From positions 620,001-684,000 of the forward strand of contig NZ_JAXCLX010000002.1 in NCBI RefSeq assembly GCF_034044635.1: 64,000 nucleotides of DNA, given 5' to 3'. The stretch's first letter is position 1. Every line of letters begins with the position of its first letter. A program made the translations under genes and the position numbers. Positions 1-64,000 of this stretch are shown here, one piece after another. The stretch is from Dongia rigui (lineage in GTDB: Bacteria > Pseudomonadota > Alphaproteobacteria > Dongiales > Dongiaceae). A model generated the notes under the pieces. The model was given only the letters and a program-made list of their open reading frames with translations. It was not told the origin of the DNA and made no database searches.

Positions 1-1036
1 GGCGCGGATCGGCTTTGAGGCGCAGGCTGTGATCCAGCAGCTTTGGGCTGTTGATGAAGGTGTTGCGGTGCAGGCCGCCAAGGCGTGCGAACTCGGCATT
101 CTCGAGGCCGGGGATCATGCGGAACACGCGCACCTGTTCGGCATATTTCAGCTTCGTCTGGAAGCCGACCATGTTGTAGAGCGTGCCCAGAGCGTTGTCC
201 TGGCGCAGCTGCACCACCGCATAGGGTCGGCGCTGCGCATGCGGATCAAAGAGGCCAATGGGCTTCATCGGGCCGAAGCGCAACGTGTTGGGGCCGCGTC
301 CCGCCATGATCTCGATGGGCAGGCAGCCTTCGAAATAGGGTGTGCCTTCCCATTCCTTGAACTCGGTCTTCTCGCCGGCCAGCACTGCGTCGATGAAGGC
401 CAAGTAGTCCGGCTTGTCCATCGGGCAGTTGATGTAATCGGCGCCGTCCCCTTCGGGGCCGACTTTGTCATAGCGCGACTGGAACCAGGCGCGCTCCAGG
501 TTGATGCTATCCTTGTGGATGATGGGCGCGATGGCGTCGAAGAAACTCAAAGACGCTTCACCGGTAAGCGTCAGGATCGCCTCCGCCAAGGCCGGCGAGG
601 TGAGGGGGCCGCTGGCGATGATGACATTGTCCCACTCGGCCGGCGGCAGGCCGGCGATTTCACCGCGTTCGAATGTCACCAGCGGATGGCTCGTGAGCGT
701 GGCGGTCACGGCCTCGGCAAAGCCGTCGCGATCGACGGCCAACGCGCCGCCCGCCGGCAGCTTGTGCTTGTCGGCGGATTTGAGGATCAGCGAGCCGGCG
801 CGGCGCATCTCTTCGTGCAGCAAGCCGACGGCATTGTTCTCCGCATCGTCGGAGCGGAAGGAATTCGAGCAGACGAGTTCTGCGCATTTGTCGGTCTGGT
901 GCGCGTCGGTGCCGCGCATGGGCCGCATCTCGTGGAGGATGACGGGGACGCCGGCCGAGACGAGTTGCCAGGCGGCTTCGGATCCGGCCAGGCCAGCGCC
1001 GATGATGTGAACGGGCTTTGGGGGGGTGGTTGTCAT
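1..1036 (-). CDS. trmFO: TrmFO, folate-dependent tRNA (uracil-54-C5)-methyltransferase, 3' end outside window
   Basis: Reading leftward from the ATG at 1036 gives an N-terminal Rossmann FAD motif ([17 protein letters not shown]) followed by TrmFO hallmarks [18 protein letters not shown] and, further on, [17 protein letters not shown] and [10 protein letters not shown]. TrmFO uses methylene-tetrahydrofolate and FADH2 to make m5U54 (ribothymidine) in the T-loop of tRNA; it is the alternative to SAM-dependent TrmA and is common in alphaproteobacteria and Firmicutes. About 345 residues are visible, so roughly the last quarter lies beyond the left edge. It is divergent from the RidA gene at 1122. 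The family assignment is secure; only the C-terminus is unseen. Confidence 0.95.
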
Positions 1037-1121
1037 GGCGGGGTCATAACCTTCCCGAAGCACATTGACAACAAAGCCGATGCACGAAACGATTAAATCC
1101 ATCTAATCAAGGAGATAAGAT

Positions 1122-1511
1122 ATGCTGAGCTTCCTCAATCCACCCTCCGCGCCGCCGCCTTTCAGCCGCTATTCGCAGATGGTGTCGGCACCGGCCAATT
1201 ATCGCTGGCTGCATATCAGCGGCCAGGTCGGTGCCGACCGCCAGCACAAGACCGCCCAAGGCTTCGAGGCGCAGGCGGATCTCGCTTGGAGCAATCTGGT
1301 CGCCTGCCTGGAGGCGGATGGCATGACGGTCCAAGACCTGGTGAAGGTCAATGTCATGCTGACGCGGGCCAGTGATGTGCCGGCATCGCGTGTTGCCCGT
1401 GATAAGGCGTTGAACGGTGCACAGCCTGCCTCCACCCTCATCATCGTGGCCGGTTTGGCCAATCCGGAATGGTTGATCGAAATCGAAGGTATTGCAGCCA
1501 AGGCAGCGTAG
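1122..1511 (+). CDS. RidA/YjgF family protein
   Basis: 129 residues with the YjgF/YER057c/UK114 pattern: an early beta strand with WLHISGQVGAD, the helix segment 'QADLAWSNLVACLEADGMTVQDLVKVNVML', and a C-terminal strand ending EIEGIAAKA. Characterised RidA members hydrolyse reactive enamine/imine intermediates released by PLP enzymes. The start is supported by an AAGGAG sequence about 8 nt before the ATG. It is a compact member whose substrate cannot be deduced. It is divergent from trmFO and is followed by a PilZ gene with no obvious functional tie. Confidence 0.85.
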   Translation: MLSFLNPPSAPPPFSRYSQMVSAPANYRWLHISGQVGADRQHKTAQGFEAQADLAWSNLVACLEADGMTVQDLVKVNVMLTRASDVPASRVARDKALNGAQPASTLIIVAGLANPEWLIEIEGIAAKAA

Positions 1512-1571
1512 CTCACATGCGTAAAACGGCGCACGATACTCTCCTATCCCGCTTGGGGCAGGGAGAATGGC

Positions 1572-1835
1572 ATGCAGGAATCCGGGGCCGACAAGCGTCG
1601 GCATCCGCGCCGCAAGATGCTGAAAGGAGCGAAGGCGATCTTCAATGGAGGCGCCAGCCTCTATGACTGCCAGGTGCGCGACTGGTCAGAATCCGGAGCC
1701 AGGTTGGTCTTCCCCGAACTGACACCGCTGCCAAAGCTCTTCACCTTGCGTCTCAGCGACGGCAGCGAACATGCCTGCGAAGTCGTACGTGCCGACGGGG
1801 TGATCGTCGGCGTGCGCTTTTCCGGGTCGGTTTAG
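1572..1835 (+). CDS. PilZ domain protein
   Basis: 87-residue stand-alone PilZ domain. It has the N-terminal basic cluster (DKRRHPRRKMLKGA) and the downstream DWSESGARL segment, which matches the D/NxSxxG half of the c-di-GMP binding signature, then a short beta-rich C-terminus (VVRADGVIVGVRFSG). PilZ proteins bind c-di-GMP and modulate motility or exopolysaccharide machinery by protein-protein contacts. The RxxxR and DxSxxG elements are both present, so ligand binding is plausible. Partner unknown. A palindromic repeat lies directly downstream. Confidence 0.82.
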   Translation: MQESGADKRRHPRRKMLKGAKAIFNGGASLYDCQVRDWSESGARLVFPELTPLPKLFTLRLSDGSEHACEVVRADGVIVGVRFSGSV

Positions 1836-1850
1836 AGCGTCGGCATAGTA

Positions 1851-1956
1851 CCCCTCACCCCAACCCCTCTCCCCGCAAGCGGGGCGAGGGGCCCGAGGCA
1901 AAACTCGGTCGAGACTCCCTCGCCCCACGAAGTGGGGAGAGGGGCGGGGTGAGGGG
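1851..1956. repeat. Interspersed palindromic repeat, family A, copy 1
   Basis: An element of about 105 bp opening with CCCCTCACCCCAACCCCTC and closing with GGGGCGGGGTGAGGGG, so its ends are inverted copies, with internal sub-hairpins (CCCCGCAAGCGGGG, CCCCACGAAGTGGGG). Closely similar copies sit at 40719-40821, 43934-44038 and 56505-56612, all in intergenic gaps. It lies between the convergent PilZ and GST genes and could fold into a large cruciform or RNA hairpin and act as a bidirectional terminator. No coding capacity. Confidence 0.85.
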
Positions 1957-1965
1957 CGTTAGACG

Positions 1966-2619
1966 TCAGACCGGCTGGATGATGCCCTGGTCTTTTAGCA
2001 TCTTGGCATAGGCCGGCCGTGCCATGACGGTCTTCACCAGCCCGTTGAGACGCGGATAGGTATGGCCGGGCCTGGGCATGCTGCGCGTCCAACGGATCAG
2101 CATCACCAGGAAATAGTCGCAAGCGTAAAAGTTAGCGCCGCAAAGATACGGCCCCTTGGTGGCGATGACACCATCGAGGAACGTCCACATCTTCGCCAGA
2201 CGCTCTTCGGCCTTCGCTTTCATCTTGGCCTGCTCAGCCTTACCGTCGATGTAGTTCTCAGCATGCCACCAATGCATCGACGCTTCCTGCGGCGTGTTGG
2301 TGAGATAGGCCATCCATTGCAGATAGAGCCCACGATCGGCATGGCCGACGGCGGGTGCGAGCCTCGCCTCCGGATGCCGCTCGGTCAGGAACTGGCAGAT
2401 GGCGGCACTCTCATACATGACCTTGCCATCGTCATAGATGAGCGTCGGCACCCGGCCATGCGGGTTGAGCTTCATATATTCCGGGCTCTTCTGCTCGTTC
2501 TTCTCGTCGTCGACCAGAATGAACTCAGCCAACGTCGATCCCAAATGGGCGCCGATCTCATTAATCATCGCCTGCGCCGCCATCGCGGCACTGCCCGGGC
2601 TGTAATAGAGCTTGTACAT
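1966..2619 (-). CDS. Glutathione S-transferase family protein
   Basis: 217 residues. The N-terminal thioredoxin-fold domain (MYKLYYSPGSAAMAAQAMI ... NPHGRVPTLIYDDG, then YESAAICQFL) contains the cis-Pro 'VPTL' and the 'ESAAI' glutathione-contact segment of GSTs. The C-terminal half is helical. The Ser/Tyr at positions 6-7 is where the catalytic residue would sit. The ATG at 2619 is only 2 bp after the uvrA stop, so it is probably translated from the uvrA transcript. An upstream in-frame extension into uvrA is out of frame with the real uvrA and was rejected. Substrate unknown. Confidence 0.87.
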   Translation of the reverse strand: MYKLYYSPGSAAMAAQAMINEIGAHLGSTLAEFILVDDEKNEQKSPEYMKLNPHGRVPTLIYDDGKVMYESAAICQFLTERHPEARLAPAVGHADRGLYLQWMAYLTNTPQEASMHWWHAENYIDGKAEQAKMKAKAEERLAKMWTFLDGVIATKGPYLCGANFYACDYFLVMLIRWTRSMPRPGHTYPRLNGLVKTVMARPAYAKMLKDQGIIQPV

Positions 2620-2621
2620 CG

Positions 2622-5495
2622 TTACCCTCGCGCAGCCTTCTTCTTCGCCCGCTTGCTCAAGTAAGGTGCCAGATAGTGTCCGGTGTAGCTCCCCGGCGTG
2701 TCCGCGACATCTTCCGGCGTGCCTTGGGCGACGATCTTGCCGCCCTTGTCGCCGCCTTCCGGGCCGAGGTCGATGATCCAATCGGCGACCTTGATGACTT
2801 CGAGGTTGTGTTCGATGACGACGATGGTATTGCCCTGGTCGACGAGGTGTTGCAGCACTTCGAGAAGCTTGCGCACGTCCTCGAAATGCAAGCCCGTGGT
2901 CGGCTCGTCGAGAATGTAGAGCGTCCGGCCCGTGGCGCGGCGGGAGAGTTCCTTGGCGAGCTTCACGCGCTGCGCTTCGCCGCCCGACAGCGTCGTGGCC
3001 GCCTGGCCGATATGGACATAGCCGAGGCCCACCTGGTTGAGCATGGCGAGCTTGTCGCGGATGGCGGGGACGGCCTTGAAGAACTCGACGCCTTCCTCGA
3101 CCGTCATGTCGAGCACGTCGGCGATCGACTTGTTCTTGAAATGCACTTCGAGCGTTTCGCGGTTGTAGCGCTTGCCCTTGCACTGGTCGCATTGCACATA
3201 GACATCGGGCAGGAAGTGCATCTCGATCTTGATGACGCCGTCGCCTTCGCAGGATTCGCAGCGGCCGCCCTTGACGTTGAAGGAGAAACGGCCGGCCTTG
3301 TAGCCGCGCGCCTGGGCATCGGGCAGGCCCGCAAACCATTCGCGGATCGGCGTGAAGGCGCCGGTATAGGTGGCTGGGTTCGAGCGCGGCGTACGGCCGA
3401 TCGGTGACTGGTCGATATCGATCACCTTGTCGAGGAATTCGATGCCCTCGATGCGGTCGTGCTCACCGGGATGCGTGCGCGCGTCATGAAGGCGCTTGGC
3501 CAGCGCATTATAAAGCGTCTCGATGATGAGGGTCGATTTGCCGCCGCCGGACACGCCGGTGACGCAGGTCATGGTGCCCAGCGGAATGTCGACGGTGATG
3601 TTCTTCAGATTGTTGTGCTTGGCGCCGACGATGCGCAGCTTTGCCTGTTTGCCGGCACCCTTGCGCCGTTCCGACGGCACCTCGATGCGGCGGCTGCCAT
3701 TGAGGTATTGCGCCGTGAGGCTGTTGGACTTCATTACCTCGGCGGGCGTCCCTTGCGCCACCACCGTGCCGCCATGGATGCCGGCGGCCGGCCCCATGTC
3801 GATGAGGTAATCGGCATGACGGATCGCGTCCTCGTCATGCTCGACCACCAGCACGGTGTTGCCGAGATCGCGCAGGCGCTTCAGGGTCGCGAGCAGGCGG
3901 TCATTGTCGCGCTGATGCAGGCCGATCGACGGCTCGTCGAGCACGTAAAGAACGCCGGTGAGGCCCGAGCCGATTTGCGAGGCCAAGCGGATGCGCTGGC
4001 TCTCGCCGCCCGACAAGGTCGCCGAGGCGCGGGCAAGAGTTAGATATTCGAGGCCCACGGAGTTGAGGAAGCCCAGGCGCTCGTTGATCTCCTTCAGGAT
4101 GCGATAGGCGATGTCGTTCTGCTTCTTGGTGAGCTTCTTAGAGAGGCCGCCGAACCAATCTGCGGCACCCAGAATCGAGAAGTCGGCCACATCGGCGATG
4201 TTCTTCTTGTCGATCTTGACCGCGAGCGCCTCGGGCTTCAGGCGTTTGCCTTCGCAGGCCTCGCACGGGCTGGTCGATTGGAAACGGCCGAGCTCGTCGC
4301 GCACCCAGTTGCTGTCCGTTTCGCGGAAGCGGCGGTCCATATTGGTGATGACGCCCTCGAACGGCCGCGTTGTCTTGTAGGAGCGGGTGCCGTCATCGAA
4401 CGACATGGTGACGACCTCCTCGCCCGAGCCGAACAGGATGACGTCGCGGATCTTCTTAGGCAGATCTTTCCAGGCGGTGCCGAGGGCGAATTTGTAATGC
4501 TTGGCGAGGCTTTCCAGCGCCTGGTTGTAGTATTGCGACGTCGAATTGGCCCAGGGCGCGATAGCGCCGTCGCGCAGGCTCTTCGATGTATCCGGCACGA
4601 CCATCTCGGGGTCGAAATAGAGCTTTTCCCCTAAGCCATCGCAAACCGGGCAGGCGCCGAACGGGTTGTTGAAGGAGAAGAGGCGCGGTTCGATTTCGTC
4701 GATGGTGAAGCCGGAAACGGGGCAGGCGAAGCGCGAGGAGAAGAGAATGCGCTCATCCGGCTTGTCGGCGTAATCGGCAAAGAGCAGGCCGTCGGCAAGA
4801 CCCAGCGCCGTTTCGACGCTGCCGGCCAGGCGCGTCTCGAGACCCGGCTTCACGGCGATGCGGTCGACCACCACCTCGATATCATGCTTCAGCTTCTTGT
4901 TGAGGTTCGGCACTTCGCCGATCTCATAGATCTTGCCGTCGACGCGCACGCGCTGGAACCCGCGCTTCTGCAGGTCCTGGAATTCCTTCTTGTATTCACC
5001 CTTGCGACCGCGGGCGATGGGGGCGAGGAGCAACAGGCGCGTTCCCTCGGGCAGGGCCATAATGCGGTCGACCATCTGGCTGATGGTCTGGCTCTCGATG
5101 GGCAAGCCCGTCGCCGGCGAATAGGGGATGCCGACGCGCGCGAACAGCAGGCGCATATAATCATAGATCTCGGTCACCGTGCCGACGGTCGAGCGCGGGT
5201 TCTTCGACGTCGTCTTCTGCTCGATCGAGATCGCCGGCGATAGGCCGTCGATGGAATCGACGTCCGGCTTTTGCATCAGTTCCAGGAACTGGCGGGCATA
5301 GGCCGAGAGGCTTTCGACATAGCGGCGCTGGCCCTCGGCATAGATCGTGTCGAAGGCCAGGGACGACTTCCCCGACCCAGAAAGGCCGGTGATCACCACC
5401 AGGGAATCCCGAGGCATGTCGACATCGACGTTTTTAAGGTTGTGTTCGCGCGCGCCTCGAACGGAAATCTTGTGATCTGTCAAACGGTTAGCCAT
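2622..5495 (-). CDS. uvrA: Excinuclease ABC subunit A
   Basis: 957 residues, normal UvrA length. It starts [20 protein letters not shown]. Visible features are Walker [15 protein letters not shown] near residue 40 and [10 protein letters not shown] in the second ATPase half, two ABC signature segments ([24 protein letters not shown]), two Walker B/D-loop segments ([26 protein letters not shown]), and CxxC zinc pairs ([32 protein letters not shown]). UvrA dimers recognise bulky DNA lesions and load UvrB in nucleotide excision repair. It is divergent from ssb, a common arrangement in Proteobacteria. Confidence 0.98.
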
Positions 5496-5679
5496 ATCGG
5501 CGGATCTTCTCGGGGCTGGAATTCGGGGGCGGCGGAGGGCCGTCTTTGGGCGGCATCATAGCGACGATCAAGGGCAGCGAATACCCCTTTTGTTCTACTC
5601 ATCTGAATGCTAGGAAAAGGACCAACAAGGCGCTATACGGGCGCACCAATTTCAATCGGATTCCAGCAGGGGGCAGTTC

Positions 5680-6195
5680 ATGGCGGGCAGCGTCAACAAG
5701 GTCATTCTCATCGGCAATCTCGGGCGCGACCCCGAGATCCGCTCGACCCAGGACGGCACCAAGGTCGCCAATCTGTCGATTGCAACGTCGGAAAACTGGC
5801 GCGACAAGAGCTCTGGCGAGCGCCGGGAAAAGACCGAATGGCACCGCGTGGTGATCTTCAACGAACGCCTGGTCGATGTGGCTGAGCGGTTCCTGAAGAA
5901 GGGCTCCAAGGTTTATCTCGAAGGCCAGTTGCAGACCCGCAAATGGACCGACCAGTCGGGCGCAGAAAAGTATACGACCGAAGTCGTCCTGCAGCGCTTC
6001 CGCGGCGAACTCACCATGCTCGACGGCAAGGGTGAGGGCGGCGGCATGTCCGACAACGGTGACGCCGGTTACGGTGGCGGCAGCGGCGGTGGTTATGGCG
6101 GCGGCTCAGGTGGTGGTGGTGGCGGCTTTGGCGGTGGTTCGTCCGGTGGCGGCGGTGGCCGCGGTGGCGATCTCGACGACGACATTCCGTTCTGA
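5680..6195 (+). CDS. ssb: Single-stranded DNA-binding protein
   Basis: 171 residues: OB fold ([20 protein letters not shown], then [15 protein letters not shown] and [11 protein letters not shown]), a long Gly-rich linker from about residue 125 to 160, and the acidic tail DLDDDIPF that recruits partners such as the primosome and repair enzymes. It is divergent from uvrA, and the 184-bp gap should carry both promoters. No convincing alphaproteobacterial LexA box (GTTC-N7-GTTC) could be read there. Confidence 0.98.
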
Positions 6196-6228
6196 CGGCC
6201 GGCACTCTAAGGTCGGCCCGCAGCACCG

Positions 6229-6627
6229 ATGCTGCATCACATATCCTTCGGCGTTTCTGATATCGCCCGTTCGGCAGCGTTCTATGACGCCGTGCTGGCA
6301 CCCTTGGGCTTTCGCCGGGTGTGGGACGATATACGACCGGGCGAAGACGATCAGGCGGTGGGCTATGGTCTGACCGATGGCGACGACAAGTTTGCCATCA
6401 AGCAGCGCTCATTGGGACATTTGGCGGCGGGGCAAGGGTTTCACCTGGCCTTCGCCGCACCTACCCGCGCTGCAATCGATGCATTCCATGCCGCAGCCCT
6501 CAAGGCCGGCGGCAGCGATAATGGTGCCCCCGGGCTGCGGCCGGATTATGGTCCCCATTATTACGCCGCTTTCATCATCGATCCTGACGGCTTCCGCATC
6601 GAAGCCGTGATCAACAAGGCGCCATAA
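6229..6627 (+). CDS. VOC family (glyoxalase/bleomycin-resistance fold) protein
   Basis: 132 residues. Starts MLHHISFGVSDIARSAAFYD, the first beta-alpha-beta motif with a metal-ligand His (H3 or H4), and ends with GPHYYAAFIIDPDGFRIEAV, the typical C-terminal strand with Glu as a second ligand. VOC enzymes are small metal-dependent lyases, isomerases or dioxygenases, or drug-binding proteins. 33 bp after ssb on the same strand, convergent with the Rieske gene. Substrate cannot be told from sequence. Confidence 0.85.
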   Translation: MLHHISFGVSDIARSAAFYDAVLAPLGFRRVWDDIRPGEDDQAVGYGLTDGDDKFAIKQRSLGHLAAGQGFHLAFAAPTRAAIDAFHAAALKAGGSDNGAPGLRPDYGPHYYAAFIIDPDGFRIEAVINKAP

Positions 6628-6631
6628 CCGG

Positions 6632-7804
6632 CTATTCCGCTATGCCCCGGGCCTTCAAGGCCGCCCGCACTTCGTCGTGATAATATTTCACGCCCATCTC
6701 GTGCTTCGGGCTCAAGGGGCCGCGCTGGTAGACGCCTGATTCCAGATTGTCCTGTGCATCCTCGCAGATGCCGAAATCCTCGCGCACGATCTGGACGTTG
6801 ATGTCGATGGTCTTCTGCTGCGCTTCAGCCGTCGCCGGCGAGATGTCCTGGAAATAGAAATTGTAATGCAGTGACGTGAGGCGCGGGGCGTGCGGCACGA
6901 TGCGCGAGATGTTCATGCCGTCTGGATAGACCGACAGGGTCATGTTCGGCCAGATCCACAGCCACAACCCGCCATAGATCGAACTCGCCTTCTGGGGTGC
7001 CCGCATGATGACGACATGCTTGCCATAGGTCGTTTCGAAACCGCCGAAATCGATCGCCTGGCTGAGGAACGGATGGATGCCGGGGATGTGGTAGCCTTCC
7101 ACAAAATTGTCGGTATAGGTCTTCCAATTGCACTTGATGGCAAGGTCTTCGCCACCGCGCCTGTGGAAGGTCTCGATCGGGTAAGGCTCGACCAGCTTGG
7201 CGACATCGCTGAGGAAATCGGCAAGGCTCTCGGCCTTACCGTCGATGTTCACGAAGACCAGGCCGCGCCAGGTATCGAGCCGCACGGCTTTCAGCCCATG
7301 ATCGTCCTTCTTGAACCAGTCGCATTCGCCAAAATGTGGTGCCGCCTTCAGCTTGCCGTCATGGTCGAAGGTCCAGCCGTGATAACGGCAGCGCAGCACG
7401 TCGCAATGGCCGGTGCCCTCGGCAAAGAGCGGTGCCGCGCGGTGCGAACATAGATTGTGGAACGCCTTCAGCGCGCCGTTGCGATCACGCAGCACGAAGA
7501 TATCGAAGCCGGCAATCTTCGCCGCGGTATAATCGCCGGGCTGCGGCAGGTCCGCCTCGCGGCAGATGAACTGCCAGGTCCCGGCAAAAACGCTCCAGCG
7601 CTCGGCTTCATAGACGTCATCGGCATGGTACCAGCGCGCGGGCAGGGTATAGAGCGGCGTGGTCTTGCCGTCGATCATGCGGGCGGCGATCTCGGCGAAA
7701 TCCTTCTGCGCTTGGGTGCCGGATGCCTGCGGACCTGAATCGGGTGCCATGTCGGGTGCCTGCCAATGCTGGGTGAAACAGAACCCATATCCTACGTCCG
7801 ACAA
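6632..7804 (-). CDS. Rieske-type aromatic ring-hydroxylating oxygenase, alpha subunit
   Basis: 390 residues. Rieske [2Fe-2S] ligands are C119-x-H121 and C139-x-x-H142, followed by the catalytic domain with DNFVEGYHIPGIHP (mononuclear iron His pair) near residues 230-245. This layout fits the single-component alpha family that includes choline, carnitine and glycine-betaine oxygenases as well as aromatic hydroxylases. No ferredoxin or reductase gene is adjacent, so electrons must come from a partner encoded elsewhere. It is divergent from a LysR regulator with a dyad between them, which suggests substrate induction. The exact substrate is unassigned. Confidence 0.9.
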   Translation of the reverse strand: MSDVGYGFCFTQHWQAPDMAPDSGPQASGTQAQKDFAEIAARMIDGKTTPLYTLPARWYHADDVYEAERWSVFAGTWQFICREADLPQPGDYTAAKIAGFDIFVLRDRNGALKAFHNLCSHRAAPLFAEGTGHCDVLRCRYHGWTFDHDGKLKAAPHFGECDWFKKDDHGLKAVRLDTWRGLVFVNIDGKAESLADFLSDVAKLVEPYPIETFHRRGGEDLAIKCNWKTYTDNFVEGYHIPGIHPFLSQAIDFGGFETTYGKHVVIMRAPQKASSIYGGLWLWIWPNMTLSVYPDGMNISRIVPHAPRLTSLHYNFYFQDISPATAEAQQKTIDINVQIVREDFGICEDAQDNLESGVYQRGPLSPKHEMGVKYYHDEVRAALKARGIAE

Positions 7805-7822
7805 TCAGATTGACAGAAATGA

Positions 7823-7840
7823 ATATTTCTCGCCGAATAT
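7823..7840. promoter_or_regulatory. Candidate LysR-type operator between Rieske gene and regulator
   Basis: Inverted repeat ATATT-N8-AATAT lies almost centrally in the 66-bp gap between the divergent start codons at 7804 and 7871. It contains the T-N11-A spacing (T at 7827, A at 7839) usual for LysR operators. A role in autoregulation and activation of the oxygenase gene is inferred from position and symmetry alone. Confidence 0.5.
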
Positions 7841-7870
7841 GGGAATTAAATTGCCACAATTGAGGGCGAG

Positions 7871-8740
7871 ATGTGGGAAAGCCTGGGGCGCCTGACGGCA
7901 TTGCGCACGTTCTATGCGGTGGCGCGGGGCGGTGGGATCGCCGAAGGGGCGGCGCAACTCAACGTCACCACCGGCGCCGTGCGCTATCAGATCCGTCAGC
8001 TAGAGGCCGATCTTGGCGTTGAATTGATGGTCCGCAGTCAGCGTGCGCTGACCCTGACCGTGCCGGGGACCGAGCTCTATCAGAAGCTCGGCAGTGCCTT
8101 TGACGAAATCCATCTGGCCTGCCGCACCACCCAGCGCGGGCGGGTGGAGGGCGAGCTGCGCCTGGCCTGCGCCCCGGCCTTCGCCGCCTTGCGCCTGATG
8201 CGCCTCCTCGATCTTTTCTTGCAGCGTTTCCCTTCCGTCACCGTGAAGCATTTCCCGATCGAGCGCGCCGACGAGACGATGGATGTCATCATGTCCTTCG
8301 GCGAGCGCGACGTCCCTGGCAGGCGCACGGCGATCCTGCGCAATGAGACCTATTTCCCGCTGTGCAGCGCCGAGCTCTTCTACAAATCGCCGGTGAAATC
8401 GGTGCGTGATTTGCAGGACCACGTGCTCATCCATGGGGACAGCGAGGAAGACTGGCCGCGCTTGCTGCGGGCCAGCGGCCGCGGCCAGATCACGCCCCGC
8501 CAGCATGTCTATATGCCGAACTCGCATCTGGCCCTTGAAGCGGCCAAGGAAGGCTGTGGCATCGCCGTGGGCAGTACCATCCTTTGCGCCGATGATCTGC
8601 GCCGCGGCACACTGGTCAAGGTGCTCGATCTCGAGATTCCGGCACCGCATCCTTACTTCGTCATCCGCCCGGGCGACTCCGTCAGCCCGCTCGCCGACGC
8701 CTTTGCCGATCTGCTGATCGAGCAGTTGGAAAGGGCGTGA
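7871..8740 (+). CDS. LysR family transcriptional regulator
   Basis: 289 residues. The N-terminal winged helix-turn-helix (LTALRTFYAVARGGGIAEGAAQLNVTTGAV with RQLEADLGVELMVR) is followed by a periplasmic-binding-protein-like effector domain (GELRLACAPAFAALRLM, then HLALEAAKEGCGIAVG). The overall pattern is of the GcvA-like subgroup. It is divergent from the Rieske oxygenase and probably controls it. The start is 67 bp from the oxygenase start. Confidence 0.92.
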   Translation: MWESLGRLTALRTFYAVARGGGIAEGAAQLNVTTGAVRYQIRQLEADLGVELMVRSQRALTLTVPGTELYQKLGSAFDEIHLACRTTQRGRVEGELRLACAPAFAALRLMRLLDLFLQRFPSVTVKHFPIERADETMDVIMSFGERDVPGRRTAILRNETYFPLCSAELFYKSPVKSVRDLQDHVLIHGDSEEDWPRLLRASGRGQITPRQHVYMPNSHLALEAAKEGCGIAVGSTILCADDLRRGTLVKVLDLEIPAPHPYFVIRPGDSVSPLADAFADLLIEQLERA

Positions 8741-8743
8741 CGG

Positions 8744-9526
8744 TCAGGCGCGCTTCGCTGAGAGGATGAACCGGCGGTAGACAAAGGTGCGCAGTTTGTT
8801 GCGCAAGTTGGCGGCACGGCGCTGGGCACGGGCGATCGGCGCATGGGACGTGACCTGCAGCTCGGAGAAACCGGAACTGACCAGCAAAGGCATGAGGCGC
8901 TCGGCGGTAAGGCCATCGCCAAACGGCAAAGCCGACATGATGCCGGCATGCCGTTCGCTCATCGCGCCGTCATAGTTGAGGTCCGGCCCCTGCCATCGAT
9001 CCAGCAAGCCGATGAGGCTTGCAGCCAACCGGCCACTCGGCCTTGGTCTGGACCAGTCGCCGTCGAAGATCAACAATTGCCCCGCCGGTTTCAGCAGGCG
9101 GCGCCATTCCTGCAGTGCCGTTGCGGGGGCGGTCAGTGTCCAGACCAGATGACGACAGACAATCGCATCGAAGCTCTTGCTGGGCAGGAAGGTGTTTTCG
9201 GCATCACCCAGAATGAAGCGCAGGTTTCTCTCTTTGCCGGCGTGCTTTTTGCGCGCGACAGCCAGCATCGATTCCGAGAAATCCAGCGCCGTCACCTGAT
9301 GCCCCAGCGACAGCAGCACCTGGGTCACTTCGCCCGTACCGCAGGCCAGCTCCAGGACATGCAGCGGCCGATGCCCCAGATGGGCTGCAATGGCATCACG
9401 CCAGGCATCGAATTCGGCACCGGCTGGGATGCGGTGCCCGAACGCCAGGTCGAAGGTCTGCGCGCGGTCGGACCAGTATTGGCGGATATCTTCCTTCAGC
9501 GAGTGGTTGGCGAGGCGGATTGTCAT
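8744..9526 (-). CDS. Class I SAM-dependent methyltransferase (last gene of the ABC importer operon)
   Basis: 260 residues with a class I methyltransferase core: motif I VLELACGTGEVTQ, then VTALDFSESML, ILGDAENTF and FDAIVCRHLVWTL. Its ATG overlaps the stop of the ABC ATPase gene (ATGA), so it is translationally coupled to the importer. Such methyltransferases recur next to FecBCD-type importers in alphaproteobacteria, and modification of the imported metallophore or corrinoid is a reasonable inference. The methyl acceptor is unknown. It is convergent with the LysR gene, leaving 3 bp between stops. Confidence 0.85.
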   Translation of the reverse strand: MTIRLANHSLKEDIRQYWSDRAQTFDLAFGHRIPAGAEFDAWRDAIAAHLGHRPLHVLELACGTGEVTQVLLSLGHQVTALDFSESMLAVARKKHAGKERNLRFILGDAENTFLPSKSFDAIVCRHLVWTLTAPATALQEWRRLLKPAGQLLIFDGDWSRPRPSGRLAASLIGLLDRWQGPDLNYDGAMSERHAGIMSALPFGDGLTAERLMPLLVSSGFSELQVTSHAPIARAQRRAANLRNKLRTFVYRRFILSAKRA

Positions 9527-10320
9527 GCTGCCTCCGACGCGATCGCCACCTGCATGCCCTCGGGCAGAAATTGAATCTGCAGCTTGCCGTGGTGAGGCGA
9601 GCGTTGAATATGGGCCTCGACGCCGAAACCCTCCCGCAGCAATGGCCTGGTCAACACGTCATCCGGGTGGCCATGGGCGATCACGCGCCCATCCTTCAAA
9701 ACGACCAGCGCGTCACAGAACATGGCGGCCAGATTAAGGTCATGCAGGGCAATGACCGTCGTCACAGGCAGGCGGGAGACCAGTGACAGAAGCTCCAGCT
9801 GGTGCTGAATGTCGAGATGGTTGGTCGGTTCGTCGAGCAACAGCTCGGATGGCGATTGCGCCAAAGCGCGGGCGATCTGCACGCGTTGCCTTTCGCCGCC
9901 GGAAAGGGTCCGCCACAATCGATCGCGCATGCCGGCAAGGCCCGTCTGCTCCAGCGCGTTGTCGACCGCCGCTTCATCAACCTGTGTCCACGCGGCGAGC
10001 GTACCACGATGCGGCGTTCGGCCGAGCTGCACAATGTCGGCGATGGTAACCTCGATCTCGGTGTGAACCTGCTGCTCGACGAAGGCAGTCCGCCGCGCGA
10101 TCTGGCGCTGCGTCAGCTCAGCAATATCGGTGCCACCCAGCGTCACGACGCCGCTCTCCAACTGGCGCAATTTGCCCAGCAGGCGCAGGAAGCTTGATTT
10201 CCCAGAACCGTTGGCACCCAGCAGACCCAGCGTCTTGCCTTGGGGCACGTCAATCGACACGCCGTCGACGATCATGCGTCCGGCCGTGGACCAGCGGACA
10301 TTGCGCGCCGTAATGCTCAT
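9523..10320 (-). CDS. FecE/BtuD-type ABC importer ATP-binding protein
   Basis: 265 residues. Walker A GLLGANGSGKSSFLRLL, Q-loop around VEQQVHTE, signature LSGGERQRVQIARAL, Walker B ELLLDEPTNHLD and switch His in VIALHDLNLAAMFCD. This is the standard ATPase for class II importers of iron-siderophores, haem or cobalamin. The start overlaps the permease stop by 4 bp, and the stop overlaps the methyltransferase start, so the four genes form one tightly coupled leftward operon. Confidence 0.92.
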   Translation of the reverse strand: MSITARNVRWSTAGRMIVDGVSIDVPQGKTLGLLGANGSGKSSFLRLLGKLRQLESGVVTLGGTDIAELTQRQIARRTAFVEQQVHTEIEVTIADIVQLGRTPHRGTLAAWTQVDEAAVDNALEQTGLAGMRDRLWRTLSGGERQRVQIARALAQSPSELLLDEPTNHLDIQHQLELLSLVSRLPVTTVIALHDLNLAAMFCDALVVLKDGRVIAHGHPDDVLTRPLLREGFGVEAHIQRSPHHGKLQIQFLPEGMQVAIASEAA

Positions 10321-11369
10321 AGCGATCGTCTCCGCGAACGATAGAGGATGAAGGCGAAGGCCGGCGCGCCGAATAGCGCCGTCACCACGCCGATGGGTAG
10401 GATTTGCTGCGGGATGATGACCCGCGAGACGATGTCGGCCAGTACCATGAACAGTGCCCCACCCAGCAATGAAAATGGTAGCAGGCGCGCGTGCAGGGGG
10501 CCCACCAGGAAGCGCACGGCATGCGGGATGACGAGGCCGACGAAGCCGATCGACCCCACCATGCCGACCATGGTCGCCGTCATCAGGGCCGTCACCCCGA
10601 ACAGGACCAGGCGCACGCGGCGCACGTCGATGCCAAGCGACGCGGCGGCATCGTTGCCGAAAGTGAAGGCATCGAGCGCCCGGGCGTTGAGCAGGCAGAC
10701 GACAAAGCCCAACGTCGCGACCGGCGCCGCCAGATAGACGTCCGGCCAGCGCACGCCGCTGAGGCTTCCCAGCAGCCAGAACATCACGCCGCGTGCCTGT
10801 TCGGCGCTGGCGGAGGTGGCGACGATGTAGGAGGTGGCGGCATTGAAAAGCTGCGAACCGGCAACGCCCGCCAGGATGATGCGATCGGAACTGCCCCCGG
10901 CCCCAGCGGCCAACAGGCTGACCACGAAGAAGGCGACCACGGCACCGATGAAAGCGCCGCCGGCGACCGAGAGCAGGCCGGCACCAAGGCCCAGGATCAT
11001 CACCCCGACGGCACCCGTCGATGCGCCGGCTGATATCCCCAGCACATAAGGTTCGGCCAAGGGATTGCGCAGCATCGCCTGCAAAATGACACCGCAGACT
11101 GAGAGCGCCCCGCCACAACAGGCAGCGACCAGGGCCCGGCTCAAGCGGTAGTCCCACAGGATCCCCAGTTCGATCGGCGAAAGTGCCGTCTCGGTACCCA
11201 GCAGTTTATGGGCGATGGCCTGATAGGTGGCCGAGATCGGCGTCGGCACTTCGCCGATCGACATGGCCATGCCCACCGCCAGGCAGAGCGCCAGCACGCC
11301 CGTCAGGGCGAGTGCGGCCCGAAAGCCCCACCCGCCCCGAACGACGACATCGAGGGTATCGGCCCTCAA
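10317..11369 (-). CDS. FecCD family ABC importer permease
   Basis: About 350 residues with the FecCD/BtuC signature: RLSRALVAACCGGALSVCGVILQ, then NPLAEPYVLGISAGASTGA, and near the end GSIGFVGLVIPHAVRFLVGP. Roughly ten hydrophobic segments are visible. The probable start is the TTG at 11369, which overlaps the stop of the binding-protein gene (TTGA). No ATG or GTG lies in a better place, and a longer upstream reading would run inside that gene. The single permease gene implies a homodimer. Confidence 0.9.
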   Translation of the reverse strand: MRADTLDVVVRGGWGFRAALALTGVLALCLAVGMAMSIGEVPTPISATYQAIAHKLLGTETALSPIELGILWDYRLSRALVAACCGGALSVCGVILQAMLRNPLAEPYVLGISAGASTGAVGVMILGLGAGLLSVAGGAFIGAVVAFFVVSLLAAGAGGSSDRIILAGVAGSQLFNAATSYIVATSASAEQARGVMFWLLGSLSGVRWPDVYLAAPVATLGFVVCLLNARALDAFTFGNDAAASLGIDVRRVRLVLFGVTALMTATMVGMVGSIGFVGLVIPHAVRFLVGPLHARLLPFSLLGGALFMVLADIVSRVIIPQQILPIGVVTALFGAPAFAFILYRSRRRSL

Positions 11370-12391
11370 TTGGTCAGGCCGAAGGATTTGACGCCATCGG
11401 CCACCGCCTCGATGCCGTCGACGGTGCGCAGCGAGGGGTTCATCGCCTGGGAATCGATGATGACGATATGTCCTTGCTTCACGGCATCGAGCTGGCTCGC
11501 CACCGGATCCGTCTTCAGGAACTGGAGCTTCAAGTCGATGTCGTCGGCCGGGAAGCGGCGGCGGTCCATACGCGCCAGCACGATCACCTGCGGGTTGGCG
11601 CCGGCAATGGTCTCCCAGCCGACCAGCGGCCATTCCTCTTGCGTTGTTACGACGTTGCGCGCGCCCAGCTTGTCCATGATGTAGGCGGGCGTGCCGTTCT
11701 TGCCGGCGATATAGGCGTCGCCCTTGATCTCAGGACTGGAGAACCAGAAGACCATGGAAAGACCTTCAGCTTTCTTGTCGGCCACCTCGGCGATGGCCTT
11801 GTTCTCGCGCGCCTTCAGGTCGGCGATGAGTGCCTCGCCGCGGGCCTCGACATTGAAGATTTTCGCCATGTCGCCGATCTCCTGATAGACGAGCGACATG
11901 CTGAACATTTCCTTGCGCACGCCATCGCCCCCGCCGGAATTATCCTTGGCGACGCAATCGGCCGGCGAGACATAGGTCGGGATTTTGAGATCGTGGAATT
12001 GCTGGCGCGTACCGACCGATCCTTGCGGACCGACATGCCATTCATATTCCGCCGTCACCAGGTCGGGCTTCTCTGCCACCACGCTTTCGAAGCTTGGGTC
12101 GTTATCCGCCAGCCGCTTGATCTTGGCATTGGCGGCTTCAAAGGCCGGCATCACCGGCCCAAACCACACCGCCGTGCCGACCACTTTGTCGGCGAGGCCC
12201 AAGGAATACAGAATCTCCGTGCTGCTCTGGCCGATCGAGACGATGCGCGTGGGCGCCTGCTCGAAGGTCAGCGTCTCGCCGCAATTTTGAATCGTCAGCG
12301 GATACTGGGTCTCGGCATGTGCCGCGTGCACGCCCCACAGCAGACAGGCTCCGGCCGCCAAGGCCGCATGTTGTAACGTTTTACCCTTCAT
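11366..12391 (-). CDS. Periplasmic substrate-binding protein of FecB/BtuF type importer
   Basis: 341 residues. Signal peptide with cleavage after AHAE (MKGKTLQHAALAAGACLLWG ... HAAHA), then the TroA/BtuF fold: PTRIVSIGQSSTEILYSLGL, EKPDLV near residue 100, and GWETIAGANPQVIVL near residue 260. A GGAGGGAAAG Shine-Dalgarno precedes the ATG. First gene of the importer operon. Upstream lie a 32-bp palindrome (end 19 bp from the ATG) and, further back, a cobalamin riboswitch, so the cargo could be a corrinoid or a metal chelate. The family does not decide this. Confidence 0.9.
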   Translation of the reverse strand: MKGKTLQHAALAAGACLLWGVHAAHAETQYPLTIQNCGETLTFEQAPTRIVSIGQSSTEILYSLGLADKVVGTAVWFGPVMPAFEAANAKIKRLADNDPSFESVVAEKPDLVTAEYEWHVGPQGSVGTRQQFHDLKIPTYVSPADCVAKDNSGGGDGVRKEMFSMSLVYQEIGDMAKIFNVEARGEALIADLKARENKAIAEVADKKAEGLSMVFWFSSPEIKGDAYIAGKNGTPAYIMDKLGARNVVTTQEEWPLVGWETIAGANPQVIVLARMDRRRFPADDIDLKLQFLKTDPVASQLDAVKQGHIVIIDSQAMNPSLRTVDGIEAVADGVKSFGLTN

Positions 12392-12409
12392 CTTTCCCTC
12401 CGAGAGATC

Positions 12410-12441
12410 GAGATATGTAATGTTATAACATTACATATCTC
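12410..12441. promoter_or_regulatory. 32-bp perfect palindrome, candidate Zur operator
   Basis: The left half GAGATATGTAATGTTA is followed immediately by its exact reverse complement. The core ATGTTATAACAT is the same as that of zinc-uptake regulator (Zur) boxes described in alphaproteobacteria, from memory. It sits 19 bp upstream of the importer ATG and downstream of the riboswitch, so it could repress a second promoter just in front of the importer. As RNA it would also form a long AU-rich hairpin, but no U-tract follows, so a terminator role is unlikely. That it is an operator is strongly suggested; that Zur binds is inference. Confidence 0.7.
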
Positions 12442-12467
12442 TGGCAATAACTACAATGGATTGACCG

Positions 12468-12587
12468 TCATGACAATCCAGCGGGGGCAGACGAGGGGGA
12501 GCGGTCACGGCTGAGCGCCGACCGCCACGAAATCGAATTGATGATCGAGAAGCGCCCGGCTAGCCGGCGCGCCGAAAACGGCACCAT
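12468..12587 (-). CDS. Possible small leader ORF behind the cobalamin riboswitch
   Basis: A 39-codon frame (MVPFSARRLAGRFSIINSIS ...) starts about 55 nt after the B12 box, with GGAG 8 nt before its ATG. It ends 76 bp before the importer gene. It is where a translationally controlled riboswitch target would start. The composition is Arg/Ser-rich and resembles no family I know. It may be a decayed gene, a leader peptide or chance. Confidence 0.25.
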   Translation of the reverse strand: MVPFSARRLAGRFSIINSISWRSALSRDRSPSSAPAGLS

Positions 12588-12639
12588 ATCGACGTCTCCA
12601 TCTCGGGCACCCCGCCCGGGTTGAATCTGAACGCGTCGA

Positions 12640-12845
12640 TGGCAGGTCTCCTGACTCGCGGGTCGCAGCATGATGTGCCGGCCTTCCCGATCTCTTTGCA
12701 GAGGTCAGTGGCTTGGGTTGGCACCCAGCTATCCGCTTACAGTTGCGGGGGCAGTCACGGTTTTGGCCCCTTTTGGGTCGTCCGCACCGTGTTCCCTATT
12801 AATCCCCTGGAATCCATCCATGGGGGAACCATCGGGGTTTCTCTT
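12640..12845 (-). ncRNA. Cobalamin (AdoCbl) riboswitch
   Basis: Read on the minus strand, all classic blocks are present in order: AATAGGGAACACGGTG, the CCAAAACCGTGACTGCCCCC segment, GCAACTGTAAGCGG, AGCTGGGTGCCA, GCCACTG, GGGAAGGCCGGCA and the B12 box AGTCAGGAGACCTGCC (12642-12657). A GC-rich dyad (CCCGGGCGGGGTG) follows and could be the expression platform that hides a ribosome site. Riboswitches of this class repress cobalamin uptake or synthesis when adenosylcobalamin is plentiful. It points leftward at the importer operon, with an unusually long gap of about 250 nt. Confidence 0.96.
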
Positions 12846-12866
12846 AAGGCGCCGACGGGCGGGTCG

Positions 12867-14078
12867 TCAAGACGCCTGTTGCAGCCAGGCGGCGGCACCT
12901 TTGCCGGCGATGAGGCCGCTGGCGAAGCTGGCGGTCAACAGATAGCCGCCGGTCGGCGCTTCCCAGTCCAGCATCTCGCCGGCACAAAAGAGGCCGGGCA
13001 GCGATTTGACCATCAGCTGCGCATCGAGTGCGCCGAACCTGACGCCGCCGGCGGAACTGATCGCCTCGGCCATCGGGCGCGGCCGGATCAGATTGAGCGG
13101 CAACGCCTTCAGTCTTTCCGCGATGACGCTCGCATCGCCGCGTTCATCATCGCCCAAACATTCATGCAGCAGGGCGATCTTGACGCCGTCCAGGCCCAGG
13201 CTGGATTTGAGATGCGACGACAGCGATCGCGATCCGCGCTTGGCGAGCGCCGCCGTGATATCGGCCGTCTTGCGATGGGGCAGCAGATCGAGCTGCAGCG
13301 TGGCCGATCCGGCGCCTTTGATCGCCTCGCGCAAGGGGGCCGAGAACGCATAGATGAGTCCACCTTCAATGCCATTCTCGGTGACGATCGCTTCGCCATG
13401 GCGCCGCTCCCCGGCAAACACCGCGGCGATGTTTTTCAGCGCGGCCCCGGCGAACCGTTCGCGCAGATGGCCGCTCCAGTCGATGTCGAAGCCGCAATTG
13501 GCGGGTTCAAGCGGCGCAAGATCGATCCCCTGTTCCTGCAACAACGCCTGCCAGGCGCCGTCCGAGCCCAGTTGCGGCCAGGACCCGCCGCCCAGGGCCA
13601 GAATGATGGCATCCGCCGCGATATCGACCCGGCCACTGGGTGTGGCGAATGATGCGCCGCGCGCGCCGTGCCAGCCAATCCAGCGATGCCGGACATGAAT
13701 GCGCAAACCCTGTTGGCGCAGCCGATGCAGCCAGGCGCGCAGCAGCGGTGCCGCCTTCATCTCGGCCGGAAAGACGCGGCCGGACGTGCCGATGAAGGTG
13801 TCGACGCCAAGCGCCTGCACCCAATCGCGCAAGGCCTGCGGCCCGAACGCCTCAAGCCAGGCCGTCGCCTGGCGCTGCGCTTTGCCGTAACGGGGCAGGA
13901 ATCGCTCGAGCGGCTCGGAATGTGTGATGTTGAGGCCGCCGCGACCAGCCATCAGGAACTTTCGCCCCACCGACGGCATCGCGTCAAAGAGATCGACGCC
14001 GACGCCCGCCTGCAACAAGGCTTCCGCCGCCATGAGGCCCGCCGGCCCGCCACCGATGACGATCGCGCGCCCAGTCAT
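12867..14078 (-). CDS. TIGR03862-type flavoprotein (HI0933/YhiN-like NAD(P)/FAD-dependent oxidoreductase)
   Basis: 403 residues. N-terminal FAD-binding GxGxxG (AIVIGGGPAGLMAAEALLQAG), then SVGRKFLMAGRGGLNITHSE, characteristic of the HI0933/BaiN family, and a C-terminal FAD segment GLFCAGEMLDWEAPTGGYLL. The physiological reaction of most members is unknown; BaiN is implicated in bile-acid chemistry. The start overlaps the stop of the acetyltransferase gene by 4 bp (ATGA). The riboswitch follows directly downstream but is oriented away and is not expected to control it. Confidence 0.85.
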   Translation of the reverse strand: MTGRAIVIGGGPAGLMAAEALLQAGVGVDLFDAMPSVGRKFLMAGRGGLNITHSEPLERFLPRYGKAQRQATAWLEAFGPQALRDWVQALGVDTFIGTSGRVFPAEMKAAPLLRAWLHRLRQQGLRIHVRHRWIGWHGARGASFATPSGRVDIAADAIILALGGGSWPQLGSDGAWQALLQEQGIDLAPLEPANCGFDIDWSGHLRERFAGAALKNIAAVFAGERRHGEAIVTENGIEGGLIYAFSAPLREAIKGAGSATLQLDLLPHRKTADITAALAKRGSRSLSSHLKSSLGLDGVKIALLHECLGDDERGDASVIAERLKALPLNLIRPRPMAEAISSAGGVRFGALDAQLMVKSLPGLFCAGEMLDWEAPTGGYLLTASFASGLIAGKGAAAWLQQAS

Positions 14079-15271
14079 CGTCCTGGGTCATTGTCCTGGC
14101 GGAAGGGCGACAACGTCATCAGCCCCGTGATCTCGTTCTGCATCACGCGGCGCTCGCGCTCAAGATAGTCCGCCACCGCTTCACTGAAGCGCGGATCGGC
14201 AATCCAATGTGCCGAATGCGTCTCGACCGGCAAATAGCCACGCTGGATCTTGTGCTCGCCCTGTGCGCCGGCTTCAACGCGGGCGAGCTTGTGTTCGATC
14301 GCATAATCGATCGCCTGGTAATAGCAGCATTCGAAATGCAGGAAGGGCACGTCTTCGATGGCGCCCCAATTGCGGCCGAACAAGGCATCGCGGCCGCGCA
14401 GGTTGAGGGCGCCGGCAATGGGCTGCCCGTCGCGGAACGCCATGACCAGCACGACGCGGTCGCGCAAGGCATCGTGCAAGGCTTCGAAGAAGGCGCGGGT
14501 CAGATAGGGCCGGCCCCATTTGCGCCCGCCGGTATCCATGTAGAAGGCAAAGAACGCATCCCAATGTGCCGAGGTGAGCTCATCGCCGGAAAGTGCGCTG
14601 ATATCGAGACCCTGTGCCGCAACCGAAGCGCGTTCCTTGCGGATCGCCTTGCGCTTGCGCGACGCCAGGTCGCCGAGGAAATCGTCGAAACTGGCATAGC
14701 CCTTGTTGTGCCAGTGGTACTGCGTGCCCAGGCGATGGAGATAGCCATGGTCGACCATGTCCATGGCTTCCTGCTGTTCGCAAAACGTGACATGGAGCGA
14801 GGAGAGGCCGCTTTTCTCCGCCGTCTGCGTGAGCGCGCTGATAAGGGCGCTGCGCATCACGCTGTCATCGGCGCTGGGTTTCACCAACAGCCGTGGTCCC
14901 GGCACGGGCGAGAACGGGACCGCCACCTGAAGCTTGGGATAATACTTGCCGCCGGCCCGCTCATAGGCCTCAGCCCAGCCATGGTCGAACACATATTCGC
15001 CCTGGCTGTGGCCCTTGACGTAGAGCGGGGTGGCGGCGTGAATGACGCCCGCCGCATCCTCCAGCACGATATGCTGCGGCAGCCAGCCGGTGCCGCGCCC
15101 GACGGAACCGGAGACTTCAAGGGCGTTGAGGAAGGCGTGGCTGACGAAGGGATTGCCGTCGCCGGCACAAGCATCCCAGGCCGCCGCCGGCATGCTGGCG
15201 ATCCGGTCGACGACCCGGGCGGTGAGGGTGAGGTCTGTCAGCTTGGGGTCCGGCAAGCGCGTATTAGGCAA
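14075..15271 (-). CDS. Large GNAT/FemAB-like N-acetyltransferase family protein (COG3146-like)
   Basis: About 398 residues. Recognisable blocks are NPFVSHAFLNALEVSGSVG, YVFDHGWAEAYERAGG, YYPKLQVAVPFSPVPGPRLLV, ASRKRKAIRKERASV, GRKWGRPYLTRAFFE and HKIQRGYLPVETHSAHW. These match a conserved proteobacterial family annotated as GNAT N-acetyltransferase with FemAB-like architecture; the substrate is unknown. No ATG fits the N-terminus. The TTG at 15271 overlaps the RidA stop, and a second TTG is at 15256. The 4-bp overlap with the flavoprotein downstream suggests one operon: RidA, acetyltransferase, flavoprotein. Confidence 0.82.
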   Translation of the reverse strand: MPNTRLPDPKLTDLTLTARVVDRIASMPAAAWDACAGDGNPFVSHAFLNALEVSGSVGRGTGWLPQHIVLEDAAGVIHAATPLYVKGHSQGEYVFDHGWAEAYERAGGKYYPKLQVAVPFSPVPGPRLLVKPSADDSVMRSALISALTQTAEKSGLSSLHVTFCEQQEAMDMVDHGYLHRLGTQYHWHNKGYASFDDFLGDLASRKRKAIRKERASVAAQGLDISALSGDELTSAHWDAFFAFYMDTGGRKWGRPYLTRAFFEALHDALRDRVVLVMAFRDGQPIAGALNLRGRDALFGRNWGAIEDVPFLHFECCYYQAIDYAIEHKLARVEAGAQGEHKIQRGYLPVETHSAHWIADPRFSEAVADYLERERRVMQNEITGLMTLSPFRQDNDPGR

Positions 15272-15728
15272 GCTCGATGATGGCGTCGACTTCGACGGCG
15301 ACATTGAGCGGCAGCACATTGACGCCCACGGCCGAGCGCGCATGCTTGCCGGCATCGCCGAACACCTCGACCATCAGGTCGGAGACACCATTGGCAACCT
15401 TGGGCTGCTCGGTGAAGCCATCGACGCAGTTGACGAAGACACCCAGTTTGCAGACGCGCTTCACCCGGTCGAGATCACCCAGCGCGTTCTTCAACTGGGC
15501 AATGACGTTAAGGCCGCAGATGCGGGCCGCTTGCGCCGCCTGCTCGGTCGAGAATTCCTGGCCGACCTTGCCGATGAACTTGAATTCACCATTCCAGACC
15601 GTGACCTGGCCCGATACATAGGCCGTGTTGCCGGCGATGACGACCGGGACATAATTGGCAACCGGCACGGCGGCCTGGGGCAATTCGATCTTCAGTTCAG
15701 CCAAGCGGGCGTCGATTTTGCCGGCCAT
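15264..15728 (-). CDS. RidA/YjgF family protein (second copy)
   Basis: 154 residues: VVIAGNTAYVSGQVTVWNGE, ARICGLNVIAQLKNALGDLD and a C-terminal LPLNVAVEVDAIIEL strand, typical of the longer RidA subgroup. GGAG lies 8 nt before the ATG at 15728; a longer upstream reading lacks support. It heads a leftward operon and lies 117 bp from the divergent kinase/phospho-lyase pair. Because RidA proteins hydrolyse enamines released by PLP beta-eliminations, cooperation with the phospho-lyase at 16979 is a reasonable inference. Confidence 0.88.
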   Translation of the reverse strand: MAGKIDARLAELKIELPQAAVPVANYVPVVIAGNTAYVSGQVTVWNGEFKFIGKVGQEFSTEQAAQAARICGLNVIAQLKNALGDLDRVKRVCKLGVFVNCVDGFTEQPKVANGVSDLMVEVFGDAGKHARSAVGVNVLPLNVAVEVDAIIELA

Positions 15729-15845
15729 GATGTATTCTCCTTGGAAATCGTGCGTGGAAAGGTTCGGCGGCGATCCTAGCGGGTAGGGGACGCGCAATCC
15801 AGCATGTAAGCTTCCGTTGGCGGCGGCACCTTTTCCCGGCTATAA

Positions 15846-16964
15846 GTGCAGCCAGATGAGGGTTTTTACTCGGCGCAGATCTTGAACAACGACATCCCTT
15901 CCGCCCGAACAGCGGCACCCCTGTCCGAAAGTGCCGGTGATGGTCAGCTCGCGGCGCCCCCGCCGGTCCTTTCGATTGCCGAGGCCGAGGCGCTGGCCCG
16001 GGATTACTTCGACCTGCGCGGCGCGGCCAGCCCGCTTACCAGCGAGCGCGACGCGAATTTCCGCATCCGCAACGACCGCGGCAGCTATGTGCTGAAGATC
16101 GCCAACCCAGCCGAGGCAGCGCTCGTCACCAATCTCCAGACCATGGCGCTGCTGCATATCGAACGGATCGATCCAACCCTGCCGGTGCAGCGCGTGCTCC
16201 GCAGTATCCATGGCCGGCATGAGGAAATTCTGCGCGACGCGGAGGGCCGCCCCATGGTGCTGCGCCTGTTCAGCTATCTCGAAGGCGAGCCATTGGCCAC
16301 CGTCGCGCGAACGGCCGCACAGCGGCGGGCGATCGGCACTGCCTTGGCCCGGCTGGGCCTCGCCCTGCGCGATCTCAAGCATCCGGCCGCGGATCATGAG
16401 CTGGTCTGGGACATCAAGCATGCCAGCCGCTTGCGGCAGTATCTCCCCTATATCGAGGGCGACGACCGCCGCGCTCTGGTGGAGCGTGTCATCACTGCCT
16501 TCGACAACCATGTGCGGCCTGTCATGCCGTCTTTGCGCTGGCAGTTCGTGCACAGCGATCTCAACCCCTCCAATGTGCTGGTGAAGAAGGACCAGACGGA
16601 CGAGGTCGCCGGCATACTCGATTTCGGCGATATGGTGCATACGCCGCTCGTCAACGACCTCGCGGTGGCGGCGTCCTACCAATTGGGGCAGGAGGGCAAC
16701 CCGCTCGCCGATGCCGGGGATTTCATCCAGGCCTATCACGAGACCAACCCGCTCACCGCGACCGAGCTCGATCTGCTCTACGACCTCATTGCCGCGCGCA
16801 TGGCGACGACCGCCTGCATCACCAGCTGGCGCGCGGCGCGCTATCCGGAAAACCGCGACTATATCCTGCGCAACGCGCCGCGCGCCTGGGCTGGCCTCAA
16901 GGCTTTTGCCGACATGCCGCGTGAGCAGGCGCAAGATTGTCTGCACCGCCTCTGCGGTGCCTGA
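15846..16964 (+). CDS. Small-molecule kinase of the hydroxylysine kinase/homoserine kinase II (APH) fold
   Basis: 372 residues in the reading from the GTG at 15846; a TTG at 15882 is an alternative start. Protein-kinase-like APH fold: SPLTSERDANFRIRNDRGSY, YVLKIANP with the ATP-site Lys, the catalytic loop FVHSDLNPSNVLV (Asp and Asn) and the metal-binding ILDFGDMVHTPLVNDLAV. This resembles hydroxylysine kinase (HYKK) and the kinase half of kinase/aminotransferase fusions. The next gene, 14 bp downstream, is a class III PLP enzyme of the phospho-lyase group, so the two probably phosphorylate and then eliminate phosphate from an amino alcohol or hydroxy-amino acid. Confidence 0.82.
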   Translation: MQPDEGFYSAQILNNDIPSARTAAPLSESAGDGQLAAPPPVLSIAEAEALARDYFDLRGAASPLTSERDANFRIRNDRGSYVLKIANPAEAALVTNLQTMALLHIERIDPTLPVQRVLRSIHGRHEEILRDAEGRPMVLRLFSYLEGEPLATVARTAAQRRAIGTALARLGLALRDLKHPAADHELVWDIKHASRLRQYLPYIEGDDRRALVERVITAFDNHVRPVMPSLRWQFVHSDLNPSNVLVKKDQTDEVAGILDFGDMVHTPLVNDLAVAASYQLGQEGNPLADAGDFIQAYHETNPLTATELDLLYDLIAARMATTACITSWRAARYPENRDYILRNAPRAWAGLKAFADMPREQAQDCLHRLCGA

Positions 16965-16978
16965 AGGAGACAACGATC

Positions 16979-18292
16979 ATGGCGATGGTGAACCAATACG
17001 TCCCCGGCCGCGAAGGCGATATCAGTGCCGCCGACGCGGCCCTCATCAAGCGCCGCGGCGAAGTGTTGGGCCCGGCCTATCGCCTGTTCTACGAAAAGCC
17101 GCTCCATATCGTGCGCGGAGAAGGCGTCTGGCTCTATGACCCGGAGGGCAACGCCTATCTCGACGTCTATAACAACGTCGCCTCGGTCGGCCATTGCCAC
17201 CCGCATGTGGTCGAGGCGCTGAGCAAACAGGCCGGCATCCTCAACACCCATACGCGTTACTTGCACGAAACGATCGTCGATTACGCCGCCAAATTGCTCA
17301 CCAAATTCCCAGCGGCCTTGAAGCATGTGATGTTCACCTGCACGGGCAGCGAGGCCAATGACCTCGCCTTGCGCATCGCCAAATCCTATACCAAGGGCAC
17401 CGGCGTCATCATCACCCAGCTCGCTTATCACGGCCTCACCGTGGCGATCTCGGAGCTGTCGCCATCGCTCGGCGACTATGTCGAACGGGGCCCACAGGTG
17501 AAGCTGGTCCCGGCGCCGGATACCTATCGCATCGACGGCGATGTGGGCGCGGCGTTTGCGGCCGGCGTCAAACAGGCCTTGGCCGACATGAAGGCGCAGG
17601 GGATCAAGCCATGTGCCCTCCTTGTTGACGGCATCTTCTCCAGCGATGGTGTTTTCCCCGGTGAACCCGGCTTCTTGAAGGAAGCGGTCGAGGCGGTGCG
17701 GGCGGCGGGCGGCATCTACATCGCCGATGAAGTGCAGCCGGGCTTCGGCCGCGTCGGTCCGGAATTCTGGGGCTTCGCGCGCCATGGCCTGGTGCCGGAC
17801 ATTGTCACGGTGGGGAAGCCCATGGGCAACGGGCATCCGATTGCCGGTGCCATCATGCAGCCGCATGTGGTCGAGGAATTCGGTCGTCGCTCGCGCTATT
17901 TCAACACCTTTGGCGGCAATCCCGTCTCCTGCGCCGTCGGCCGCGCGGTGCTGGAGGTGATCGAGAATGAGGGCCTGGCCGCCAATGCCGGCAAGGTCGG
18001 CGAATACATGAAGGCGGGATTGCAGAGACTCAGGCAACGTTACGACGTGATCGGTGACGTGCGCGGGGCGGGGCTCTTCCTCGGCCTCGAATTCGTCAAA
18101 GACCGCAGGACCAAGGAACCGCAGGCCGAAGCCGCGACCCATGTCGTCAACGACCTGCGCCGCCGCAAGGTCCTCATCAGCGCCACCGGTCCCGGCGCCA
18201 ACATCCTCAAAATCCGTCCGCCCCTGGTCTTTACCCAGGAACACGCCGACATCTTCCTCGACGCCACCGAAAAAGCCCTGGCGAGTTTCTAA
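16979..18292 (+). CDS. Class III PLP enzyme, phospho-lyase-like (ETNPPL/PHYKPL group)
   Basis: 437 residues; AAGGAG precedes the ATG at 16979. Segments RLFYEKPLHIVRGEGVWLYD, NNVASVGHCHPHVVEAL, ILNTHTRYLHE, FTCTGSEANDLALRIAKSYT and ADEVQPGFGRVG closely follow human ethanolamine-phosphate and 5-phosphohydroxy-lysine phospho-lyases. The PLP lysine is in TVGKPMGNGHP. These enzymes have an aminotransferase fold but eliminate phosphate and ammonia to give an aldehyde. Together with the kinase upstream this mirrors the vertebrate HYKK-PHYKPL pair. The natural substrate (hydroxylysine, ethanolamine or another) is not decided by sequence. Confidence 0.85.
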   Translation: MAMVNQYVPGREGDISAADAALIKRRGEVLGPAYRLFYEKPLHIVRGEGVWLYDPEGNAYLDVYNNVASVGHCHPHVVEALSKQAGILNTHTRYLHETIVDYAAKLLTKFPAALKHVMFTCTGSEANDLALRIAKSYTKGTGVIITQLAYHGLTVAISELSPSLGDYVERGPQVKLVPAPDTYRIDGDVGAAFAAGVKQALADMKAQGIKPCALLVDGIFSSDGVFPGEPGFLKEAVEAVRAAGGIYIADEVQPGFGRVGPEFWGFARHGLVPDIVTVGKPMGNGHPIAGAIMQPHVVEEFGRRSRYFNTFGGNPVSCAVGRAVLEVIENEGLAANAGKVGEYMKAGLQRLRQRYDVIGDVRGAGLFLGLEFVKDRRTKEPQAEAATHVVNDLRRRKVLISATGPGANILKIRPPLVFTQEHADIFLDATEKALASF

Positions 18293-18293
18293 G

Positions 18294-18734
18294 ATGGCCC
18301 GCCTCTCCGACACGTTGCCCGGGACCTGGCGCTTGCTGTCGCGGATCGACGTGACGGCAACAGGTGAGAGACGGCCGGAACCGATGCTGGGCGACGATCC
18401 GGAAGCGCTGCTGATATACGACCGCAGCGGACATTTCGCCGCCCAGTTCATGCGCCGCGACCGCAGCGTCGAATTGCCAGACGTGGCAGCCGCCGGGCCC
18501 AATAACAGCCGCGCGGTGGGCGGCTACGACGCCTATTTCGGCAGCTATGTCATCGACGACGCGACCAGCAGCGTCACCCAAACCCTGATCGGCGCCCTGT
18601 CGCGCGAAAGCGTCGGCATGGTCCTGACGCGACAGATGGAAGTGATGGGCGACAGTCTCACCATTCGCCTTGAAACAAAGAGCGCTGACGGCACGCCCGT
18701 TACACGCACGCTGACTTGGGAGCGCGTTGGATAA
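18294..18734 (+). CDS. Lipocalin-like domain protein
   Basis: 146 residues, starting LSDTLPGTWRLLSRIDVTA, with PEALLIYDRSGHFAAQFMR and GGYDAYFGSYVIDDATSSV, matching the lipocalin-like_5 pattern (GTW near the start, then YDxxGxxxxQ and YxGxYxxD). No signal peptide, so cytoplasmic. It begins immediately after the phospho-lyase stop and is probably co-transcribed. The role is unknown; small-ligand binding is suggested by fold only. Confidence 0.75.
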   Translation: MARLSDTLPGTWRLLSRIDVTATGERRPEPMLGDDPEALLIYDRSGHFAAQFMRRDRSVELPDVAAAGPNNSRAVGGYDAYFGSYVIDDATSSVTQTLIGALSRESVGMVLTRQMEVMGDSLTIRLETKSADGTPVTRTLTWERVG

Positions 18735-18795
18735 GCTGGGCCCGGTCGGTGCAGCCGCCAATGCTGCGGGCTGCGTGTCACACTGCCAAAAGAAA

Positions 18796-18824
18796 ACCGG
18801 GTCCGTGACTGGCACGGACCCGGT
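18796..18824. terminator. Bidirectional intrinsic terminator between lipocalin gene and nrdJ
   Basis: A perfect 12-bp stem (ACCGGGTCCGTG with its complement) with a 5-nt loop. On the minus strand it is followed by TTTTCTTTT, and on the plus strand by GGTCTTTTC. It lies between two convergent stops (18734 and 18912). It is a strong nrdJ terminator and a weaker one for the rightward operon. Confidence 0.9.
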
Positions 18825-18911
18825 GGTCTTTTCAACTTAAGGCCAGTTCCAGGAGGTCGGAGGTTGGGGCAGTCTGGCTGGCTGCCCTTGGATGACCTCG
18901 TCAGAACTCTC

Positions 18912-21900
18912 TCAAGAGCAGCCGCTGGTCGAGCCGCAGGTGGTGCACTTCATGCAGGTGCCGTTGCGCACCAGGGTGAAGTTGCCGCACTCGCCGCAGG
19001 CATCGCCCTCATAGCCCTTCATCTTGGCCTCGCGGATCTTGTCGAGCCGCTTGTCGACCGACTGCACGACTGCGGCACCCACGGACATGGTGTTGGTCAC
19101 GCTGGCGGTCACGGCCGCGAGCGTCGGGCCGTCGCCGCCGCCCGTCTGCATGGCGGTTGTCGCATGCAGGTCCTGGGCGAGGGCGGTGTTGCCGACCACC
19201 ATGCTGGCATTCTTCAGCACGATGAGGTTCGAGCGCACGAAGCCGCTGGAGGCGATCTTCTTCACGGCATCGACGCCGTGCTGCATCTTCTCGGGGATCG
19301 CCTGCTCGTCGGCACCCGAGCCCATCGCATCCGGATAGAGATCCGACGGCTGCACATGGGCGAGGTCGTTGCGGCCGAGATAGGACACGGCGAGTTCGCG
19401 GAAGGTGTAGTCGAGGATCGACGTCGCCATCTTGATGGCATCGTTGCCTTCGACCATGCCGTTGGGCTCGAAGCGGGTGAAGGTGAAGGCCTCGACGAAT
19501 TCCTCGAGCGGCACGCCATATTGCAGGCCGATCGAGATGGCGATGGCAAAGTTGTTCATAAGTGAGCGGAAGGCGGCACCTTCCTTGTGCATGTCGATGA
19601 AGATCTCGCCGAGCTTGCCATCCTCGTATTCGCCGGTGCGCAGATAGACCTTGTGGCCACCGACGATCGCCTTCTGGGTGTAGCCCTTGCGGCGCTCGGG
19701 GAGGCGCGAACGGCCCTTTTCGATCATGCGCTCGACGATCCGTTCGACGATGCGCTCGGCGACGATCGGCGCGCGGGCGGCTGCCGGCGCTTCGATGATG
19801 TCGTCGACCATGTCGTCGTCACCCAGCACCGAGGCCGAGAGCGGCTGCGACAGCTTGGAGCCGTCGCGATAGAGCGCGTTCGCCTTGATGCCGAGCTGCC
19901 AGGAGAGCAGATAGGCCGATTTGCAATCCTCGACCGAGGAGCTGTTCGGCATGTTGATGGTCTTTGAGATCGCGCCGGAGATGAAGCTCTGCGCTGCCGC
20001 CATCATGCGGATATGGCTTTCGACCGACAGGTACCGCTTGCCGATGCGGCCGCAGGGGTTGGCGCAATCGAACACCGAGAGATGCTCGTCCTTGAGGAAC
20101 GGTGCCCCTTCCAGGGTCATCGCGCCGCAGACGAAGGTGTTGGCAGCTTCGTATTCCGCCTTGCTGAAGCCCAGGGCGGTCAGCATGTCGAAGGCCGGGT
20201 TGTTGAGTTCTTCGGGCGTGAAGCCCAGGGCCGCCTGGCAGAAGGCGTCGCCCAGATTCCACTTGTTGAACACGAAGCGGATGTCGAAGGCGGCTTCCAG
20301 CGAGGATTCAAGCTTTGCCAGCGTCTCGTCGTCGAAACCGCGGGCCTTCAAGCTCTGATGGTTGATGTAGGGCGCGTCCTTCAAGGTCGCGTGGCCCACG
20401 GCATAGCGCACCATCTCGTCGATCTGCACGGGGCTGTAGCCCAGCGTCGTCAACGCATCGGGCACCATGCGGTTGATGATCTTGAAATAGCCGCCGCCGG
20501 CGAGCTTCTTGAACTTCACCAGGGCGAAGTCGGGCTCGATGCCGGTGGTGTCGCAATCCATCACCAGGCCGATCGTGCCGGTGGGGGCGATGACGGTCGA
20601 CTGCGCGTTGCGATAGCCGTGCTTTTCACCCAGGGCCAGGGCTTCGTCCCAGGCGCGGCGGGCCGCCTCGACCAGACGCGTGTCCTTGCAGTTCTTGGCA
20701 TCGAGCACGACGGGGGGGACCGAGAGGCCTTCATAGCCCGTGGTCTCGCTATAGGCGGCGCGGCGATGGTTGCGGATGACGCGCAGCATGTGGTCGGCGT
20801 TCTTGGCATAGCCCGGGAAGGCGCCAAGCTCGCCCGCCATCTCGGCCGAGGTCGCATAGGCAACACCGGTCATGATCGCGGTGAGGGCCGCCGTGATGGC
20901 GCGGCCTTCTTCGCTGTCATAGGAGAGGCCGACCGACATCAGCAAGCCGCCGATATTGGCGTAGCCGAGGCCAAGCGTGCGGAACTCGTAGGAGAGCTGC
21001 GCGATTTCCTTCGAGGGGAACTGCGCCATCAGCACCGAGATTTCCAAAACGACAGTCCACAGGCGGACGGCGTGTTCGTAAGACTCGATATCGATCTGGC
21101 CGTCTTCGCCCTTGAACGTCATCAGGTTCAGCGAGGCGAGGTTGCAGGCCGTGTCGTCGAGGAACATGTATTCCGAGCACGGATTGGACGCATTGATGCG
21201 GCCGGATTCCGGGCAGGTGTGCCACTCATTGATGGTGGTGTCGTATTGCACGCCGGGATCGGCGCTGGCCCAGGCCGCCTGGCCGATCTTTTCCCAGAGG
21301 TCACGGGCCTTGATCGTCTTGTGCAGCTTGCCGTCGGTGCGGCGGATGAGATCCCAATCGCCGTCCTTCTCGACGCGGTCGATGAAGTCGTTCGAGATGC
21401 GCACCGAGTTGTTCGAGTTCTGGCCCGAAACGGTGAGATAGGCTTCCGAATCCCAGTCGGTATCATAGGTCCGGAAATCGACCTTGGCATAGCCTTGGGC
21501 GGCGAAGTGCAGCACACGCTGGACATAATTGTCCGGCACGCCGGCCTTGCGCGCGGCGCGGATGGCGGCCTTCAGAGCCGGATTCGCTTTGGGGTCGAGC
21601 TTGTCGGCGCCGGTGCCTTCATTGGCCGCCTTGATCACCTTGTTGAGGTGTTCGTTGCAGGCCTTGGAGCCAGCGACGAGGGCCGCAACCTTCTGCTCCT
21701 CGATCACCTTCCAGTCGATATAGGCTTCGATATCGGGGTGGTCGAGATCGACCGTCACCATCTTCGCCGCGCGGCGCGTGGTGCCGCCCGATTTGATGGC
21801 GCCCGCAGCGCGGTCACCGATCTTGAGGAAGCTCATGAGGCCCGATGAACGACCGCCGCCAGAGAGCTTCTCGCCATCGCCGCGCAGCTTCGAGAAATTG

Positions 21901-22598
21901 GAACCCGTGCCGGAACCGTATTTGAAGAGGCGCGCCTCGCGCACCCACAGGTCCATGATGCCGCCCTCGGAGACGAGGTCGTCGGCGACCGACTGGATGA
22001 AGCAGGCATGCGGCTGCGGATGCTCATAGGCCGAGGCCGAGACGGTGAGCTCGCCGGTCTTGAAGTCGACATAGTGGTGGCCCTGCGCCGGACCATCGAT
22101 GCCATAGGCCCAATGCAGGCCGGTGTTGAACCATTGCGGGCTGTTCGGCGCACCCATCTGGCGCGCCAGCATGAAGCGCATTTCGTCATAGAAGGCGAGG
22201 GCATCTTCTTCCGTGTCGAAATAGCCGCCTTTCCAGCCCCAATAGGTCCAGGTGCCGACCATGCGGTCGAAGACCTGCTTGGCACTGGTCTCGCCGCCAA
22301 AGCGCTTCTCGGCCGAGAGCTTCACCAGGGCTTCGCGGTCAGCCTCGCGGCGCCACAGGAAGTCCGGCACGTCGCCTTCGACCACGGGGCGCATCGCCGC
22401 GGGCACGCCGGCCTTGCGGAAATACTTCTGCGCCAACACGTCGCTCGCCACTTGCGACCAATCGGCCGGCACTTCGATGTCCTTCAGCTGAAAGACGATC
22501 GAGCCATCCGGATTCTTGATCTCGCTCGTGGTGCGGCGGAAGAGGATTTCCGAATATGGTGACTGGCCGGCCTTGGTGAAACGACGAGCAATGCGCAT
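18912..22598 (-). CDS. nrdJ: Vitamin B12-dependent (class II) ribonucleotide reductase
   Basis: 1228 residues, the long NrdJ type. It reduces ribonucleotides using adenosylcobalamin to generate the thiyl radical, so it works with or without oxygen. Visible segments include [79 protein letters not shown], and the C-terminal Cys cluster [13 protein letters not shown] ... CMKCTTCG. A large insertion around residues 300-360 is normal for this group. No class I or III RNR is seen here, which would make cobalamin supply (the riboswitch at 12640) important for DNA synthesis. Two NrdR-like boxes precede it. Confidence 0.97.
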
Positions 22599-22703
22599 CT
22601 GGTGCCCCCGAAAATGATCTTTATCTGCCCTTCACGAACCGAATCCTCGCCCCTTCGCAGAATCTGGTTCAGCAAAAAGGGGTAAAGGATTGGTTCGGCG
22701 CGC

Positions 22704-22744
22704 CTATATCTAGTCGGCTAGACCGGCGCCGTGACCAGATATTG
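22704..22744. promoter_or_regulatory. Pair of NrdR-like boxes upstream of nrdJ
   Basis: Two matches to the CWATATMTWG core of the NrdR box: CTATATCTAG at 22704-22713 (plus strand) and CAATATCTGG at 22744-22735 (minus strand). Their centres are exactly 31 bp apart, the three-helical-turn spacing at which NrdR binds. They lie 105-145 bp upstream of the nrdJ start, in the promoter region. NrdR represses RNR genes when dATP is high. The box match and spacing are directly visible; binding is inferred. Confidence 0.75.
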
Positions 22745-22888
22745 ATCCCGGGGAAGCCTCGGCAGCAACAGGAAAATATCTATATTTGGTGATTAATAAT
22801 CTTGACGCCCATAGATGTTGAGGAACCCCCCGGTTTATGGGCGTTTCTCACGCATGTCGCACCGCAAAATGCCGAAATTAATCGATTC

Positions 22889-23890
22889 TCATTTTTTGTG
22901 ACGTCCGGTGAGGCTCGAAAAGATGATCGATATCAAAAGGATAACCGTGCCGATCCACTGCTGGGTCGAGGTCGCTTCGCTTAGGATGACTGTCGCAGCC
23001 ACCAGGCTGATCGCCGGTTCCAAGTTCAAAGTCATCGCCGTTTCGGTGGGCGACAGCGTCTTCATGGACGCAAACCAGCAGATCATGGCCGTCACATAGC
23101 AGGCCGTGGCGCCCAGATAGCCGACCCAACCCGCTGGCGTGCCGGGCAGGGCGACCCCGCCGACAACGGCCACATAAAGGCTGGCAAGGCCGATCATCCA
23201 CAGATTGGCCCAGAAATTCATGACCCGGGAATCGACCCCGTCGAGATAGGCACCGCCCCAGGTGACGAATCCGGCAACGCCGAGCGAGGCGATCAGCGCC
23301 AGGGCGGCCCCCCGCCAGTCGAGCGAGATCTGCGAGGGGTCGAAGGCAAGGCCGCCGATGTCGACGGTGAGGCCGATATCACGCCCCAGCGCCACCACCA
23401 GCCCGGCAAAGGCGGTCACCAGCAGCAGGCCGCGTAAGGGGCTGATGCGCTCGCGCCCCGAGAGCGCTGCGAAAATCGCCACCAGCAGGGGGTAGGTATA
23501 AAGAAGGATGACGGCGAGGCTCACCTTGATGAAGGCGACCGAGCTCAAATAGCCGACCGACATCATCATCAGGCAGATGGCAATCCAGAAGGTGGCGCGG
23601 AAGTTCCGCTGTGGCAGCCGGAAGGTAACGCCACCCGCCTTCAACACCACGAACAGGGTGAGCGTCAGCGCCGTGAAGCGCGACCACACCAGCAGCATCG
23701 GCGTGGCGCCGCCGCCATAGGCGAGGCTCGCGAAGGTCGTGATAAGGCTGACGAAGACGGTGCCGACCAGCAGCAGGCCCAGCGCCGCCCAATGGCCGCG
23801 CGGCCTTTGGTGTTGTTGCGTGTTCAGGATCGTCCCCCGGCAATGCCCTTGTGCGGCGGGGCTTTGCACCACGCCAGCCTTTTGAGCCAA
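22889..23890 (-). CDS. EamA/DMT family transporter
   Basis: About 333 residues in the longest reading, with two EamA repeats of about five hydrophobic helices each (WAALGLLLVGTVFVSLITTF to FAGLVVAL; then WRGAALALIASLGVAGFVTW to VILLISIIFSSLTG). The second-repeat motif TETAMTLNLEPAISLVAATVILSEA is characteristic. No ATG fits; TTG at 23890 or a following GTG is used. Probable exporter of a small metabolite. It lies between nrdJ and an unknown gene, all leftward. Confidence 0.85.
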   Translation of the reverse strand: MAQKAGVVQSPAAQGHCRGTILNTQQHQRPRGHWAALGLLLVGTVFVSLITTFASLAYGGGATPMLLVWSRFTALTLTLFVVLKAGGVTFRLPQRNFRATFWIAICLMMMSVGYLSSVAFIKVSLAVILLYTYPLLVAIFAALSGRERISPLRGLLLVTAFAGLVVALGRDIGLTVDIGGLAFDPSQISLDWRGAALALIASLGVAGFVTWGGAYLDGVDSRVMNFWANLWMIGLASLYVAVVGGVALPGTPAGWVGYLGATACYVTAMICWFASMKTLSPTETAMTLNLEPAISLVAATVILSEATSTQQWIGTVILLISIIFSSLTGRHKK

Positions 23891-23952
23891 GCATGGTGCA
23901 AAGCCGGGATTTGGTCAAACCACCCTCAAAGGCGGTGGCCCGCCCCCGCGGA

Positions 23953-24942
23953 TCAGACCGGCAGCTTGTCGGTGGTCACGCTGACCAGCGGAATGCGAAC
24001 CCGCGCATCGAGCAGGACGCGCGACGTCTCATCGATCTGGGTCGGCGCGCTGCACAACGCCGACTGACCCAGGCCAACCTCGATCAGATAGGTGGCACCG
24101 GCCTCGGCCGGGAAGGTATGGGTCACCGGCTCGATCCGGATCTGCTCGAAGCGATCCTGATAGCCGACGCTCGGGATCAGCTGCTCGCTTTTGAATACCG
24201 CGCGCTTTTTGGCGAAACCGTTGATCGGGAAGCGCGGCGGCGGGGCGAAATTGGGGGCGGCCGGCTGCGGCAGGCTCGCCACCGTGAAAACGTTGATGAA
24301 GATGAAGGATTCAAGATCGATGCGCTTCTGCACCAGTGCGGCGATGCTGTGATCGTCCTTGACCGACAGGCGCCAGTCCAGCGACAGCGCCGGCAGCTTC
24401 ACCGTGGCCAGCGACAGACGGCCGTCCAGTTCCACCTCGGGCTTGAACGCGAACAGGAAGGCGCCGGCGTTGTCGAGCGGCGTCTTGCGCAGATCGTTGG
24501 CACCGACATGCACCAGGGACATGATGTCGCCCGTAGCGCGCGGTAGGAAACCCTGCAGGGGCACCACTTCGGCACCGTCGCGATAATACTGCTGATAGAG
24601 ATATGCCTGGCGGGGCCCGCCGACGACGAAGCCGCGGTTCGCGTCGTTGGGCACATAGATCCGCGGGAGACGACGGAAGGCGCGTGGTGTGCCACCCAGG
24701 AACGGGCTGGTGAAGCGGGAGACATCGAAGGCGAGGCCGCCGGCGCCGCCCATGATATGCGAGAGCGGCGCGGCGCCACCCACATAGGACACGCTGTCGT
24801 CGTGATCGAGCAGCCCGGCGCGGGCGAGTTCAACAAGACCCAGCACCTCGGCCGGGGTGTAATGTGCCTTCATCTCGTCCGCCACGTTATGGACGGCCCC
24901 AGTCTTATCGATTGCCTCGGTCGATTTGCGTTCCAGCATCAT
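23953..24942 (-). CDS. Hypothetical protein, family not recognised
   Basis: 329 residues, ATG at 24942 with GGGGA 5-6 nt upstream. No signal peptide or transmembrane segment. The N-terminus is helical and acidic (KTGAVHNVADEMKAHYTPAEVLGLVELARAG is only part of it). The middle is Gly/Pro-rich (GGAAPLSHIMGGAGG; RRLPRIYVPNDANRGFVVGG), and the rest is beta-rich (ALSLDWRLSVKDDHSIAALV; EAGATYLIEVGLGQSALC). Codon use is like its neighbours, so it is probably a genuine resident gene. It lies upstream of the EamA exporter on the same strand, 62 bp apart. I cannot assign a function. Confidence 0.7.
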   Translation of the reverse strand: MMLERKSTEAIDKTGAVHNVADEMKAHYTPAEVLGLVELARAGLLDHDDSVSYVGGAAPLSHIMGGAGGLAFDVSRFTSPFLGGTPRAFRRLPRIYVPNDANRGFVVGGPRQAYLYQQYYRDGAEVVPLQGFLPRATGDIMSLVHVGANDLRKTPLDNAGAFLFAFKPEVELDGRLSLATVKLPALSLDWRLSVKDDHSIAALVQKRIDLESFIFINVFTVASLPQPAAPNFAPPPRFPINGFAKKRAVFKSEQLIPSVGYQDRFEQIRIEPVTHTFPAEAGATYLIEVGLGQSALCSAPTQIDETSRVLLDARVRIPLVSVTTDKLPV

Positions 24943-25122
24943 CTATTCCCCAGTTTTGCCGCGCCGGACCGTTCCCCCATGGGCGGCCTTCGGTGGCGGT
25001 GCTGATGAAGCTAGGCGGCCTTGCCCGTTCGGCCAAATGATGATCCTGTGGAACGTGGCGGCGGTCACAGAATTTCCGTCACTACAACCCTGGAATGTAT
25101 CGAAGTCGATGAACTTATCGCC

Positions 25123-25620
25123 ATGCCCGCCCACCCGAGTGACCATCCGCTAGACGTTCGCCCATCTGTGGCGGCTGATCTCCCAGCCATTCTCGCGCTC
25201 GTTATTGAGGCGTTCGCAGCCCTTGCCAGCCTCACGCCACCCTCCGGTGCAGCCGGAGAAACGGTCGAGAATCTTGGCCGCATTCAGGCGCAAGGGGCGA
25301 TCCTGGTGGCGGAATCGGTCGGCCGCCTCGTCGGCTGCGTCGCCTTGGAACCCAAGATGGGCGGTTTCTATCTGGGGCGTTTGGCCGTTCACCCAGATTG
25401 GCGCCGCCAGGGTATCGCCCAGCTCCTGCTCGCAGCGGCGGAAAGCTACGCCCGGGCGAGGCAGGCATCTGCACTCACCCTCAACGTCCGGCTGGTCCTG
25501 GCGGGGAATATCCGCCTGTTCGAAGGGGCGGGATACCGGATCGTGGGGCAGGGTAGCCATTCGGGCTTTTCAGTGCCCACCTACCATATCATGCGGAAAG
25601 ACCTCGGCTTTCCGGGCTGA
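25123..25620 (+). CDS. GNAT family N-acetyltransferase
   Basis: 165 residues from the ATG at 25123; a longer non-ATG reading from 25021 is possible. GNAT core: LDVRPSVAADLPAILALV, GCVALEPKMGGFYLGRLAVHPDWRRQGIAQLLL (acetyl-CoA pyrophosphate loop R/QxxGxA) and RLFEGAGYRIVG. Acceptor substrate unknown. It precedes the NDUFA12 gene by 126 bp and is divergent from the hypothetical at 24942. Confidence 0.85.
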   Translation: MPAHPSDHPLDVRPSVAADLPAILALVIEAFAALASLTPPSGAAGETVENLGRIQAQGAILVAESVGRLVGCVALEPKMGGFYLGRLAVHPDWRRQGIAQLLLAAAESYARARQASALTLNVRLVLAGNIRLFEGAGYRIVGQGSHSGFSVPTYHIMRKDLGFPG

Positions 25621-25746
25621 CACCCCCTTTTCTTGCTTGCCGGGCGTCGGCCTAGTATATTCCGGCCCGAGTTCTTAACCTGTTGCTCCCATTGGCTTCC
25701 CCAATCGTCTGGCGGCCATAGGCAACCTAGTACGGCGAATCACGCG

Positions 25747-26100
25747 ATGAGCATCGGCACACGCCTCTTCACTTGGCTGAACGGCGAACTGGTCGGGACG
25801 GACGAGTTCGGCAACAAGTACTACGTTCACCGTCGCATGAAGGGCCAGAAGCGCGAGAAGCGCTGGGTCCTTTATAAGGGCGAGGCCGAGGCGAGCCGCG
25901 TGCCGCCGGAATGGCATGCCTGGTTGCATGCGACCACGTCCGTGGTGCCGACCAACCGGGCCAAGCCCATGGCCTGGCAAAAGCCGCATGAGCCCAACCG
26001 TACCGGTACGGGCCTCGCCTATCGCCCGCCGGGCCATACCCTGATGGGTGGCCAGCGCGCCAAAGCCTCGGCCGATTACGAACCCTGGTCGCCGGCCTGA
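25747..26100 (+). CDS. NDUFA12/B17.2-family NADH:ubiquinone oxidoreductase accessory subunit
   Basis: 117 residues, starting MSIGTRLFTWLNGELVGTDE. The signature FGNKYYVHRRMKGQKREKRWVLYKGEAEASRVPPEWHAWLH matches the mitochondrial complex I accessory subunit NDUFA12, which is conserved in alphaproteobacteria as the 17.2-kDa-like protein. It stabilises the hydrophilic arm near the quinone site. Its presence supports alphaproteobacterial origin. The main nuo operon is not in the window. Confidence 0.93.
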   Translation: MSIGTRLFTWLNGELVGTDEFGNKYYVHRRMKGQKREKRWVLYKGEAEASRVPPEWHAWLHATTSVVPTNRAKPMAWQKPHEPNRTGTGLAYRPPGHTLMGGQRAKASADYEPWSPA

Positions 26101-26153
26101 TCTAATTCAGCGCGCATCCTACCCGTCCGTCCCACACGCCCAAGGCCCGATCC

Positions 26154-26627
26154 ATGCAGCGCAACGTCCTCGAAACCATCATGGGTGCCGTCGTCCTCAT
26201 CGCGGCCGCCGCCTTCCTCTATGTCATCTACAGCGGCAGTGGCATCAAGGAAGACAGGGGCGGCTATTCGCTGACGGTGCGTTTCGATCGGGGTGGGTCT
26301 GTCCTGCCGGGTACCGATGTGCGCATCAGCGGCGTCAAGGTCGGCGCAGTGACCTCCCAGGATTTCGACCCGAAGATGTTCCAGGCCGTCGTTAAGCTCA
26401 ACATCCGCAGCGATGTCGAATTGCCGAAGGACAGCTCTGCAATCATCACCAGTGACGGATTGCTCGGCAATTACTACATCAAACTGGAGCCGGGTGCGGA
26501 AGACGACCTGCTCAAGGATGGCGATCAGGTCGCCCATGCGCAGGGCGCCCTTGATCTGGTGGAACTGATCAACAAGTTCGTGGTCGGCGGCTCCGATACC
26601 AAGAAGGAAGAGTCCGCGACGCCTTGA
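26154..26627 (+). CDS. MlaD-like outer-membrane lipid asymmetry protein
   Basis: 157 residues: an N-terminal membrane anchor (TIMGAVVLIAAAAFLYVIYSG) and an MCE domain with LTVRFDRGGSVLPGTDVRISGVKVGAV and ITSDGLLGNYYIKLEPG. MlaD forms a periplasmic hexamer on the MlaEF transporter and moves phospholipids between the two membranes. The mlaEF genes are not adjacent, so the rest of the system is elsewhere. It lies 53 bp after NDUFA12, an order common in alphaproteobacteria. Confidence 0.9.
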   Translation: MQRNVLETIMGAVVLIAAAAFLYVIYSGSGIKEDRGGYSLTVRFDRGGSVLPGTDVRISGVKVGAVTSQDFDPKMFQAVVKLNIRSDVELPKDSSAIITSDGLLGNYYIKLEPGAEDDLLKDGDQVAHAQGALDLVELINKFVVGGSDTKKEESATP

Positions 26628-26644
26628 TGGGCGGAGAGGCGCGT

Positions 26645-26884
26645 ATGAGCAAGGATAAGGCAGGCGCCGGTTTCGACGTGCCGGTCTGGAAGCAGCCCGA
26701 CGGTCAACCTGTGTCGTGCCTCGAAAAAGTCAAAGTCCTCAATCAGAATCTGATCGAGATCAGGCAACTGGCGCAGGATGCGCTGGAGGATGCGGTGCTG
26801 ATGGGCTGCGATGAAGCGCAGATTAGGGCCGTGTTCAACGATCTCGTGGCGAAACTCGAGAATCCCTACGGAAAGAAGTCATGA
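26645..26884 (+). CDS. Small conserved-looking protein of unknown function
   Basis: 79 residues from the ATG at 26645, which has GGAGAGG 5-11 nt upstream; an ATG at 26627 is an alternative. Soluble, mostly helical: LEKVKVLNQNLIEIRQLAQD followed by ALEDAVLMGCDEAQIRAVFN. The stop overlaps the ATG of the DUF2155 gene (4 bp), and the start is close to the MlaD stop, so it is translated as part of the row. No family recognised. Confidence 0.75.
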   Translation: MSKDKAGAGFDVPVWKQPDGQPVSCLEKVKVLNQNLIEIRQLAQDALEDAVLMGCDEAQIRAVFNDLVAKLENPYGKKS

Positions 26885-27342
26885 AGTTGCGTTTGGCCGG
26901 ATCAGCGTCGGCGGGCATCGGTTTTGGTCTCGCCGGGCTACTCGGCATGTCGGCGGCATTGGCGGTCCCAGGCGACTTCGTCGTGCTGCGGGCGATGGAC
27001 AAGATCACGGCACGTGTATCCACCATCACCGTGCCGGTGGGCGGCAGCGTCAAGTTCGGCTCGTTGCAGATCACGGCGAAGGCCTGCGACAAGCATCCGC
27101 CGGAAGAGACGCCCGAGGCTTCGGCTTTCCTGGATGTGGTCGAGGAAAAGCCAGGTGAGGCGCCGCAATCGCGTTTCGATGGCTGGATGTTTGCCTCCAG
27201 CCCCGCGCTCTCGGCGCTGGAGCATCCGGTCTATGATTTGTGGGTGCTCGACTGCACCAACGAAGCGCCGCAGGATGCGGCTCAGCCTTCGGACGCGGCG
27301 CCCAGCAATTCCAGCACGACCGAATCCGGCACCACGCCGTAA
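26881..27342 (+). CDS. DUF2155 domain protein, exported
   Basis: 153 residues: signal peptide ([20 protein letters not shown], cleavage near ALAVPG), then the DUF2155 core [67 protein letters not shown]. The family is almost confined to alphaproteobacteria. It is periplasmic with conserved Cys and of unknown function. Its last 61 bp overlap the 3' end of the convergent aat gene; the acidic Ser/Thr-rich tail is encoded in that overlap. Confidence 0.87.
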
Positions 27343-27965
27343 AAGGTTGCGGGCTTGGCGAGCGCTGCATTGAGTTTCTGGCGGTACTCGTCGCGCGGAA
27401 TTTCGATGGCGCCGAAGCGGCTCAGGTGCCGCGTCACGAATTGTGTGTCGAGCAAGCTATAGCCGCCGTGCCGCAGGCGCGCAATGAGATGCACCAAGGC
27501 CACCTTGCTGGCATCGGTTGCCCGGCTGAACATGCTCTCGCCGAAGAAGGCGCCGCCCAGGCTGATGCCATAGAGCCCACCCACCAATGCCTCGCCATCC
27601 CAGACTTCGACGCTATGGGCATGGCCCATCAGGAACAACTGGCGACAGAGGTCGAAGATGGTGTCGTTGATCCAGGTCTGTCCGCGCCCCGGCGCTGGTG
27701 CCGCACAGCCATGGATGACTGCCTCAAACGCGCGGTCGCAGGTGACGGTGAACTGGCCAGCCTCTCCCGAGAGACCCTGGCGCACAGTCTTCTTGAGGCT
27801 GCGCGGGATATGGAAGTTCTCAAGCGGCAGGATGCCGCGCTGCTCCGGATCGATCCAATAGAGTTCCGGGTCGTTGCGCGCTTCCGCCATCGGGAAGATG
27901 CCGATCGCATAGGCACGCAGCAGCATGTCCGGCGTGATCTTCGGCGGCTTGACCCTGTTGGACAT
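27282..27965 (-). CDS. aat: Leucyl/phenylalanyl-tRNA--protein transferase
   Basis: 227 residues. Aat signature: [34 protein letters not shown], then [46 protein letters not shown] and [19 protein letters not shown]. The enzyme adds Leu or Phe to N-terminal Lys/Arg, creating N-degrons for ClpS/ClpAP. It is convergent with DUF2155 with overlapping 3' ends, and follows accC on the same strand at a 62-bp gap. Confidence 0.97.
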
Positions 27966-28027
27966 CGGCAACCTCTGCTGTCCCGGACAACCCTTCGGCT
28001 AAAGACTGCCGCAGCGCCGGGTCAGCG

Positions 28028-29362
28028 TCAAATGCCGACGAACTTCTCCAGCCAGCGGATGTCGTAATCGCCGTTGATGAAGTCGGGGGCCGTGACCAGG
28101 CGCTGATGCAGCGGAATGTTGGTTTTGACGCCCAGAATGACCATTTCCTCAAGCGCGCGGCGGGCCCGCATCAAGGCCTCGTTGCGGGTCTTGCCATGGA
28201 CGACCAGCTTGGCGATGAGGCTGTCATAATTCGAGGGCACCTTGTAGCCGGCATAGAGCGCCGAATCGACTCGGACACCCAAACCACCCGCGGCATGGAA
28301 ATCCGTGATCAGACCCGGAGATGGCATGAAGGTCACCGGGTCTTCGGCATTGATGCGGCATTCGAAGGCATGGCCGGTGAAGGTGATGTCCTGCTGGCCA
28401 AAACCCAGCGGTGCCCCGGAGGCGACGCGGATCTGCTCGCGCACCAGATCGATGCCGGTGATCATTTCCGAAATCGGGTGTTCGATCTGCAGGCGGGTGT
28501 TCATTTCGATGAAATAGAACTTGCCGTCCTGGAACAGGAACTCGATCGTGCCGACCGAGCGGTAGCCCATGGCTTTGACCGCTTTCACCGCGATCTCGCC
28601 GATCTCGGCGCGCTGGTCGGCATTGAGAGCGGGCGAGGGCGCTTCTTCCAGCACCTTCTGGTGGCGGCGCTGCAACGAGCAGTCGCGCTCACCGAGATGC
28701 ACGGCGTTGCCATGGTTGTCGGCCAGGATCTGGATCTCGATATGGCGCGGATGACCCAGATATTTTTCCATATACATCTGGTCATTGCCGAAGGCGGCCT
28801 TCGCCTCGGCCTTCGCCATGGCAAGCGCTTCCTTCAACTCGCCGGGATTGTTGGCGACCTTCATGCCCTTGCCACCACCGCCGGCGGCGGCTTTCAGCAG
28901 CACCGGATAGCCCGTCTCCTCGGCGATGCGCGGCGCGTCGGCATCCGAAATGGCGCCGTCAGAACCGGGCACGCAGGGAATGCCGAACTTCCGCGCCGTG
29001 GCCTTCGCTTCGACCTTGTCACCCATCTGCGACAGATGTTCCGGCGACGGGCCGATGAAGGTGAAGCCATGCTCTTCGACCATGGACGCGAACTTGGCAT
29101 TCTCGGACAGGAAGCCGATGCCGGGATGGATGGCGTCGGCGCCGGTGATCGTGGCGGCCGAAATGATCGCTGCCATGTTGAGATATGAATCGCGCGAGGG
29201 CGCGGGCCCGATGCACACACTCTCGTCGGCCAGGCGCACATGCATCGCATCCGCGTCGGCAGTCGAATGCACCGCCACCGTGCGGATGCCCATCTCGCGG
29301 CAGGCGCGGTGGATGCGGAGCGCGATCTCGCCGCGATTGGCGATGAGGACTTTTTCAAACAT
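28028..29362 (-). CDS. accC: Acetyl-CoA carboxylase, biotin carboxylase subunit
   Basis: 444 residues from [20 protein letters not shown]; a 9-codon upstream extension is unlikely. ATP-grasp domain with [40 protein letters not shown] and [21 protein letters not shown]-type segment (here [10 protein letters not shown]). It carboxylates the biotin of AccB, the first half of malonyl-CoA formation. Operon aroQ-accB-accC, the usual order in many Proteobacteria. Confidence 0.97.
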
Positions 29363-29381
29363 CGTCGCGGCTGGCCCCTGC

Positions 29382-29825
29382 TTACTCAATGACCAGAAGC
29401 GGCTCGCCGAACTCGACAGGCTGCGCGTCGTGGACCAGAACTTCCTTCACCACGCCATTGGCGGGCGCCGAGATGGGGTTCATGACCTTCATCGCCTCGA
29501 TGATGAGGACGGTCTGGCCCTTGGTGACCCGGTCGCCGACCTTCACGAAGGGTGTACCACCTGGCTCGGACGACAGATACGCCGTGCCGACCATGGGAGA
29601 CGTTAGGGCGTTCTTCGCCGTCTCTGCCTTGGCGGGGGCAGCCGGCGCCGCTGGTGCCGACACATTGGCAACCGGCGAGGCATGGACCACCGTGGCTGGT
29701 GCCGCCTGCGAGGTGACGCGAATCCGCTGTCCGTCTTTTTCCAGTTCAAGCTCCGTGAGCCCTGTTTCCTTCAGCAGGCTCCCGAGCTTGCGGATCAGGG
29801 CTTCATCGATATCGAACTTGCTCAT
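29382..29825 (-). CDS. accB: Acetyl-CoA carboxylase biotin carboxyl carrier protein
   Basis: 147 residues: an N-terminal helical segment ([20 protein letters not shown]), an Ala/Pro-rich mobile linker (residues about 50-70) and a biotinyl domain with the acceptor lysine in EAMKVMNPI. The ATG overlaps the aroQ stop (ATGA). The gene lies 19 bp before accC. Confidence 0.97.
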
Positions 29826-30298
29826 GCGCGTGCCTTCTTCGTCTTGATCAGATTGGCCATCGCTTCCAGGGCCATCAGATAGCCCGTTGCACCCAGCCCG
29901 CAGATGACGCCAGTGGCGGCCTGCGAGGTATAGGTGTGATGGCGGAACGGCTCTCGCCGGTGGATATTGGATAGATGCACTTCGATGACCGGAAGTTCCG
30001 TCACCAGCAAGGCATCGAGGAGGGCGATGGAGGTATGCCCATAGCCCGCCGGGTTGATGACGATCCCGGCTTTCGTGCCACGTGCTTCCTGCGCCCAGGT
30101 GATCAATTCACCCTCAAGATTGCTCTGGCGGAAATCGAGCGCCAAGCCCAAGGCCTTGGCCTTTTCGGCGCAGGCCTTCTCGATATCCTTCAGGGATTCG
30201 CGCCCATAGATCTCCGGCTGGCGCAGTCCCAGCATGTTCAGATTCGGTCCATTGAGGACCAAAACGGTCGGATTCTTGGCCAAGTCGATGTTTCCCAA
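29822..30298 (-). CDS. aroQ: Type II 3-dehydroquinate dehydratase
   Basis: 158 residues. VLVLNGPNLNMLGLRQPEIYG carries the active-site Asn and Tyr, NPAGYGHTSIALLDAL follows, and IEVHLSNIHRREPFRHHTY has the catalytic His region. It dehydrates 3-dehydroquinate in the shikimate pathway and forms a dodecamer. The start appears to be TTG at 30298, with only weak Shine-Dalgarno support. First gene of aroQ-accB-accC. Confidence 0.95.
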   Translation of the reverse strand: MGNIDLAKNPTVLVLNGPNLNMLGLRQPEIYGRESLKDIEKACAEKAKALGLALDFRQSNLEGELITWAQEARGTKAGIVINPAGYGHTSIALLDALLVTELPVIEVHLSNIHRREPFRHHTYTSQAATGVICGLGATGYLMALEAMANLIKTKKARA

Positions 30299-30498
30299 CG
30301 AAGATCGCGCGGGGAAGCCCGCGATTTCAGGCCCTTATAGCGGTGCCGGCCAGCCGGGGCAACCAGCGCCGGCTTGGGGTTTTCCAGAACTTATTCGGAA
30401 CTCGTTTAATGGAGTGCACATTTTTTTAATATCGTGCACAATTATGCGACTTTAATCCGGCCGCGAGAGCCGGGAATGGTGTCTGTCAGGGGGCAATT

Positions 30499-32181
30499 TT
30501 GGCGAATTCCGATGGGGCGCTGACCCCACCTCATCTTGATTCTCGGCTGATCGAACTGGGCCTCGAGGGGCTTGAAAGCCTGCAGCATGGCATCGGCCGG
30601 GTCCTGGATGCCCAAGCCCTGTCCCTGGGCGAAATCGCCGCGCGCAGCCAGCGCATGAATACCGCCCTTGATCAGTCCAGCGCCGAAGTCACGGCCAGCG
30701 GCCGCATCGCCGGCGATTTGCAGCAGTCGCTGGCGGCCGAAATGGCGGCGGTGCTTGCCAACATCAAGGCCGAACTTGACGCGGTGGTGATCGCCATCGA
30801 AAGCAAGGCCAGCGACGCCCTCACGGTCCTGCGCGAGATCGAAAGCATCGCCAAATCGGTCAACCTCCTGGCGCTCAATGCCACGATCGAGGCCGTGCAT
30901 GCGGGCGAGCAGGGCAAGGGGTTCGCCGTCGTGGCGAGCGAGGTACGGCAACTGGCACAGCGCACGATGCAAAGCGCCAAGCAGGCCGGTCGCAGCATCG
31001 ATCTCAGCGACGTGCAGAAGCGTGTCGCCGGCACGGCCGCCAAATCCGACCAGATGCTCGGCGAAATCGCCGGCCATCTGGCGCGCGAACTTGATCGCCT
31101 CAGTGCCAATTTCCAATCCATCAACCAGTGCATCGACGATCTCCGGGACAACAACCGCGTCATCTCGGTGGCGGTACCCCAGGCAACGGCCCGCAATGAC
31201 GGCGTCGTCGGCAAGTCGCGCTGGTCCATGCAATTGGCCGAAGAACTGGCGGCCGCCCTCGACACCGGCAGCGATGCGGTGCGCAATGTCCTCAAACGCC
31301 ATCATCTGCCGAGCAGCGCCGATTATGATCGTCTGGCCGATATCCAGAGGCGCGGGACGATCCGCATTGCGGTGGAGCCCGCTTTCGTCGGTCTGTCCTT
31401 CCGCCTGCGCCCGGGCGGCCCGCTCATGGGCCTCGACATCGATTACGCCACTGCCTTTGCCAAATGGCTGGGCGTGAAGGCGGAGTTTGTCGAATATCCC
31501 TGGGACCAGTGCACCGAGTTGCTGCATCTCGGGCCAAGGCCCGGCGAGGCGCCGGCGGATCTGGTGTGGAGCGCGCTGCCGCCCAACGCCGCTTATCGCG
31601 GCACCGCCTTCTCGGAAAGCTATACCTATCTCAATTACTGTCTGGGGCGGCGCGCTGGCGACCAGCAGATCCGCGGCGTGGACGATCTCGCCGGCAAGGT
31701 CTTGGGCTGCATCAATGATCCCGGCGCCTTTGCCACACTGGAAGCGGCCGGCATTCGCTGGGCCGCCAATGCGGCAAAAGCAGGTGGCAAGGTGCGCCTT
31801 GCCAACCTTATCGCCTATTCGGACCAGAGCCAGATTCACGACTGCCTGGTCGAGCGTGTCGTCGATGCCTTCGCCGTCGACCAGCCGATTTATTTCTGGG
31901 CGGCGACGGGGGCGGAGAGCCGCTGGAAGGGCAAGATCGAATTGCTGCCGGGCAATCTGGCGGCGGCCCCCTGGTATTATGCCGTCGGCGTCGCCGCGAC
32001 CGGCGCCGGCTACCAGCTTCTTGCCAAAGTGAACGAATTCATCCGCTGGTTTCGCGACCAGCCGGAACGCGCGGCGCTCGAAAAGAAGTGGCAGGGACAA
32101 TCGATCGCCGGCACCAGCACCTATCGCGACGAGCCCGGCAACCTCATGGGCGAGGAAGAACTGGCGCGGCTGCGCTCGTAG
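30499..32181 (+). CDS. Soluble chemoreceptor-like protein fused to a type-3 solute-binding domain
   Basis: 560 residues with two modules. Residues about 20-225 are coiled coil with the MCP hairpin tip ([20 protein letters not shown] at 113-132, followed by the conserved [17 protein letters not shown]). Residues about 284-530 are an SBP_bac_3 domain ([60 protein letters not shown]). No signal peptide or transmembrane helix is visible, so both modules should be cytoplasmic. Normal receptors have the ligand domain outside and in front; here it is behind the signalling tip. Start TTG at 30499 with AGGGGG upstream. The 3' end overlaps the convergent kinase gene by 38 bp. Confidence 0.85.
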
Positions 32182-34129
32182 CCGCCATCTCCCGCAGCGT
32201 GGCGCTGGGGCAGGTGAACTGCCATATCAGGCCCGTCGCCTGAAAATCCAGAATCACCTGGGCACCGAAGCTGGTACGGATCATGCGCTCGATCACCGTC
32301 GAGCCGAAGCCGCGATGCTTGGGCGCTTTCACCCGCGGCCCGCCGCTTTCAATCCAGCGCATCAGGAAACGGTCATCGGCAGCGCTGATCTGCCAGGTGA
32401 TGCCGATGCGCCCGGTATCGCTCGACAATGCGCCATATTTGGCGGCATTGGTCGCCAGTTCATGGAGCGCCATCCCGACCAGCTGGGCCGCATTGCCGGA
32501 GAGGGTCAGGGCCGGGCCGCCAATGCGAATGCGGTCGTCGAACAGATCCTTGAAATGCGCCAGCTGGGTCCGTACCAGGTCGTCAAGGGCAACGCCGTCC
32601 CAGACGTTCTGTGTCAGCAGATTCTGGTGTTCGGCCAGCGCCTGCAGACGTTCCTCGAAGCGCCCCAGAAAATCGGCGCCGCCGGTAGCGCCCAGTTGTC
32701 GCGCCACCGCCTGAACCAGGCTCAGGGTATTCTTGGCGCGATGGCTGACCTCGCGCGTCAGAAAGCGTTCCCGGGCCTCGGCATGGCGCCGTTCGGTCAC
32801 GTCGACGATGGAGCCGATCAGCTGCACGGCCTTGCCGTTCGTGTCGCGGATGATCTGGCCGTGATCTTCGACATCACGCCAGGATCCATCGCCGTGGCGG
32901 ATACGGTAGTTCGAGCTGTAGCGCTGGCAAGCGGAATCGCTAAGGCATGCATCGTGATAGGTGACATGCGCTGGCGCGTCGTCGGGATGGATGCGTCCAC
33001 GCCACCAATCGCTGTTGCCAAGATCGACCTCGTTCTCGCCGACGAACCGCTCCAGGCCGTAGGCGAAGACCGCAGTGCCATCGTCGGGTCGCGTCTCATA
33101 GATCAGCGCGTTGGTGGCGTCCGCCGCATGGCGGAAGCGCTTGTCGCTGGCTTGGAGCGAGGCGGTTTGCGCCTGGACGCGGGATTGCAGGTTCCGATTG
33201 GCGACCTTGAGGGCCTGCATCGATTGCCGGCGCTGTCGCGCCAGCGTGCCAAGCACCAGCGCCAACAATGACGCCACGACCAGGAACAGCTGCACCATGA
33301 ATTGCTGCATCCCGGTCGAGACGCCGAGGCGCGTCACGGTACCTTCGCCGGCCAAGGTATAATGGCTGGCCGTCAGCGCAATCAGCAGCGACGTCAGTGC
33401 CGCACCCAGCGTTTCAAAGCGAAGCGCTGCCCACAGCACCGGCAGCAACAGCAGGAAGTCGAACGGATAACGTCCGGTGAAAACCAGATGCGCCGTCACC
33501 ACGGATAGCGCCACCAGGCAGGCAACCTCGATCCAGCGGGCGGTTTCGACGCGGCGCCATTTGCGCCAGTTCTGCAGGACCGTGAGGACGGCCGGCGTAA
33601 AGACCAGCACGCCGGACGCATCGCCCACCCACCACAGCGGCCAGGCGTCGGGGAAGGACTGGCGTGCGGTGAGGGACACCGTGGCGGCCCCGACCGTCGC
33701 ACCGACGACGGGCGCGAGCAGGCCGGCCAGGGTGAAGGCCAGGATGTCGCGCAGATCGCTGAAACGGAACGAGGCGATCTTCCCCCAGCGGAGGAAAGTG
33801 GCGCCGGCCACGGCTTCCAAGGCATTGCCGGTGAAGATCATCAGGCCGGGGACGGGGCTGAGGTGGAAGAAGACGGCGCCAGCCGCAAGTTCGGCCATCA
33901 ACCCGGTGCCGATCCACCAAGGCCAGCTGCGCCGATCGGCAATGAGGAGAAGTCCCAGCAACAATCCACCCGGCGGCCAGATCGTGATACCGGCCACATC
34001 GGCAGAACCCAGCTGGTCCGCCAGCCAGCAGAAGGCAAAGTAGGTGAGCGCGAACAGCCCAAGGGAGAGAAGCGACGGCCGCCTTACGCTGCCGCCGGGC
34101 CGCGTCCCAGCCTGCCGCCGACCGACCAT
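32144..34129 (-). CDS. MASE1-PAS-HWE sensor histidine kinase
   Basis: 661 residues from the ATG at 34129, which has GGGGGA upstream; a TTG at 34144 is possible. About eight to ten N-terminal hydrophobic segments form a MASE1-like membrane sensor ([20 protein letters not shown] to [18 protein letters not shown]). A short coiled coil and a PAS domain (residues about 340-450, ending [14 protein letters not shown]) follow. The transmitter is of the HWE type: phospho-acceptor in [21 protein letters not shown]-box [13 protein letters not shown], and the W-x-E motif in MRWIESGGP. No response regulator is adjacent. Its convergent, overlapping neighbour is the chemoreceptor-like fusion. Confidence 0.88.
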
Positions 34130-34247
34130 GCCCAGTTCCCCCAAAACCGGCCCCGTCTACGCGAGAGGGCATGGGAAGTTAATCCCCGAGCCGGGCGATA
34201 AGCCAGCGAAACTTCGCCGATAAACCCGAAAACGGGCGGATATTCCG

Positions 34248-35039
34248 TCAGGAACCCTTGCGCGCGTCCGCGATAAGACCCTTGAGTTCCTCGATCGAAA
34301 GCGCGCCCGGCATGACATGATCGCCGACGATGAAGGTGGGGGTCGAGCGGATGCCGAGTGCCAGCGCCAGTTCGTGATTGGCGGTCAGCTGCTTTTCAAT
34401 GGCCTCCGACTTCATATCGGCCACCAGTTGCTCGCCATTGAGGCCTACCGCCGCGGCGACGCCGGCGATGGAATCGAGATCGAGCTGCCCGCGATGGGCC
34501 ATCAGCGCCTGATGGAAGGCCAAGTATTTGCCCTGCTTCTGGGCCGCGAGCGCTGCGCGCGACGCCAGCACGGATGGGTCGCCGAGGATCGGGAATTCCT
34601 TGAACACGATCCGGAGCTTCGGATCGTCTTTGAGCAGCCCTTCCAGGGCCGGCGATACCTGTTTGCAATAGGGGCATTTGTAATCGAAGAATTCGACCAG
34701 CGTCACATCGCCCAGCGGATTGCCGGCGACCGGCGCATCGGCATCGGCAAAGAGCTGGTCCTTGTACTTGGTGACGGCCTCCGACTGGCGGTCCGCCTTG
34801 GCTGCTTCCTCCTTGGCCTGCAAGGCCTGGATGGCGTCGCGTATGGTTTCAGGATTCTGCAGCAGGTAGTCGCGCGACAGCTTGCCGATCTCCTCGGCCT
34901 GCGCGGTCGTGAAGACGGCGCTGGACAGGGCCGCCTGCGGTGCCGTCTTTGGCTGAAGGATGCCAAGGCTGATGGCAAGGGCCGCTGCACTGAGGGCGAG
35001 GGCTGCCAGACCGGGAAGGTGACGCAGGAAACCAGACAT
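34248..35039 (-). CDS. DsbA/ScsC-like periplasmic thiol-disulfide protein
   Basis: 263 residues. N-terminal signal or anchor (LPGLAALALSAAALAISLGI), a helical region with RDYLLQNPETIRDAIQALQ and an AKEEAAKADRQSE coil as in the trimerisation stalk of ScsC/Com1-like proteins, then a thioredoxin fold with active-site CPYC (VEFFDYKCPYCKQVSP) and cis-Pro TPTFIV. Probably a disulfide isomerase or oxidase. It is 47 bp downstream of the M48 protease gene on the same strand; a pairing in envelope quality control is plausible. Confidence 0.9.
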   Translation of the reverse strand: MSGFLRHLPGLAALALSAAALAISLGILQPKTAPQAALSSAVFTTAQAEEIGKLSRDYLLQNPETIRDAIQALQAKEEAAKADRQSEAVTKYKDQLFADADAPVAGNPLGDVTLVEFFDYKCPYCKQVSPALEGLLKDDPKLRIVFKEFPILGDPSVLASRAALAAQKQGKYLAFHQALMAHRGQLDLDSIAGVAAAVGLNGEQLVADMKSEAIEKQLTANHELALALGIRSTPTFIVGDHVMPGALSIEELKGLIADARKGS

Positions 35040-35086
35040 GGGTCGAAATCCTTGGAACTGATGTGAATCGGTTGCGCCGCGTGGGG

Positions 35087-36475
35087 CTATTTGTTGGCCT
35101 TGATCATCTGCGCTTCGCTGATAATGTCATTGGCCTTGAGCCAGCCCGGCGATCCGGCAGGCAAGCCTTCGAGTGCGCGCTTGGCCTGCGCCCAGGCCTC
35201 GTCGGAGTTCCCCTGCGCCATCGCCTGTTCCGCCTGCGCCAGGGACGACATCGGCAGATTGCCGTCGCGCCCATAGGCCACGGACAGGAAATACCAGGCG
35301 CGCGAATTCCGTGGCTCGATCGTGGTCACGGCCTCGAGGTGCCGGATGGCGCTCTTGGTCAGTTCCGGCTCTTCCAGTTCGATCTCGACCTGCGCCACTT
35401 CCAGCCCCAGCAACGGTTCGGTCGGGAGCTGGTTGAAGGCGGCGGTATAGAGCGGCAGCGCTTCCCGCAGCTTGCCGTTCTCGAACAGGATCTGTGCTTT
35501 CTGCTCCAGGAAGTAGGGATCGTTGGGAATGTCGGCGAGCAGGCTGTCCATCAGTTGCAGCGCCTCCGGCATGCGGCTCACCCGAAACAGCGCGATGGCA
35601 CGGGCATAGCGCGCGCCAATGGATGTATCGGTCTTGGGGAACTCCTGCTCCACGCGCTGCAGCGGCCAGATATAGCCCTTCAGCTTCGCCACCATCCGCT
35701 CGTGTCGCGCGATATCCTCGGGCGGGTCCTTGGCATCGCTATAGGCCGATTCACTGACATGCTGCTCGACCGCCGAAACGCGGTCGGTGGTGAGCGGGTG
35801 GGTCAGCAGATAGGGGTCCTGGTTCTGCGGCAGCAGGAATTCCTGCTCCTCCAGCTTTTCGAAAAACTCGGCCATGCCGCGCGAGGACTGGTGGGTCGCA
35901 TCGAGAAAGCCCATGCCGGCCTGGTCGGCGGCGGCCTCCTGGGTGCGCGAATATTGGAGCAATGATCGCTTGGCAATCTCATTGCCCAGCGTCGTACCGG
36001 CGATGACTGCGCCACCATTGCCACTCGCGACGGCAGCACCGGCGCCCAGCAGCATACCGATGATCTGCTCGATGGTGGCGTTCTTGAGCTCGTCCTGGAT
36101 GCGCGACAGATGCGCCCCGGCGATATGGCCGGTTTCGTGGGCGATGACCCCCTTCACCTGGTTGGGCGTGTCGGCCCGCAACAGGAGGCCGGTATTGATG
36201 AACAAGCGCTGGCCGCCAGCGACAAATGCGTTGATTGAATCTTCGTTGACCAGCAGCACCCGGATCGCCAGCGGATCCAGCCCGGCGGCCCGGAAAAGGG
36301 GGTCGGCATAGGCGCGGATGGTGGATTCGATCTCGGCATCGCGGATCAGGCTTAAGGCCCGCTGCTGGGCCAGGGCAGGCCCGGCCGGCAGCGCGAGGCT
36401 CAAAGCCAGCAGCAAAGTGCCGATTTGTGCCCCGATTCGCCGGCAAACCTGCGTCGCATTGGCTCGGTTGATCAA
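35087..36475 (-). CDS. M48 family metalloprotease with TPR region (BepA-like)
   Basis: 462 residues: signal peptide (IGTLLLALSLALPAGPALAQ), then an M48 domain with zinc motif HETGH (VKGVIAHETGHIAGAHL) and a downstream Glu ligand in SRTQEAAADQAGMGFL, and a C-terminal half of helical repeats (ARAIALFRVSRMPEALQLMD; EKAQILFENGKL-type TPR units). BepA degrades or assists misassembled outer-membrane proteins such as LptD. Start TTG at 36475 with AGAAGGAAG upstream. Divergent from the GGT gene. Confidence 0.92.
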   Translation of the reverse strand: MINRANATQVCRRIGAQIGTLLLALSLALPAGPALAQQRALSLIRDAEIESTIRAYADPLFRAAGLDPLAIRVLLVNEDSINAFVAGGQRLFINTGLLLRADTPNQVKGVIAHETGHIAGAHLSRIQDELKNATIEQIIGMLLGAGAAVASGNGGAVIAGTTLGNEIAKRSLLQYSRTQEAAADQAGMGFLDATHQSSRGMAEFFEKLEEQEFLLPQNQDPYLLTHPLTTDRVSAVEQHVSESAYSDAKDPPEDIARHERMVAKLKGYIWPLQRVEQEFPKTDTSIGARYARAIALFRVSRMPEALQLMDSLLADIPNDPYFLEQKAQILFENGKLREALPLYTAAFNQLPTEPLLGLEVAQVEIELEEPELTKSAIRHLEAVTTIEPRNSRAWYFLSVAYGRDGNLPMSSLAQAEQAMAQGNSDEAWAQAKRALEGLPAGSPGWLKANDIISEAQMIKANK

Positions 36476-36551
36476 TCCGGGCTTCCTTCTCTATGCTCCC
36501 CGGCAATCGGGGTTTCGACCCAACAACTGGAATCAGGGCGGAGTTCACTAA

Positions 36552-38168
36552 ATGTCTGTTCCCTATCATAACGGCCAAGCCGTGACCGGCAAGCACGGCC
36601 CGGAGACACATTCCGGTGACCGGCGATTCGCCGCCGCCCAGTCATTTGTCCAGCCGTCATTTGTCCAGCCGTCAAATGGCCGGCGGATGGGGGCCCTGGG
36701 CCTTGCTGGCGTCGCCCTGCTGCCGACCCTGCTCCTCGCCAGCTGCGGCGGCAACACGCGCTCCGTCGCCTCCGATGCGACCCAGATCGACGGCTTTCGC
36801 GCTGGTGTCGTCGCGGACGAGCCGCGCGCCGCGCTGATCGGCCGCACGGCCATCGCGGCTGGCGGTAACGCGGCGGATGGCGTCGTGGCGGCCTATTTCG
36901 CCTTGTCGGTTACCTTGCCGAGTGCCGCCGGCCTTGGTGGTGGTGGCATCTGCATTGCCCATGATGCGGACAAGAAGACCACCGACGTCATCGACTTCCT
37001 GCCGCGGGCGGCAGCCGGTGGCGCCGTCGCGGTGCCAGGGAATGTCCGTGGCATGGCGGCCCTCAATGCGCGTTACGGCAAGCTGCCCTTGGCGCAGCTG
37101 GTGGGACCGGCCGAAGGCCTGGCGACGCAGGGTGTCCCCATCAGCAAGGCGCTGGCCCGGGACCTCACACAATACGGACAGACACTCGCCGAGGATCCCA
37201 GCCTGCAGGCAAGCTTCTACAAGCTCGATGGCACAGCGCTTGCCGAGGGCGACAACATGCGCCCGGTCGACCTGGCAGCGACCCTCGGCCAGATCCGCGC
37301 CCAGGGCGTGAACGCCTTCTACAGCGGCCTTCTGGGCCAAAAGCTGGTCGAAGGGGCGCAGGCCATCGGTGCGCCGCTCACCATCGACGATCTGCGGAAC
37401 TACAAGGTGCAGATCTACCCACCGGTCGACGTGCCCTTCACCGATCTCAGCCTCTATGTGGCGCCGCCGCCTGCCTCGGGTGGGGTCATGACCGCCCAGG
37501 CCGTCTCCTTGCTCGTCGGTGGCGACAACGCGCCGGCCGGCCAGCAGGCGATCTCGCGCGAGATCATGGCGGCGCGCGGCGCCTGGATGCAGCCCGACGG
37601 GCTCTCGCAACAGCAGCCGCTCGACCTCATCGCAGCCGACAAGGTGAAGGCGCTGGCGAGCCAAAGCAGCATCACCCTGCCGCAGGAAAACACCAGTGCT
37701 GCCAGCATTGTTGCGGTCGATTCCGATGGTGTCGCCGTCGCCTGCACCTTCACCATGAACGCACCTTTCGGTGCCGCGCGCGTCGCGCAAGGGACGGGCA
37801 TCGTGCTGGCACCGGCGCCCAATGACCAGGGCGTCGGCTTTTCAACTTTGTCGCCGGTCATGGTCGCCTCGAAGTTCAACGGCCAGGTCTATTTCATGGC
37901 CGGCGCCGCGGGCGGCGCCCCGGGTGCCCTGGCCGAAGGTCTGATCCTTGATGCCGTCATGCGTCGCGCCATGCCGCTCGACCAGGCCATGCAGCTGCCG
38001 CGCGCCTATGCCGATGGCAGCCAGCAGGTCGATGAGGGGCAGGGGCTCCGCATCGGGCGCGTCAACGCCATCTTCTGCAGCGAGGCGACGCCGTCAGATC
38101 CGGATTCCTGCCAGCTCCGGAACGATTATCGCGGCTACGGCCTCGCCTCGATCCTCGGCCAAGAATAG
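36552..38168 (+). CDS. Gamma-glutamyltransferase family lipoprotein
   Basis: 538 residues. Ntn-hydrolase GGT layout: AIAAGGNAADGVVAAYFALSV, GLGGGGICIAHD, AVAVPGNVRGMAALNARYG, the nucleophile region NTSAASIVAVDSDGVAVACT (Thr381 is the candidate nucleophile after autocleavage) and a C-terminal APGALAEGLILDAV. The usual TTH at the cleavage site is replaced by N-T-S, as in a divergent GGT-like branch, so activity is not assured. A lipobox LLAS-C65 follows an unusually long N-terminus containing a duplicated SFVQP. The true start may be internal, such as M46. Confidence 0.82.
   Translation: MSVPYHNGQAVTGKHGPETHSGDRRFAAAQSFVQPSFVQPSNGRRMGALGLAGVALLPTLLLASCGGNTRSVASDATQIDGFRAGVVADEPRAALIGRTAIAAGGNAADGVVAAYFALSVTLPSAAGLGGGGICIAHDADKKTTDVIDFLPRAAAGGAVAVPGNVRGMAALNARYGKLPLAQLVGPAEGLATQGVPISKALARDLTQYGQTLAEDPSLQASFYKLDGTALAEGDNMRPVDLAATLGQIRAQGVNAFYSGLLGQKLVEGAQAIGAPLTIDDLRNYKVQIYPPVDVPFTDLSLYVAPPPASGGVMTAQAVSLLVGGDNAPAGQQAISREIMAARGAWMQPDGLSQQQPLDLIAADKVKALASQSSITLPQENTSAASIVAVDSDGVAVACTFTMNAPFGAARVAQGTGIVLAPAPNDQGVGFSTLSPVMVASKFNGQVYFMAGAAGGAPGALAEGLILDAVMRRAMPLDQAMQLPRAYADGSQQVDEGQGLRIGRVNAIFCSEATPSDPDSCQLRNDYRGYGLASILGQE
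36641..36670 (+). repeat. 15-bp tandem duplication inside the GGT N-terminus
   Basis: Two perfect adjacent copies of GTCATTTGTCCAGCC encode SFVQP-SFVQP at residues 31-40, followed by a partial third copy (GTCAAATGG). It keeps the reading frame and lies before the lipoprotein signal, so it is either a recent slippage event in an unimportant segment or a sign that translation begins later. Confidence 0.9.
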
Positions 38169-39313
38169 TGGCGCTGAAGACCTCGCGGCGCGCGGCCATC
38201 GATCCATTCATCGTGATGGAGGTGATGCGCGCCGCCAATGAGCGGGCGGCGGAGGGCGGCGATATCCTCCATATGGAGGTGGGCCAGCCTTCGACCCCGG
38301 CGCCGCGCAAGGTGCTGGAGGCAGCAAAGCAGGCCCTCGACAGCCATCTCATCGGCTATACCGATGCGCTGGGTCTCCCGGCCTTGCGCCAGCGCATTGC
38401 GCAGCACTATCGCGATTTCTATGGCGCGGACGTGCCGGCTTCGCGCATCGCCGTCACCACCGGTTCCTCCGGCGGCTTTCTGCTCTCATTCCTCGCCGCC
38501 TTCGATCCCGGCGACCGGGTGGCGCTCGCGATGCCCGGTTATCCCTGCTATCGCCATATCCTCACGGCGCTGGGCCTCGAGCCGGTGCTGATCGAGACGC
38601 ATGCCGCGACCAAGTTCCAGCCGACCATCGCCGATCTCGACCGCATCGAAGGCCGGCTCGACGGCCTCATCATCGCCTCACCGTCAAACCCGGTGGGCGC
38701 GGTTTTGCCGGCGGCCGAGCTCACCGCCATCGCAGAGTGGTGCGCGACAAAGGGCGTGCGCCTCGTCTCGGACGAGATCTATCACGGCATCACCTTCGGT
38801 GCGCCGGCCAGCACGGCGGCGCGGCTCGAGGGCGCCATCGTCATCAACAGCTTCTCGAAATATTTCAGCATGACCGGTTGGCGCCTGGGCTGGATGGTCT
38901 TGCCCGAGGATCTCGTGAAACCGGTCGAGCGCCTGGCGCAGAACTTCTTCATCTCCGCCCCGGCCCTCTCGCAACTGGCCGGTATTGCCGCCTTCGACGC
39001 ACATGACGAATTGCAGGGAAATGTCGCGCGCTATGGGAAGAACCGCGAGATCCTGCTCAATGATCTCCCCGCGGCCGGCTTCGACAATCTCATCACGACG
39101 GACGGCGCCTTCTACATCTACGCCAATGTAGCGCGGCTCACCAATGACAGCCTCGATTTCTGCCGCCGCATGTTGAGCGAGACAGGTGTCGCAGCCACCC
39201 CCGGCATCGATTTCGACCCGGCGCGCGGGCGCCACTTCATGCGCTTCTGCTTCAGCGGCGCGACGGCGGACATGGTCGAGGCGGCGCGTCGCCTCAAGGA
39301 ATGGCGGAAGTAG
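38168..39313 (+). CDS. Class I/II pyridoxal-phosphate aminotransferase
   Basis: 381 residues starting at a GTG that overlaps the GGT stop by one base. Fold-type I features: AGGDILHMEVGQPSTPAP-like N-terminus, GYTDALGLPALRQRIAQHY, ITVTTGSSGGFLLSFLA-type cofactor loop, SPSNPVGAVLP (Asn to PLP), SDEIYHGITF (Asp) and INSFSKYFSMTGWRLGWMV (PLP Lys). It is like aspartate/aromatic aminotransferases of subfamily I. Coupled to GGT, it may handle amino acids released there, but the substrate is open. Convergent with tyrS. Confidence 0.92.
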   Translation: MALKTSRRAAIDPFIVMEVMRAANERAAEGGDILHMEVGQPSTPAPRKVLEAAKQALDSHLIGYTDALGLPALRQRIAQHYRDFYGADVPASRIAVTTGSSGGFLLSFLAAFDPGDRVALAMPGYPCYRHILTALGLEPVLIETHAATKFQPTIADLDRIEGRLDGLIIASPSNPVGAVLPAAELTAIAEWCATKGVRLVSDEIYHGITFGAPASTAARLEGAIVINSFSKYFSMTGWRLGWMVLPEDLVKPVERLAQNFFISAPALSQLAGIAAFDAHDELQGNVARYGKNREILLNDLPAAGFDNLITTDGAFYIYANVARLTNDSLDFCRRMLSETGVAATPGIDFDPARGRHFMRFCFSGATADMVEAARRLKEWRK

Positions 39314-39323
39314 AAGGCAGCCT

Positions 39324-40589
39324 TCAGGCGACCTTCACCACCACATGCTTCTTCTTCCCCGCGGAAAGCTTGATGACACCATCGGCATTGATGTCGCCGG
39401 CGCCGACCTTCAGCGTGTCGTCGCTGATCGCCTGGTCGTTCATCTTGGCGCCATTCCCCTTGATGAGGCGGCGCGCGTCACTCTTTGACGTCGCAAGCCC
39501 CGCCTGCACCAGCAGATCGAGCACCGGCAGCCCGGCGTCGAGGACACCGCGTGCAACGTCGATGGTCGGCAGCTCGCCACCCAATCCACCTTCGATGAAC
39601 ACCTTGCGCGCCGTTTCCTTGGCGTCGGCCGCGGCGTCGGCACCGCGGCACATCGTGGTCGCGGCATCGGCCAGGATGATCTTCGCGTCGTTGATCTCGG
39701 CGCCCTGCAGCTTCTCGAGGCGCGCGATCTCATCCAGCGGCAGATCGGTGAAGAGGCGCAGGAAGCGCCCGACATCGGCATCTTCCGTGTTGCGCCAGAA
39801 CTGCCAATAGTCATAGGAGGAGAGGCGCTCTTCGTTGAGCCACACGGCCCCGCTCGCGGTCTTGCCCATCTTGGCGCCAGAGGCGAGGGTGATGAGTGGC
39901 GAGGTCAGGCCATAGAGCGCCTTGTCGTCACAGCGGCGGCCGAGTTCCACGCCGTTGACGATATTGCCCCACTGGTCCGAGCCGCCCAGCTGCAACACGC
40001 AGTTCTGCCGCCGCGCCAGTTCCAGGAAATCATAGGCCTGCAGGATCATGTAGTTGAACTCGAGGAAGGTCAGTGCCTGCTCACGCTCCAGGCGCAGCTT
40101 CACCGAGTCAAAGGCCAGCATGCGGTTGACCGAGAAATGCCGGCCATAGTCGCGCAGGAATTCGAGGTAGTTGAGCTGGTCCAGCCAGTCGGCGTTGTTG
40201 ACCATCACCGCATCGGTCGGACCATCGCCGAAGGTCAGGAATTTCGAGAAGACGCGTTTGATGCCGGCGATGTTGTTGGCGATGTCGGCATCGGTCAGGA
40301 CCTTGCGCATGTCGTCGCGGCCCGTGGGGTCGCCGACCTTCGTCGTGCCGCCGCCCATGAGCACGATCGGCTTGCCGCCCGATTTCTGCAGCAGGCGCAG
40401 CATCATGATCTGCACCATGGAGCCGACATGGAGCGAATCCGCCGTGGCGTCGAAGCCGATATAGGCGACGAGCGGCTTGGGGCCCTGGGCCGCCTGGTCC
40501 AGCTCCTCCATATTGGTGCACTGGTGCAGATACCCGCGCGCCACGAAATCGCGCAGGAAGGGGGATTTGGGCTGGAAGGTGGCGCTCAT
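39324..40589 (-). CDS. tyrS: Tyrosyl-tRNA synthetase
   Basis: 421 residues from [20 protein letters not shown]. Class I synthetase: Rossmann domain with the HIGH-equivalent SLHVGSM, Tyr pocket [24 protein letters not shown], the KMSKS-equivalent KMGKTASG, and a C-terminal S4 RNA-binding domain ([18 protein letters not shown]). It charges tRNA-Tyr. Divergent from anmK, a pairing widespread in Proteobacteria. An upstream in-frame extension to 40700 is not supported. Confidence 0.97.
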
Positions 40590-40718
40590 GATCGGTTTCC
40601 GATGGTCAGTCAGGTCTTGGGGGCTTCTTGTCTTGCGGCCGGTCATGTAACACATTCGCCGGATGGCGGCCAAGCCGCGACCGTTGACGTCGCTTTTCAT
40701 CGCTAGGACAGCGTGTTA

Positions 40719-40821
40719 CCCCTCACCCCAACCCCTCTCCCCAGAGGGGCGAGGGGCTTCAACTCATGATCCTCAGAACCTCCCTCGCCCGCGCCAGCGG
40801 GGAGAGGGTCGGGGTGAGGGG
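40719..40821. repeat. Interspersed palindromic repeat, family A, copy 2
   Basis: Same ends as copy 1: it begins CCCCTCACCCCAACCCCTC and ends GGTCGGGGTGAGGGG, with a different central loop. It sits in the divergent promoter gap between tyrS and anmK, 21 bp before the anmK ATG, so it will be part of the anmK 5' region if transcription starts upstream of it. Confidence 0.85.
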
Positions 40822-40842
40822 CACTTTGGACAAGGAATCACG

Positions 40843-41934
40843 ATGCCGGGAAAATGGGCGATCGGGCTGATGAGCGGAACCAGCGCCGACGGGGTCGACG
40901 CGGCGCTCATCGAGGCGGATGCCGAGGCCATCTACCGCTTCGGACCGGCTCTCTCCGAACCCTATGATCCGGCCTTCCGCCAGCGCCTCGTTGCCACCTA
41001 TGGCGGCAAGGGTGCCCTGGACGAGATCGCCGCCGTCGAAAGGGATCTGACCCAGCGCCACGCCGTGGCGGTCCAACACCTTCTCGAGCGCGCCAAGCTC
41101 ACCCCGGCTGACATCAAGGTCGTGGGCTTCCACGGCCAGACCATCTTCCACGCGCCGAAGGAACGCCGCACCTGGCAGATCGGCGATGGCGCGCTGCTCG
41201 CCCAGCTCACCGGTATCGATGTGGTGAACGATTTCCGCAGTAATGATGTGGCGGCGGGCGGGCAGGGGGCGCCCCTGGTGCCGATCTTCCACAAGGCGCT
41301 GGTCGACGCCTTGCCCGCGGGTTCTCCCCGGCCCATCGCCGTCCTCAATATCGGCGGCGTTGCCAATGTCACCTGGATCGGCCGCGACGGATCCTTGCTC
41401 GCCTTCGACACCGGTCCCGGAAATGCGCTCATCGACGATTGGGCGCAGCGGCATGAAGGCCGCCCGGTCGATCTCGGCGGGGCGCTGGCGAAGAAGGGCC
41501 GCATCGACGAGGACGTGCTGGCCCGGCTCCTCAGCCATCCCTTCTTCGATGCCAAGGCGCCAAAATCGCTCGACCGCAACGCCTTCCACTCAAAGCTCGC
41601 CGATCATCTCTCGGTCGAAGACGGGGCGGCGACACTCACCGCCTTTACTGCGGCCAGCATCGCCCGCGCTGTCTATCTCTTCCCGGAACCCGCGCAAGCC
41701 TGGCTCGTCTGCGGCGGCGGGCGGCACAATCCGGTGCTGATGGATGCGCTGGAGGAACGCCTCGATGCACCGGTCAAAGGTGTGAACGACGTCGGCTGGG
41801 ATGGCGACGCGCTCGAGGCCCAGGCCTTCGCCTATCTCGCGCTAAGGAGCCTCGCTGGTTTGCCCTTGAGCTACCCCACCACCACCGCCGTGCCCCAGCC
41901 GATGACCGGCGGCGCCTTGCACAAGGCCGGGTAG
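40843..41934 (+). CDS. anmK: Anhydro-N-acetylmuramic acid kinase
   Basis: 363 residues from MPGKWAIGLMSGTSADGVDA, the family's N-terminal ATP/sugar signature. Other blocks: GFHGQTIFHAPKERRTWQIGD, DVVNDFRSNDVAAGGQGAPL, NIGGVANVTWI, FDTGPGNALIDDW. It phosphorylates and opens 1,6-anhydro-MurNAc in peptidoglycan recycling. A longer reading from 40663 would run through the repeat element and is rejected. Confidence 0.96.
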   Translation: MPGKWAIGLMSGTSADGVDAALIEADAEAIYRFGPALSEPYDPAFRQRLVATYGGKGALDEIAAVERDLTQRHAVAVQHLLERAKLTPADIKVVGFHGQTIFHAPKERRTWQIGDGALLAQLTGIDVVNDFRSNDVAAGGQGAPLVPIFHKALVDALPAGSPRPIAVLNIGGVANVTWIGRDGSLLAFDTGPGNALIDDWAQRHEGRPVDLGGALAKKGRIDEDVLARLLSHPFFDAKAPKSLDRNAFHSKLADHLSVEDGAATLTAFTAASIARAVYLFPEPAQAWLVCGGGRHNPVLMDALEERLDAPVKGVNDVGWDGDALEAQAFAYLALRSLAGLPLSYPTTTAVPQPMTGGALHKAG

Positions 41935-41946
41935 CGCGCCTCATTC

Positions 41947-42034
41947 GTCATGGTCGGCGAAGGCCGACCATCCACGAGTTTGCTGGCGAGCGACGAAAAT
42001 AAGTCATGGGTGGTGCGCCGCCGCGTACCGTGAC
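41947..42034. repeat. Interspersed repeat, family B, copy 1
   Basis: It begins CGTCATGGTCGGCGAAGGCC then GACCATCCACGAG (an inverted pair within 32 bp) and ends with GTACCGTGACGAT, whose TGACGA is the inverse of the opening TCGTCA. Related copies are at 44067-44157 and 44183-44230. It lies between convergent anmK and TauD genes. Confidence 0.6.
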
Positions 42035-42045
42035 GATAGGAGCGT

Positions 42046-42966
42046 TCAGGCCCGCGCCGGTTCCTTCAGCGTCTTCGAGTGGCGGCCGTCGACGGAGACT
42101 GGTACTTCGCCGGCGATGGTGACGCGGCGCATGGTGCGGTTGGCCTTGCCGTAATCGTTGAGCGCGTAATGCTGTGTGGCCTGGTTGTCCCAGATCGCCA
42201 CATCGCCCGCCCGCCAGTTCCAGCGCACGATGTTCTCCATGCGGATCACATGGTTCTGCAGCAGCGTGAACAGCAGATTGCTGTCGACGTGATTGTGCCC
42301 GACGAAGCGCTGGATGAAATAGCCGAGCACCAGCGACTTCTCGCCGGTTTCCGGGTGGATGCGCACCACCGGATGCTCGGCCTCATAGACTTGGCTCGCG
42401 AACACCTTCTCGTAATGCGCCGCTTCCTCCGGGGTCGCTGCCGCATGCTGGGCGGCGTAATCATATTTGTTGGAATGCACCGCCCACAGGCTCTCGGCGA
42501 GCTGCTTCAATTGCGGCGACAGGTCGTCATAGGCCGCGACCGTGTTGGCCCACAGCGTATCGCCGCCCACCTCCGGAATGCGCATGGCGCGCAGCACCGA
42601 ATAGCGCGGATAGGCGTCGACGAAGGTCACATCGGTGTGCCACACATCGGCCTTGCCGTTGCCGGCGGCGGCATCCAGTTCCAGGATGCCCATCGACCCC
42701 GTCAGCGCCGTCTCGGTCGGATGCGGCACCAGCCCGCCCAGCATGTTGGCAAAGCGCTCCTGGTCGGTGTCGCTGAACTGTTCCTGGTCGCGGAAGAAAA
42801 TGACGCGGTGGGCGAGGAGGGCGCGGCGGATTTCCTCGACCTGCTCCCTGGTGATCGTACCGTCGAGCTTGATATTGGAAAGCTCGGCGCCGATGCGGCC
42901 CGCAAGACGCCGGATCCGGATGCCCGCCTTATCCGCATGTACCGCCGCGCTTGCCGCCGCACTCAT
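42046..42966 (-). CDS. TauD/TfdA family alpha-ketoglutarate dioxygenase
   Basis: 306 residues from the ATG at 42966. Fe(II) ligands HxD in ADVWHTDVTFVDAYPRYSVL, NVHSNKYDYA-like region, and the distal His/Arg segment DNQATQHYALNDY ... RTMRRVTIAGE. N-terminal motif RRLAGRIGAELSNIKLDGTI is typical of taurine/2,4-D dioxygenases. It uses 2-oxoglutarate and O2 to hydroxylate a substrate such as a sulfonate or aryloxyacetate, which I cannot name. Divergent from an SDR; shared regulation is possible. Confidence 0.92.
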   Translation of the reverse strand: MSAAASAAVHADKAGIRIRRLAGRIGAELSNIKLDGTITREQVEEIRRALLAHRVIFFRDQEQFSDTDQERFANMLGGLVPHPTETALTGSMGILELDAAAGNGKADVWHTDVTFVDAYPRYSVLRAMRIPEVGGDTLWANTVAAYDDLSPQLKQLAESLWAVHSNKYDYAAQHAAATPEEAAHYEKVFASQVYEAEHPVVRIHPETGEKSLVLGYFIQRFVGHNHVDSNLLFTLLQNHVIRMENIVRWNWRAGDVAIWDNQATQHYALNDYGKANRTMRRVTIAGEVPVSVDGRHSKTLKEPARA

Positions 42967-43125
42967 CGTTCCGTCTCCACATTGTCGATTTTTACCTCCG
43001 GCCATGGGATCATCGAACCGAACCTGGATTTTGATGCATCGGGTCGCGCGCCGTCCCGTTTCATCAAGCGATTGGAAATGGGCTGGCGGCAAGGTCGGGC
43101 CGACAGAATGGGGCAGGGGAAGACG

Positions 43126-43878
43126 ATGCGTTTTGCGGGCAAAAGGGTTCTGGTCACGGGCGGTGCCCGTGGCATCGGCGCGGCGGCGGTGGAAGGCTTC
43201 CTCAAAGAAGGTGCCCATGTCGCCATCGGCGCGCGCTCCCAAGCCTCCTATGACGCCTTCGCGCGTGCCCATCCCGATGCCCGCATCGTGCCCGCGCTGG
43301 GCGAGATCGGCTCCCGCGTCGCGTGCGCCAAGGTCGTGGCGGCGGCCGAGATTGCCCTGGGCGGTCTCGATATCCTGGTGAACTCGGCCGGCTATTTCGC
43401 CGAAGTGCCGGTCGAGGAAATCGACCAGGAACATTGGGACCGCATCATGGAAACCAATGTCGCCGGCACCTTCTTCTGTTCGCAGGCGGCGCTCCCTGAA
43501 CTCAGGAAGAACAAGGGCAACATCGTCAACGTGGCGTCGGACGCCGGCCTCATCGGCTATCCCTTGGGGGCTGCCTATTCGGCATCAAAAGCTGCCGTCA
43601 TCAACCTCTCGCGCGCCATGGTGCTGGAACTCGCCCGCGACATCCGCATCAACTGCGTGGCCCCCGGCAATGTCGATACCGACATGATCGCCAAAGCGGC
43701 CGAGGCGAGCGGCAACGCCACCACCTACCTCACCCGCGCCCACGCCCGCTCACCCATGCAACGCATGGCGACACCGCAAGAGGTGGCCGACACCATCCTC
43801 TACCTCGCCTCGGAGCAAGCCAGCTTCGTCAACGGCGCCATCCTCTCGGTCGACGGCGGCGGGGTGTGCGGGTTTTAG
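43126..43878 (+). CDS. SDR family oxidoreductase
   Basis: 250 residues from the ATG at 43126 (GGGGAAG upstream). Classical SDR: cofactor loop VLVTGGARGIGAAAV, NSAG motif, catalytic Tyr/Lys in YSASKAAVINLSRAM (YxxxK), PG motif CVAPGNVDTDM and a C-terminal FVNGAILSVDGGGV. The beta2 region GARSQAS hints at NADP preference. A much longer frame on the same strand is a shadow of the TauD gene. Substrate unknown; divergent from TauD. Confidence 0.92.
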   Translation: MRFAGKRVLVTGGARGIGAAAVEGFLKEGAHVAIGARSQASYDAFARAHPDARIVPALGEIGSRVACAKVVAAAEIALGGLDILVNSAGYFAEVPVEEIDQEHWDRIMETNVAGTFFCSQAALPELRKNKGNIVNVASDAGLIGYPLGAAYSASKAAVINLSRAMVLELARDIRINCVAPGNVDTDMIAKAAEASGNATTYLTRAHARSPMQRMATPQEVADTILYLASEQASFVNGAILSVDGGGVCGF

Positions 43879-43933
43879 ATGCGTCGGGCTGGATGAAAAC
43901 CCGCTCCATTCAGGAGGTGGCCTTTCATTATTT

Positions 43934-44038
43934 CCCTCCCCCTTCAGGGGGAGGGCAGGGAGGGGGGTAAGCGAAGACTCCCGCCGCAAATAATCTCCCT
44001 CCCTCTCCCCTCGCGGGAGAGGGTCGGGGTGAGGGGGT
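43934..44038. repeat. Interspersed palindromic repeat, family A, copy 3 (divergent left half)
   Basis: The right half matches the family (CTCTCCCCTCGCGGGAGAGG then GTCGGGGTGAGGGG). The left half is a variant (CCCTCCCCCTTCAGGGGGAG, GGCAGGGAGGGGGG). It is followed by family B copies, making a cluster of repeats of about 300 bp. Confidence 0.75.
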
Positions 44039-44066
44039 AAGTGAAGACCGCCAGCCCACGTCCCAC

Positions 44067-44157
44067 CGTCATGCTCTGGCTTGGCCCGGGCATCCGCGAA
44101 TTGCTTCCTTCCATCACACCCAACGCGCGGATGGCCGGCCGTCCCCCACCATGACGA
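44067..44157. repeat. Interspersed repeat, family B, copy 2
   Basis: It opens CGTCATGCTCTGGCTTGGCC then CGGGCATCCGCGAA and closes GCGCGGATGGCCGGCCGTCC then CCACCATGACGA, again with inverted termini (TCGTCATG against CATGACGA). Intergenic, no coding capacity. Confidence 0.7.
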
Positions 44158-44182
44158 CAGAGGGCCGATGCACCCACCTCCA

Positions 44183-44230
44183 CCATCGTCATCCTCTGCG
44201 AAGGCGGGGGATCCACGAGTTTCTTTCTTC
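44183..44230. repeat. Partial family B repeat, copy 3
   Basis: CCATCGTCATCCTCTGCGAA followed by GGCGGGGGATCCACGAGTTTC resembles the left end of family B only; no matching right end follows. Probably a truncated copy. Confidence 0.5.
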
Positions 44231-44551
44231 GACAGTCTGGCAACGTGCAGTTGGTATGTCGGTAGTTGACATCGGCGAGTGACGCCCCCGGCATCCGAAG
44301 CATTGGCGCCAACACCCTTGATGACCACATCTGTGCCAAATCCACGGGCGCGCCCTTCCGCCACCACTACCTCTACCTCGACCGAGTCTAGGCGGCCGTA
44401 CCGGAGGAGAGGGACGGTATGAGACAAATTCTAGGGAGTAGATGCAAGTTGCTCTCAAAAATAGTTATAGAGCATACTTTATGATGAAGGTACAACTCGC
44501 GGCATCATCCTGATTGTCGTTTTCAATTTTCTAGAAACCCGCGTCCGGCCA
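44231..44551. other. Gap upstream of the orphan gene, composition changes midway
   Basis: The first 170 bp keep host-like GC. From about 44415 the sequence becomes AT-rich up to the orphan gene, marking one edge of the atypical block. A minus-strand frame starting at a TTG near 44427 gives some 60 protein-like residues (VEVEVVVAEGRARGFGTDVV) and then runs into the repeats; it could be a broken gene end but I do not recognise it. No terminator, att site or tRNA remnant seen. Confidence 0.4.
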
Positions 44552-45649
44552 ATGACTCTTGTTGTCGCGACAAAGCTGTTCGAAGTGCCCGTCTTGGCAG
44601 GTGACTTTATTGTCAGCAGCAAGGGTACAACAGTGCCGCACATGATGGTGCCAACTCAACCCAGGCTGCCGAGTTTGATGCCCGCAGGCGCCGCGTGGAA
44701 AATATCTGGCTTGCGAAAAAAGATCTCAATTGTTCGGCCAGAACTCGCTTTGGGCTGGTCGGGATCCACTATTGGCGCTCGCACACTTATTCGCGAACTG
44801 AGGGAGTATCAGCCAATTACTCCTTTCACCTTCGCATCACTATCAAAGTTTCTTTCGACTCTTCATGACTTTGGCTCCAACGTGGTGGAAGTTGTCGGAT
44901 GGGTTGGCTCAGACGCCCCTACTGCATTTCGATGGTGCAGCGATTGCCATAGGCAAATCGAAGCCATCGGCGATGTCGCCATCGGTTCTGGTGCGAGCAC
45001 ATGGATCTCCGCGCAGCCGAGAGCAATGTCACATTTCAGCGCCACATTGGTTGATCCTGCCGAGCGGGCAATTTCGGCGATGCTGGCTAAGGCAGCAATT
45101 CTATTAGGAAGTGAGGTTCATACAGGAAGCACGCTTAAGCATTTTTCTGGGTACGGGCTCGAATTGATATATTGGGCGCAAGGCAGCTTCCGGTATGTCG
45201 ATGAAGTAACCTATCTAATGTTTGATATAGAGGCGGTATCTCCCGAAAATTTCCAAGGAAACATCATACCAATAATCTACAAATATAAATCATTTGGGCA
45301 GCACTGCATTGTACAAGTCACCCAACTCAATAGCGCGGGTCGTCGCGGAGCAAAATCCGGCGACACTTTCGTAAGCGTCATAACGCCCGTCGACAATTCT
45401 ATGCCCGATCTTGATCTCAAGAAAATTGAACCTTTGTCGCTTCGGTCAGACTACTATTGCGTCTTCATCCGCTGGAGGCTTCTGGGGCGCGGAGAGTTCT
45501 CCGGACCAATAGTGCTTGCGGCAGACGGGAACGATGACGCATTTTCATTCAATAGTGCGCACGGGATCGAGTATATCAGCCTGAAGAATGCCTTCGTGTC
45601 GTCGCTTATACGCAATATGTCAAGCTACAAGCCGCCATTCCTCAGGTGA
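44552..45649 (+). CDS. Orphan protein with proteasome/HslV-like Ntn-hydrolase N-terminal domain
   Basis: 365 residues. After removal of the initiator Met, Thr is residue 1 (TLVVATKLFEVPVLAGD), and Asp follows at position 17, the spacing of catalytic T1 and D17 in proteasome beta subunits. A longer loop then leads to KKISIVRPELALGWSGS, matching the K33 strand and turn 'KI..I....A.G.sG', and later GDVAIGSGASTWIS, matching the GSGS loop. Residues about 170-208 fit the last helix and strand. About 150 further residues have no proteasome counterpart. The gene is clearly AT-richer than its neighbours and uses ATA, TTA and CTA codons, a sign of transfer. It has no partner genes. Fold assignment is by eye. 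Confidence 0.72.
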   Translation: MTLVVATKLFEVPVLAGDFIVSSKGTTVPHMMVPTQPRLPSLMPAGAAWKISGLRKKISIVRPELALGWSGSTIGARTLIRELREYQPITPFTFASLSKFLSTLHDFGSNVVEVVGWVGSDAPTAFRWCSDCHRQIEAIGDVAIGSGASTWISAQPRAMSHFSATLVDPAERAISAMLAKAAILLGSEVHTGSTLKHFSGYGLELIYWAQGSFRYVDEVTYLMFDIEAVSPENFQGNIIPIIYKYKSFGQHCIVQVTQLNSAGRRGAKSGDTFVSVITPVDNSMPDLDLKKIEPLSLRSDYYCVFIRWRLLGRGEFSGPIVLAADGNDDAFSFNSAHGIEYISLKNAFVSSLIRNMSSYKPPFLR

Positions 45650-45776
45650 GCTCATGCGTGTCGTTTCCGGGCTATAGCGGTAAGCGATAGTGTCCCAAGC
45701 CTTTGCACGAAACCTGATGGTCCTCGCATTGCATATCGGATAAACAAGCCGTCGTTATAGCAAGCATTCGGCCCCC

Positions 45777-46661
45777 ATGACCCTCCAAACCCGCGGCATC
45801 TTCCTCTACCTCGCCGGCGTCGCACTGTTCGCGGCGAATGATGCGTTGGGGAAGTGGCTGGTCACCGATTACTCGGTCGCCGAGCTGATGCTCATTCGCT
45901 CGCTGGGGTCGATTGTGCTCATCCTTGGGTTGATGCGCTCGACCGGGGCGACGCTCAAATTGCCGCCGGGGCAGGGGTGGCTGCATGTGGTGCGCATCCT
46001 GCTTCTGGCGGGTGACAGCTTCTCCTTCTATTTCGCCACCAAGGCGCTGCCATTGGCCGACGTCATGACCTTCTACATGTCGGCGCCGCTCATCATCACG
46101 GCGGCGTCGGCCTTGCTGCTCCATGAAAAGGTCGGGCTGAAGCGCTGGGGCGCCATCATCGTCGGCTTCGGCGGTGTCGTCATCGCCCTGCAGCCGACCA
46201 GTGCCGCGTTCTCGCCCTCGGCCCTCGTCGCCCTCTCGGGTGCGGCGTGTTTTGCCCTGGCGATGGTGATCACGCGGCGCTTGCGCGATTGCCATTGGGT
46301 GACGCTGGTCGCCTGGCAGTTCATCGGCTGCGGCATCCTCGGCGTGGTGGCGACACCCTTCGACTGGATCATGCCGACGCCGCTCGATTTCACCCTCATG
46401 GCGTTGGTGGGGCTGGTCGCCTGCGGCTGCTTCATGCTGGTGACCAAGGCGCTCGCCCTGGCGCCGGCCTCGCTGCTGGCGCCCTTTCAATACACCGCCA
46501 TCGTCTGGGCGACGATCCTGGGCTGGATCTTCTTCGGCGATGCGCCGACACCGCCCATCATCCTTGGCAGCCTCATCATCATCGCCAGCGGCCTCTTCGT
46601 CCTCTACCGCGAGCGCACGCTCAAGGTCGTCGTCAACGAGCGGGTCGAGCCGATCCCCTGA
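45777..46661 (+). CDS. EamA/DMT family transporter
   Basis: 294 residues, ten hydrophobic segments in two EamA repeats: GIFLYLAGVALFAANDALGKWLV at the start, RWGAIIVGFGGVVIAL at the end of repeat one, and ASLLAPFQYTAIVWATILGW followed by PIILGSLIIIASGLFVLYRE at the end. It has the RhaT/YdcZ-like drug/metabolite transporter look. Normal GC composition, so host sequence resumes here after the orphan gene. Confidence 0.9.
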   Translation: MTLQTRGIFLYLAGVALFAANDALGKWLVTDYSVAELMLIRSLGSIVLILGLMRSTGATLKLPPGQGWLHVVRILLLAGDSFSFYFATKALPLADVMTFYMSAPLIITAASALLLHEKVGLKRWGAIIVGFGGVVIALQPTSAAFSPSALVALSGAACFALAMVITRRLRDCHWVTLVAWQFIGCGILGVVATPFDWIMPTPLDFTLMALVGLVACGCFMLVTKALALAPASLLAPFQYTAIVWATILGWIFFGDAPTPPIILGSLIIIASGLFVLYRERTLKVVVNERVEPIP

Positions 46662-46696
46662 CGGCGCCCCCCGTCGTTCCATGCCCTGCGGCGGGG

Positions 46697-47176
46697 TCAC
46701 GTGTCGGGGAAATCGAAGCCCATCATGATCATGTCGACGGTGCTGCCATCCGTCGCCAATGGCAGCAACAGCATGCCATAGCGAAAGTACTCGCCCTCGA
46801 TGATGACCGACCGGCGCACCATCAAGGGCTGGCGCCCCGTGGCCACCTTGGTCATGACGTCCCTGATGAAGGCACGCGATTGCACGCGCGGGAAATCGTC
46901 GACGAAGGTGTTGGTGGGGTCCAGCCCGAACCGCGCCACCCAATCGGTTCCCACCAGCCGAAAGCGAAAGCGCAGCGGCGCCTCGAGGACGTCGAGGAGC
47001 ACGATACGGCCCAGCAATTTGCGCATGTCGAAGGGGTCGAAGGCGGCGCGTGCCGGCAGCCGGCCGGCCTCGCACCGCTCGCGCCAGAGCCGCAGCAGCT
47101 GCGCGAGATCGCCGAGTGCCGCCGTGTCATCGGTCGTCGGGTCGCTGAGGTTGGTGTAATCGTCGAACTCGCTCAT
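46697..47176 (-). CDS. PAS_5 domain protein
   Basis: 159 residues: RLPARAAFDPFDMRKLLGRIVLLDVLEAPLRFRFRLVGTDWVARFG is the PAS_5 signature (LP...DFDP...L...I...D......RL.GT). Stand-alone cytoplasmic sensor domain common in Rhodospirillales; ligand and output unknown. The second half (QPLMVRRSVIIEGEYFRYGML) is the beta scaffold. Convergent with the EamA gene. Confidence 0.82.
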   Translation of the reverse strand: MSEFDDYTNLSDPTTDDTAALGDLAQLLRLWRERCEAGRLPARAAFDPFDMRKLLGRIVLLDVLEAPLRFRFRLVGTDWVARFGLDPTNTFVDDFPRVQSRAFIRDVMTKVATGRQPLMVRRSVIIEGEYFRYGMLLLPLATDGSTVDMIMMGFDFPDT

Positions 47177-47294
47177 CGCACCTTTCCGCAGCGTCCCCCG
47201 TCTCGCGCGTCGGCGAGGCGCCGCCCTGTCACCAGGGGTGCCGGCGACGCGAACCTAAGTCTGTCATTCTTCTGCGCCGCGGCAATGGGTTTGC

Positions 47295-47307
47295 GGGGGG
47301 GGGGGGG
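47295..47307. repeat. G13 homopolymer tract
   Basis: Thirteen consecutive G on the plus strand in the intergenic gap, 58 bp before the -35 of the small RNA promoter and 118 bp upstream of the PAS_5 start codon. A tract this long is prone to slippage and to sequencing error. It could alter promoter spacing for the PAS_5 gene if its promoter lies there. Confidence 0.9.
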
Positions 47308-47364
47308 CCTTGTCGGCCGTCCCGTTTTCCGGCCAGGCCGAACTGGCGTGTTTCCTTTATGTTC

Positions 47365-47393
47365 TTGACGAGGCGATGGGAATTTGATACTAT
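47365..47393 (+). promoter_or_regulatory. Sigma70 promoter of the small RNA
   Basis: -35 TTGACG at 47365-47370 and -10 TACTAT at 47388-47393, spacing 17 bp. Expected start near 47400, giving a transcript of about 120 nt up to the intrinsic terminator. Confidence 0.7.
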
Positions 47394-47399
47394 GATCCT

Positions 47400-47519
47400 T
47401 GCGCGCTCCTGAATGTTGACCACCCTGGAACAGTTCGGCTGTCACCGGTGCAGGCTCCCTCTTTGTCTGGAGCGCAGGCCGGACCCACCCCGTGCCGCCT
47501 GAGCGGCGCGCTTTTTTTG
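47400..47519 (+). ncRNA. Candidate small RNA, about 120 nt, class unknown
   Basis: Bounded by a good sigma70 promoter and a perfect intrinsic terminator with no plus-strand gene behind. Internal stems are visible: ACAG-UUCGG-CUGU near 47430-47443 and GCUCC/GGAGC near 47454-47473. No SRP, 6S, RNase P or tmRNA core motif was recognised. Any frame inside is very short. Probably a trans-acting or housekeeping RNA; the function is unknown. Confidence 0.55.
47492..47519 (+). terminator. Intrinsic terminator of the small RNA
   Basis: Stem GTGCCGC / GCGGCGC (7 bp, one G-U) with CUGA loop, followed by GC and seven T residues at 47512-47518. Confidence 0.85.
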
Positions 47520-47540
47520 AGCCTGTTTGCGAACCGGCTC

Positions 47541-47740
47541 CCCCGAGGTACGGCGGGGTTACGGCCGGATCCCTCTTGGATCGCGACGGGTCAAGCGATG
47601 CCCCATCGGGCTGCATGGATACGCAGTCTCCCCGGTCGCGCGGGAGAGCCGATCCCCCCGGATCCAAGGGAAAGCGGATCCCCTCAGGGTCGCGAGGAAA
47701 AGCGATCTCCTTTTGGCGTCGGCAGGAAAGCCGGCGCTAG
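47541..47740 (+). other. Array of short hairpins with GGA in the loops
   Basis: Successive short stems: CCCCG/CGGGG (47541-47558), GATCC-CTCTT-GGATC, TCGC/GCGA, CTGC-ATGGATAC-GCAG, GGATCC-AAGGGAAAGC-GGATCC, TCGC-GAGGAAAA-GCGA, CGTCGGC-AGGAAA-GCCGGCG. At least four loops show GGA, the layout of CsrB/RsmZ-type RNAs that sequester CsrA. No own promoter or terminator is evident, and frames through it look like low-complexity artefacts. It may be a repeat element instead. Confidence 0.4.
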
Positions 47741-47799
47741 GGGGCGCGTCGCTGCCCGTGCCTGTTCCAGGGATTACCCGCCGAGATCGGCATCGAAGA

Positions 47800-48468
47800 T
47801 CACTTGCCGGCGCGGGCTTTCGCGGTCGCTTCCGGGATCGCAGTATCGAGGTAGTTGTTGCAAAGCCCGGTCATCTGGTCCAGATGCTCGGTGAAGAAGT
47901 GCGAGGCGCCGGGCACGATCTGGTAGTCGATCTTGATGCCGCGCTGGTGGCTGAGCTTGGTCACCAGCTTTTGCACCGATTCCTGCGGCACCACCGAATC
48001 CTGATCGCCCTGGATCACCAGGCCCGAAGACGGGCAGGGGGCCAGGAACGAGAAGTCATAGATGTTGGCAGGCGGTGCCACCGAGATGAAACCGGAGATT
48101 TCCGGGCGCCGCATCAGCAACTGCATGCCGATCCAGGCGCCGAACGAGAAACCGGCGATCCAGCATTGCGGGGCATTCGGGTTCCAGGTCTGCAGCCAAT
48201 CGAGCGCCGCCGCGGCGTCCGAAAGCTCGCCTTCGCCGCGGTCGAACTTGCCCTGGGAGCGGCCGACGCCGCGGAAATTGAAGCGCAGGACCGAGAATCC
48301 CCGCTGCTGGAAGGTCTGGTACAGGCTGTAGACGACCTTGTTGTTCATCGTCCCGCCATGCTGCGGGTGCGGATGTAGCATCAGCGCTATAGGGGAATTC
48401 GGGGTGCTCGCCTGCTGATAGCGGCCCTCAAGCCGGCCTTCCGGCCCGTTCATAATGATCTCAGGCAT
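47800..48468 (-). CDS. Alpha/beta hydrolase (COG2945-like)
   Basis: 222 residues. IALMLHPHPQHGGTMNNKVVY, GFSVLRFNFRGVGRSQGKFD, nucleophile elbow IAGFSFGAWIG (GFSFG, Ser nucleophile) and C-terminal GASHFFTEHLDQM with the catalytic His. The catalytic Asp is probably in IQGDQDSVVP. This is the dienelactone-hydrolase-like family found widely in Proteobacteria; physiological ester unknown. Divergent from the cysE-isc operon. Confidence 0.9.
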   Translation of the reverse strand: MPEIIMNGPEGRLEGRYQQASTPNSPIALMLHPHPQHGGTMNNKVVYSLYQTFQQRGFSVLRFNFRGVGRSQGKFDRGEGELSDAAAALDWLQTWNPNAPQCWIAGFSFGAWIGMQLLMRRPEISGFISVAPPANIYDFSFLAPCPSSGLVIQGDQDSVVPQESVQKLVTKLSHQRGIKIDYQIVPGASHFFTEHLDQMTGLCNNYLDTAIPEATAKARAGK

Positions 48469-48584
48469 CTTTTGTCCAATAAGCGCTATATATCAGCATG
48501 TTACGGGGTGACTGGCGAGGGTCGGATAAAGCCTTAGTTGACAGCCATGCGTGGAGAACAACCGGCCAGAACCCTTTTGTCAGA

Positions 48585-48623
48585 CGATCAATACTTGATC
48601 GGCATAGTCAGGCATATTATATC
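48585..48623 (+). promoter_or_regulatory. Promoter and overlapping dyad before cysE-isc operon
   Basis: -35 TTGATC at 48595-48600 and -10 TATATC at 48618-48623, spacing 17. The -35 is the right arm of a perfect dyad CGATCAA-TAC-TTGATCG at 48585-48601, so a protein binding it would block or alter polymerase access. Autoregulation by IscR is an obvious candidate, but the dyad does not resemble the E. coli IscR sites I know. Start codon is about 90 bp downstream. Confidence 0.5.
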
Positions 48624-48716
48624 ACCTGCGAGCGGTGACCTCCGTCGTCTCCCGGGCCCATAGTTGAGTTTGCTGATCAGCTATTGGCCGAAACCGGCGG
48701 CGCGCTAATAAACACG

Positions 48717-49484
48717 ATGGCGATGATGTTTTTCAAGAACATTGCGGCTGAGCTCGACGCAATCAAGTCCCGGGACCCCGCTGCGCGGTCGCGGCTGATG
48801 GTGGCGCTCACCTATCCGTGTTTCCATGCCATCCTGCTGCATCGTCTGGCCCGACCGGTCTATTTGGCCGGTTTTCCGACCCTTGCCAGAATAATTTCCC
48901 AATTTTCCCGTTTCATCACGGGTATCGAGATTCACCCCGGCGCCCAGATCGGCAAGCGCTTCTTCATCGACCACGGCATGGGCGTCGTGATCGGCGAGAC
49001 GGCGGTCGTTGGCGATGACGTGACGCTCTATCACGACGTGACGCTCGGCGGCATTTCCCCGGCCATCAATTCGGCGGCCCAGGTCAATGTGAAGCGCCAC
49101 CCGACCCTTGAAGACGGCGTCATCATCGGTGCCGGCGCGCAGGTCTTGGGCGACATCACCGTGGGCAAGGGCGCCCGTGTCGGCGGCAATGCCGTCGTCA
49201 TCAAATCGGTGCCGGCCAATTCGGTCGCCGTCGGCGTGCCGGCCCGCATCGTTGTCCCGAAGGAATGCGGCAGCGAGTTTGCGGCCTATGGCCTGCCGAC
49301 GCAGGATCTGCCCGATCCCGTGGCGCGCGCGATCGAAGGCCTGCTCGACCAGATCTCGCGCCTGCAATCGCGCATCGATGCGCTGGAAAGTGATCACCAG
49401 GGATTTGCTGCCGGCACCGCCGGTCAGCCGACGGACGGTAACGGCCACGAAACCGGTGACGTGCGCCGCTTCGGCCGTAACTGA
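48717..49484 (+). CDS. cysE: Serine O-acetyltransferase
   Basis: 255 residues from the ATG at 48717; a TTG at 48684 is an alternative, and neither has a strong Shine-Dalgarno. Short SAT type: FKNIAAELDAIKSRDPAARS, LARPVYLAGFPTLARI, then left-handed beta-helix repeats (GIEIHPGAQIGKRFFIDHGMGVVIGETAVVGDDVTLYHDVTLGG). It makes O-acetylserine for cysteine synthesis. At the head of the isc operon it supplies the cysteine consumed by the two desulfurases. The hydrophilic C-terminus beyond residue 200 is longer than usual. Confidence 0.94.
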   Translation: MAMMFFKNIAAELDAIKSRDPAARSRLMVALTYPCFHAILLHRLARPVYLAGFPTLARIISQFSRFITGIEIHPGAQIGKRFFIDHGMGVVIGETAVVGDDVTLYHDVTLGGISPAINSAAQVNVKRHPTLEDGVIIGAGAQVLGDITVGKGARVGGNAVVIKSVPANSVAVGVPARIVVPKECGSEFAAYGLPTQDLPDPVARAIEGLLDQISRLQSRIDALESDHQGFAAGTAGQPTDGNGHETGDVRRFGRN

Positions 49485-49505
49485 TAAAGCTTTAGGAGAC
49501 GTGTC

Positions 49506-50012
49506 ATGAGATTGAGCACCAAGGGCCGCTACGCCGTCATGGCGCTTGTCGACCTTGCGACCAACAGCCAGGGTCGGCCCGTATCATTGGCCGATATTTC
49601 GGGCCGGCAGGAGATTTCGCTCTCCTATCTCGAGCAGCTGTTCGCCAAGCTGCGGCGTGCCGGTCTGGTGAAATCGGTTCGTGGGCCGGGCGGCGGCTAT
49701 CTGCTGGCGCGGCCTGCCGATGATACGCGCATTGCCGATGCGATTCTTGCCGTCGACGAGCCCATCCGCGCCACGCGCTGCAAGCCCAACACGGCAACCG
49801 GCTGCCATTCCGACAAGTCGCGCTGCCTCACCCATGATCTTTGGGAAGAGCTGTCGCGCCAGATCCATCTGTTCCTCAGCTCGGTCTCGCTTGCCGATGT
49901 GGTCGAGCGTCGCGTGCTGGGGACCGCTCACAAGGTCGACGGCGCGACGGCAGCCCCCGCCACGAACGGCGCTGCACAGCCGGCCGAATCCTCGGCTGCG
50001 GCGGCGGAGTAA
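49506..50012 (+). CDS. iscR: Rrf2 family Fe-S cluster regulator IscR
   Basis: 168 residues: winged helix MRLSTKGRYAVMALVDLATN, ISLSYLEQLFAKLRRAGLVKSVRGPGGGYLLAR, and cluster ligands C92, C100 and C107 with a nearby His (H110). Holo-IscR represses isc when clusters are plentiful. The Ala-rich tail from about residue 140 is variable in the family. AGGAG precedes the start. Spacing to cysE and to the next gene is short, so it is part of the operon. Confidence 0.95.
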   Translation: MRLSTKGRYAVMALVDLATNSQGRPVSLADISGRQEISLSYLEQLFAKLRRAGLVKSVRGPGGGYLLARPADDTRIADAILAVDEPIRATRCKPNTATGCHSDKSRCLTHDLWEELSRQIHLFLSSVSLADVVERRVLGTAHKVDGATAAPATNGAAQPAESSAAAAE

Positions 50013-50024
50013 GCAGGCAAGATC

Positions 50025-51170
50025 ATGACACGCGGCGTCTACATGGACTGGAATGCGACCGCCCCGCTGCGCGCATCTGCGCTGGCGGCGATGTCGGCCG
50101 CGTTGCAGGAGGTCGGCAATCCGTCCTCCGTCCATGCCTTTGGCCGCCGTGCCCGCGCCTGGGTCGATCATGCGCGTGACGCGGTCGCCAGCCTGGTGAA
50201 CGCGCGCGCCGCACTGGTGACCTTTACCTCCGGCGGGACCGAGGCCAACAATCTGGCGCTCCATGCGCGTCAGGGTCGCCCGCTCATCGTCAGTGCCATC
50301 GAACACGAATCCGTGCTGCGTCCCGCGCGCCTTGCCGGCGCGCAGATTGCCCGCGTCGGCCGCAATGGCGAGATCGACATGGCGCACCTTGCTTACCTGA
50401 TCGACAAGGCCGAACGACCGGCCTTCGTCTCGGTGATGCTCGCCAATAACGAGACCGGCGTCATCCAGCCCGTGGCCGAGATTGCCCGCGTCGCCAAGTC
50501 GAAGGGCGCGCTGGTGCATTGCGATGCCATCCAGGCGGCGGGTCGCATACCGGTCGACATCAACGAACTCGGCGTCGATTTCCTGACGCTTTCCGCCCAC
50601 AAGATCGGCGGACCGCAAGGTGTCGGTGCGCTGATCCTCGGCGGCGATCTGCCGGTCGAGCCCTTCGTGCAGGGCGGTGGGCAGGAACGCAACCGTCGGG
50701 GCGGCACCGAAAATGTCGCGGCCATCGCCGGCTTCGGTGCCGCGGCGCATGAAGCGGCAACGCTCAACGACATGGACCGGATCGCGGCCTTGCGCGATCA
50801 TCTGGAAGAGCAACTTGCGGGTTTCGGGCAGCCGGTGACGATCTTCGGCCGCGCTGCCCAGCGCCTGCCCAACACCAGCTGCTTTGCCAGCGGCACCAAG
50901 ACTGCCGAAACGCTGGTGATGGCGATGGATCTGGCCGGCATCGCCATTTCGGCCGGTTCTGCCTGCTCGTCCGGCAAGGTGCGGCCCAGCCATGTCATCT
51001 CGGCCATGGGCTTTGACGCTGCGACCTCGGGGTCAGCCATTCGCGTGAGCCTGGGCTGGCAGAACTCGGCGGAAGACATAAATCAGTTTGTAACGGCCTG
51101 GGGGCGCGTGCAGCGCACAGGGCCGGCGCGCAGTAGCGACGCGGCGGATGCTCGCATCTCGGCCGCTTGA
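50025..51170 (+). CDS. Cysteine desulfurase family protein (NifS-like, second copy)
   Basis: 381 residues. Fold-type I PLP enzyme: [74 protein letters not shown] (PLP Lys in SAHK) and the active-site Cys loop [22 protein letters not shown]. It differs clearly from the IscS immediately downstream, so it is not a recent tandem duplicate. This extra desulfurase between iscR and iscS recurs in alphaproteobacterial operons; its specific acceptor is unknown. Confidence 0.93.
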
Positions 51171-51196
51171 GTGAATGGAAGGGTGAACAGGTCATC

Positions 51197-52468
51197 ATGA
51201 ATATCGCGAACCAGAATATTAAGTCGGCGAACCAGGAGCATGCGGGTGTGAATCTGCCCAAGCTGCCGATCTATCTGGATTACCAGGCGACGACGCCCTG
51301 CGATCCACGCGTGGTTGAGGCGATGCTGCCGTTTTTCACCGAGCATTTCGGCAATCCGCATTCCCGGAACCACAAATACGGCTGGGATGCCGAGGCGGCG
51401 GTCGAAAAGGCGCGCGCCCAGATCGCCAGCATCATCAAGGCCGACGAGAAGGAAATCATCTTCACCTCGGGCGCCACGGAATCGAACAACCTGGCGATCA
51501 AGGGCGTGGCACGGTTTTTCAAGGACAAGAAGAACCACATCATCACCACCAATACCGAGCATAAATGCGTGCTCGATTCCTGCCGCCATCTCGAGCAGGA
51601 AGGCTTCAAGATCACCTATTTGCCGGTGCAGCAGAACGGCCTGATCAATCTCGACGATTTGCGCAACGCGATCACGCCGCAGACGGTGCTGGTCTCGATC
51701 ATGGCGGTCAACAACGAGATCGGTGTCGTCCAGCCGCTGGCCGAGATCGGCAAGCTGTGCCGCGAGAAGGGCGTGTTCTTCCACACCGATGCAGCACAAG
51801 CCGTGGGCAAGATTCCGCTCGATGTCGACGCGATGAACATCGACCTGCTCTCGATCTCCGGCCACAAGATCTACGGGCCCAAGGGCATCGGCGCGCTCTA
51901 TGTTCGCCGCAAGCCGCGCGTGCGCTTGGAAGCCCTCATTCATGGTGGCGGCCAGGAGCGCGGCTTCCGTTCCGGCACGCTGCCGACCCCGCTTTGCGTC
52001 GGATTGGGTGAGGCTTGCGCGATCGCCGAAAAGGAAATGGGCGCCGAGAGCGAGCGTCTGAAGAAGTTGCAGCAGCGTTTCCTCGACGGTATCCGCGCCA
52101 AGCTCGACGAGGTCTATCTCAACGGCGATGCAGAACACCGCATCCCGGGCAACCTCAATCTTTCCTTCGCCCATGTCGAAGGCGAGGGCCTGATGATGGG
52201 GATCAAGGATCTTTGCGTCTCGTCGGGTTCGGCGTGCACCTCGGCGTCGCTGGAGCCTTCTTACGTGCTGCGCGCGCTGGGCGTCGAAATCGAGATGGCG
52301 CACACATCGCTCCGGATCGGCATCGGCCGCTTCACCACCGAGCAGGAAGTGGATTACGCCGTCGAGCATCTCGTCCAGGCGGTGCAGCGCCTGCGTGAAA
52401 TGAGCCCGCTCTGGGAAATGGCGCAAGCGGGTATTGATATCAAGTCGATCCAATGGGCCGAGCACTAA
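51197..52468 (+). CDS. iscS: Cysteine desulfurase IscS
   Basis: 423 residues from the ATG at 51197. [80 protein letters not shown] with PLP Lys, and the long catalytic loop [21 protein letters not shown] as in group I IscS. It delivers sulfur to IscU and also to MnmA, which is encoded 5.5 kb downstream. The N-terminus is about 20 residues longer than E. coli IscS. Confidence 0.97.
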
Positions 52469-52504
52469 TCAGCCAGGCATTGGAAGAGTTCAAAGGAGCA
52501 CATC

Positions 52505-52903
52505 ATGTATAGCGAAAAAGTCGTCGACCACTACGAGAACCCCCGCAATGTCGGTGGTTTCGGCAAAGAAGAAGCAGGCATCGGCACGGGCCTCGTTGGC
52601 GCGCCGGCTTGCGGCGACGTCATGAAGCTGCAGATCAAAGTCGGCGCCGACGGCCGCATCGAGGACGCCAAGTTCAAGACCTTTGGCTGTGGCTCGGCCA
52701 TTGCCTCGTCGTCGCTTGCGACCGAATGGGTGAAGGGCAAGACGCTCGACGAAGCGGCGAGCATCAAGAACACCGAGATCGCGCAGCACCTGGCCTTGCC
52801 GCCGGTCAAGATCCATTGCTCGGTCCTCGCCGAAGACGCGATCAAGGCGGCAATCAAGGATTACCGCGAGAAGACCGGCACGGCGGAGAAGGCTGCAGAA
52901 TGA
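52505..52903 (+). CDS. iscU: Fe-S cluster scaffold IscU
   Basis: 132 residues. The three cluster Cys are C36 (GAPACGDV), C62 (FGCGSAIASSS) and C105 (KIHCSVLAEDAI), with D38 and H104, and LPPVK, the HscA-binding motif, at about 98-102. The scaffold assembles [2Fe-2S] clusters with IscS. The TGA overlaps the ATG of the IscA gene. Confidence 0.97.
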   Translation: MYSEKVVDHYENPRNVGGFGKEEAGIGTGLVGAPACGDVMKLQIKVGADGRIEDAKFKTFGCGSAIASSSLATEWVKGKTLDEAASIKNTEIAQHLALPPVKIHCSVLAEDAIKAAIKDYREKTGTAEKAAE

Positions 52904-53328
52904 GCGACGCGACCACCGCAAACGGAACGGCAGACACGCCGGCTCAGGCCGCGCCGGTCCCAGCGGCACCAGCCGCTCGGCCGGCGCGTCGCCCGAAGCC
53001 GGCCGCGATGACCGTGACACCGGCGGCGGCTGCGCGCGTGCAGGAACTGCTCGCCAAGCGCGGCAAGCCGTCGGTCGGCATCCGCATCGGCGTGCGCTCG
53101 AAGGGCTGCTCGGGTCTCTCCTATACGATCGAGTATGCCGACGAGCGCGGTCCCGCCGATGAGTCGGTCGAGCAGGAAGGTGTCACCATCCTGATCGATC
53201 CCAAGGCGTCGCTGTTCATCTTCGGCACCGAGATGGATTTCGTGGAAGAGAAGCTGCAATCCGGCTTCGTCTTCCGCAATCCGAACGAGAAGGGACGCTG
53301 CGGCTGCGGCGAATCCTTCCACGTCTGA
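52900..53328 (+). CDS. iscA: IscA/HesB-type A-type carrier with Pro/Ala-rich N-terminal extension
   Basis: 142 residues. The conserved core starts at MTVTPAAAARVQELLAKRG, with VRSKGCSGLSYTIEY (first Cys) and GRCGCGESFHV (Cys pair) at the end. About 36 N-terminal residues of Ala/Pro/Arg (AAPVPAAPAARPARRPKPAA) are extra to the usual 107-residue IscA. The ATG at 52900 overlaps the iscU stop, which supports translation of the extension, though starting at the internal Met would give a standard IscA. Confidence 0.93.
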   Translation: MSDATTANGTADTPAQAAPVPAAPAARPARRPKPAAMTVTPAAAARVQELLAKRGKPSVGIRIGVRSKGCSGLSYTIEYADERGPADESVEQEGVTILIDPKASLFIFGTEMDFVEEKLQSGFVFRNPNEKGRCGCGESFHV

Positions 53329-53337
53329 GCGAGTATC

Positions 53338-53979
53338 ATGTCTGTGGTCCAGAACATCGGCGGGGCAGGGAGCGCCGGGTCGGAGTTTGTGGCCTGCTGG
53401 TCCTGCAAGGGACCGGTAGCGAGCCGCGCCCTCTTTTGCCATACCTGCGGCGCCGTGCAGGCGCCAGGCTCGACCGATCACTTCACGCGTCTCGGGCTTA
53501 CCCCCAGCTTCGATATCGACGACGACAAGCTCGAGAAGCAATATCTCGGCTTCCAGCGCGTGCTGCATCCAGACCGCTTCGCGGGCAAACCGGCCAAGGA
53601 ACGCGCCATCGCCGAATCCCAGGCAGTGGCGCTCAACGAGGCCTATGAAACACTCGACGACCCGCTGAAGCGCGCCACTTATCTGCTCCGCCTCAAAGGC
53701 GTCGTCTCGGAGGCCGCCGCCGACAAGACCGTCAATGATCCAGCGCTCCTGATGGAGGCGATGGAAAAGCGCGAGGCACTGTCCGAGGCCGAGAGCGCCG
53801 AGGCGATCGAGAAACTCACCGTCGCCGCGGCAGGGGATGCCATTGAGATGCTGAGCGAGATCTCGAAGGCCTTCGCCGCCGACGATCTGGACGCCGCCAA
53901 CCGAGCGGTGCTGCGTCTGCGGTATCTGCGGAAATTCCTGGAAGAAGCGCGCCTGCGTCGCGCGGCGTTGGAAGACTGA
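53338..53979 (+). CDS. hscB: Co-chaperone HscB (J protein) with N-terminal zinc-ribbon motif
   Basis: 213 residues: an N-terminal [18 protein letters not shown] (CxxC...CxxC, as in mitochondrial-type HSC20), a J domain with [20 protein letters not shown] and the HPD motif in LHPDRF, and a C-terminal three-helix IscU-binding domain. It targets IscU to HscA and stimulates its ATPase. The zinc-ribbon is absent from E. coli HscB. Confidence 0.95.
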
Positions 53980-55871
53980 TGTTACTGCAGATTCACGAAC
54001 CCGGCGAGACGCCGGAACCGCATGCCTTGGAGCGCAGCCAAGCGATCGGCATCGATCTTGGCACGACCAATTCCGTGGTTGCGATGGTGACCGGGGATCA
54101 TCCCGAGGTGTTGCGGGACGCAACCGGCGATGGCCTTGTTCCGTCGGTCGTCTCATATGCCTATGAGGAACCGGCAGTCGGACGCCAGGCGTTGAACGAT
54201 CTGGCCGAGTTTCCTGACTTTGTCGTCTCGTCCATCAAGCGCTTGATGGGCCGCGGTCCCGAAGACGTGAAGCGCCTTGCGGGTGCGCTCCCTTATGACG
54301 TCGTGCCCAATGAAGATGGCAAGGGCGGCATGGTGCGCCTCAAGGTCGGTGACCAGATCCTGACCCCTGTGGAAATTTCAGCGGAGATCCTGAAGGCGCT
54401 GAAGGCGCGCGCCGAGATCAGCCTGGGCCACAGAATCGAGAAGGCCGTCATCACGGTGCCGGCCTATTTCGACGATGCGGCGCGGACGGCGACGAAGGAT
54501 GCGGCGCGCCTCGCCGGCCTCGAAGTCTTGCGCCTTGTCAACGAGCCGACGGCTGCTGCCTTGGCCTATGGCCTCGACACCGCTGCCGAGGGCATCTATG
54601 CCGTCTACGATCTGGGTGGCGGCACCTTCGACATCTCGCTGCTGAAGCTGCAGAAGGGCGTGTTCCAGGTGCTGGCGACTGGCGGCGATGCGCAATTGGG
54701 TGGCGATGATTTCGATCATGCCCTGGCCGCCTGGGCAATGCGCCGTACCGGCATCGAGGGCCTCACCTCCGGCGAGGCGAAGATCCTGCTGCAGGCGGCG
54801 CGTGCCGCGAAAGAGCGCCTCACCACGGCCTCGGGCGCCGAGCTCAAGGCGAAGGTCGCTGGCCATGATGTGCGTCAGTCGATCGATCGCGGGACTTTCG
54901 AAGTCCTGATCGAGCCGTTATTGGGCCGCACCTTGCGCGCCTGCCGCCAGGTGCTCGAAGACGCCAAGCTGACGGCTGCCGATGTGAAGGGCGTGGTGCT
55001 GGTGGGCGGTTCGACCCGCGTGCCGCTGGTGCGTGCCTTCGTTGCCGATTTCTTCAAGCAGGAGCCGCTCGCCAATATCGATCCCGACGAAGTGGTCGCG
55101 GTCGGCGCGGCGTTGCAGGCCAAGGCATTGACGCAAGGGTCGGATACCTTGCTGCTCGATGTCATACCCCTCTCGCTCGGTATCGAGACGATGGGCGGCA
55201 TCGTCGAAAAGGTGGTTGATCGCAACACCGCGATCCCGGTCACCAAGGCGCAGGATTTCACCACTTATCAGGATGGCCAGACCGGCATGCTGATTCATGT
55301 GGTGCAGGGTGAACGCGAGACGGTCGACGCCTGCCGCTCACTGGGCCGGTTCGAACTCAAAGGCATTCCGCCGATGGTGGCGGGTGCTGCACGCATTCGC
55401 GTCACCTATGCGGTCGATGCTGATGGACTGCTGACGGTCAGTGCCGAGGAAAAGACGACCGGCGTCAAATCCGAGATCGCGGTTAAGCCATCTTATGGCC
55501 TCACCGATGACGAGATGGCTGACATGCTGCGGGACAGCCTGACCTATGCCCGCGATGACATGGAAAAGCGCCTGCTTCTCGAATCCCGGGTGGAGGCGGA
55601 GCGGGTGCTCCTCGCCCTCAATGCGGCCTTGAAGGCTGATGGCACCTTGCTGGCGCCAGAGGAACGGAATGAGATCGACCGGGTGGCGCAGAAGGTTCGG
55701 GACGCCATTGCCGGGGAGGAGCGGGACCGGGTGCACAATTCCATGGAGGAATTGGACCGGGCGACCCACAACTTTGCCCAGAAACGCATGGACCGGGCCA
55801 TTCAGGCGGCCCTCAAAGGCCAACGGCTTGACGAAGTCGAAGCGGGTATGGCACCTGACGCCTCAAATTGA
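53979..55871 (+). CDS. hscA: Fe-S assembly Hsp70 HscA
   Basis: 630 residues. ATPase motifs [60 protein letters not shown] and [16 protein letters not shown]; substrate domain from about residue 400 ([20 protein letters not shown]). It uses ATP to release the cluster from IscU. Its ATG overlaps the hscB stop by one base. Confidence 0.97.
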
Positions 55872-55919
55872 CGGATTTCGGGCCCGGACGTTCGGGTTCC
55901 AGTTGGAGATGAAGACAAA

Positions 55920-56252
55920 ATGGCCAAGATGACGTTCGTGAAGCCGGATGGGACCCGGGTCGAGTGCGAGGCCCCGCTGGGCCTCAGCGTGCTGGAGATC
56001 GCCCATCGCAACAGCATTGATCTGGAAGGCGCCTGCGAAGGGTCGCTCGCCTGTTCGACCTGCCACGTGATCATCGATCCGGAATGGTACGACGTCCTCA
56101 AGGAAGCCAGCGAAGACGAGGAAGACATGCTCGATCTCGCCTTCGGCCTCACCCACACCTCGCGCCTTGGCTGCCAGATCAAGATGACGGAAGAGCTCGA
56201 CGGCCTCGTTGTCAGCCTGCCGTCCGCCACCCGCAACATGCAGGTCGGCTGA
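55920..56252 (+). CDS. fdx: [2Fe-2S] ferredoxin of the ISC system
   Basis: 110 residues. Adrenodoxin-type ligands C39, C45, C48 ([15 protein letters not shown]) and C85 (SRLGCQIKM). It donates electrons during cluster assembly on IscU/IscS. 48 bp after hscA. Confidence 0.97.
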
Positions 56253-56266
56253 AGGATCCATTCGTC

Positions 56267-56473
56267 ATGGCGAAGAAGCTGCGCTGGACCGACGTGCACG
56301 ACATCGCCATCGAGCTGGAGGACCTGCATCCCGACGTCGATGTGGTGAACCTGCGCTTCACGGATCTGTGGAAGTGGGTGCAGGAGATCCCCGATTTCGA
56401 GGATGATCCGCAAAAGAGCAACGAGAAGATCCTCGAAGCCATCCAAATGGCCTGGATCGAGGAACGTGAGTAA
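56267..56473 (+). CDS. iscX: Fe-S assembly protein IscX
   Basis: 68 residues, LRWTDVHDIAIELEDLHPDV and FTDLWKWVQEIPDFEDDPQKSNEKILEAIQ, the full IscX signature. It is a small acidic protein that binds IscS and iron and modulates desulfurase activity. The gene starts 14 bp after fdx and closes the operon. Confidence 0.96.
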   Translation: MAKKLRWTDVHDIAIELEDLHPDVDVVNLRFTDLWKWVQEIPDFEDDPQKSNEKILEAIQMAWIEERE

Positions 56474-56504
56474 GCCGCGTTATGCTTGCGGCATCTTGCA
56501 TCAA

Positions 56505-56612
56505 CCCCTCACCCCGACCCTCTCCCCGCTATCGCGGGGCGAGGGAGTTTACACCGAGTGCTGGTCTAAAGCCCCTCGCCCCGCTGGCGGGGAGAGGGGT
56601 TGGGGTGAGGGG
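56505..56612. repeat. Interspersed palindromic repeat, family A, copy 4
   Basis: It begins CCCCTCACCCCGACCCTCTC and ends GGGGTTGGGGTGAGGGG. It sits between iscX and the hydrolase gene, 9 bp before the latter's ATG, so it may separate the isc transcript from the next gene. Confidence 0.85.
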
Positions 56613-56620
56613 CGTTCCGC

Positions 56621-57934
56621 ATGAGCCCTAATGGCGGCCTAGCGCGGCTTCTTGCAAAACCCTGGATCGATCCCTTGTGCCTCTGGGGCATGGGGTGGCT
56701 GCTGCCGGCGGCGCGCTGCTGGGCGGCGGCGGGGGCCGGCGATGTCGACGCCTTTGCCAAGACGCTGAAGCTCCATGCCGTGCCCGGCGGCATTGCCGCG
56801 CGGGTGCAGCAGACGGCGGAACTCGGCCGCATCTCCGCCGCAGCACAAGCGCGCTGGATCGATGCCGCATTCGATCATGGAAACGATCTCCTCAGCGCGG
56901 AACGCGCCCGGCGCGAGGCGGCGCATAATTACCTCGGCCATCGGTTCAATTACATCTGGTTTGCGCGGCGTTCTGGCGTGCCGGCGGTGCAGGTCGATGT
57001 GCCGCTGCCGGGCGATCTCGAGCAGGTGACGGCGGGTGCGGCGCCGGATGCATTCTTTGCGCTGCCTAACGACCTGCCCAAGGTCGAAATGAGCCATGTC
57101 ATCGCGCATGACGATGTGCGCGAATACTGGCTGCGCTTCCCGTCGCCCGACGATGCCGCCGATACCTGCTGGGTGCACGTTTACGAGGGGAAGCAGAAAG
57201 ACTTGCCGAGCCTGATCTTCGGCCATGGCTTTGCCATGGAGATGGAGATGATGCGCGGCGACCTCAGAGGTTATCGCAGCCTCGCGGCCCTGGGATGCCG
57301 CATCCTGCTGCCCGATGCGCCGGGGCATAACCGGCGCGTTGCAGCCGGGCTTTATGGCGGCGAGAGCTTCATGCGCCGGCCGCCGCTTTCCGGCCTCACG
57401 CATTTCCGCCAGACGGCGCGCGAACTTGGGACCATTATCGACTGGTGCCGTGCGCATGGCAGCCAGCGCGTCGCCTTGGGCGGCACCAGCCTGGGTGCCC
57501 TGACGGCACAGGTGCTGGCCGAGCGCATGGGGACATGGCGTGAGAGTGCCAAGCCAGACACGCTGATGCTGCTGACCACGACCGACAAGGTGAGCGCGCT
57601 CACCTTCAACTCATCGCTTGCCACCATCACGCGGCTTGATGAGGCGGCGAAGCTTGCCGGCTGGGGCGAGGCGGAAATAGCCGCCATGGGCAGGTTCACG
57701 GATTGCACGGCGACCCCGCCCATCGACCCCGACCGGATCGTGTTGCTGATCGGCACCCGGGACGACGTCACCCCTTATGACGGCGGCCGGCGCATGGCCG
57801 AAAACTGGCGGATTCCGCCGGAAAACCTGTTCGTGCGCGAGCAGGGCCATTTCTCCGCCGCGATAGGATTGGAGGCCGATCCCGCCCCCTTCCGGCGCAC
57901 GATAGCCTTGCTGAAGGGTCATTTGGGCGCTTGA
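56621..57934 (+). CDS. Alpha/beta hydrolase family protein, 437 residues
   Basis: The N-terminal 160 residues are helical and Ala/Arg-rich. A hydrolase domain follows: LPSLIFGHGFAMEMEMMRGD, GCRILLPDAPGHNRRVAAGL, nucleophile elbow VALGGTSLGALTAQVLAERM (GTSLG), Asp region VLLIGTRDDVTPYDGG and a terminal EQGHFSAAIG with the catalytic His. No signal peptide. Substrate unknown; the N-terminal domain is not familiar to me. 26 bp before mnmA on the same strand. Confidence 0.82.
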   Translation: MSPNGGLARLLAKPWIDPLCLWGMGWLLPAARCWAAAGAGDVDAFAKTLKLHAVPGGIAARVQQTAELGRISAAAQARWIDAAFDHGNDLLSAERARREAAHNYLGHRFNYIWFARRSGVPAVQVDVPLPGDLEQVTAGAAPDAFFALPNDLPKVEMSHVIAHDDVREYWLRFPSPDDAADTCWVHVYEGKQKDLPSLIFGHGFAMEMEMMRGDLRGYRSLAALGCRILLPDAPGHNRRVAAGLYGGESFMRRPPLSGLTHFRQTARELGTIIDWCRAHGSQRVALGGTSLGALTAQVLAERMGTWRESAKPDTLMLLTTTDKVSALTFNSSLATITRLDEAAKLAGWGEAEIAAMGRFTDCTATPPIDPDRIVLLIGTRDDVTPYDGGRRMAENWRIPPENLFVREQGHFSAAIGLEADPAPFRRTIALLKGHLGA

Positions 57935-57960
57935 GGCAGAGGGTGATATAAGCTCGACCC

Positions 57961-59106
57961 ATGAACTCACTCGGCATTCATAAGGCACCCGCCGATACCC
58001 GCGTCGTCGTCGCCATGTCCGGCGGTGTCGACAGCTCCGTCGTGGCAGCGCTCTTGAAGGAGCAGGGCTATGACGTGGTCGGCGTGACGCTGCAGCTCTA
58101 CGACCATGGCGTCGCCTTGGCGCGGAAAGGTGCCTGCTGTGCGGGCCAAGACATCTATGACGCGCGGATGGTCGCTGAACGGCTAGACTTTCCGCATTAC
58201 GTCCTCGATTACGAGAGCAAGTTCTCCGACGCGGTGATGCAGGAGTTTGCAGACTCGTATCTCAAGGGCGAGACGCCGATCCCCTGTGTCCGCTGCAATC
58301 AGCGGGTCAAGTTCCGCGACCTCCTCGAACAGGCGCGCGACCTCGGCGGTGATTGCCTCGCCACCGGGCATTACGTGCGCCGCGTCGAAACGCCCAAGGG
58401 CGCCGAACTCCATCGCGGCAGCGATCCCTCGCGCGACCAGAGCTATTTCCTGTTTGCCACCACCCAAGCCCAGCTCGACTACCTCCGCTTTCCCTTGGGC
58501 GACTTGCCGAAGACCGAGACGCGGGCGCTTGCCGCGCGCTTCGGGCTCGAGGTTGCCAACAAGCCGGACAGCCAGGACATCTGCTTCGTTCCCAACGGCA
58601 ATTATGTGAGCGTCGTCGAGCGCCTGCGCCCCGGTGCCGCCGAACCCGGCGAGATCGTGCATGTCGATGGCCGCGTCATGGGGCAGCATCAGGGCATCGT
58701 CCATTACACGATCGGCCAACGCCGCGGCATCGGCGTCAATGAGAAGAGCACCAACAACGAGCCGCTCTACGTCGTGCGCATCGATGCCGCGACGAAGCGC
58801 GTGATTGTGGGACCGAAAGCGAGCCTTGCGCGCGACCTCATCACCTTGCGCGAGATGAACTGGCTGGGTCGCGCGGGCGAAGCGATGGAGGACGTCGCGG
58901 TCGATGTGAAGCTGCGCTCGATGAGTGCGGCCGCTCCCGGTCGCCTCAGCATCGGTGCTGATGGAACGGCCGAGATCGTCCTCAACGATCCGCAATTCGG
59001 CATCGCACCGGGGCAGGCGGCGGTCGCCTATATGGGGGACCGGGTTCTGGGCGGCGGGTGGATTGCGGCGACGGCCAAGCTCGGGCAGGATATCGCTGCC
59101 GAATAA
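57961..59106 (+). CDS. mnmA: tRNA-specific 2-thiouridylase MnmA
   Basis: 381 residues. PP-loop [20 protein letters not shown], catalytic Cys in [15 protein letters not shown] and the second catalytic Cys in [13 protein letters not shown], then a C-terminal barrel ([19 protein letters not shown]). It thiolates U34 of tRNA-Lys/Glu/Gln with sulfur passed from IscS; the isc operon directly upstream fits. Direct IscS transfer or TusA relay cannot be told. Confidence 0.97.
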
Positions 59107-59141
59107 GCGGGCAGGCTGAATAAGCGGGGAGGGGGTTCCGG

Positions 59142-59447
59142 ATGAGCGTCGATGAGCTGGTCGAAGAAATGCGCCGCCGCGCCGGGCAGAATTTGAAGCT
59201 CGGCTACAAGGTGAAGTTCGTGCTGGGCGATGAGGGCATCATCTCCTGGGACGGGACCGAGCATCCCCCGGTGATCGAGGAAGGGGATAAGGGCGACGCC
59301 AACACCACCATCACCATCACCCCGGAAAACCTCGAAAAGCTGATGGCCGGCAAGCTCGACCCGACGCTCGGCTACATGACCGGCAAGCTCAAGGTCGAGG
59401 GCAGCATGGGGGTGGCTCTGAAGCTCACCTCGATGTTCTCGGATTGA
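59142..59447 (+). CDS. SCP2 sterol-binding domain protein
   Basis: 101 residues: VKFVLGDEGIISWDGTEHPP, DANTTITITPENLEKLMAGK and LDPTLGYMTGKLKVEGSMGV, the full SCP2 pattern. Such stand-alone proteins bind lipids or acyl groups; the role in bacteria is poorly defined. 35 bp after mnmA, GGAGG upstream of the ATG. Confidence 0.92.
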   Translation: MSVDELVEEMRRRAGQNLKLGYKVKFVLGDEGIISWDGTEHPPVIEEGDKGDANTTITITPENLEKLMAGKLDPTLGYMTGKLKVEGSMGVALKLTSMFSD

Positions 59448-59485
59448 GGCGAATCCCGCTTTAATCCCAAGGGTTTGCGTAATCC

Positions 59486-59513
59486 TTGACAGTGCCCCCA
59501 GGGCCCCTATATA
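59486..59513 (+). promoter_or_regulatory. Sigma70 promoter for tRNA-Met
   Basis: Consensus TTGACA at 59486-59491 and TATATA at 59508-59513, spacing 16 bp. The start would be near 59520, about 38 nt before the mature tRNA 5' end. A GC-rich discriminator follows, as expected for stringent control of stable RNA. Confidence 0.75.
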
Positions 59514-59557
59514 CGCTTCCCCGACCGGCCGGGCGCAATACCCCGGCGCAGGCGTGT

Positions 59558-59632
59558 GGCACCGTAGCTCAGCGGTAGAGCAGGGGAATCATAATCCCTT
59601 GGTCGGCGGTTCAAATCCGTCCGGTGCTACCA
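59558..59632 (+). tRNA. tRNA-Met (anticodon CAT), CCA encoded
   Basis: Cloverleaf read directly: acceptor GGCACCG/CGGTGCT, T8-A9, D arm GCTC/GAGC, anticodon stem GGGGA/TCCCT with loop ATCATAA, T arm GGCGG-TTCAAAT-CCGTC, and 3' ACCA. The 1-72 pair is G-U. Elongator Met type; tRNA-Ile2 with modified CAU is a less likely alternative. Confidence 0.93.
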
Positions 59633-59920
59633 TTTTCATCCCACTGAAATTAGACATAAACTCGGTGAGAAGCGCCTGATATATCGGCACGTCTCGACAT
59701 CGAATCCAGTGTCGGATGTGGCACGAAATTTTAGTGTCGCTTCCCGGAAATGAGATGCTCTGTCTTCGGGTTACGAAGCCCGCGCCAGTTAAAGCAGACT
59801 TGCGCGAATGAGCAGCTGCCCGCTTCCTTGTGCTTAAGCCGCGGAAGTCAGGCTGCGGCAAAGCATAGAACTCACCGCTTACTGGTCACGTCCAAGTTCT
59901 ATCGCACCAGGCAACGGCCA
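59633..59920. other. Gene-free stretch downstream of the tRNA
   Basis: 288 bp, composition slightly lower in GC than coding sequence. No integrase, no duplicated tRNA 3' end (att) and no obvious terminator were found. A minus-strand frame here (59589-59861) arises by reading through the tRNA gene and is an artefact. Confidence 0.5.
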
Positions 59921-60631
59921 TCACCGCAGATCATCCTCGGCACTGAAGGCGCGCAGCGTTGCAACATCCGCCACCTGGGCATGGCGGCCGCTGACTTCGA
60001 CGCCCAAGGGCTTCAATTGCGTCAGGGAGCGGGAAAGATTTTCCGCAGTCATCCCCAGCCAGCTGGCCAGAGAGCGCCGATCGATCGGCAAGTCAAATGT
60101 CGCCGGGCCGGTATGGATACCCTGGGTCAGCGACAGGAGATAGCGGGCAAGGCGTTGCCCGCCGGAGCGCAGCTTCTGATCCTTGAGCTGCCGGGACAAT
60201 AATCGCCAATGCCGCGCCAGCATGAGGCTTGTCGCCTTGGCAAAGGCCGCTTCCTGGTCGAGCAGTTCGCGGACCAACGTCGCCGGCACAAACGCGATGC
60301 GCGACACTGCCATCACGTGGGCCGACATCATGTACGGCATGTTGAGCAGGACGGCGGCCAGGATGAGCGCCTCGCCCGGCCCGAACATCTCGATGATCGC
60401 CCCATCATCCGGCGCGCTCCGGCCGTCGGTCGCCGGCGCTTCGCCAACAAGCGCCACACGACCCTGCAGGATCACGTGGAGGAATTGCGCCATCTGCCCT
60501 TGTTCAAAGAGCACGGCATCGGCCGGCTCGGTCTGGACGAAGCAGTGCGCCTGCAATTTGGTGCGCGCGTCAGCAGACAGGCCGTCAAAGAGGGACAGAT
60601 CGAGAAGTGGGCTAACGGAGGAGTGTGGCAT
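59921..60631 (-). CDS. Crp/Fnr family regulator, DNR/NnrR type
   Basis: 236 residues: cyclic-nucleotide-binding-like beta roll (DAVLFEQGQMAQFLHVILQGRVALV; EMFGPGEALILAAVLL), a dimer helix, and a C-terminal HTH (DRRSLASWLGMTAENLSRSLTQL). It lacks the N-terminal Cys cluster of oxygen-sensing FNR, having only one Cys in that region. With nnrS, a cytochrome and nosR next door and perfect TTGAT-N4-ATCAA boxes in the promoters, it is probably the NO-responsive activator of this block. A box also lies in front of its own gene. Confidence 0.87.
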   Translation of the reverse strand: MPHSSVSPLLDLSLFDGLSADARTKLQAHCFVQTEPADAVLFEQGQMAQFLHVILQGRVALVGEAPATDGRSAPDDGAIIEMFGPGEALILAAVLLNMPYMMSAHVMAVSRIAFVPATLVRELLDQEAAFAKATSLMLARHWRLLSRQLKDQKLRSGGQRLARYLLSLTQGIHTGPATFDLPIDRRSLASWLGMTAENLSRSLTQLKPLGVEVSGRHAQVADVATLRAFSAEDDLR

Positions 60632-60715
60632 CGCACCGAACCGTCGTTGTCAGACGCATTTGACTACAGACTTAACAGGCGCCGATGGGGTTTCACATAC
60701 ATCGATCGCACACAC

Positions 60716-60729
60716 TTGATGTTTATCAA
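60716..60729. promoter_or_regulatory. FNR/DNR box before the Crp/Fnr gene
   Basis: Perfect TTGAT-GTTT-ATCAA, centred 91 bp upstream of the regulator's ATG. With class II geometry (-41.5) the leftward start would fall near 60681, leaving a leader of about 50 nt. Suggests autoregulation. Confidence 0.85.
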
Positions 60730-60796
60730 GCCTCTGCTTGATGAACAATAAGTATTTAGAATTTAAAGAAAAAATCTGTGCGTCAATGGTCTCGGC

Positions 60797-60810
60797 TTGA
60801 TTCACATCAA
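60797..60810. promoter_or_regulatory. FNR/DNR box before nnrS
   Basis: Perfect TTGAT-TCAC-ATCAA, centre at 60803.5. Class II geometry puts the start near 60845, just upstream of the ATG at 60877, which favours that ATG over the earlier in-frame start at 60817. Confidence 0.87.
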
Positions 60811-60876
60811 GCATGAATGTCTGGGCCTGGCTCAATCTCGGCGCGTTCCTCATCAGCCGCACCGGTCGTCAGCACC

Positions 60877-62097
60877 ATGTCCGAGACTCGTTTCATCGCC
60901 GTCGAGCCAGAGCACCGCCAAGCGTCGCGCTTTGCCTTGTTCGACTATGGCTTCCGCCCCTTCTTTCTCATCGGGGCGTGCCAAGCGGCTGTGGCTGTGC
61001 CGATCTGGGTTGCGATCTGGCGCGGAAGCCTGGGCTGGCAGCCGACACTGCCGCCAGCCCTGTGGCACGGGCATGAGATGCTGTTCGGTTTCGCCACCGC
61101 GGCACTTGCCGGCTTCATGCTCACAGCCGTGCCCAATTGGACCGGCGGCGCCGCGATCCGTGGTTGGAAGCTGATGCTGCTGGTAGCTCTGTGGCTCGCC
61201 GGCCGTATCGCCGCTTTCACCCCTTGGCCGGATTTCTTCGCGCTCGTCGACATCGCCTTTCTGCCCGCGCTGGCATTGACGCTGGGTCCCGGCATTCTGC
61301 TGCGCAATGGGCGCCGGAACGGCATTCTGGTCGCGATATTGCTGTTGCTGGCCTTTCTCAATGCCGGTGTTCATTTCGACGGCTGGGGATGGACCGGGCT
61401 TTCGGGCGCGTTCCTGAGCGGCAGTTGGTCCTTGCGCGTCGCCATCGCCGTCTTTGCCCTCCTCATCGGCCTGATCGGTGGGCGCATCGTGCCGGCCTTT
61501 ACCCAGGGCGGCATGAAGATGAGCGGCGTGCCGTTCCAGATCACCGGGCACCGCCTGGTCGATGGCGCGGCCGTGCTCAGCCTGGCCTTCCATCTGCTGG
61601 CCACCGGGCTTGATCTGGCATCAACCATAATCGGGGTCGCGGCGCTGATCGCAGCGCTTGCCAATGCGCTGCGGTTATTGCGCTGGCAAGGATGGCGCAC
61701 GCTCGGCGTACCGCTCGTCTGGGTTCTTCACCTTGGCTACGCCTGGCTCGTCGTTGGCTTGCTGCTCTCCGGTCTCGCTGTCTTCGATCTCGTGCCGGCG
61801 GCGAGCGGCATCCACGCGCTGACGGCCGGATCGTTCAGCACGATGATCATGGCGGTGATGAGCCGTGCGTCACTTGGTCATACCGGGCGGCAATTGATCG
61901 CAAGCCGGGCCACGGCGGTCGCCTATCTGGCACTGACCGCCGCGGCATTGTTGCGAGTCCTCGCGCCCTTCGCCGGAAATGGCGAGCCGGCGCTGATTGA
62001 TTGCGCCGGTCTGTTCTGGTCCCTCGCCTTCCTCATTTTCATCCAGCAATACCTGCCGATCCTGATCGGGGCGCGCCCCGACGGGCGGCCCGGTTGA
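60877..62097 (+). CDS. nnrS: NnrS family membrane protein
   Basis: 406 residues, about twelve hydrophobic segments. NnrS blocks: FALFDYGFRPFFLIGACQAA, WHGHEMLFGFATAALAGFML, AVPNWTG, GGRIVPAFTQGGMKM and HALTAGSFSTMIMAVMSRASLGHTGR. NnrS is a haem- and copper-binding inner-membrane protein that relieves NO stress and accompanies denitrification genes. Start chosen from the position of the DNR box promoter. Confidence 0.95.
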   Translation: MSETRFIAVEPEHRQASRFALFDYGFRPFFLIGACQAAVAVPIWVAIWRGSLGWQPTLPPALWHGHEMLFGFATAALAGFMLTAVPNWTGGAAIRGWKLMLLVALWLAGRIAAFTPWPDFFALVDIAFLPALALTLGPGILLRNGRRNGILVAILLLLAFLNAGVHFDGWGWTGLSGAFLSGSWSLRVAIAVFALLIGLIGGRIVPAFTQGGMKMSGVPFQITGHRLVDGAAVLSLAFHLLATGLDLASTIIGVAALIAALANALRLLRWQGWRTLGVPLVWVLHLGYAWLVVGLLLSGLAVFDLVPAASGIHALTAGSFSTMIMAVMSRASLGHTGRQLIASRATAVAYLALTAAALLRVLAPFAGNGEPALIDCAGLFWSLAFLIFIQQYLPILIGARPDGRPG

Positions 62098-62104
62098 ACC
62101 CCGA

Positions 62105-62118
62105 TTGATTCAGATCAA
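62105..62118. promoter_or_regulatory. FNR/DNR box before the cytochrome c gene
   Basis: Perfect TTGAT-TCAG-ATCAA eight bp after the nnrS stop, so the cytochrome-nosR group has its own promoter. Class II geometry predicts a start near 62153, which lies after the ATG at 62145 and before those at 62175 and 62181. Confidence 0.85.
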
Positions 62119-62144
62119 CACGCGTAACGCCACGGAGATTAAAG

Positions 62145-62603
62145 ATGAACATCAAATATACCTTCACAAAAGGCATGGTCATGAAGACAAGCTTGCAGAC
62201 CGGTTTGACGGCACTGTCGCTCCTTGGCGTCCTGACATTCGGCATCTCCGCCAGCCGGGCCGATTGCCCCGTGCCGCCGAGCCTCAACCAGTGCAAGACC
62301 TGCCACGCGCTTGACGCCAGCAAGCCCTCGCGCGCGACAGGCCCGAACCTGCACGGGATTCCCGGCCAGCCCGCGCTCCATGCGGCGGACTTCAAGGGCT
62401 ACTCACCGGCGATGAAGGCGGCGCAAGCCAAGGGTCTCACCTGGAACGACGACAATCTCTTCAAATATCTGGGCGATCCGAAGGCGTTCCTGGCCGAGGT
62501 CAATGGCGAGCCGTTGAAGAACGCGATGATGTTCCAGATGAAGGACGAGACCAAGCGCAAGGCCGCGATCGAGGGGCTGAAGACCATGGCGGCCTGCCAG
62601 TAA
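62145..62603 (+). CDS. Periplasmic class I c-type cytochrome
   Basis: 152 residues in this reading. Signal peptide (MKTSLQTGLTALSLLGVLTF, cleavage near SRADC), one haem motif CKTCH with ATGPNLHGIPG behind it, and a C-terminal Met ligand candidate in NAMMFQM, like mitochondrial-type cytochrome c. Likely electron carrier to nitrous-oxide or nitrite reductase. GGAG precedes the ATG at 62145, but the DNR box position and the signal peptide fit a start at 62181 better. Confidence 0.87.
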   Translation: MNIKYTFTKGMVMKTSLQTGLTALSLLGVLTFGISASRADCPVPPSLNQCKTCHALDASKPSRATGPNLHGIPGQPALHAADFKGYSPAMKAAQAKGLTWNDDNLFKYLGDPKAFLAEVNGEPLKNAMMFQMKDETKRKAAIEGLKTMAACQ

Positions 62604-62628
62604 CACCGGGAAGCGGAACCAGAATCAC

Positions 62629-63069
62629 ATGATCGGCACCGAACGCATACTCGCAGCCCTCCGGCTACGACGCCTGGCGATCGGCATGTTGCTGGTGCCG
62701 CTACTGGTGCTCAATCTTGTCGCCGCCAGCCTCGGCACCAGCCACATGGCCCGGGCCAGTGCGTTCGACGATGTCGTTGCGCGGTCCCGTTGCCTCACCG
62801 GTACGGACGCGATGCTACCAGGGAAAGCCCCGGTAAAGTCCGAGAAGCATCAGCCTTGCCCGGCTTGCGCAACAGCCTGCACCACGGGCTGCTGCGCCGG
62901 TCCGGCGCTGTTGGGCGCCGGCATGTCGGCCAGCGAACGGCGCCTGGCCGCCAGCCTGAATGCCACGCACATGCCGATCACCTATCTGGCCGTGCCGCTG
63001 CAATTCCGCTCGTCCCTACATGCCCAGGCGCCCCCGCTGCGCCAGCGCGGCCAGAGTTTTGACGCATGA
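62629..63069 (+). CDS. DUF2946-like small membrane or exported protein
   Basis: 146 residues: N-terminal hydrophobic segment (IGMLLVPLLVLNLVAASLGT), then a Cys-rich patch KHQPCPACATACTTGCCAG and a tail PITYLAVPLQFRSSLHAQAP, resembling DUF2946 proteins that occur with copper and TonB genes. Six Cys within about 15 residues suggest metal binding. Its stop overlaps the nosR start by 4 bp, so a role in copper handling for nitrous-oxide reductase is a fair guess, not shown. Confidence 0.65.
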   Translation: MIGTERILAALRLRRLAIGMLLVPLLVLNLVAASLGTSHMARASAFDDVVARSRCLTGTDAMLPGKAPVKSEKHQPCPACATACTTGCCAGPALLGAGMSASERRLAASLNATHMPITYLAVPLQFRSSLHAQAPPLRQRGQSFDA

Positions 63070-64000
63070 TGACCCGTATCCTCCGCAGCCTGCTTGTTCT
63101 TGGCATCCTTGTCGCAGCGCTGCTCCAAGTCCAGCCGGCGCTGGCCAAGGGGTTTGGCGCCTATCTCGCCGACATCAAGCCGGAAGAGGTTTTCCCAGGC
63201 GCCGATCACTTTGGGCCGCGCGAGGGAAATCCGCCCTCGATGGCCGCCTTCAAGGGCGATGCATTGCTGGGCTACGTGTTTGAGACCGCCGATATCGGCT
63301 ATTCCGGCAAGCCGATCCGCCTGCTGGTGGGCTTGGACAAGAGCGGCGTCATTCGCGGCGCCAAGGTGATGGAGCATCACGAGCCGATCCTGCTGGTCGG
63401 CATCCCACCCGAAAAGCTCACCGCCTTCGTCGATTCCTATGTCGGCCGCAACATCGTCACCAAGGTCGCCGGCGACGCAAACGCGGTGGACGCGATCAGT
63501 GGTGCGACCGTCACCGCCATTGTCATCAATGACGGCATCAGCCGTGCCGCCATGCAGGTTGCTAAGGCCCGGGGCCTCGCCGGCTTCGAAGCCGCCACCG
63601 CAGCAACGGGCAAGCGCTCGCTCGTCGATATCCCCTTCGCCAAGGCCGATTGGCAGTCGCTGCTGGGCGACGGGTCGGTGCGGCGCCTGCATCTTCTTAA
63701 CAGCGACGTTGACGCGGCGTTTCAGAAAATCGGTGTCGGCAGCCCAGAGCCTTATGCCCGCGCTGGCGTCCCCACCGAGCAGTTCGTCGATCTTTATGTG
63801 TCGATGGTGTCGGTTGAGGGGATCGGCCGCAACCTGCTGGGCGATGCCGAATTCGAGCGGCTCGGCCACTGGCTGAAACCCGGCCAGCAGGCCATCCTGA
63901 TCGCCGCCAACGGCGACTATTCCTTCCGCGGATCCGGCTTCGTGCGCGGCGGCATCTTCGACCGCTTCCAATTGGTACAGGACCAGACCTCGATCCTTTT
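63066..64000 (+). CDS. nosR: NosR, FMN-binding regulator/electron donor of nitrous-oxide reductase, 3' end outside window
   Basis: 311 residues visible. Signal peptide, then the periplasmic FMN domain: LGYVFETADIGYSGKPIRLLVGLDKSGVI, HHEPILLVGIP, and the flavinylation motif SGATVTAIVI (Thr to which FMN is covalently linked by ApbE). The transmembrane and ferredoxin-like part lies beyond the right edge. NosR is needed for N2O reduction, so nosZDFYL probably continue to the right. Confidence 0.95.
   Translation, partial: MMTRILRSLLVLGILVAALLQVQPALAKGFGAYLADIKPEEVFPGADHFGPREGNPPSMAAFKGDALLGYVFETADIGYSGKPIRLLVGLDKSGVIRGAKVMEHHEPILLVGIPPEKLTAFVDSYVGRNIVTKVAGDANAVDAISGATVTAIVINDGISRAAMQVAKARGLAGFEAATAATGKRSLVDIPFAKADWQSLLGDGSVRRLHLLNSDVDAAFQKIGVGSPEPYARAGVPTEQFVDLYVSMVSVEGIGRNLLGDAEFERLGHWLKPGQQAILIAANGDYSFRGSGFVRGGIFDRFQLVQDQTSIL

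Follow-up and report, generated by a model that had tools for sequence, protein, structure and literature searches.

One gene of the window, a stretch of 64,000 nucleotides taken from a 4.66 Mb genome (G000:C2:620001-684000), probably encodes an active proteasome-like hydrolase with an N-terminal threonine nucleophile, most likely a peptidase working on protein or peptide substrates with no dedicated ATPase, and would be a horizontally moving accessory gene; this reading draws on sequence comparison and structural modelling. The genome is taken to be alphaproteobacterial, since a genome of its class carries the protein that a Rhodospirillaceae MAG also has. The protein and its homologues form a family that belongs among the proteasome-like proteins already known and is probably a new variety of them. 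According to the available part of PMC8665760, proteasome-like proteins have barrel proteases at one end of their range and a monomeric protein ligase at the other, and for many bacterial subfamilies no function is known. The window family combines the core catalytic residues with two family-specific additions, and the gene order hsdS-homologue-hsdR in Oscillatoria gives it at least one physically coupled context, which makes a role testable. If the reading is true, a small, ATPase-free and substrate-selective threonine protease or ligase would be a useful tool. Table 1 presents the features of the gene and its surroundings.

Table 1. Features of the proteasome-like gene and its upstream region, in window coordinates.
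Feature	Position	Strand	Basis
ORF, 365-aa proteasome-like Ntn hydrolase	44552..45649	+	Homologues and predicted fold
Thr2 codon, N-terminal nucleophile (Thr1) once Met is removed	44555..44557	+	Start codon directly ahead, 13/13
Asp18 codon (proteasome Asp17)	44603..44605	+	Invariant 13/13, 16 residues after Thr
Family insert, about residues 21-47, between Asp17 and Lys33 equivalents	44612..44692	+	Asp-Lys spacing; low pLDDT at 21-43
Lys57 codon (proteasome Lys33)	44720..44722	+	Invariant 13/13; pairs with HslV Lys33 in profile alignment
Gly71 codon (proteasome Gly47, oxyanion hole)	44762..44764	+	Invariant 13/13, 14 residues after Lys
G-S-G, residues 145-147	44984..44992	+	Both Gly invariant 13/13; aligns with HslV GSG
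C-terminal extension, residues 231-365	45242..45646	+	13/13 members; mostly beta predicted, helix near the end
Remnant of decayed GFA gene	44283..44364	+	82 nt, 75.6% to L027:1166-1247, intact GFA in sister species

The reading frame is uninterrupted, and its ATG-ACT start is the first start codon of the frame. As the sequence-only reading had observed, the gene is alone, lying between an SDR gene that ends at 43878 and an EamA transporter gene that starts at 45777, in a context that is neither that of HslUV nor that of the actinobacterial proteasome: no hslU is found among the profiled neighbours (SDR, EamA, TauD dioxygenase, and PAS_5 protein), and a separate PF00227 gene with an HslV-like start is present elsewhere in the genome. 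The same reading had called the gene an AT-rich orphan beside clustered repeats, a description that survives in part. At 50.6% GC (GC3 53.8%), where the window as a whole has 63.1% and the five other ORFs used for comparison have GC3 values of 73-89%, the gene is low in GC for its genome but not AT-rich in an absolute sense. The word orphan suits the neighbourhood and not the protein, since relatives exist. The repeats amount to three short direct repeats of two copies each, plus two inverted pairs, with no tandem array, and are not notable. Two promoter-like sites and one terminator-like site correspond to chance level, Rfam gave no match in 43800-46000, and expression is unproven because no clear Shine-Dalgarno sequence is seen by eye before the gene.

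In a 13-row alignment of the distinct family members, using the numbering of the window protein, Thr2, Asp18, Lys57, Gly71, Gly145, Gly147, and Gly200 are invariant (13/13), and Trp69, Pro13, Gly17, Pro34, Gly201, Glu204, and Pro279 are kept in 12 of the 13; at residue 201 the exception is the window protein itself, which has Tyr instead of Gly. The proposal that Thr, Asp, Lys, a GWSGS motif, and a GSG motif follow one another in the order of the Ntn fold holds, with Thr2, Asp18, Lys57, GWSGS at residues 68-72, and GSG at 145-147, the last of which we take to be the Ser129 loop region. Thr2, Asp18, and Lys57, the residues singled out for a check in homologues, are all kept in every one of them. 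Such conservation over 13 divergent homologues led to the rejection of a chance resemblance. Throughout the family the Thr-to-Asp spacing is 16 and the Lys-to-Gly spacing 14, equal to the Thr1-Asp17 and Lys33-Gly47 spacings of the proteasome, in which these four residues have the roles described in the available part of PMC8665760.

An in-frame start codon (ATG, GTG, or TTG) immediately precedes the threonine in 13/13 members, these starts having been picked by the analyst; in 8/13 no earlier start exists in the frame, in 5/13 an additional in-frame start lies further upstream, and in Oscillatoria the start picked is also the annotated one. Among the listed structural matches whose chain begins at residue 1, the model begins at residue 2 in 26 of 29. 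Thr after Met makes a good methionine aminopeptidase site. For BPH, removal of Met exposing Thr1 has been demonstrated, as stated in the available part of PMC5777263.

The predicted structure of the window protein, from a model built on 7 sequences, has the alpha-beta-beta-alpha arrangement of Ntn hydrolases in its proteasome form, which answers the question of fold raised by the sequence-only reading, with moderate confidence since pLDDT is below 50 at 71/365 residues. In the Foldseek rows listed, TM-scores ran from 0.32 to 0.38 when taken by query and from 0.44 to 0.60 when taken by target; rmsd values were 4.9-7.4. The 50 fold matches listed are all proteasome chains, and a second look at the structure again gave the proteasome as the sole family among 50 matches listed, a result that excludes no other family. 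A single-sequence AlphaFold model was discarded (pLDDT 29.9, pTM 0.19). A profile search of the PDB returned 19 matches that are not independent, because 16 are alpha-type subunits, including 13 orthologues of alpha-7, and the others are 2 beta subunits and 1 HslV; the matched span is mainly the Lys33-to-H1 region and not the N-terminal Thr. At E up to 10, the window protein and 7/7 members scanned (of the 13) gave no match to PF00227 or to any other Pfam family, and the window protein had no match in NCBIfam, PHROGs, and PADLOC (E up to 10) or, by phmmer, in the PDB. Phage proteins of the same fold are present in BFVD, for example the 173-aa A0A0B5H8V9 of Vibrio phage phi 3 (E 1.7e-3, TM-score 0.63 by target); judging by their length, they are perhaps the published phage subfamily PPH.

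Two additions distinguish the family from the bare fold. The spacing between the equivalents of Asp17 and Lys33 is 36-44 in 12/13 members, 15 in the Tenderia copy, and 16 in the HslV-type protein of the window's own genome. This insert contains an [I/V/L]-P-[T/S/V] motif, whose proline is Pro34, and its residues 21-43 have low pLDDT in the model. By 20S strand numbering, we take the S3/S4 site to fall within the Asp17-Lys33 segment. It is at the S3/S4 site that an insertion forms the active-site lid of connectase, as the available part of PMC8665760 describes. The second addition follows the predicted strands of the Ntn core, which run to residue 228, and is 120-150 residues long across 13/13 members; in the window protein it measures about 133 residues, close to the roughly 150 first estimated. 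It had been described as a new domain, of which it can be said that no convincing sequence match exists in the PDB, the single match found with the C-terminal part (11/13 alignment rows) having an E of 1.1 and being taken as chance; its status as a new domain is unproven. Homology and strict conservation suggest how such an enzyme would work. Met1 would be removed by methionine aminopeptidase, and the freed Thr would attack a peptide bond, the base system being Lys57 and Asp18 and the oxyanion hole being provided by Gly71, after which the ester intermediate would be hydrolysed. The Asp18-Lys57 insert, in the segment of the connectase lid, would probably narrow substrate choice, and the beta-rich extension would probably serve in docking or assembly.

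Comparison with known proteasome-like systems shows both kinship and distance. The family has Thr1, Asp17, Lys33, and Gly47 in register with HslV (ClpQ, PF00227), as well as the Ntn fold, and its profile matches HslV better than Anbu-like sequences. Unlike HslV, the window gene has no hslU beside it and no match to PF00227, and its product has the insert and the extra C-terminal residues. With 12 sequences that we take to be Anbu-like, hhalign gave an E of 0.15, no better than the control. In contrast to the beta subunit of the 20S proteasome, to which structural alignments give 11-18% identity, the window protein has no propeptide, its gene has no alpha partner gene beside it, and it carries the insert and the tail. 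It resembles RPC in having a C-terminal extension, whereas RPC lacks H2 and a helix is predicted at 94-102 in the window protein (one model). A further 22 proteasome-like subfamilies are set out by Fuchs, Alva and Lupas 2021, who give for them neither function-suggesting contexts nor AAA+ partners and report that some subfamilies have unmatched C-terminal domains, as far as the available part of the article goes (PMC8665760). The family resembles these 22 (especially RPC, DAH, DPH, and GPH), BPH, and Anbu in being mostly rare, context-poor, and bacterial, with the triad kept. Within that same available text, an S3/S4 insertion together with a C-terminal domain is named only for connectase (PMC8665760). 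By that text the family fits none of the 22 subfamilies, set apart by written descriptions and not by alignments, and no description of it was found in the literature searched. In our judgement there is a substantial chance, somewhat short of even, that it has already been described among those 22, with DAH and DPH as the likeliest candidates.

The family is rare and scattered. Profile searches of genomes found it in 2/398, 4/337, 1/78, 2/235, 1/15, 2/369, and 2/296 genomes, and a single-protein search in 1/96; each count includes the seed genome, and the draws overlap, so the counts are not to be summed. In the large draws, no more than about 1% of genomes carry the gene. Scans of GTDB contigs gave 0/22 stretches in the first and 6/38 (6 loci) in the second. 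By tblastn with the window protein, 2 of 72,556 PLSDB records matched: a conjugative plasmid of Oscillatoria nigro-viridis (E 2e-13) and a plasmid of Ca. Tenderia electrophaga (E 0.1 from the window protein, 4e-5 from the Oscillatoria one). Plasmid searches with further members yielded nothing beyond these two records, and in some cases just one of the pair. Among phages, none of 50,697 records matched the window protein by tblastn at E up to 1 and none matched the Myxococcota copy at E up to 10; two matched the Mariprofundus copy at E 8-10 and were taken as chance, and four scans of viral contigs gave no confirmed relative.

After duplicates were merged (L005 with L010; L007 and L021 with L013; L019 with L015; L022 with L011; L023 with L003; L024 with L014; L001 and L004 with the window), 13 distinct members were retained: those of the window, Oscillatoria (L002), Tenderia (L003), L008, L009, Mariprofundus (L010), a gammaproteobacterial MAG (L011), Marinicaulis flavus (L012), a Rhodospirillaceae MAG (L013), a Sphingomonadaceae MAG (L014), a Myxococcota MAG (L015), L020, and L025. 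They are 343-393 aa long, and their pairwise identity averages 22.8% over the core and 15.5% over the C-terminal part. In a tree of the 13 cores, phyla are intermixed and the window protein is unplaced, with support of 0.22-0.98 and 3/10 nodes below 0.5. The Tenderia homologue (L003:7995-9026 of CP013100.1, minus strand) has a GTG start, is not annotated as a gene, and is the only member without the insert.

Restriction, ubiquitin-like, or mobile genes adjoin the homologue at 4/13 loci. On the Oscillatoria plasmid, the homologue (L002:8001-9182, NC_019763.1 34579-35760; WP_015211639.1, "hypothetical protein") lies within a type I restriction operon, one base after hsdS, which ends at 7999, and with a 20-nt overlap with hsdR, which starts at 9163; genes for multiubiquitin, E2, and ThiF lie 5-7 kb upstream. 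The accession WP_015211639 did not occur in the literature searched. At the Tenderia locus, genes for multiubiquitin and ThiF are located 3-5 kb upstream, together with a JAB-like gene that scores under the Pfam threshold. In the Sphingomonadaceae MAG, an Mrr-type gene (PF04471) lies upstream at a distance of less than 1 kb, and an LmuB-like gene at about 6.6 kb; a 225-aa gene (L014:8327-9004) overlaps the start of the homologue by 4 nt, and its product, which is Pfam-negative and has by eye a hydrophobic stretch near its N-terminus, is a possible partner. The region around L025 (L081:7126-16238) contains a comM (Mg-chelatase) fragment, an S1/P1 nuclease, a Rha-like regulator, and a HATPase that scores under the Pfam threshold, as well as a resolvase recognised by eye, and looks like an island inserted in comM. 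DUF4238 is next to the homologue in the Myxococcota MAG, and the remaining loci have housekeeping-like neighbourhoods, as judged by eye from ORF listings, with one flank short at the Mariprofundus, gammaproteobacterial, Tenderia, and L080 loci. The conflict or stress role first proposed for the gene is hinted at and not established, and the four loci are a lead rather than a finding, because the profiling covered a selection of neighbours and there is no background rate to set against the count. The genome of Marinicaulis flavus carries a multiubiquitin (PF14452) gene at G713:C8:100263-100661; no such gene was noticed within 9 kb to either side of its homologue.

The conserved threonine center allows a ligase or an amidase equally well. 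A connectase-like protein ligase or transpeptidase, in which the acyl-enzyme on Thr1 would be resolved by the amine of another protein, the insert being a specificity lid and the C-terminal beta part a docking module, would make sense of the long Asp17-Lys33 segment, where connectase has its S3/S4 insertion, and of the beta-rich tail, which recalls the small C-terminal beta barrel of some connectases (PMC8665760, in its available part). The bacterial window family nevertheless keeps helices predicted at 73-85 and 94-102 (one model), corresponding to the H1 and H2 that connectase, found in methanogens, is without in the same account (PMC8665760), and the Tenderia copy dispenses with the insert, so that a ligase seems unlikely. 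A non-peptide amidase or acylase built on the proteasome fold, recruited by horizontal transfer to act on a small molecule, would agree with a lone gene near which no AAA+ unfoldase is recognised by eye in ORF listings, and Ntn hydrolases are versatile (PMC8665760, available part); it is quite improbable given that the 50 fold matches listed are proteasome chains and that PDB profile matches are to proteasome or HslV and not to other Ntn amidases.

Another reading starts from the neighbourhoods and gives the protein an auxiliary place in conflict systems, where it would work next to genes of restriction or of ubiquitin-like conjugation, for instance by trimming HsdR or ubiquitin-like conjugates. 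The four loci above speak for it, yet by eye 9/13 loci, the window included, have no such gene in the flanks listed, the neighbours profiled were selected and lack a background rate, and multiubiquitin (PF14452) was found in 1/9 genomes tested, with no match in the window's genome; we regard it as a long shot. Least expected is a catalytically dead or decaying gene: low GC, a poor start context, and the adjoining decayed GFA gene would suit decay, but the gene is full length for its family and every invariant residue is intact. An active peptidase without a dedicated ATPase remains the preferred reading. A bolder view, which we consider doubtful though worth stating, would make the family an undescribed subfamily that became connectase-like independently, with a long Asp-Lys segment and a C-terminal beta domain yet with proteasome-type helices, an ATPase-free selective protease or ligase moving between phyla and built into conflict loci at least once, in a type I restriction operon.

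The site itself suggests how the gene came to the window. The gene is present in 0/6 other genomes of the genus, whereas an EamA homologue occurs in 7/7 genomes of the genus including the window's (best matches 54-100% identical). In the sister genome whose EamA is 93% identical (G001), an intact GFA gene (PF04828, E 2.2e-26) lies between SDR and EamA. The simplest reading would be that GFA was lost and a foreign gene gained at the site, and the gene is apparently a horizontally moving accessory gene placed recently where the sister has its GFA. In the intergenic region 43879-44551, the pieces 44065-44138 and 44207-44233 both match one stretch of the sister genome, which suggests a short dispersed repeat. 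Within the window, one 16-base segment of this candidate occurs once.
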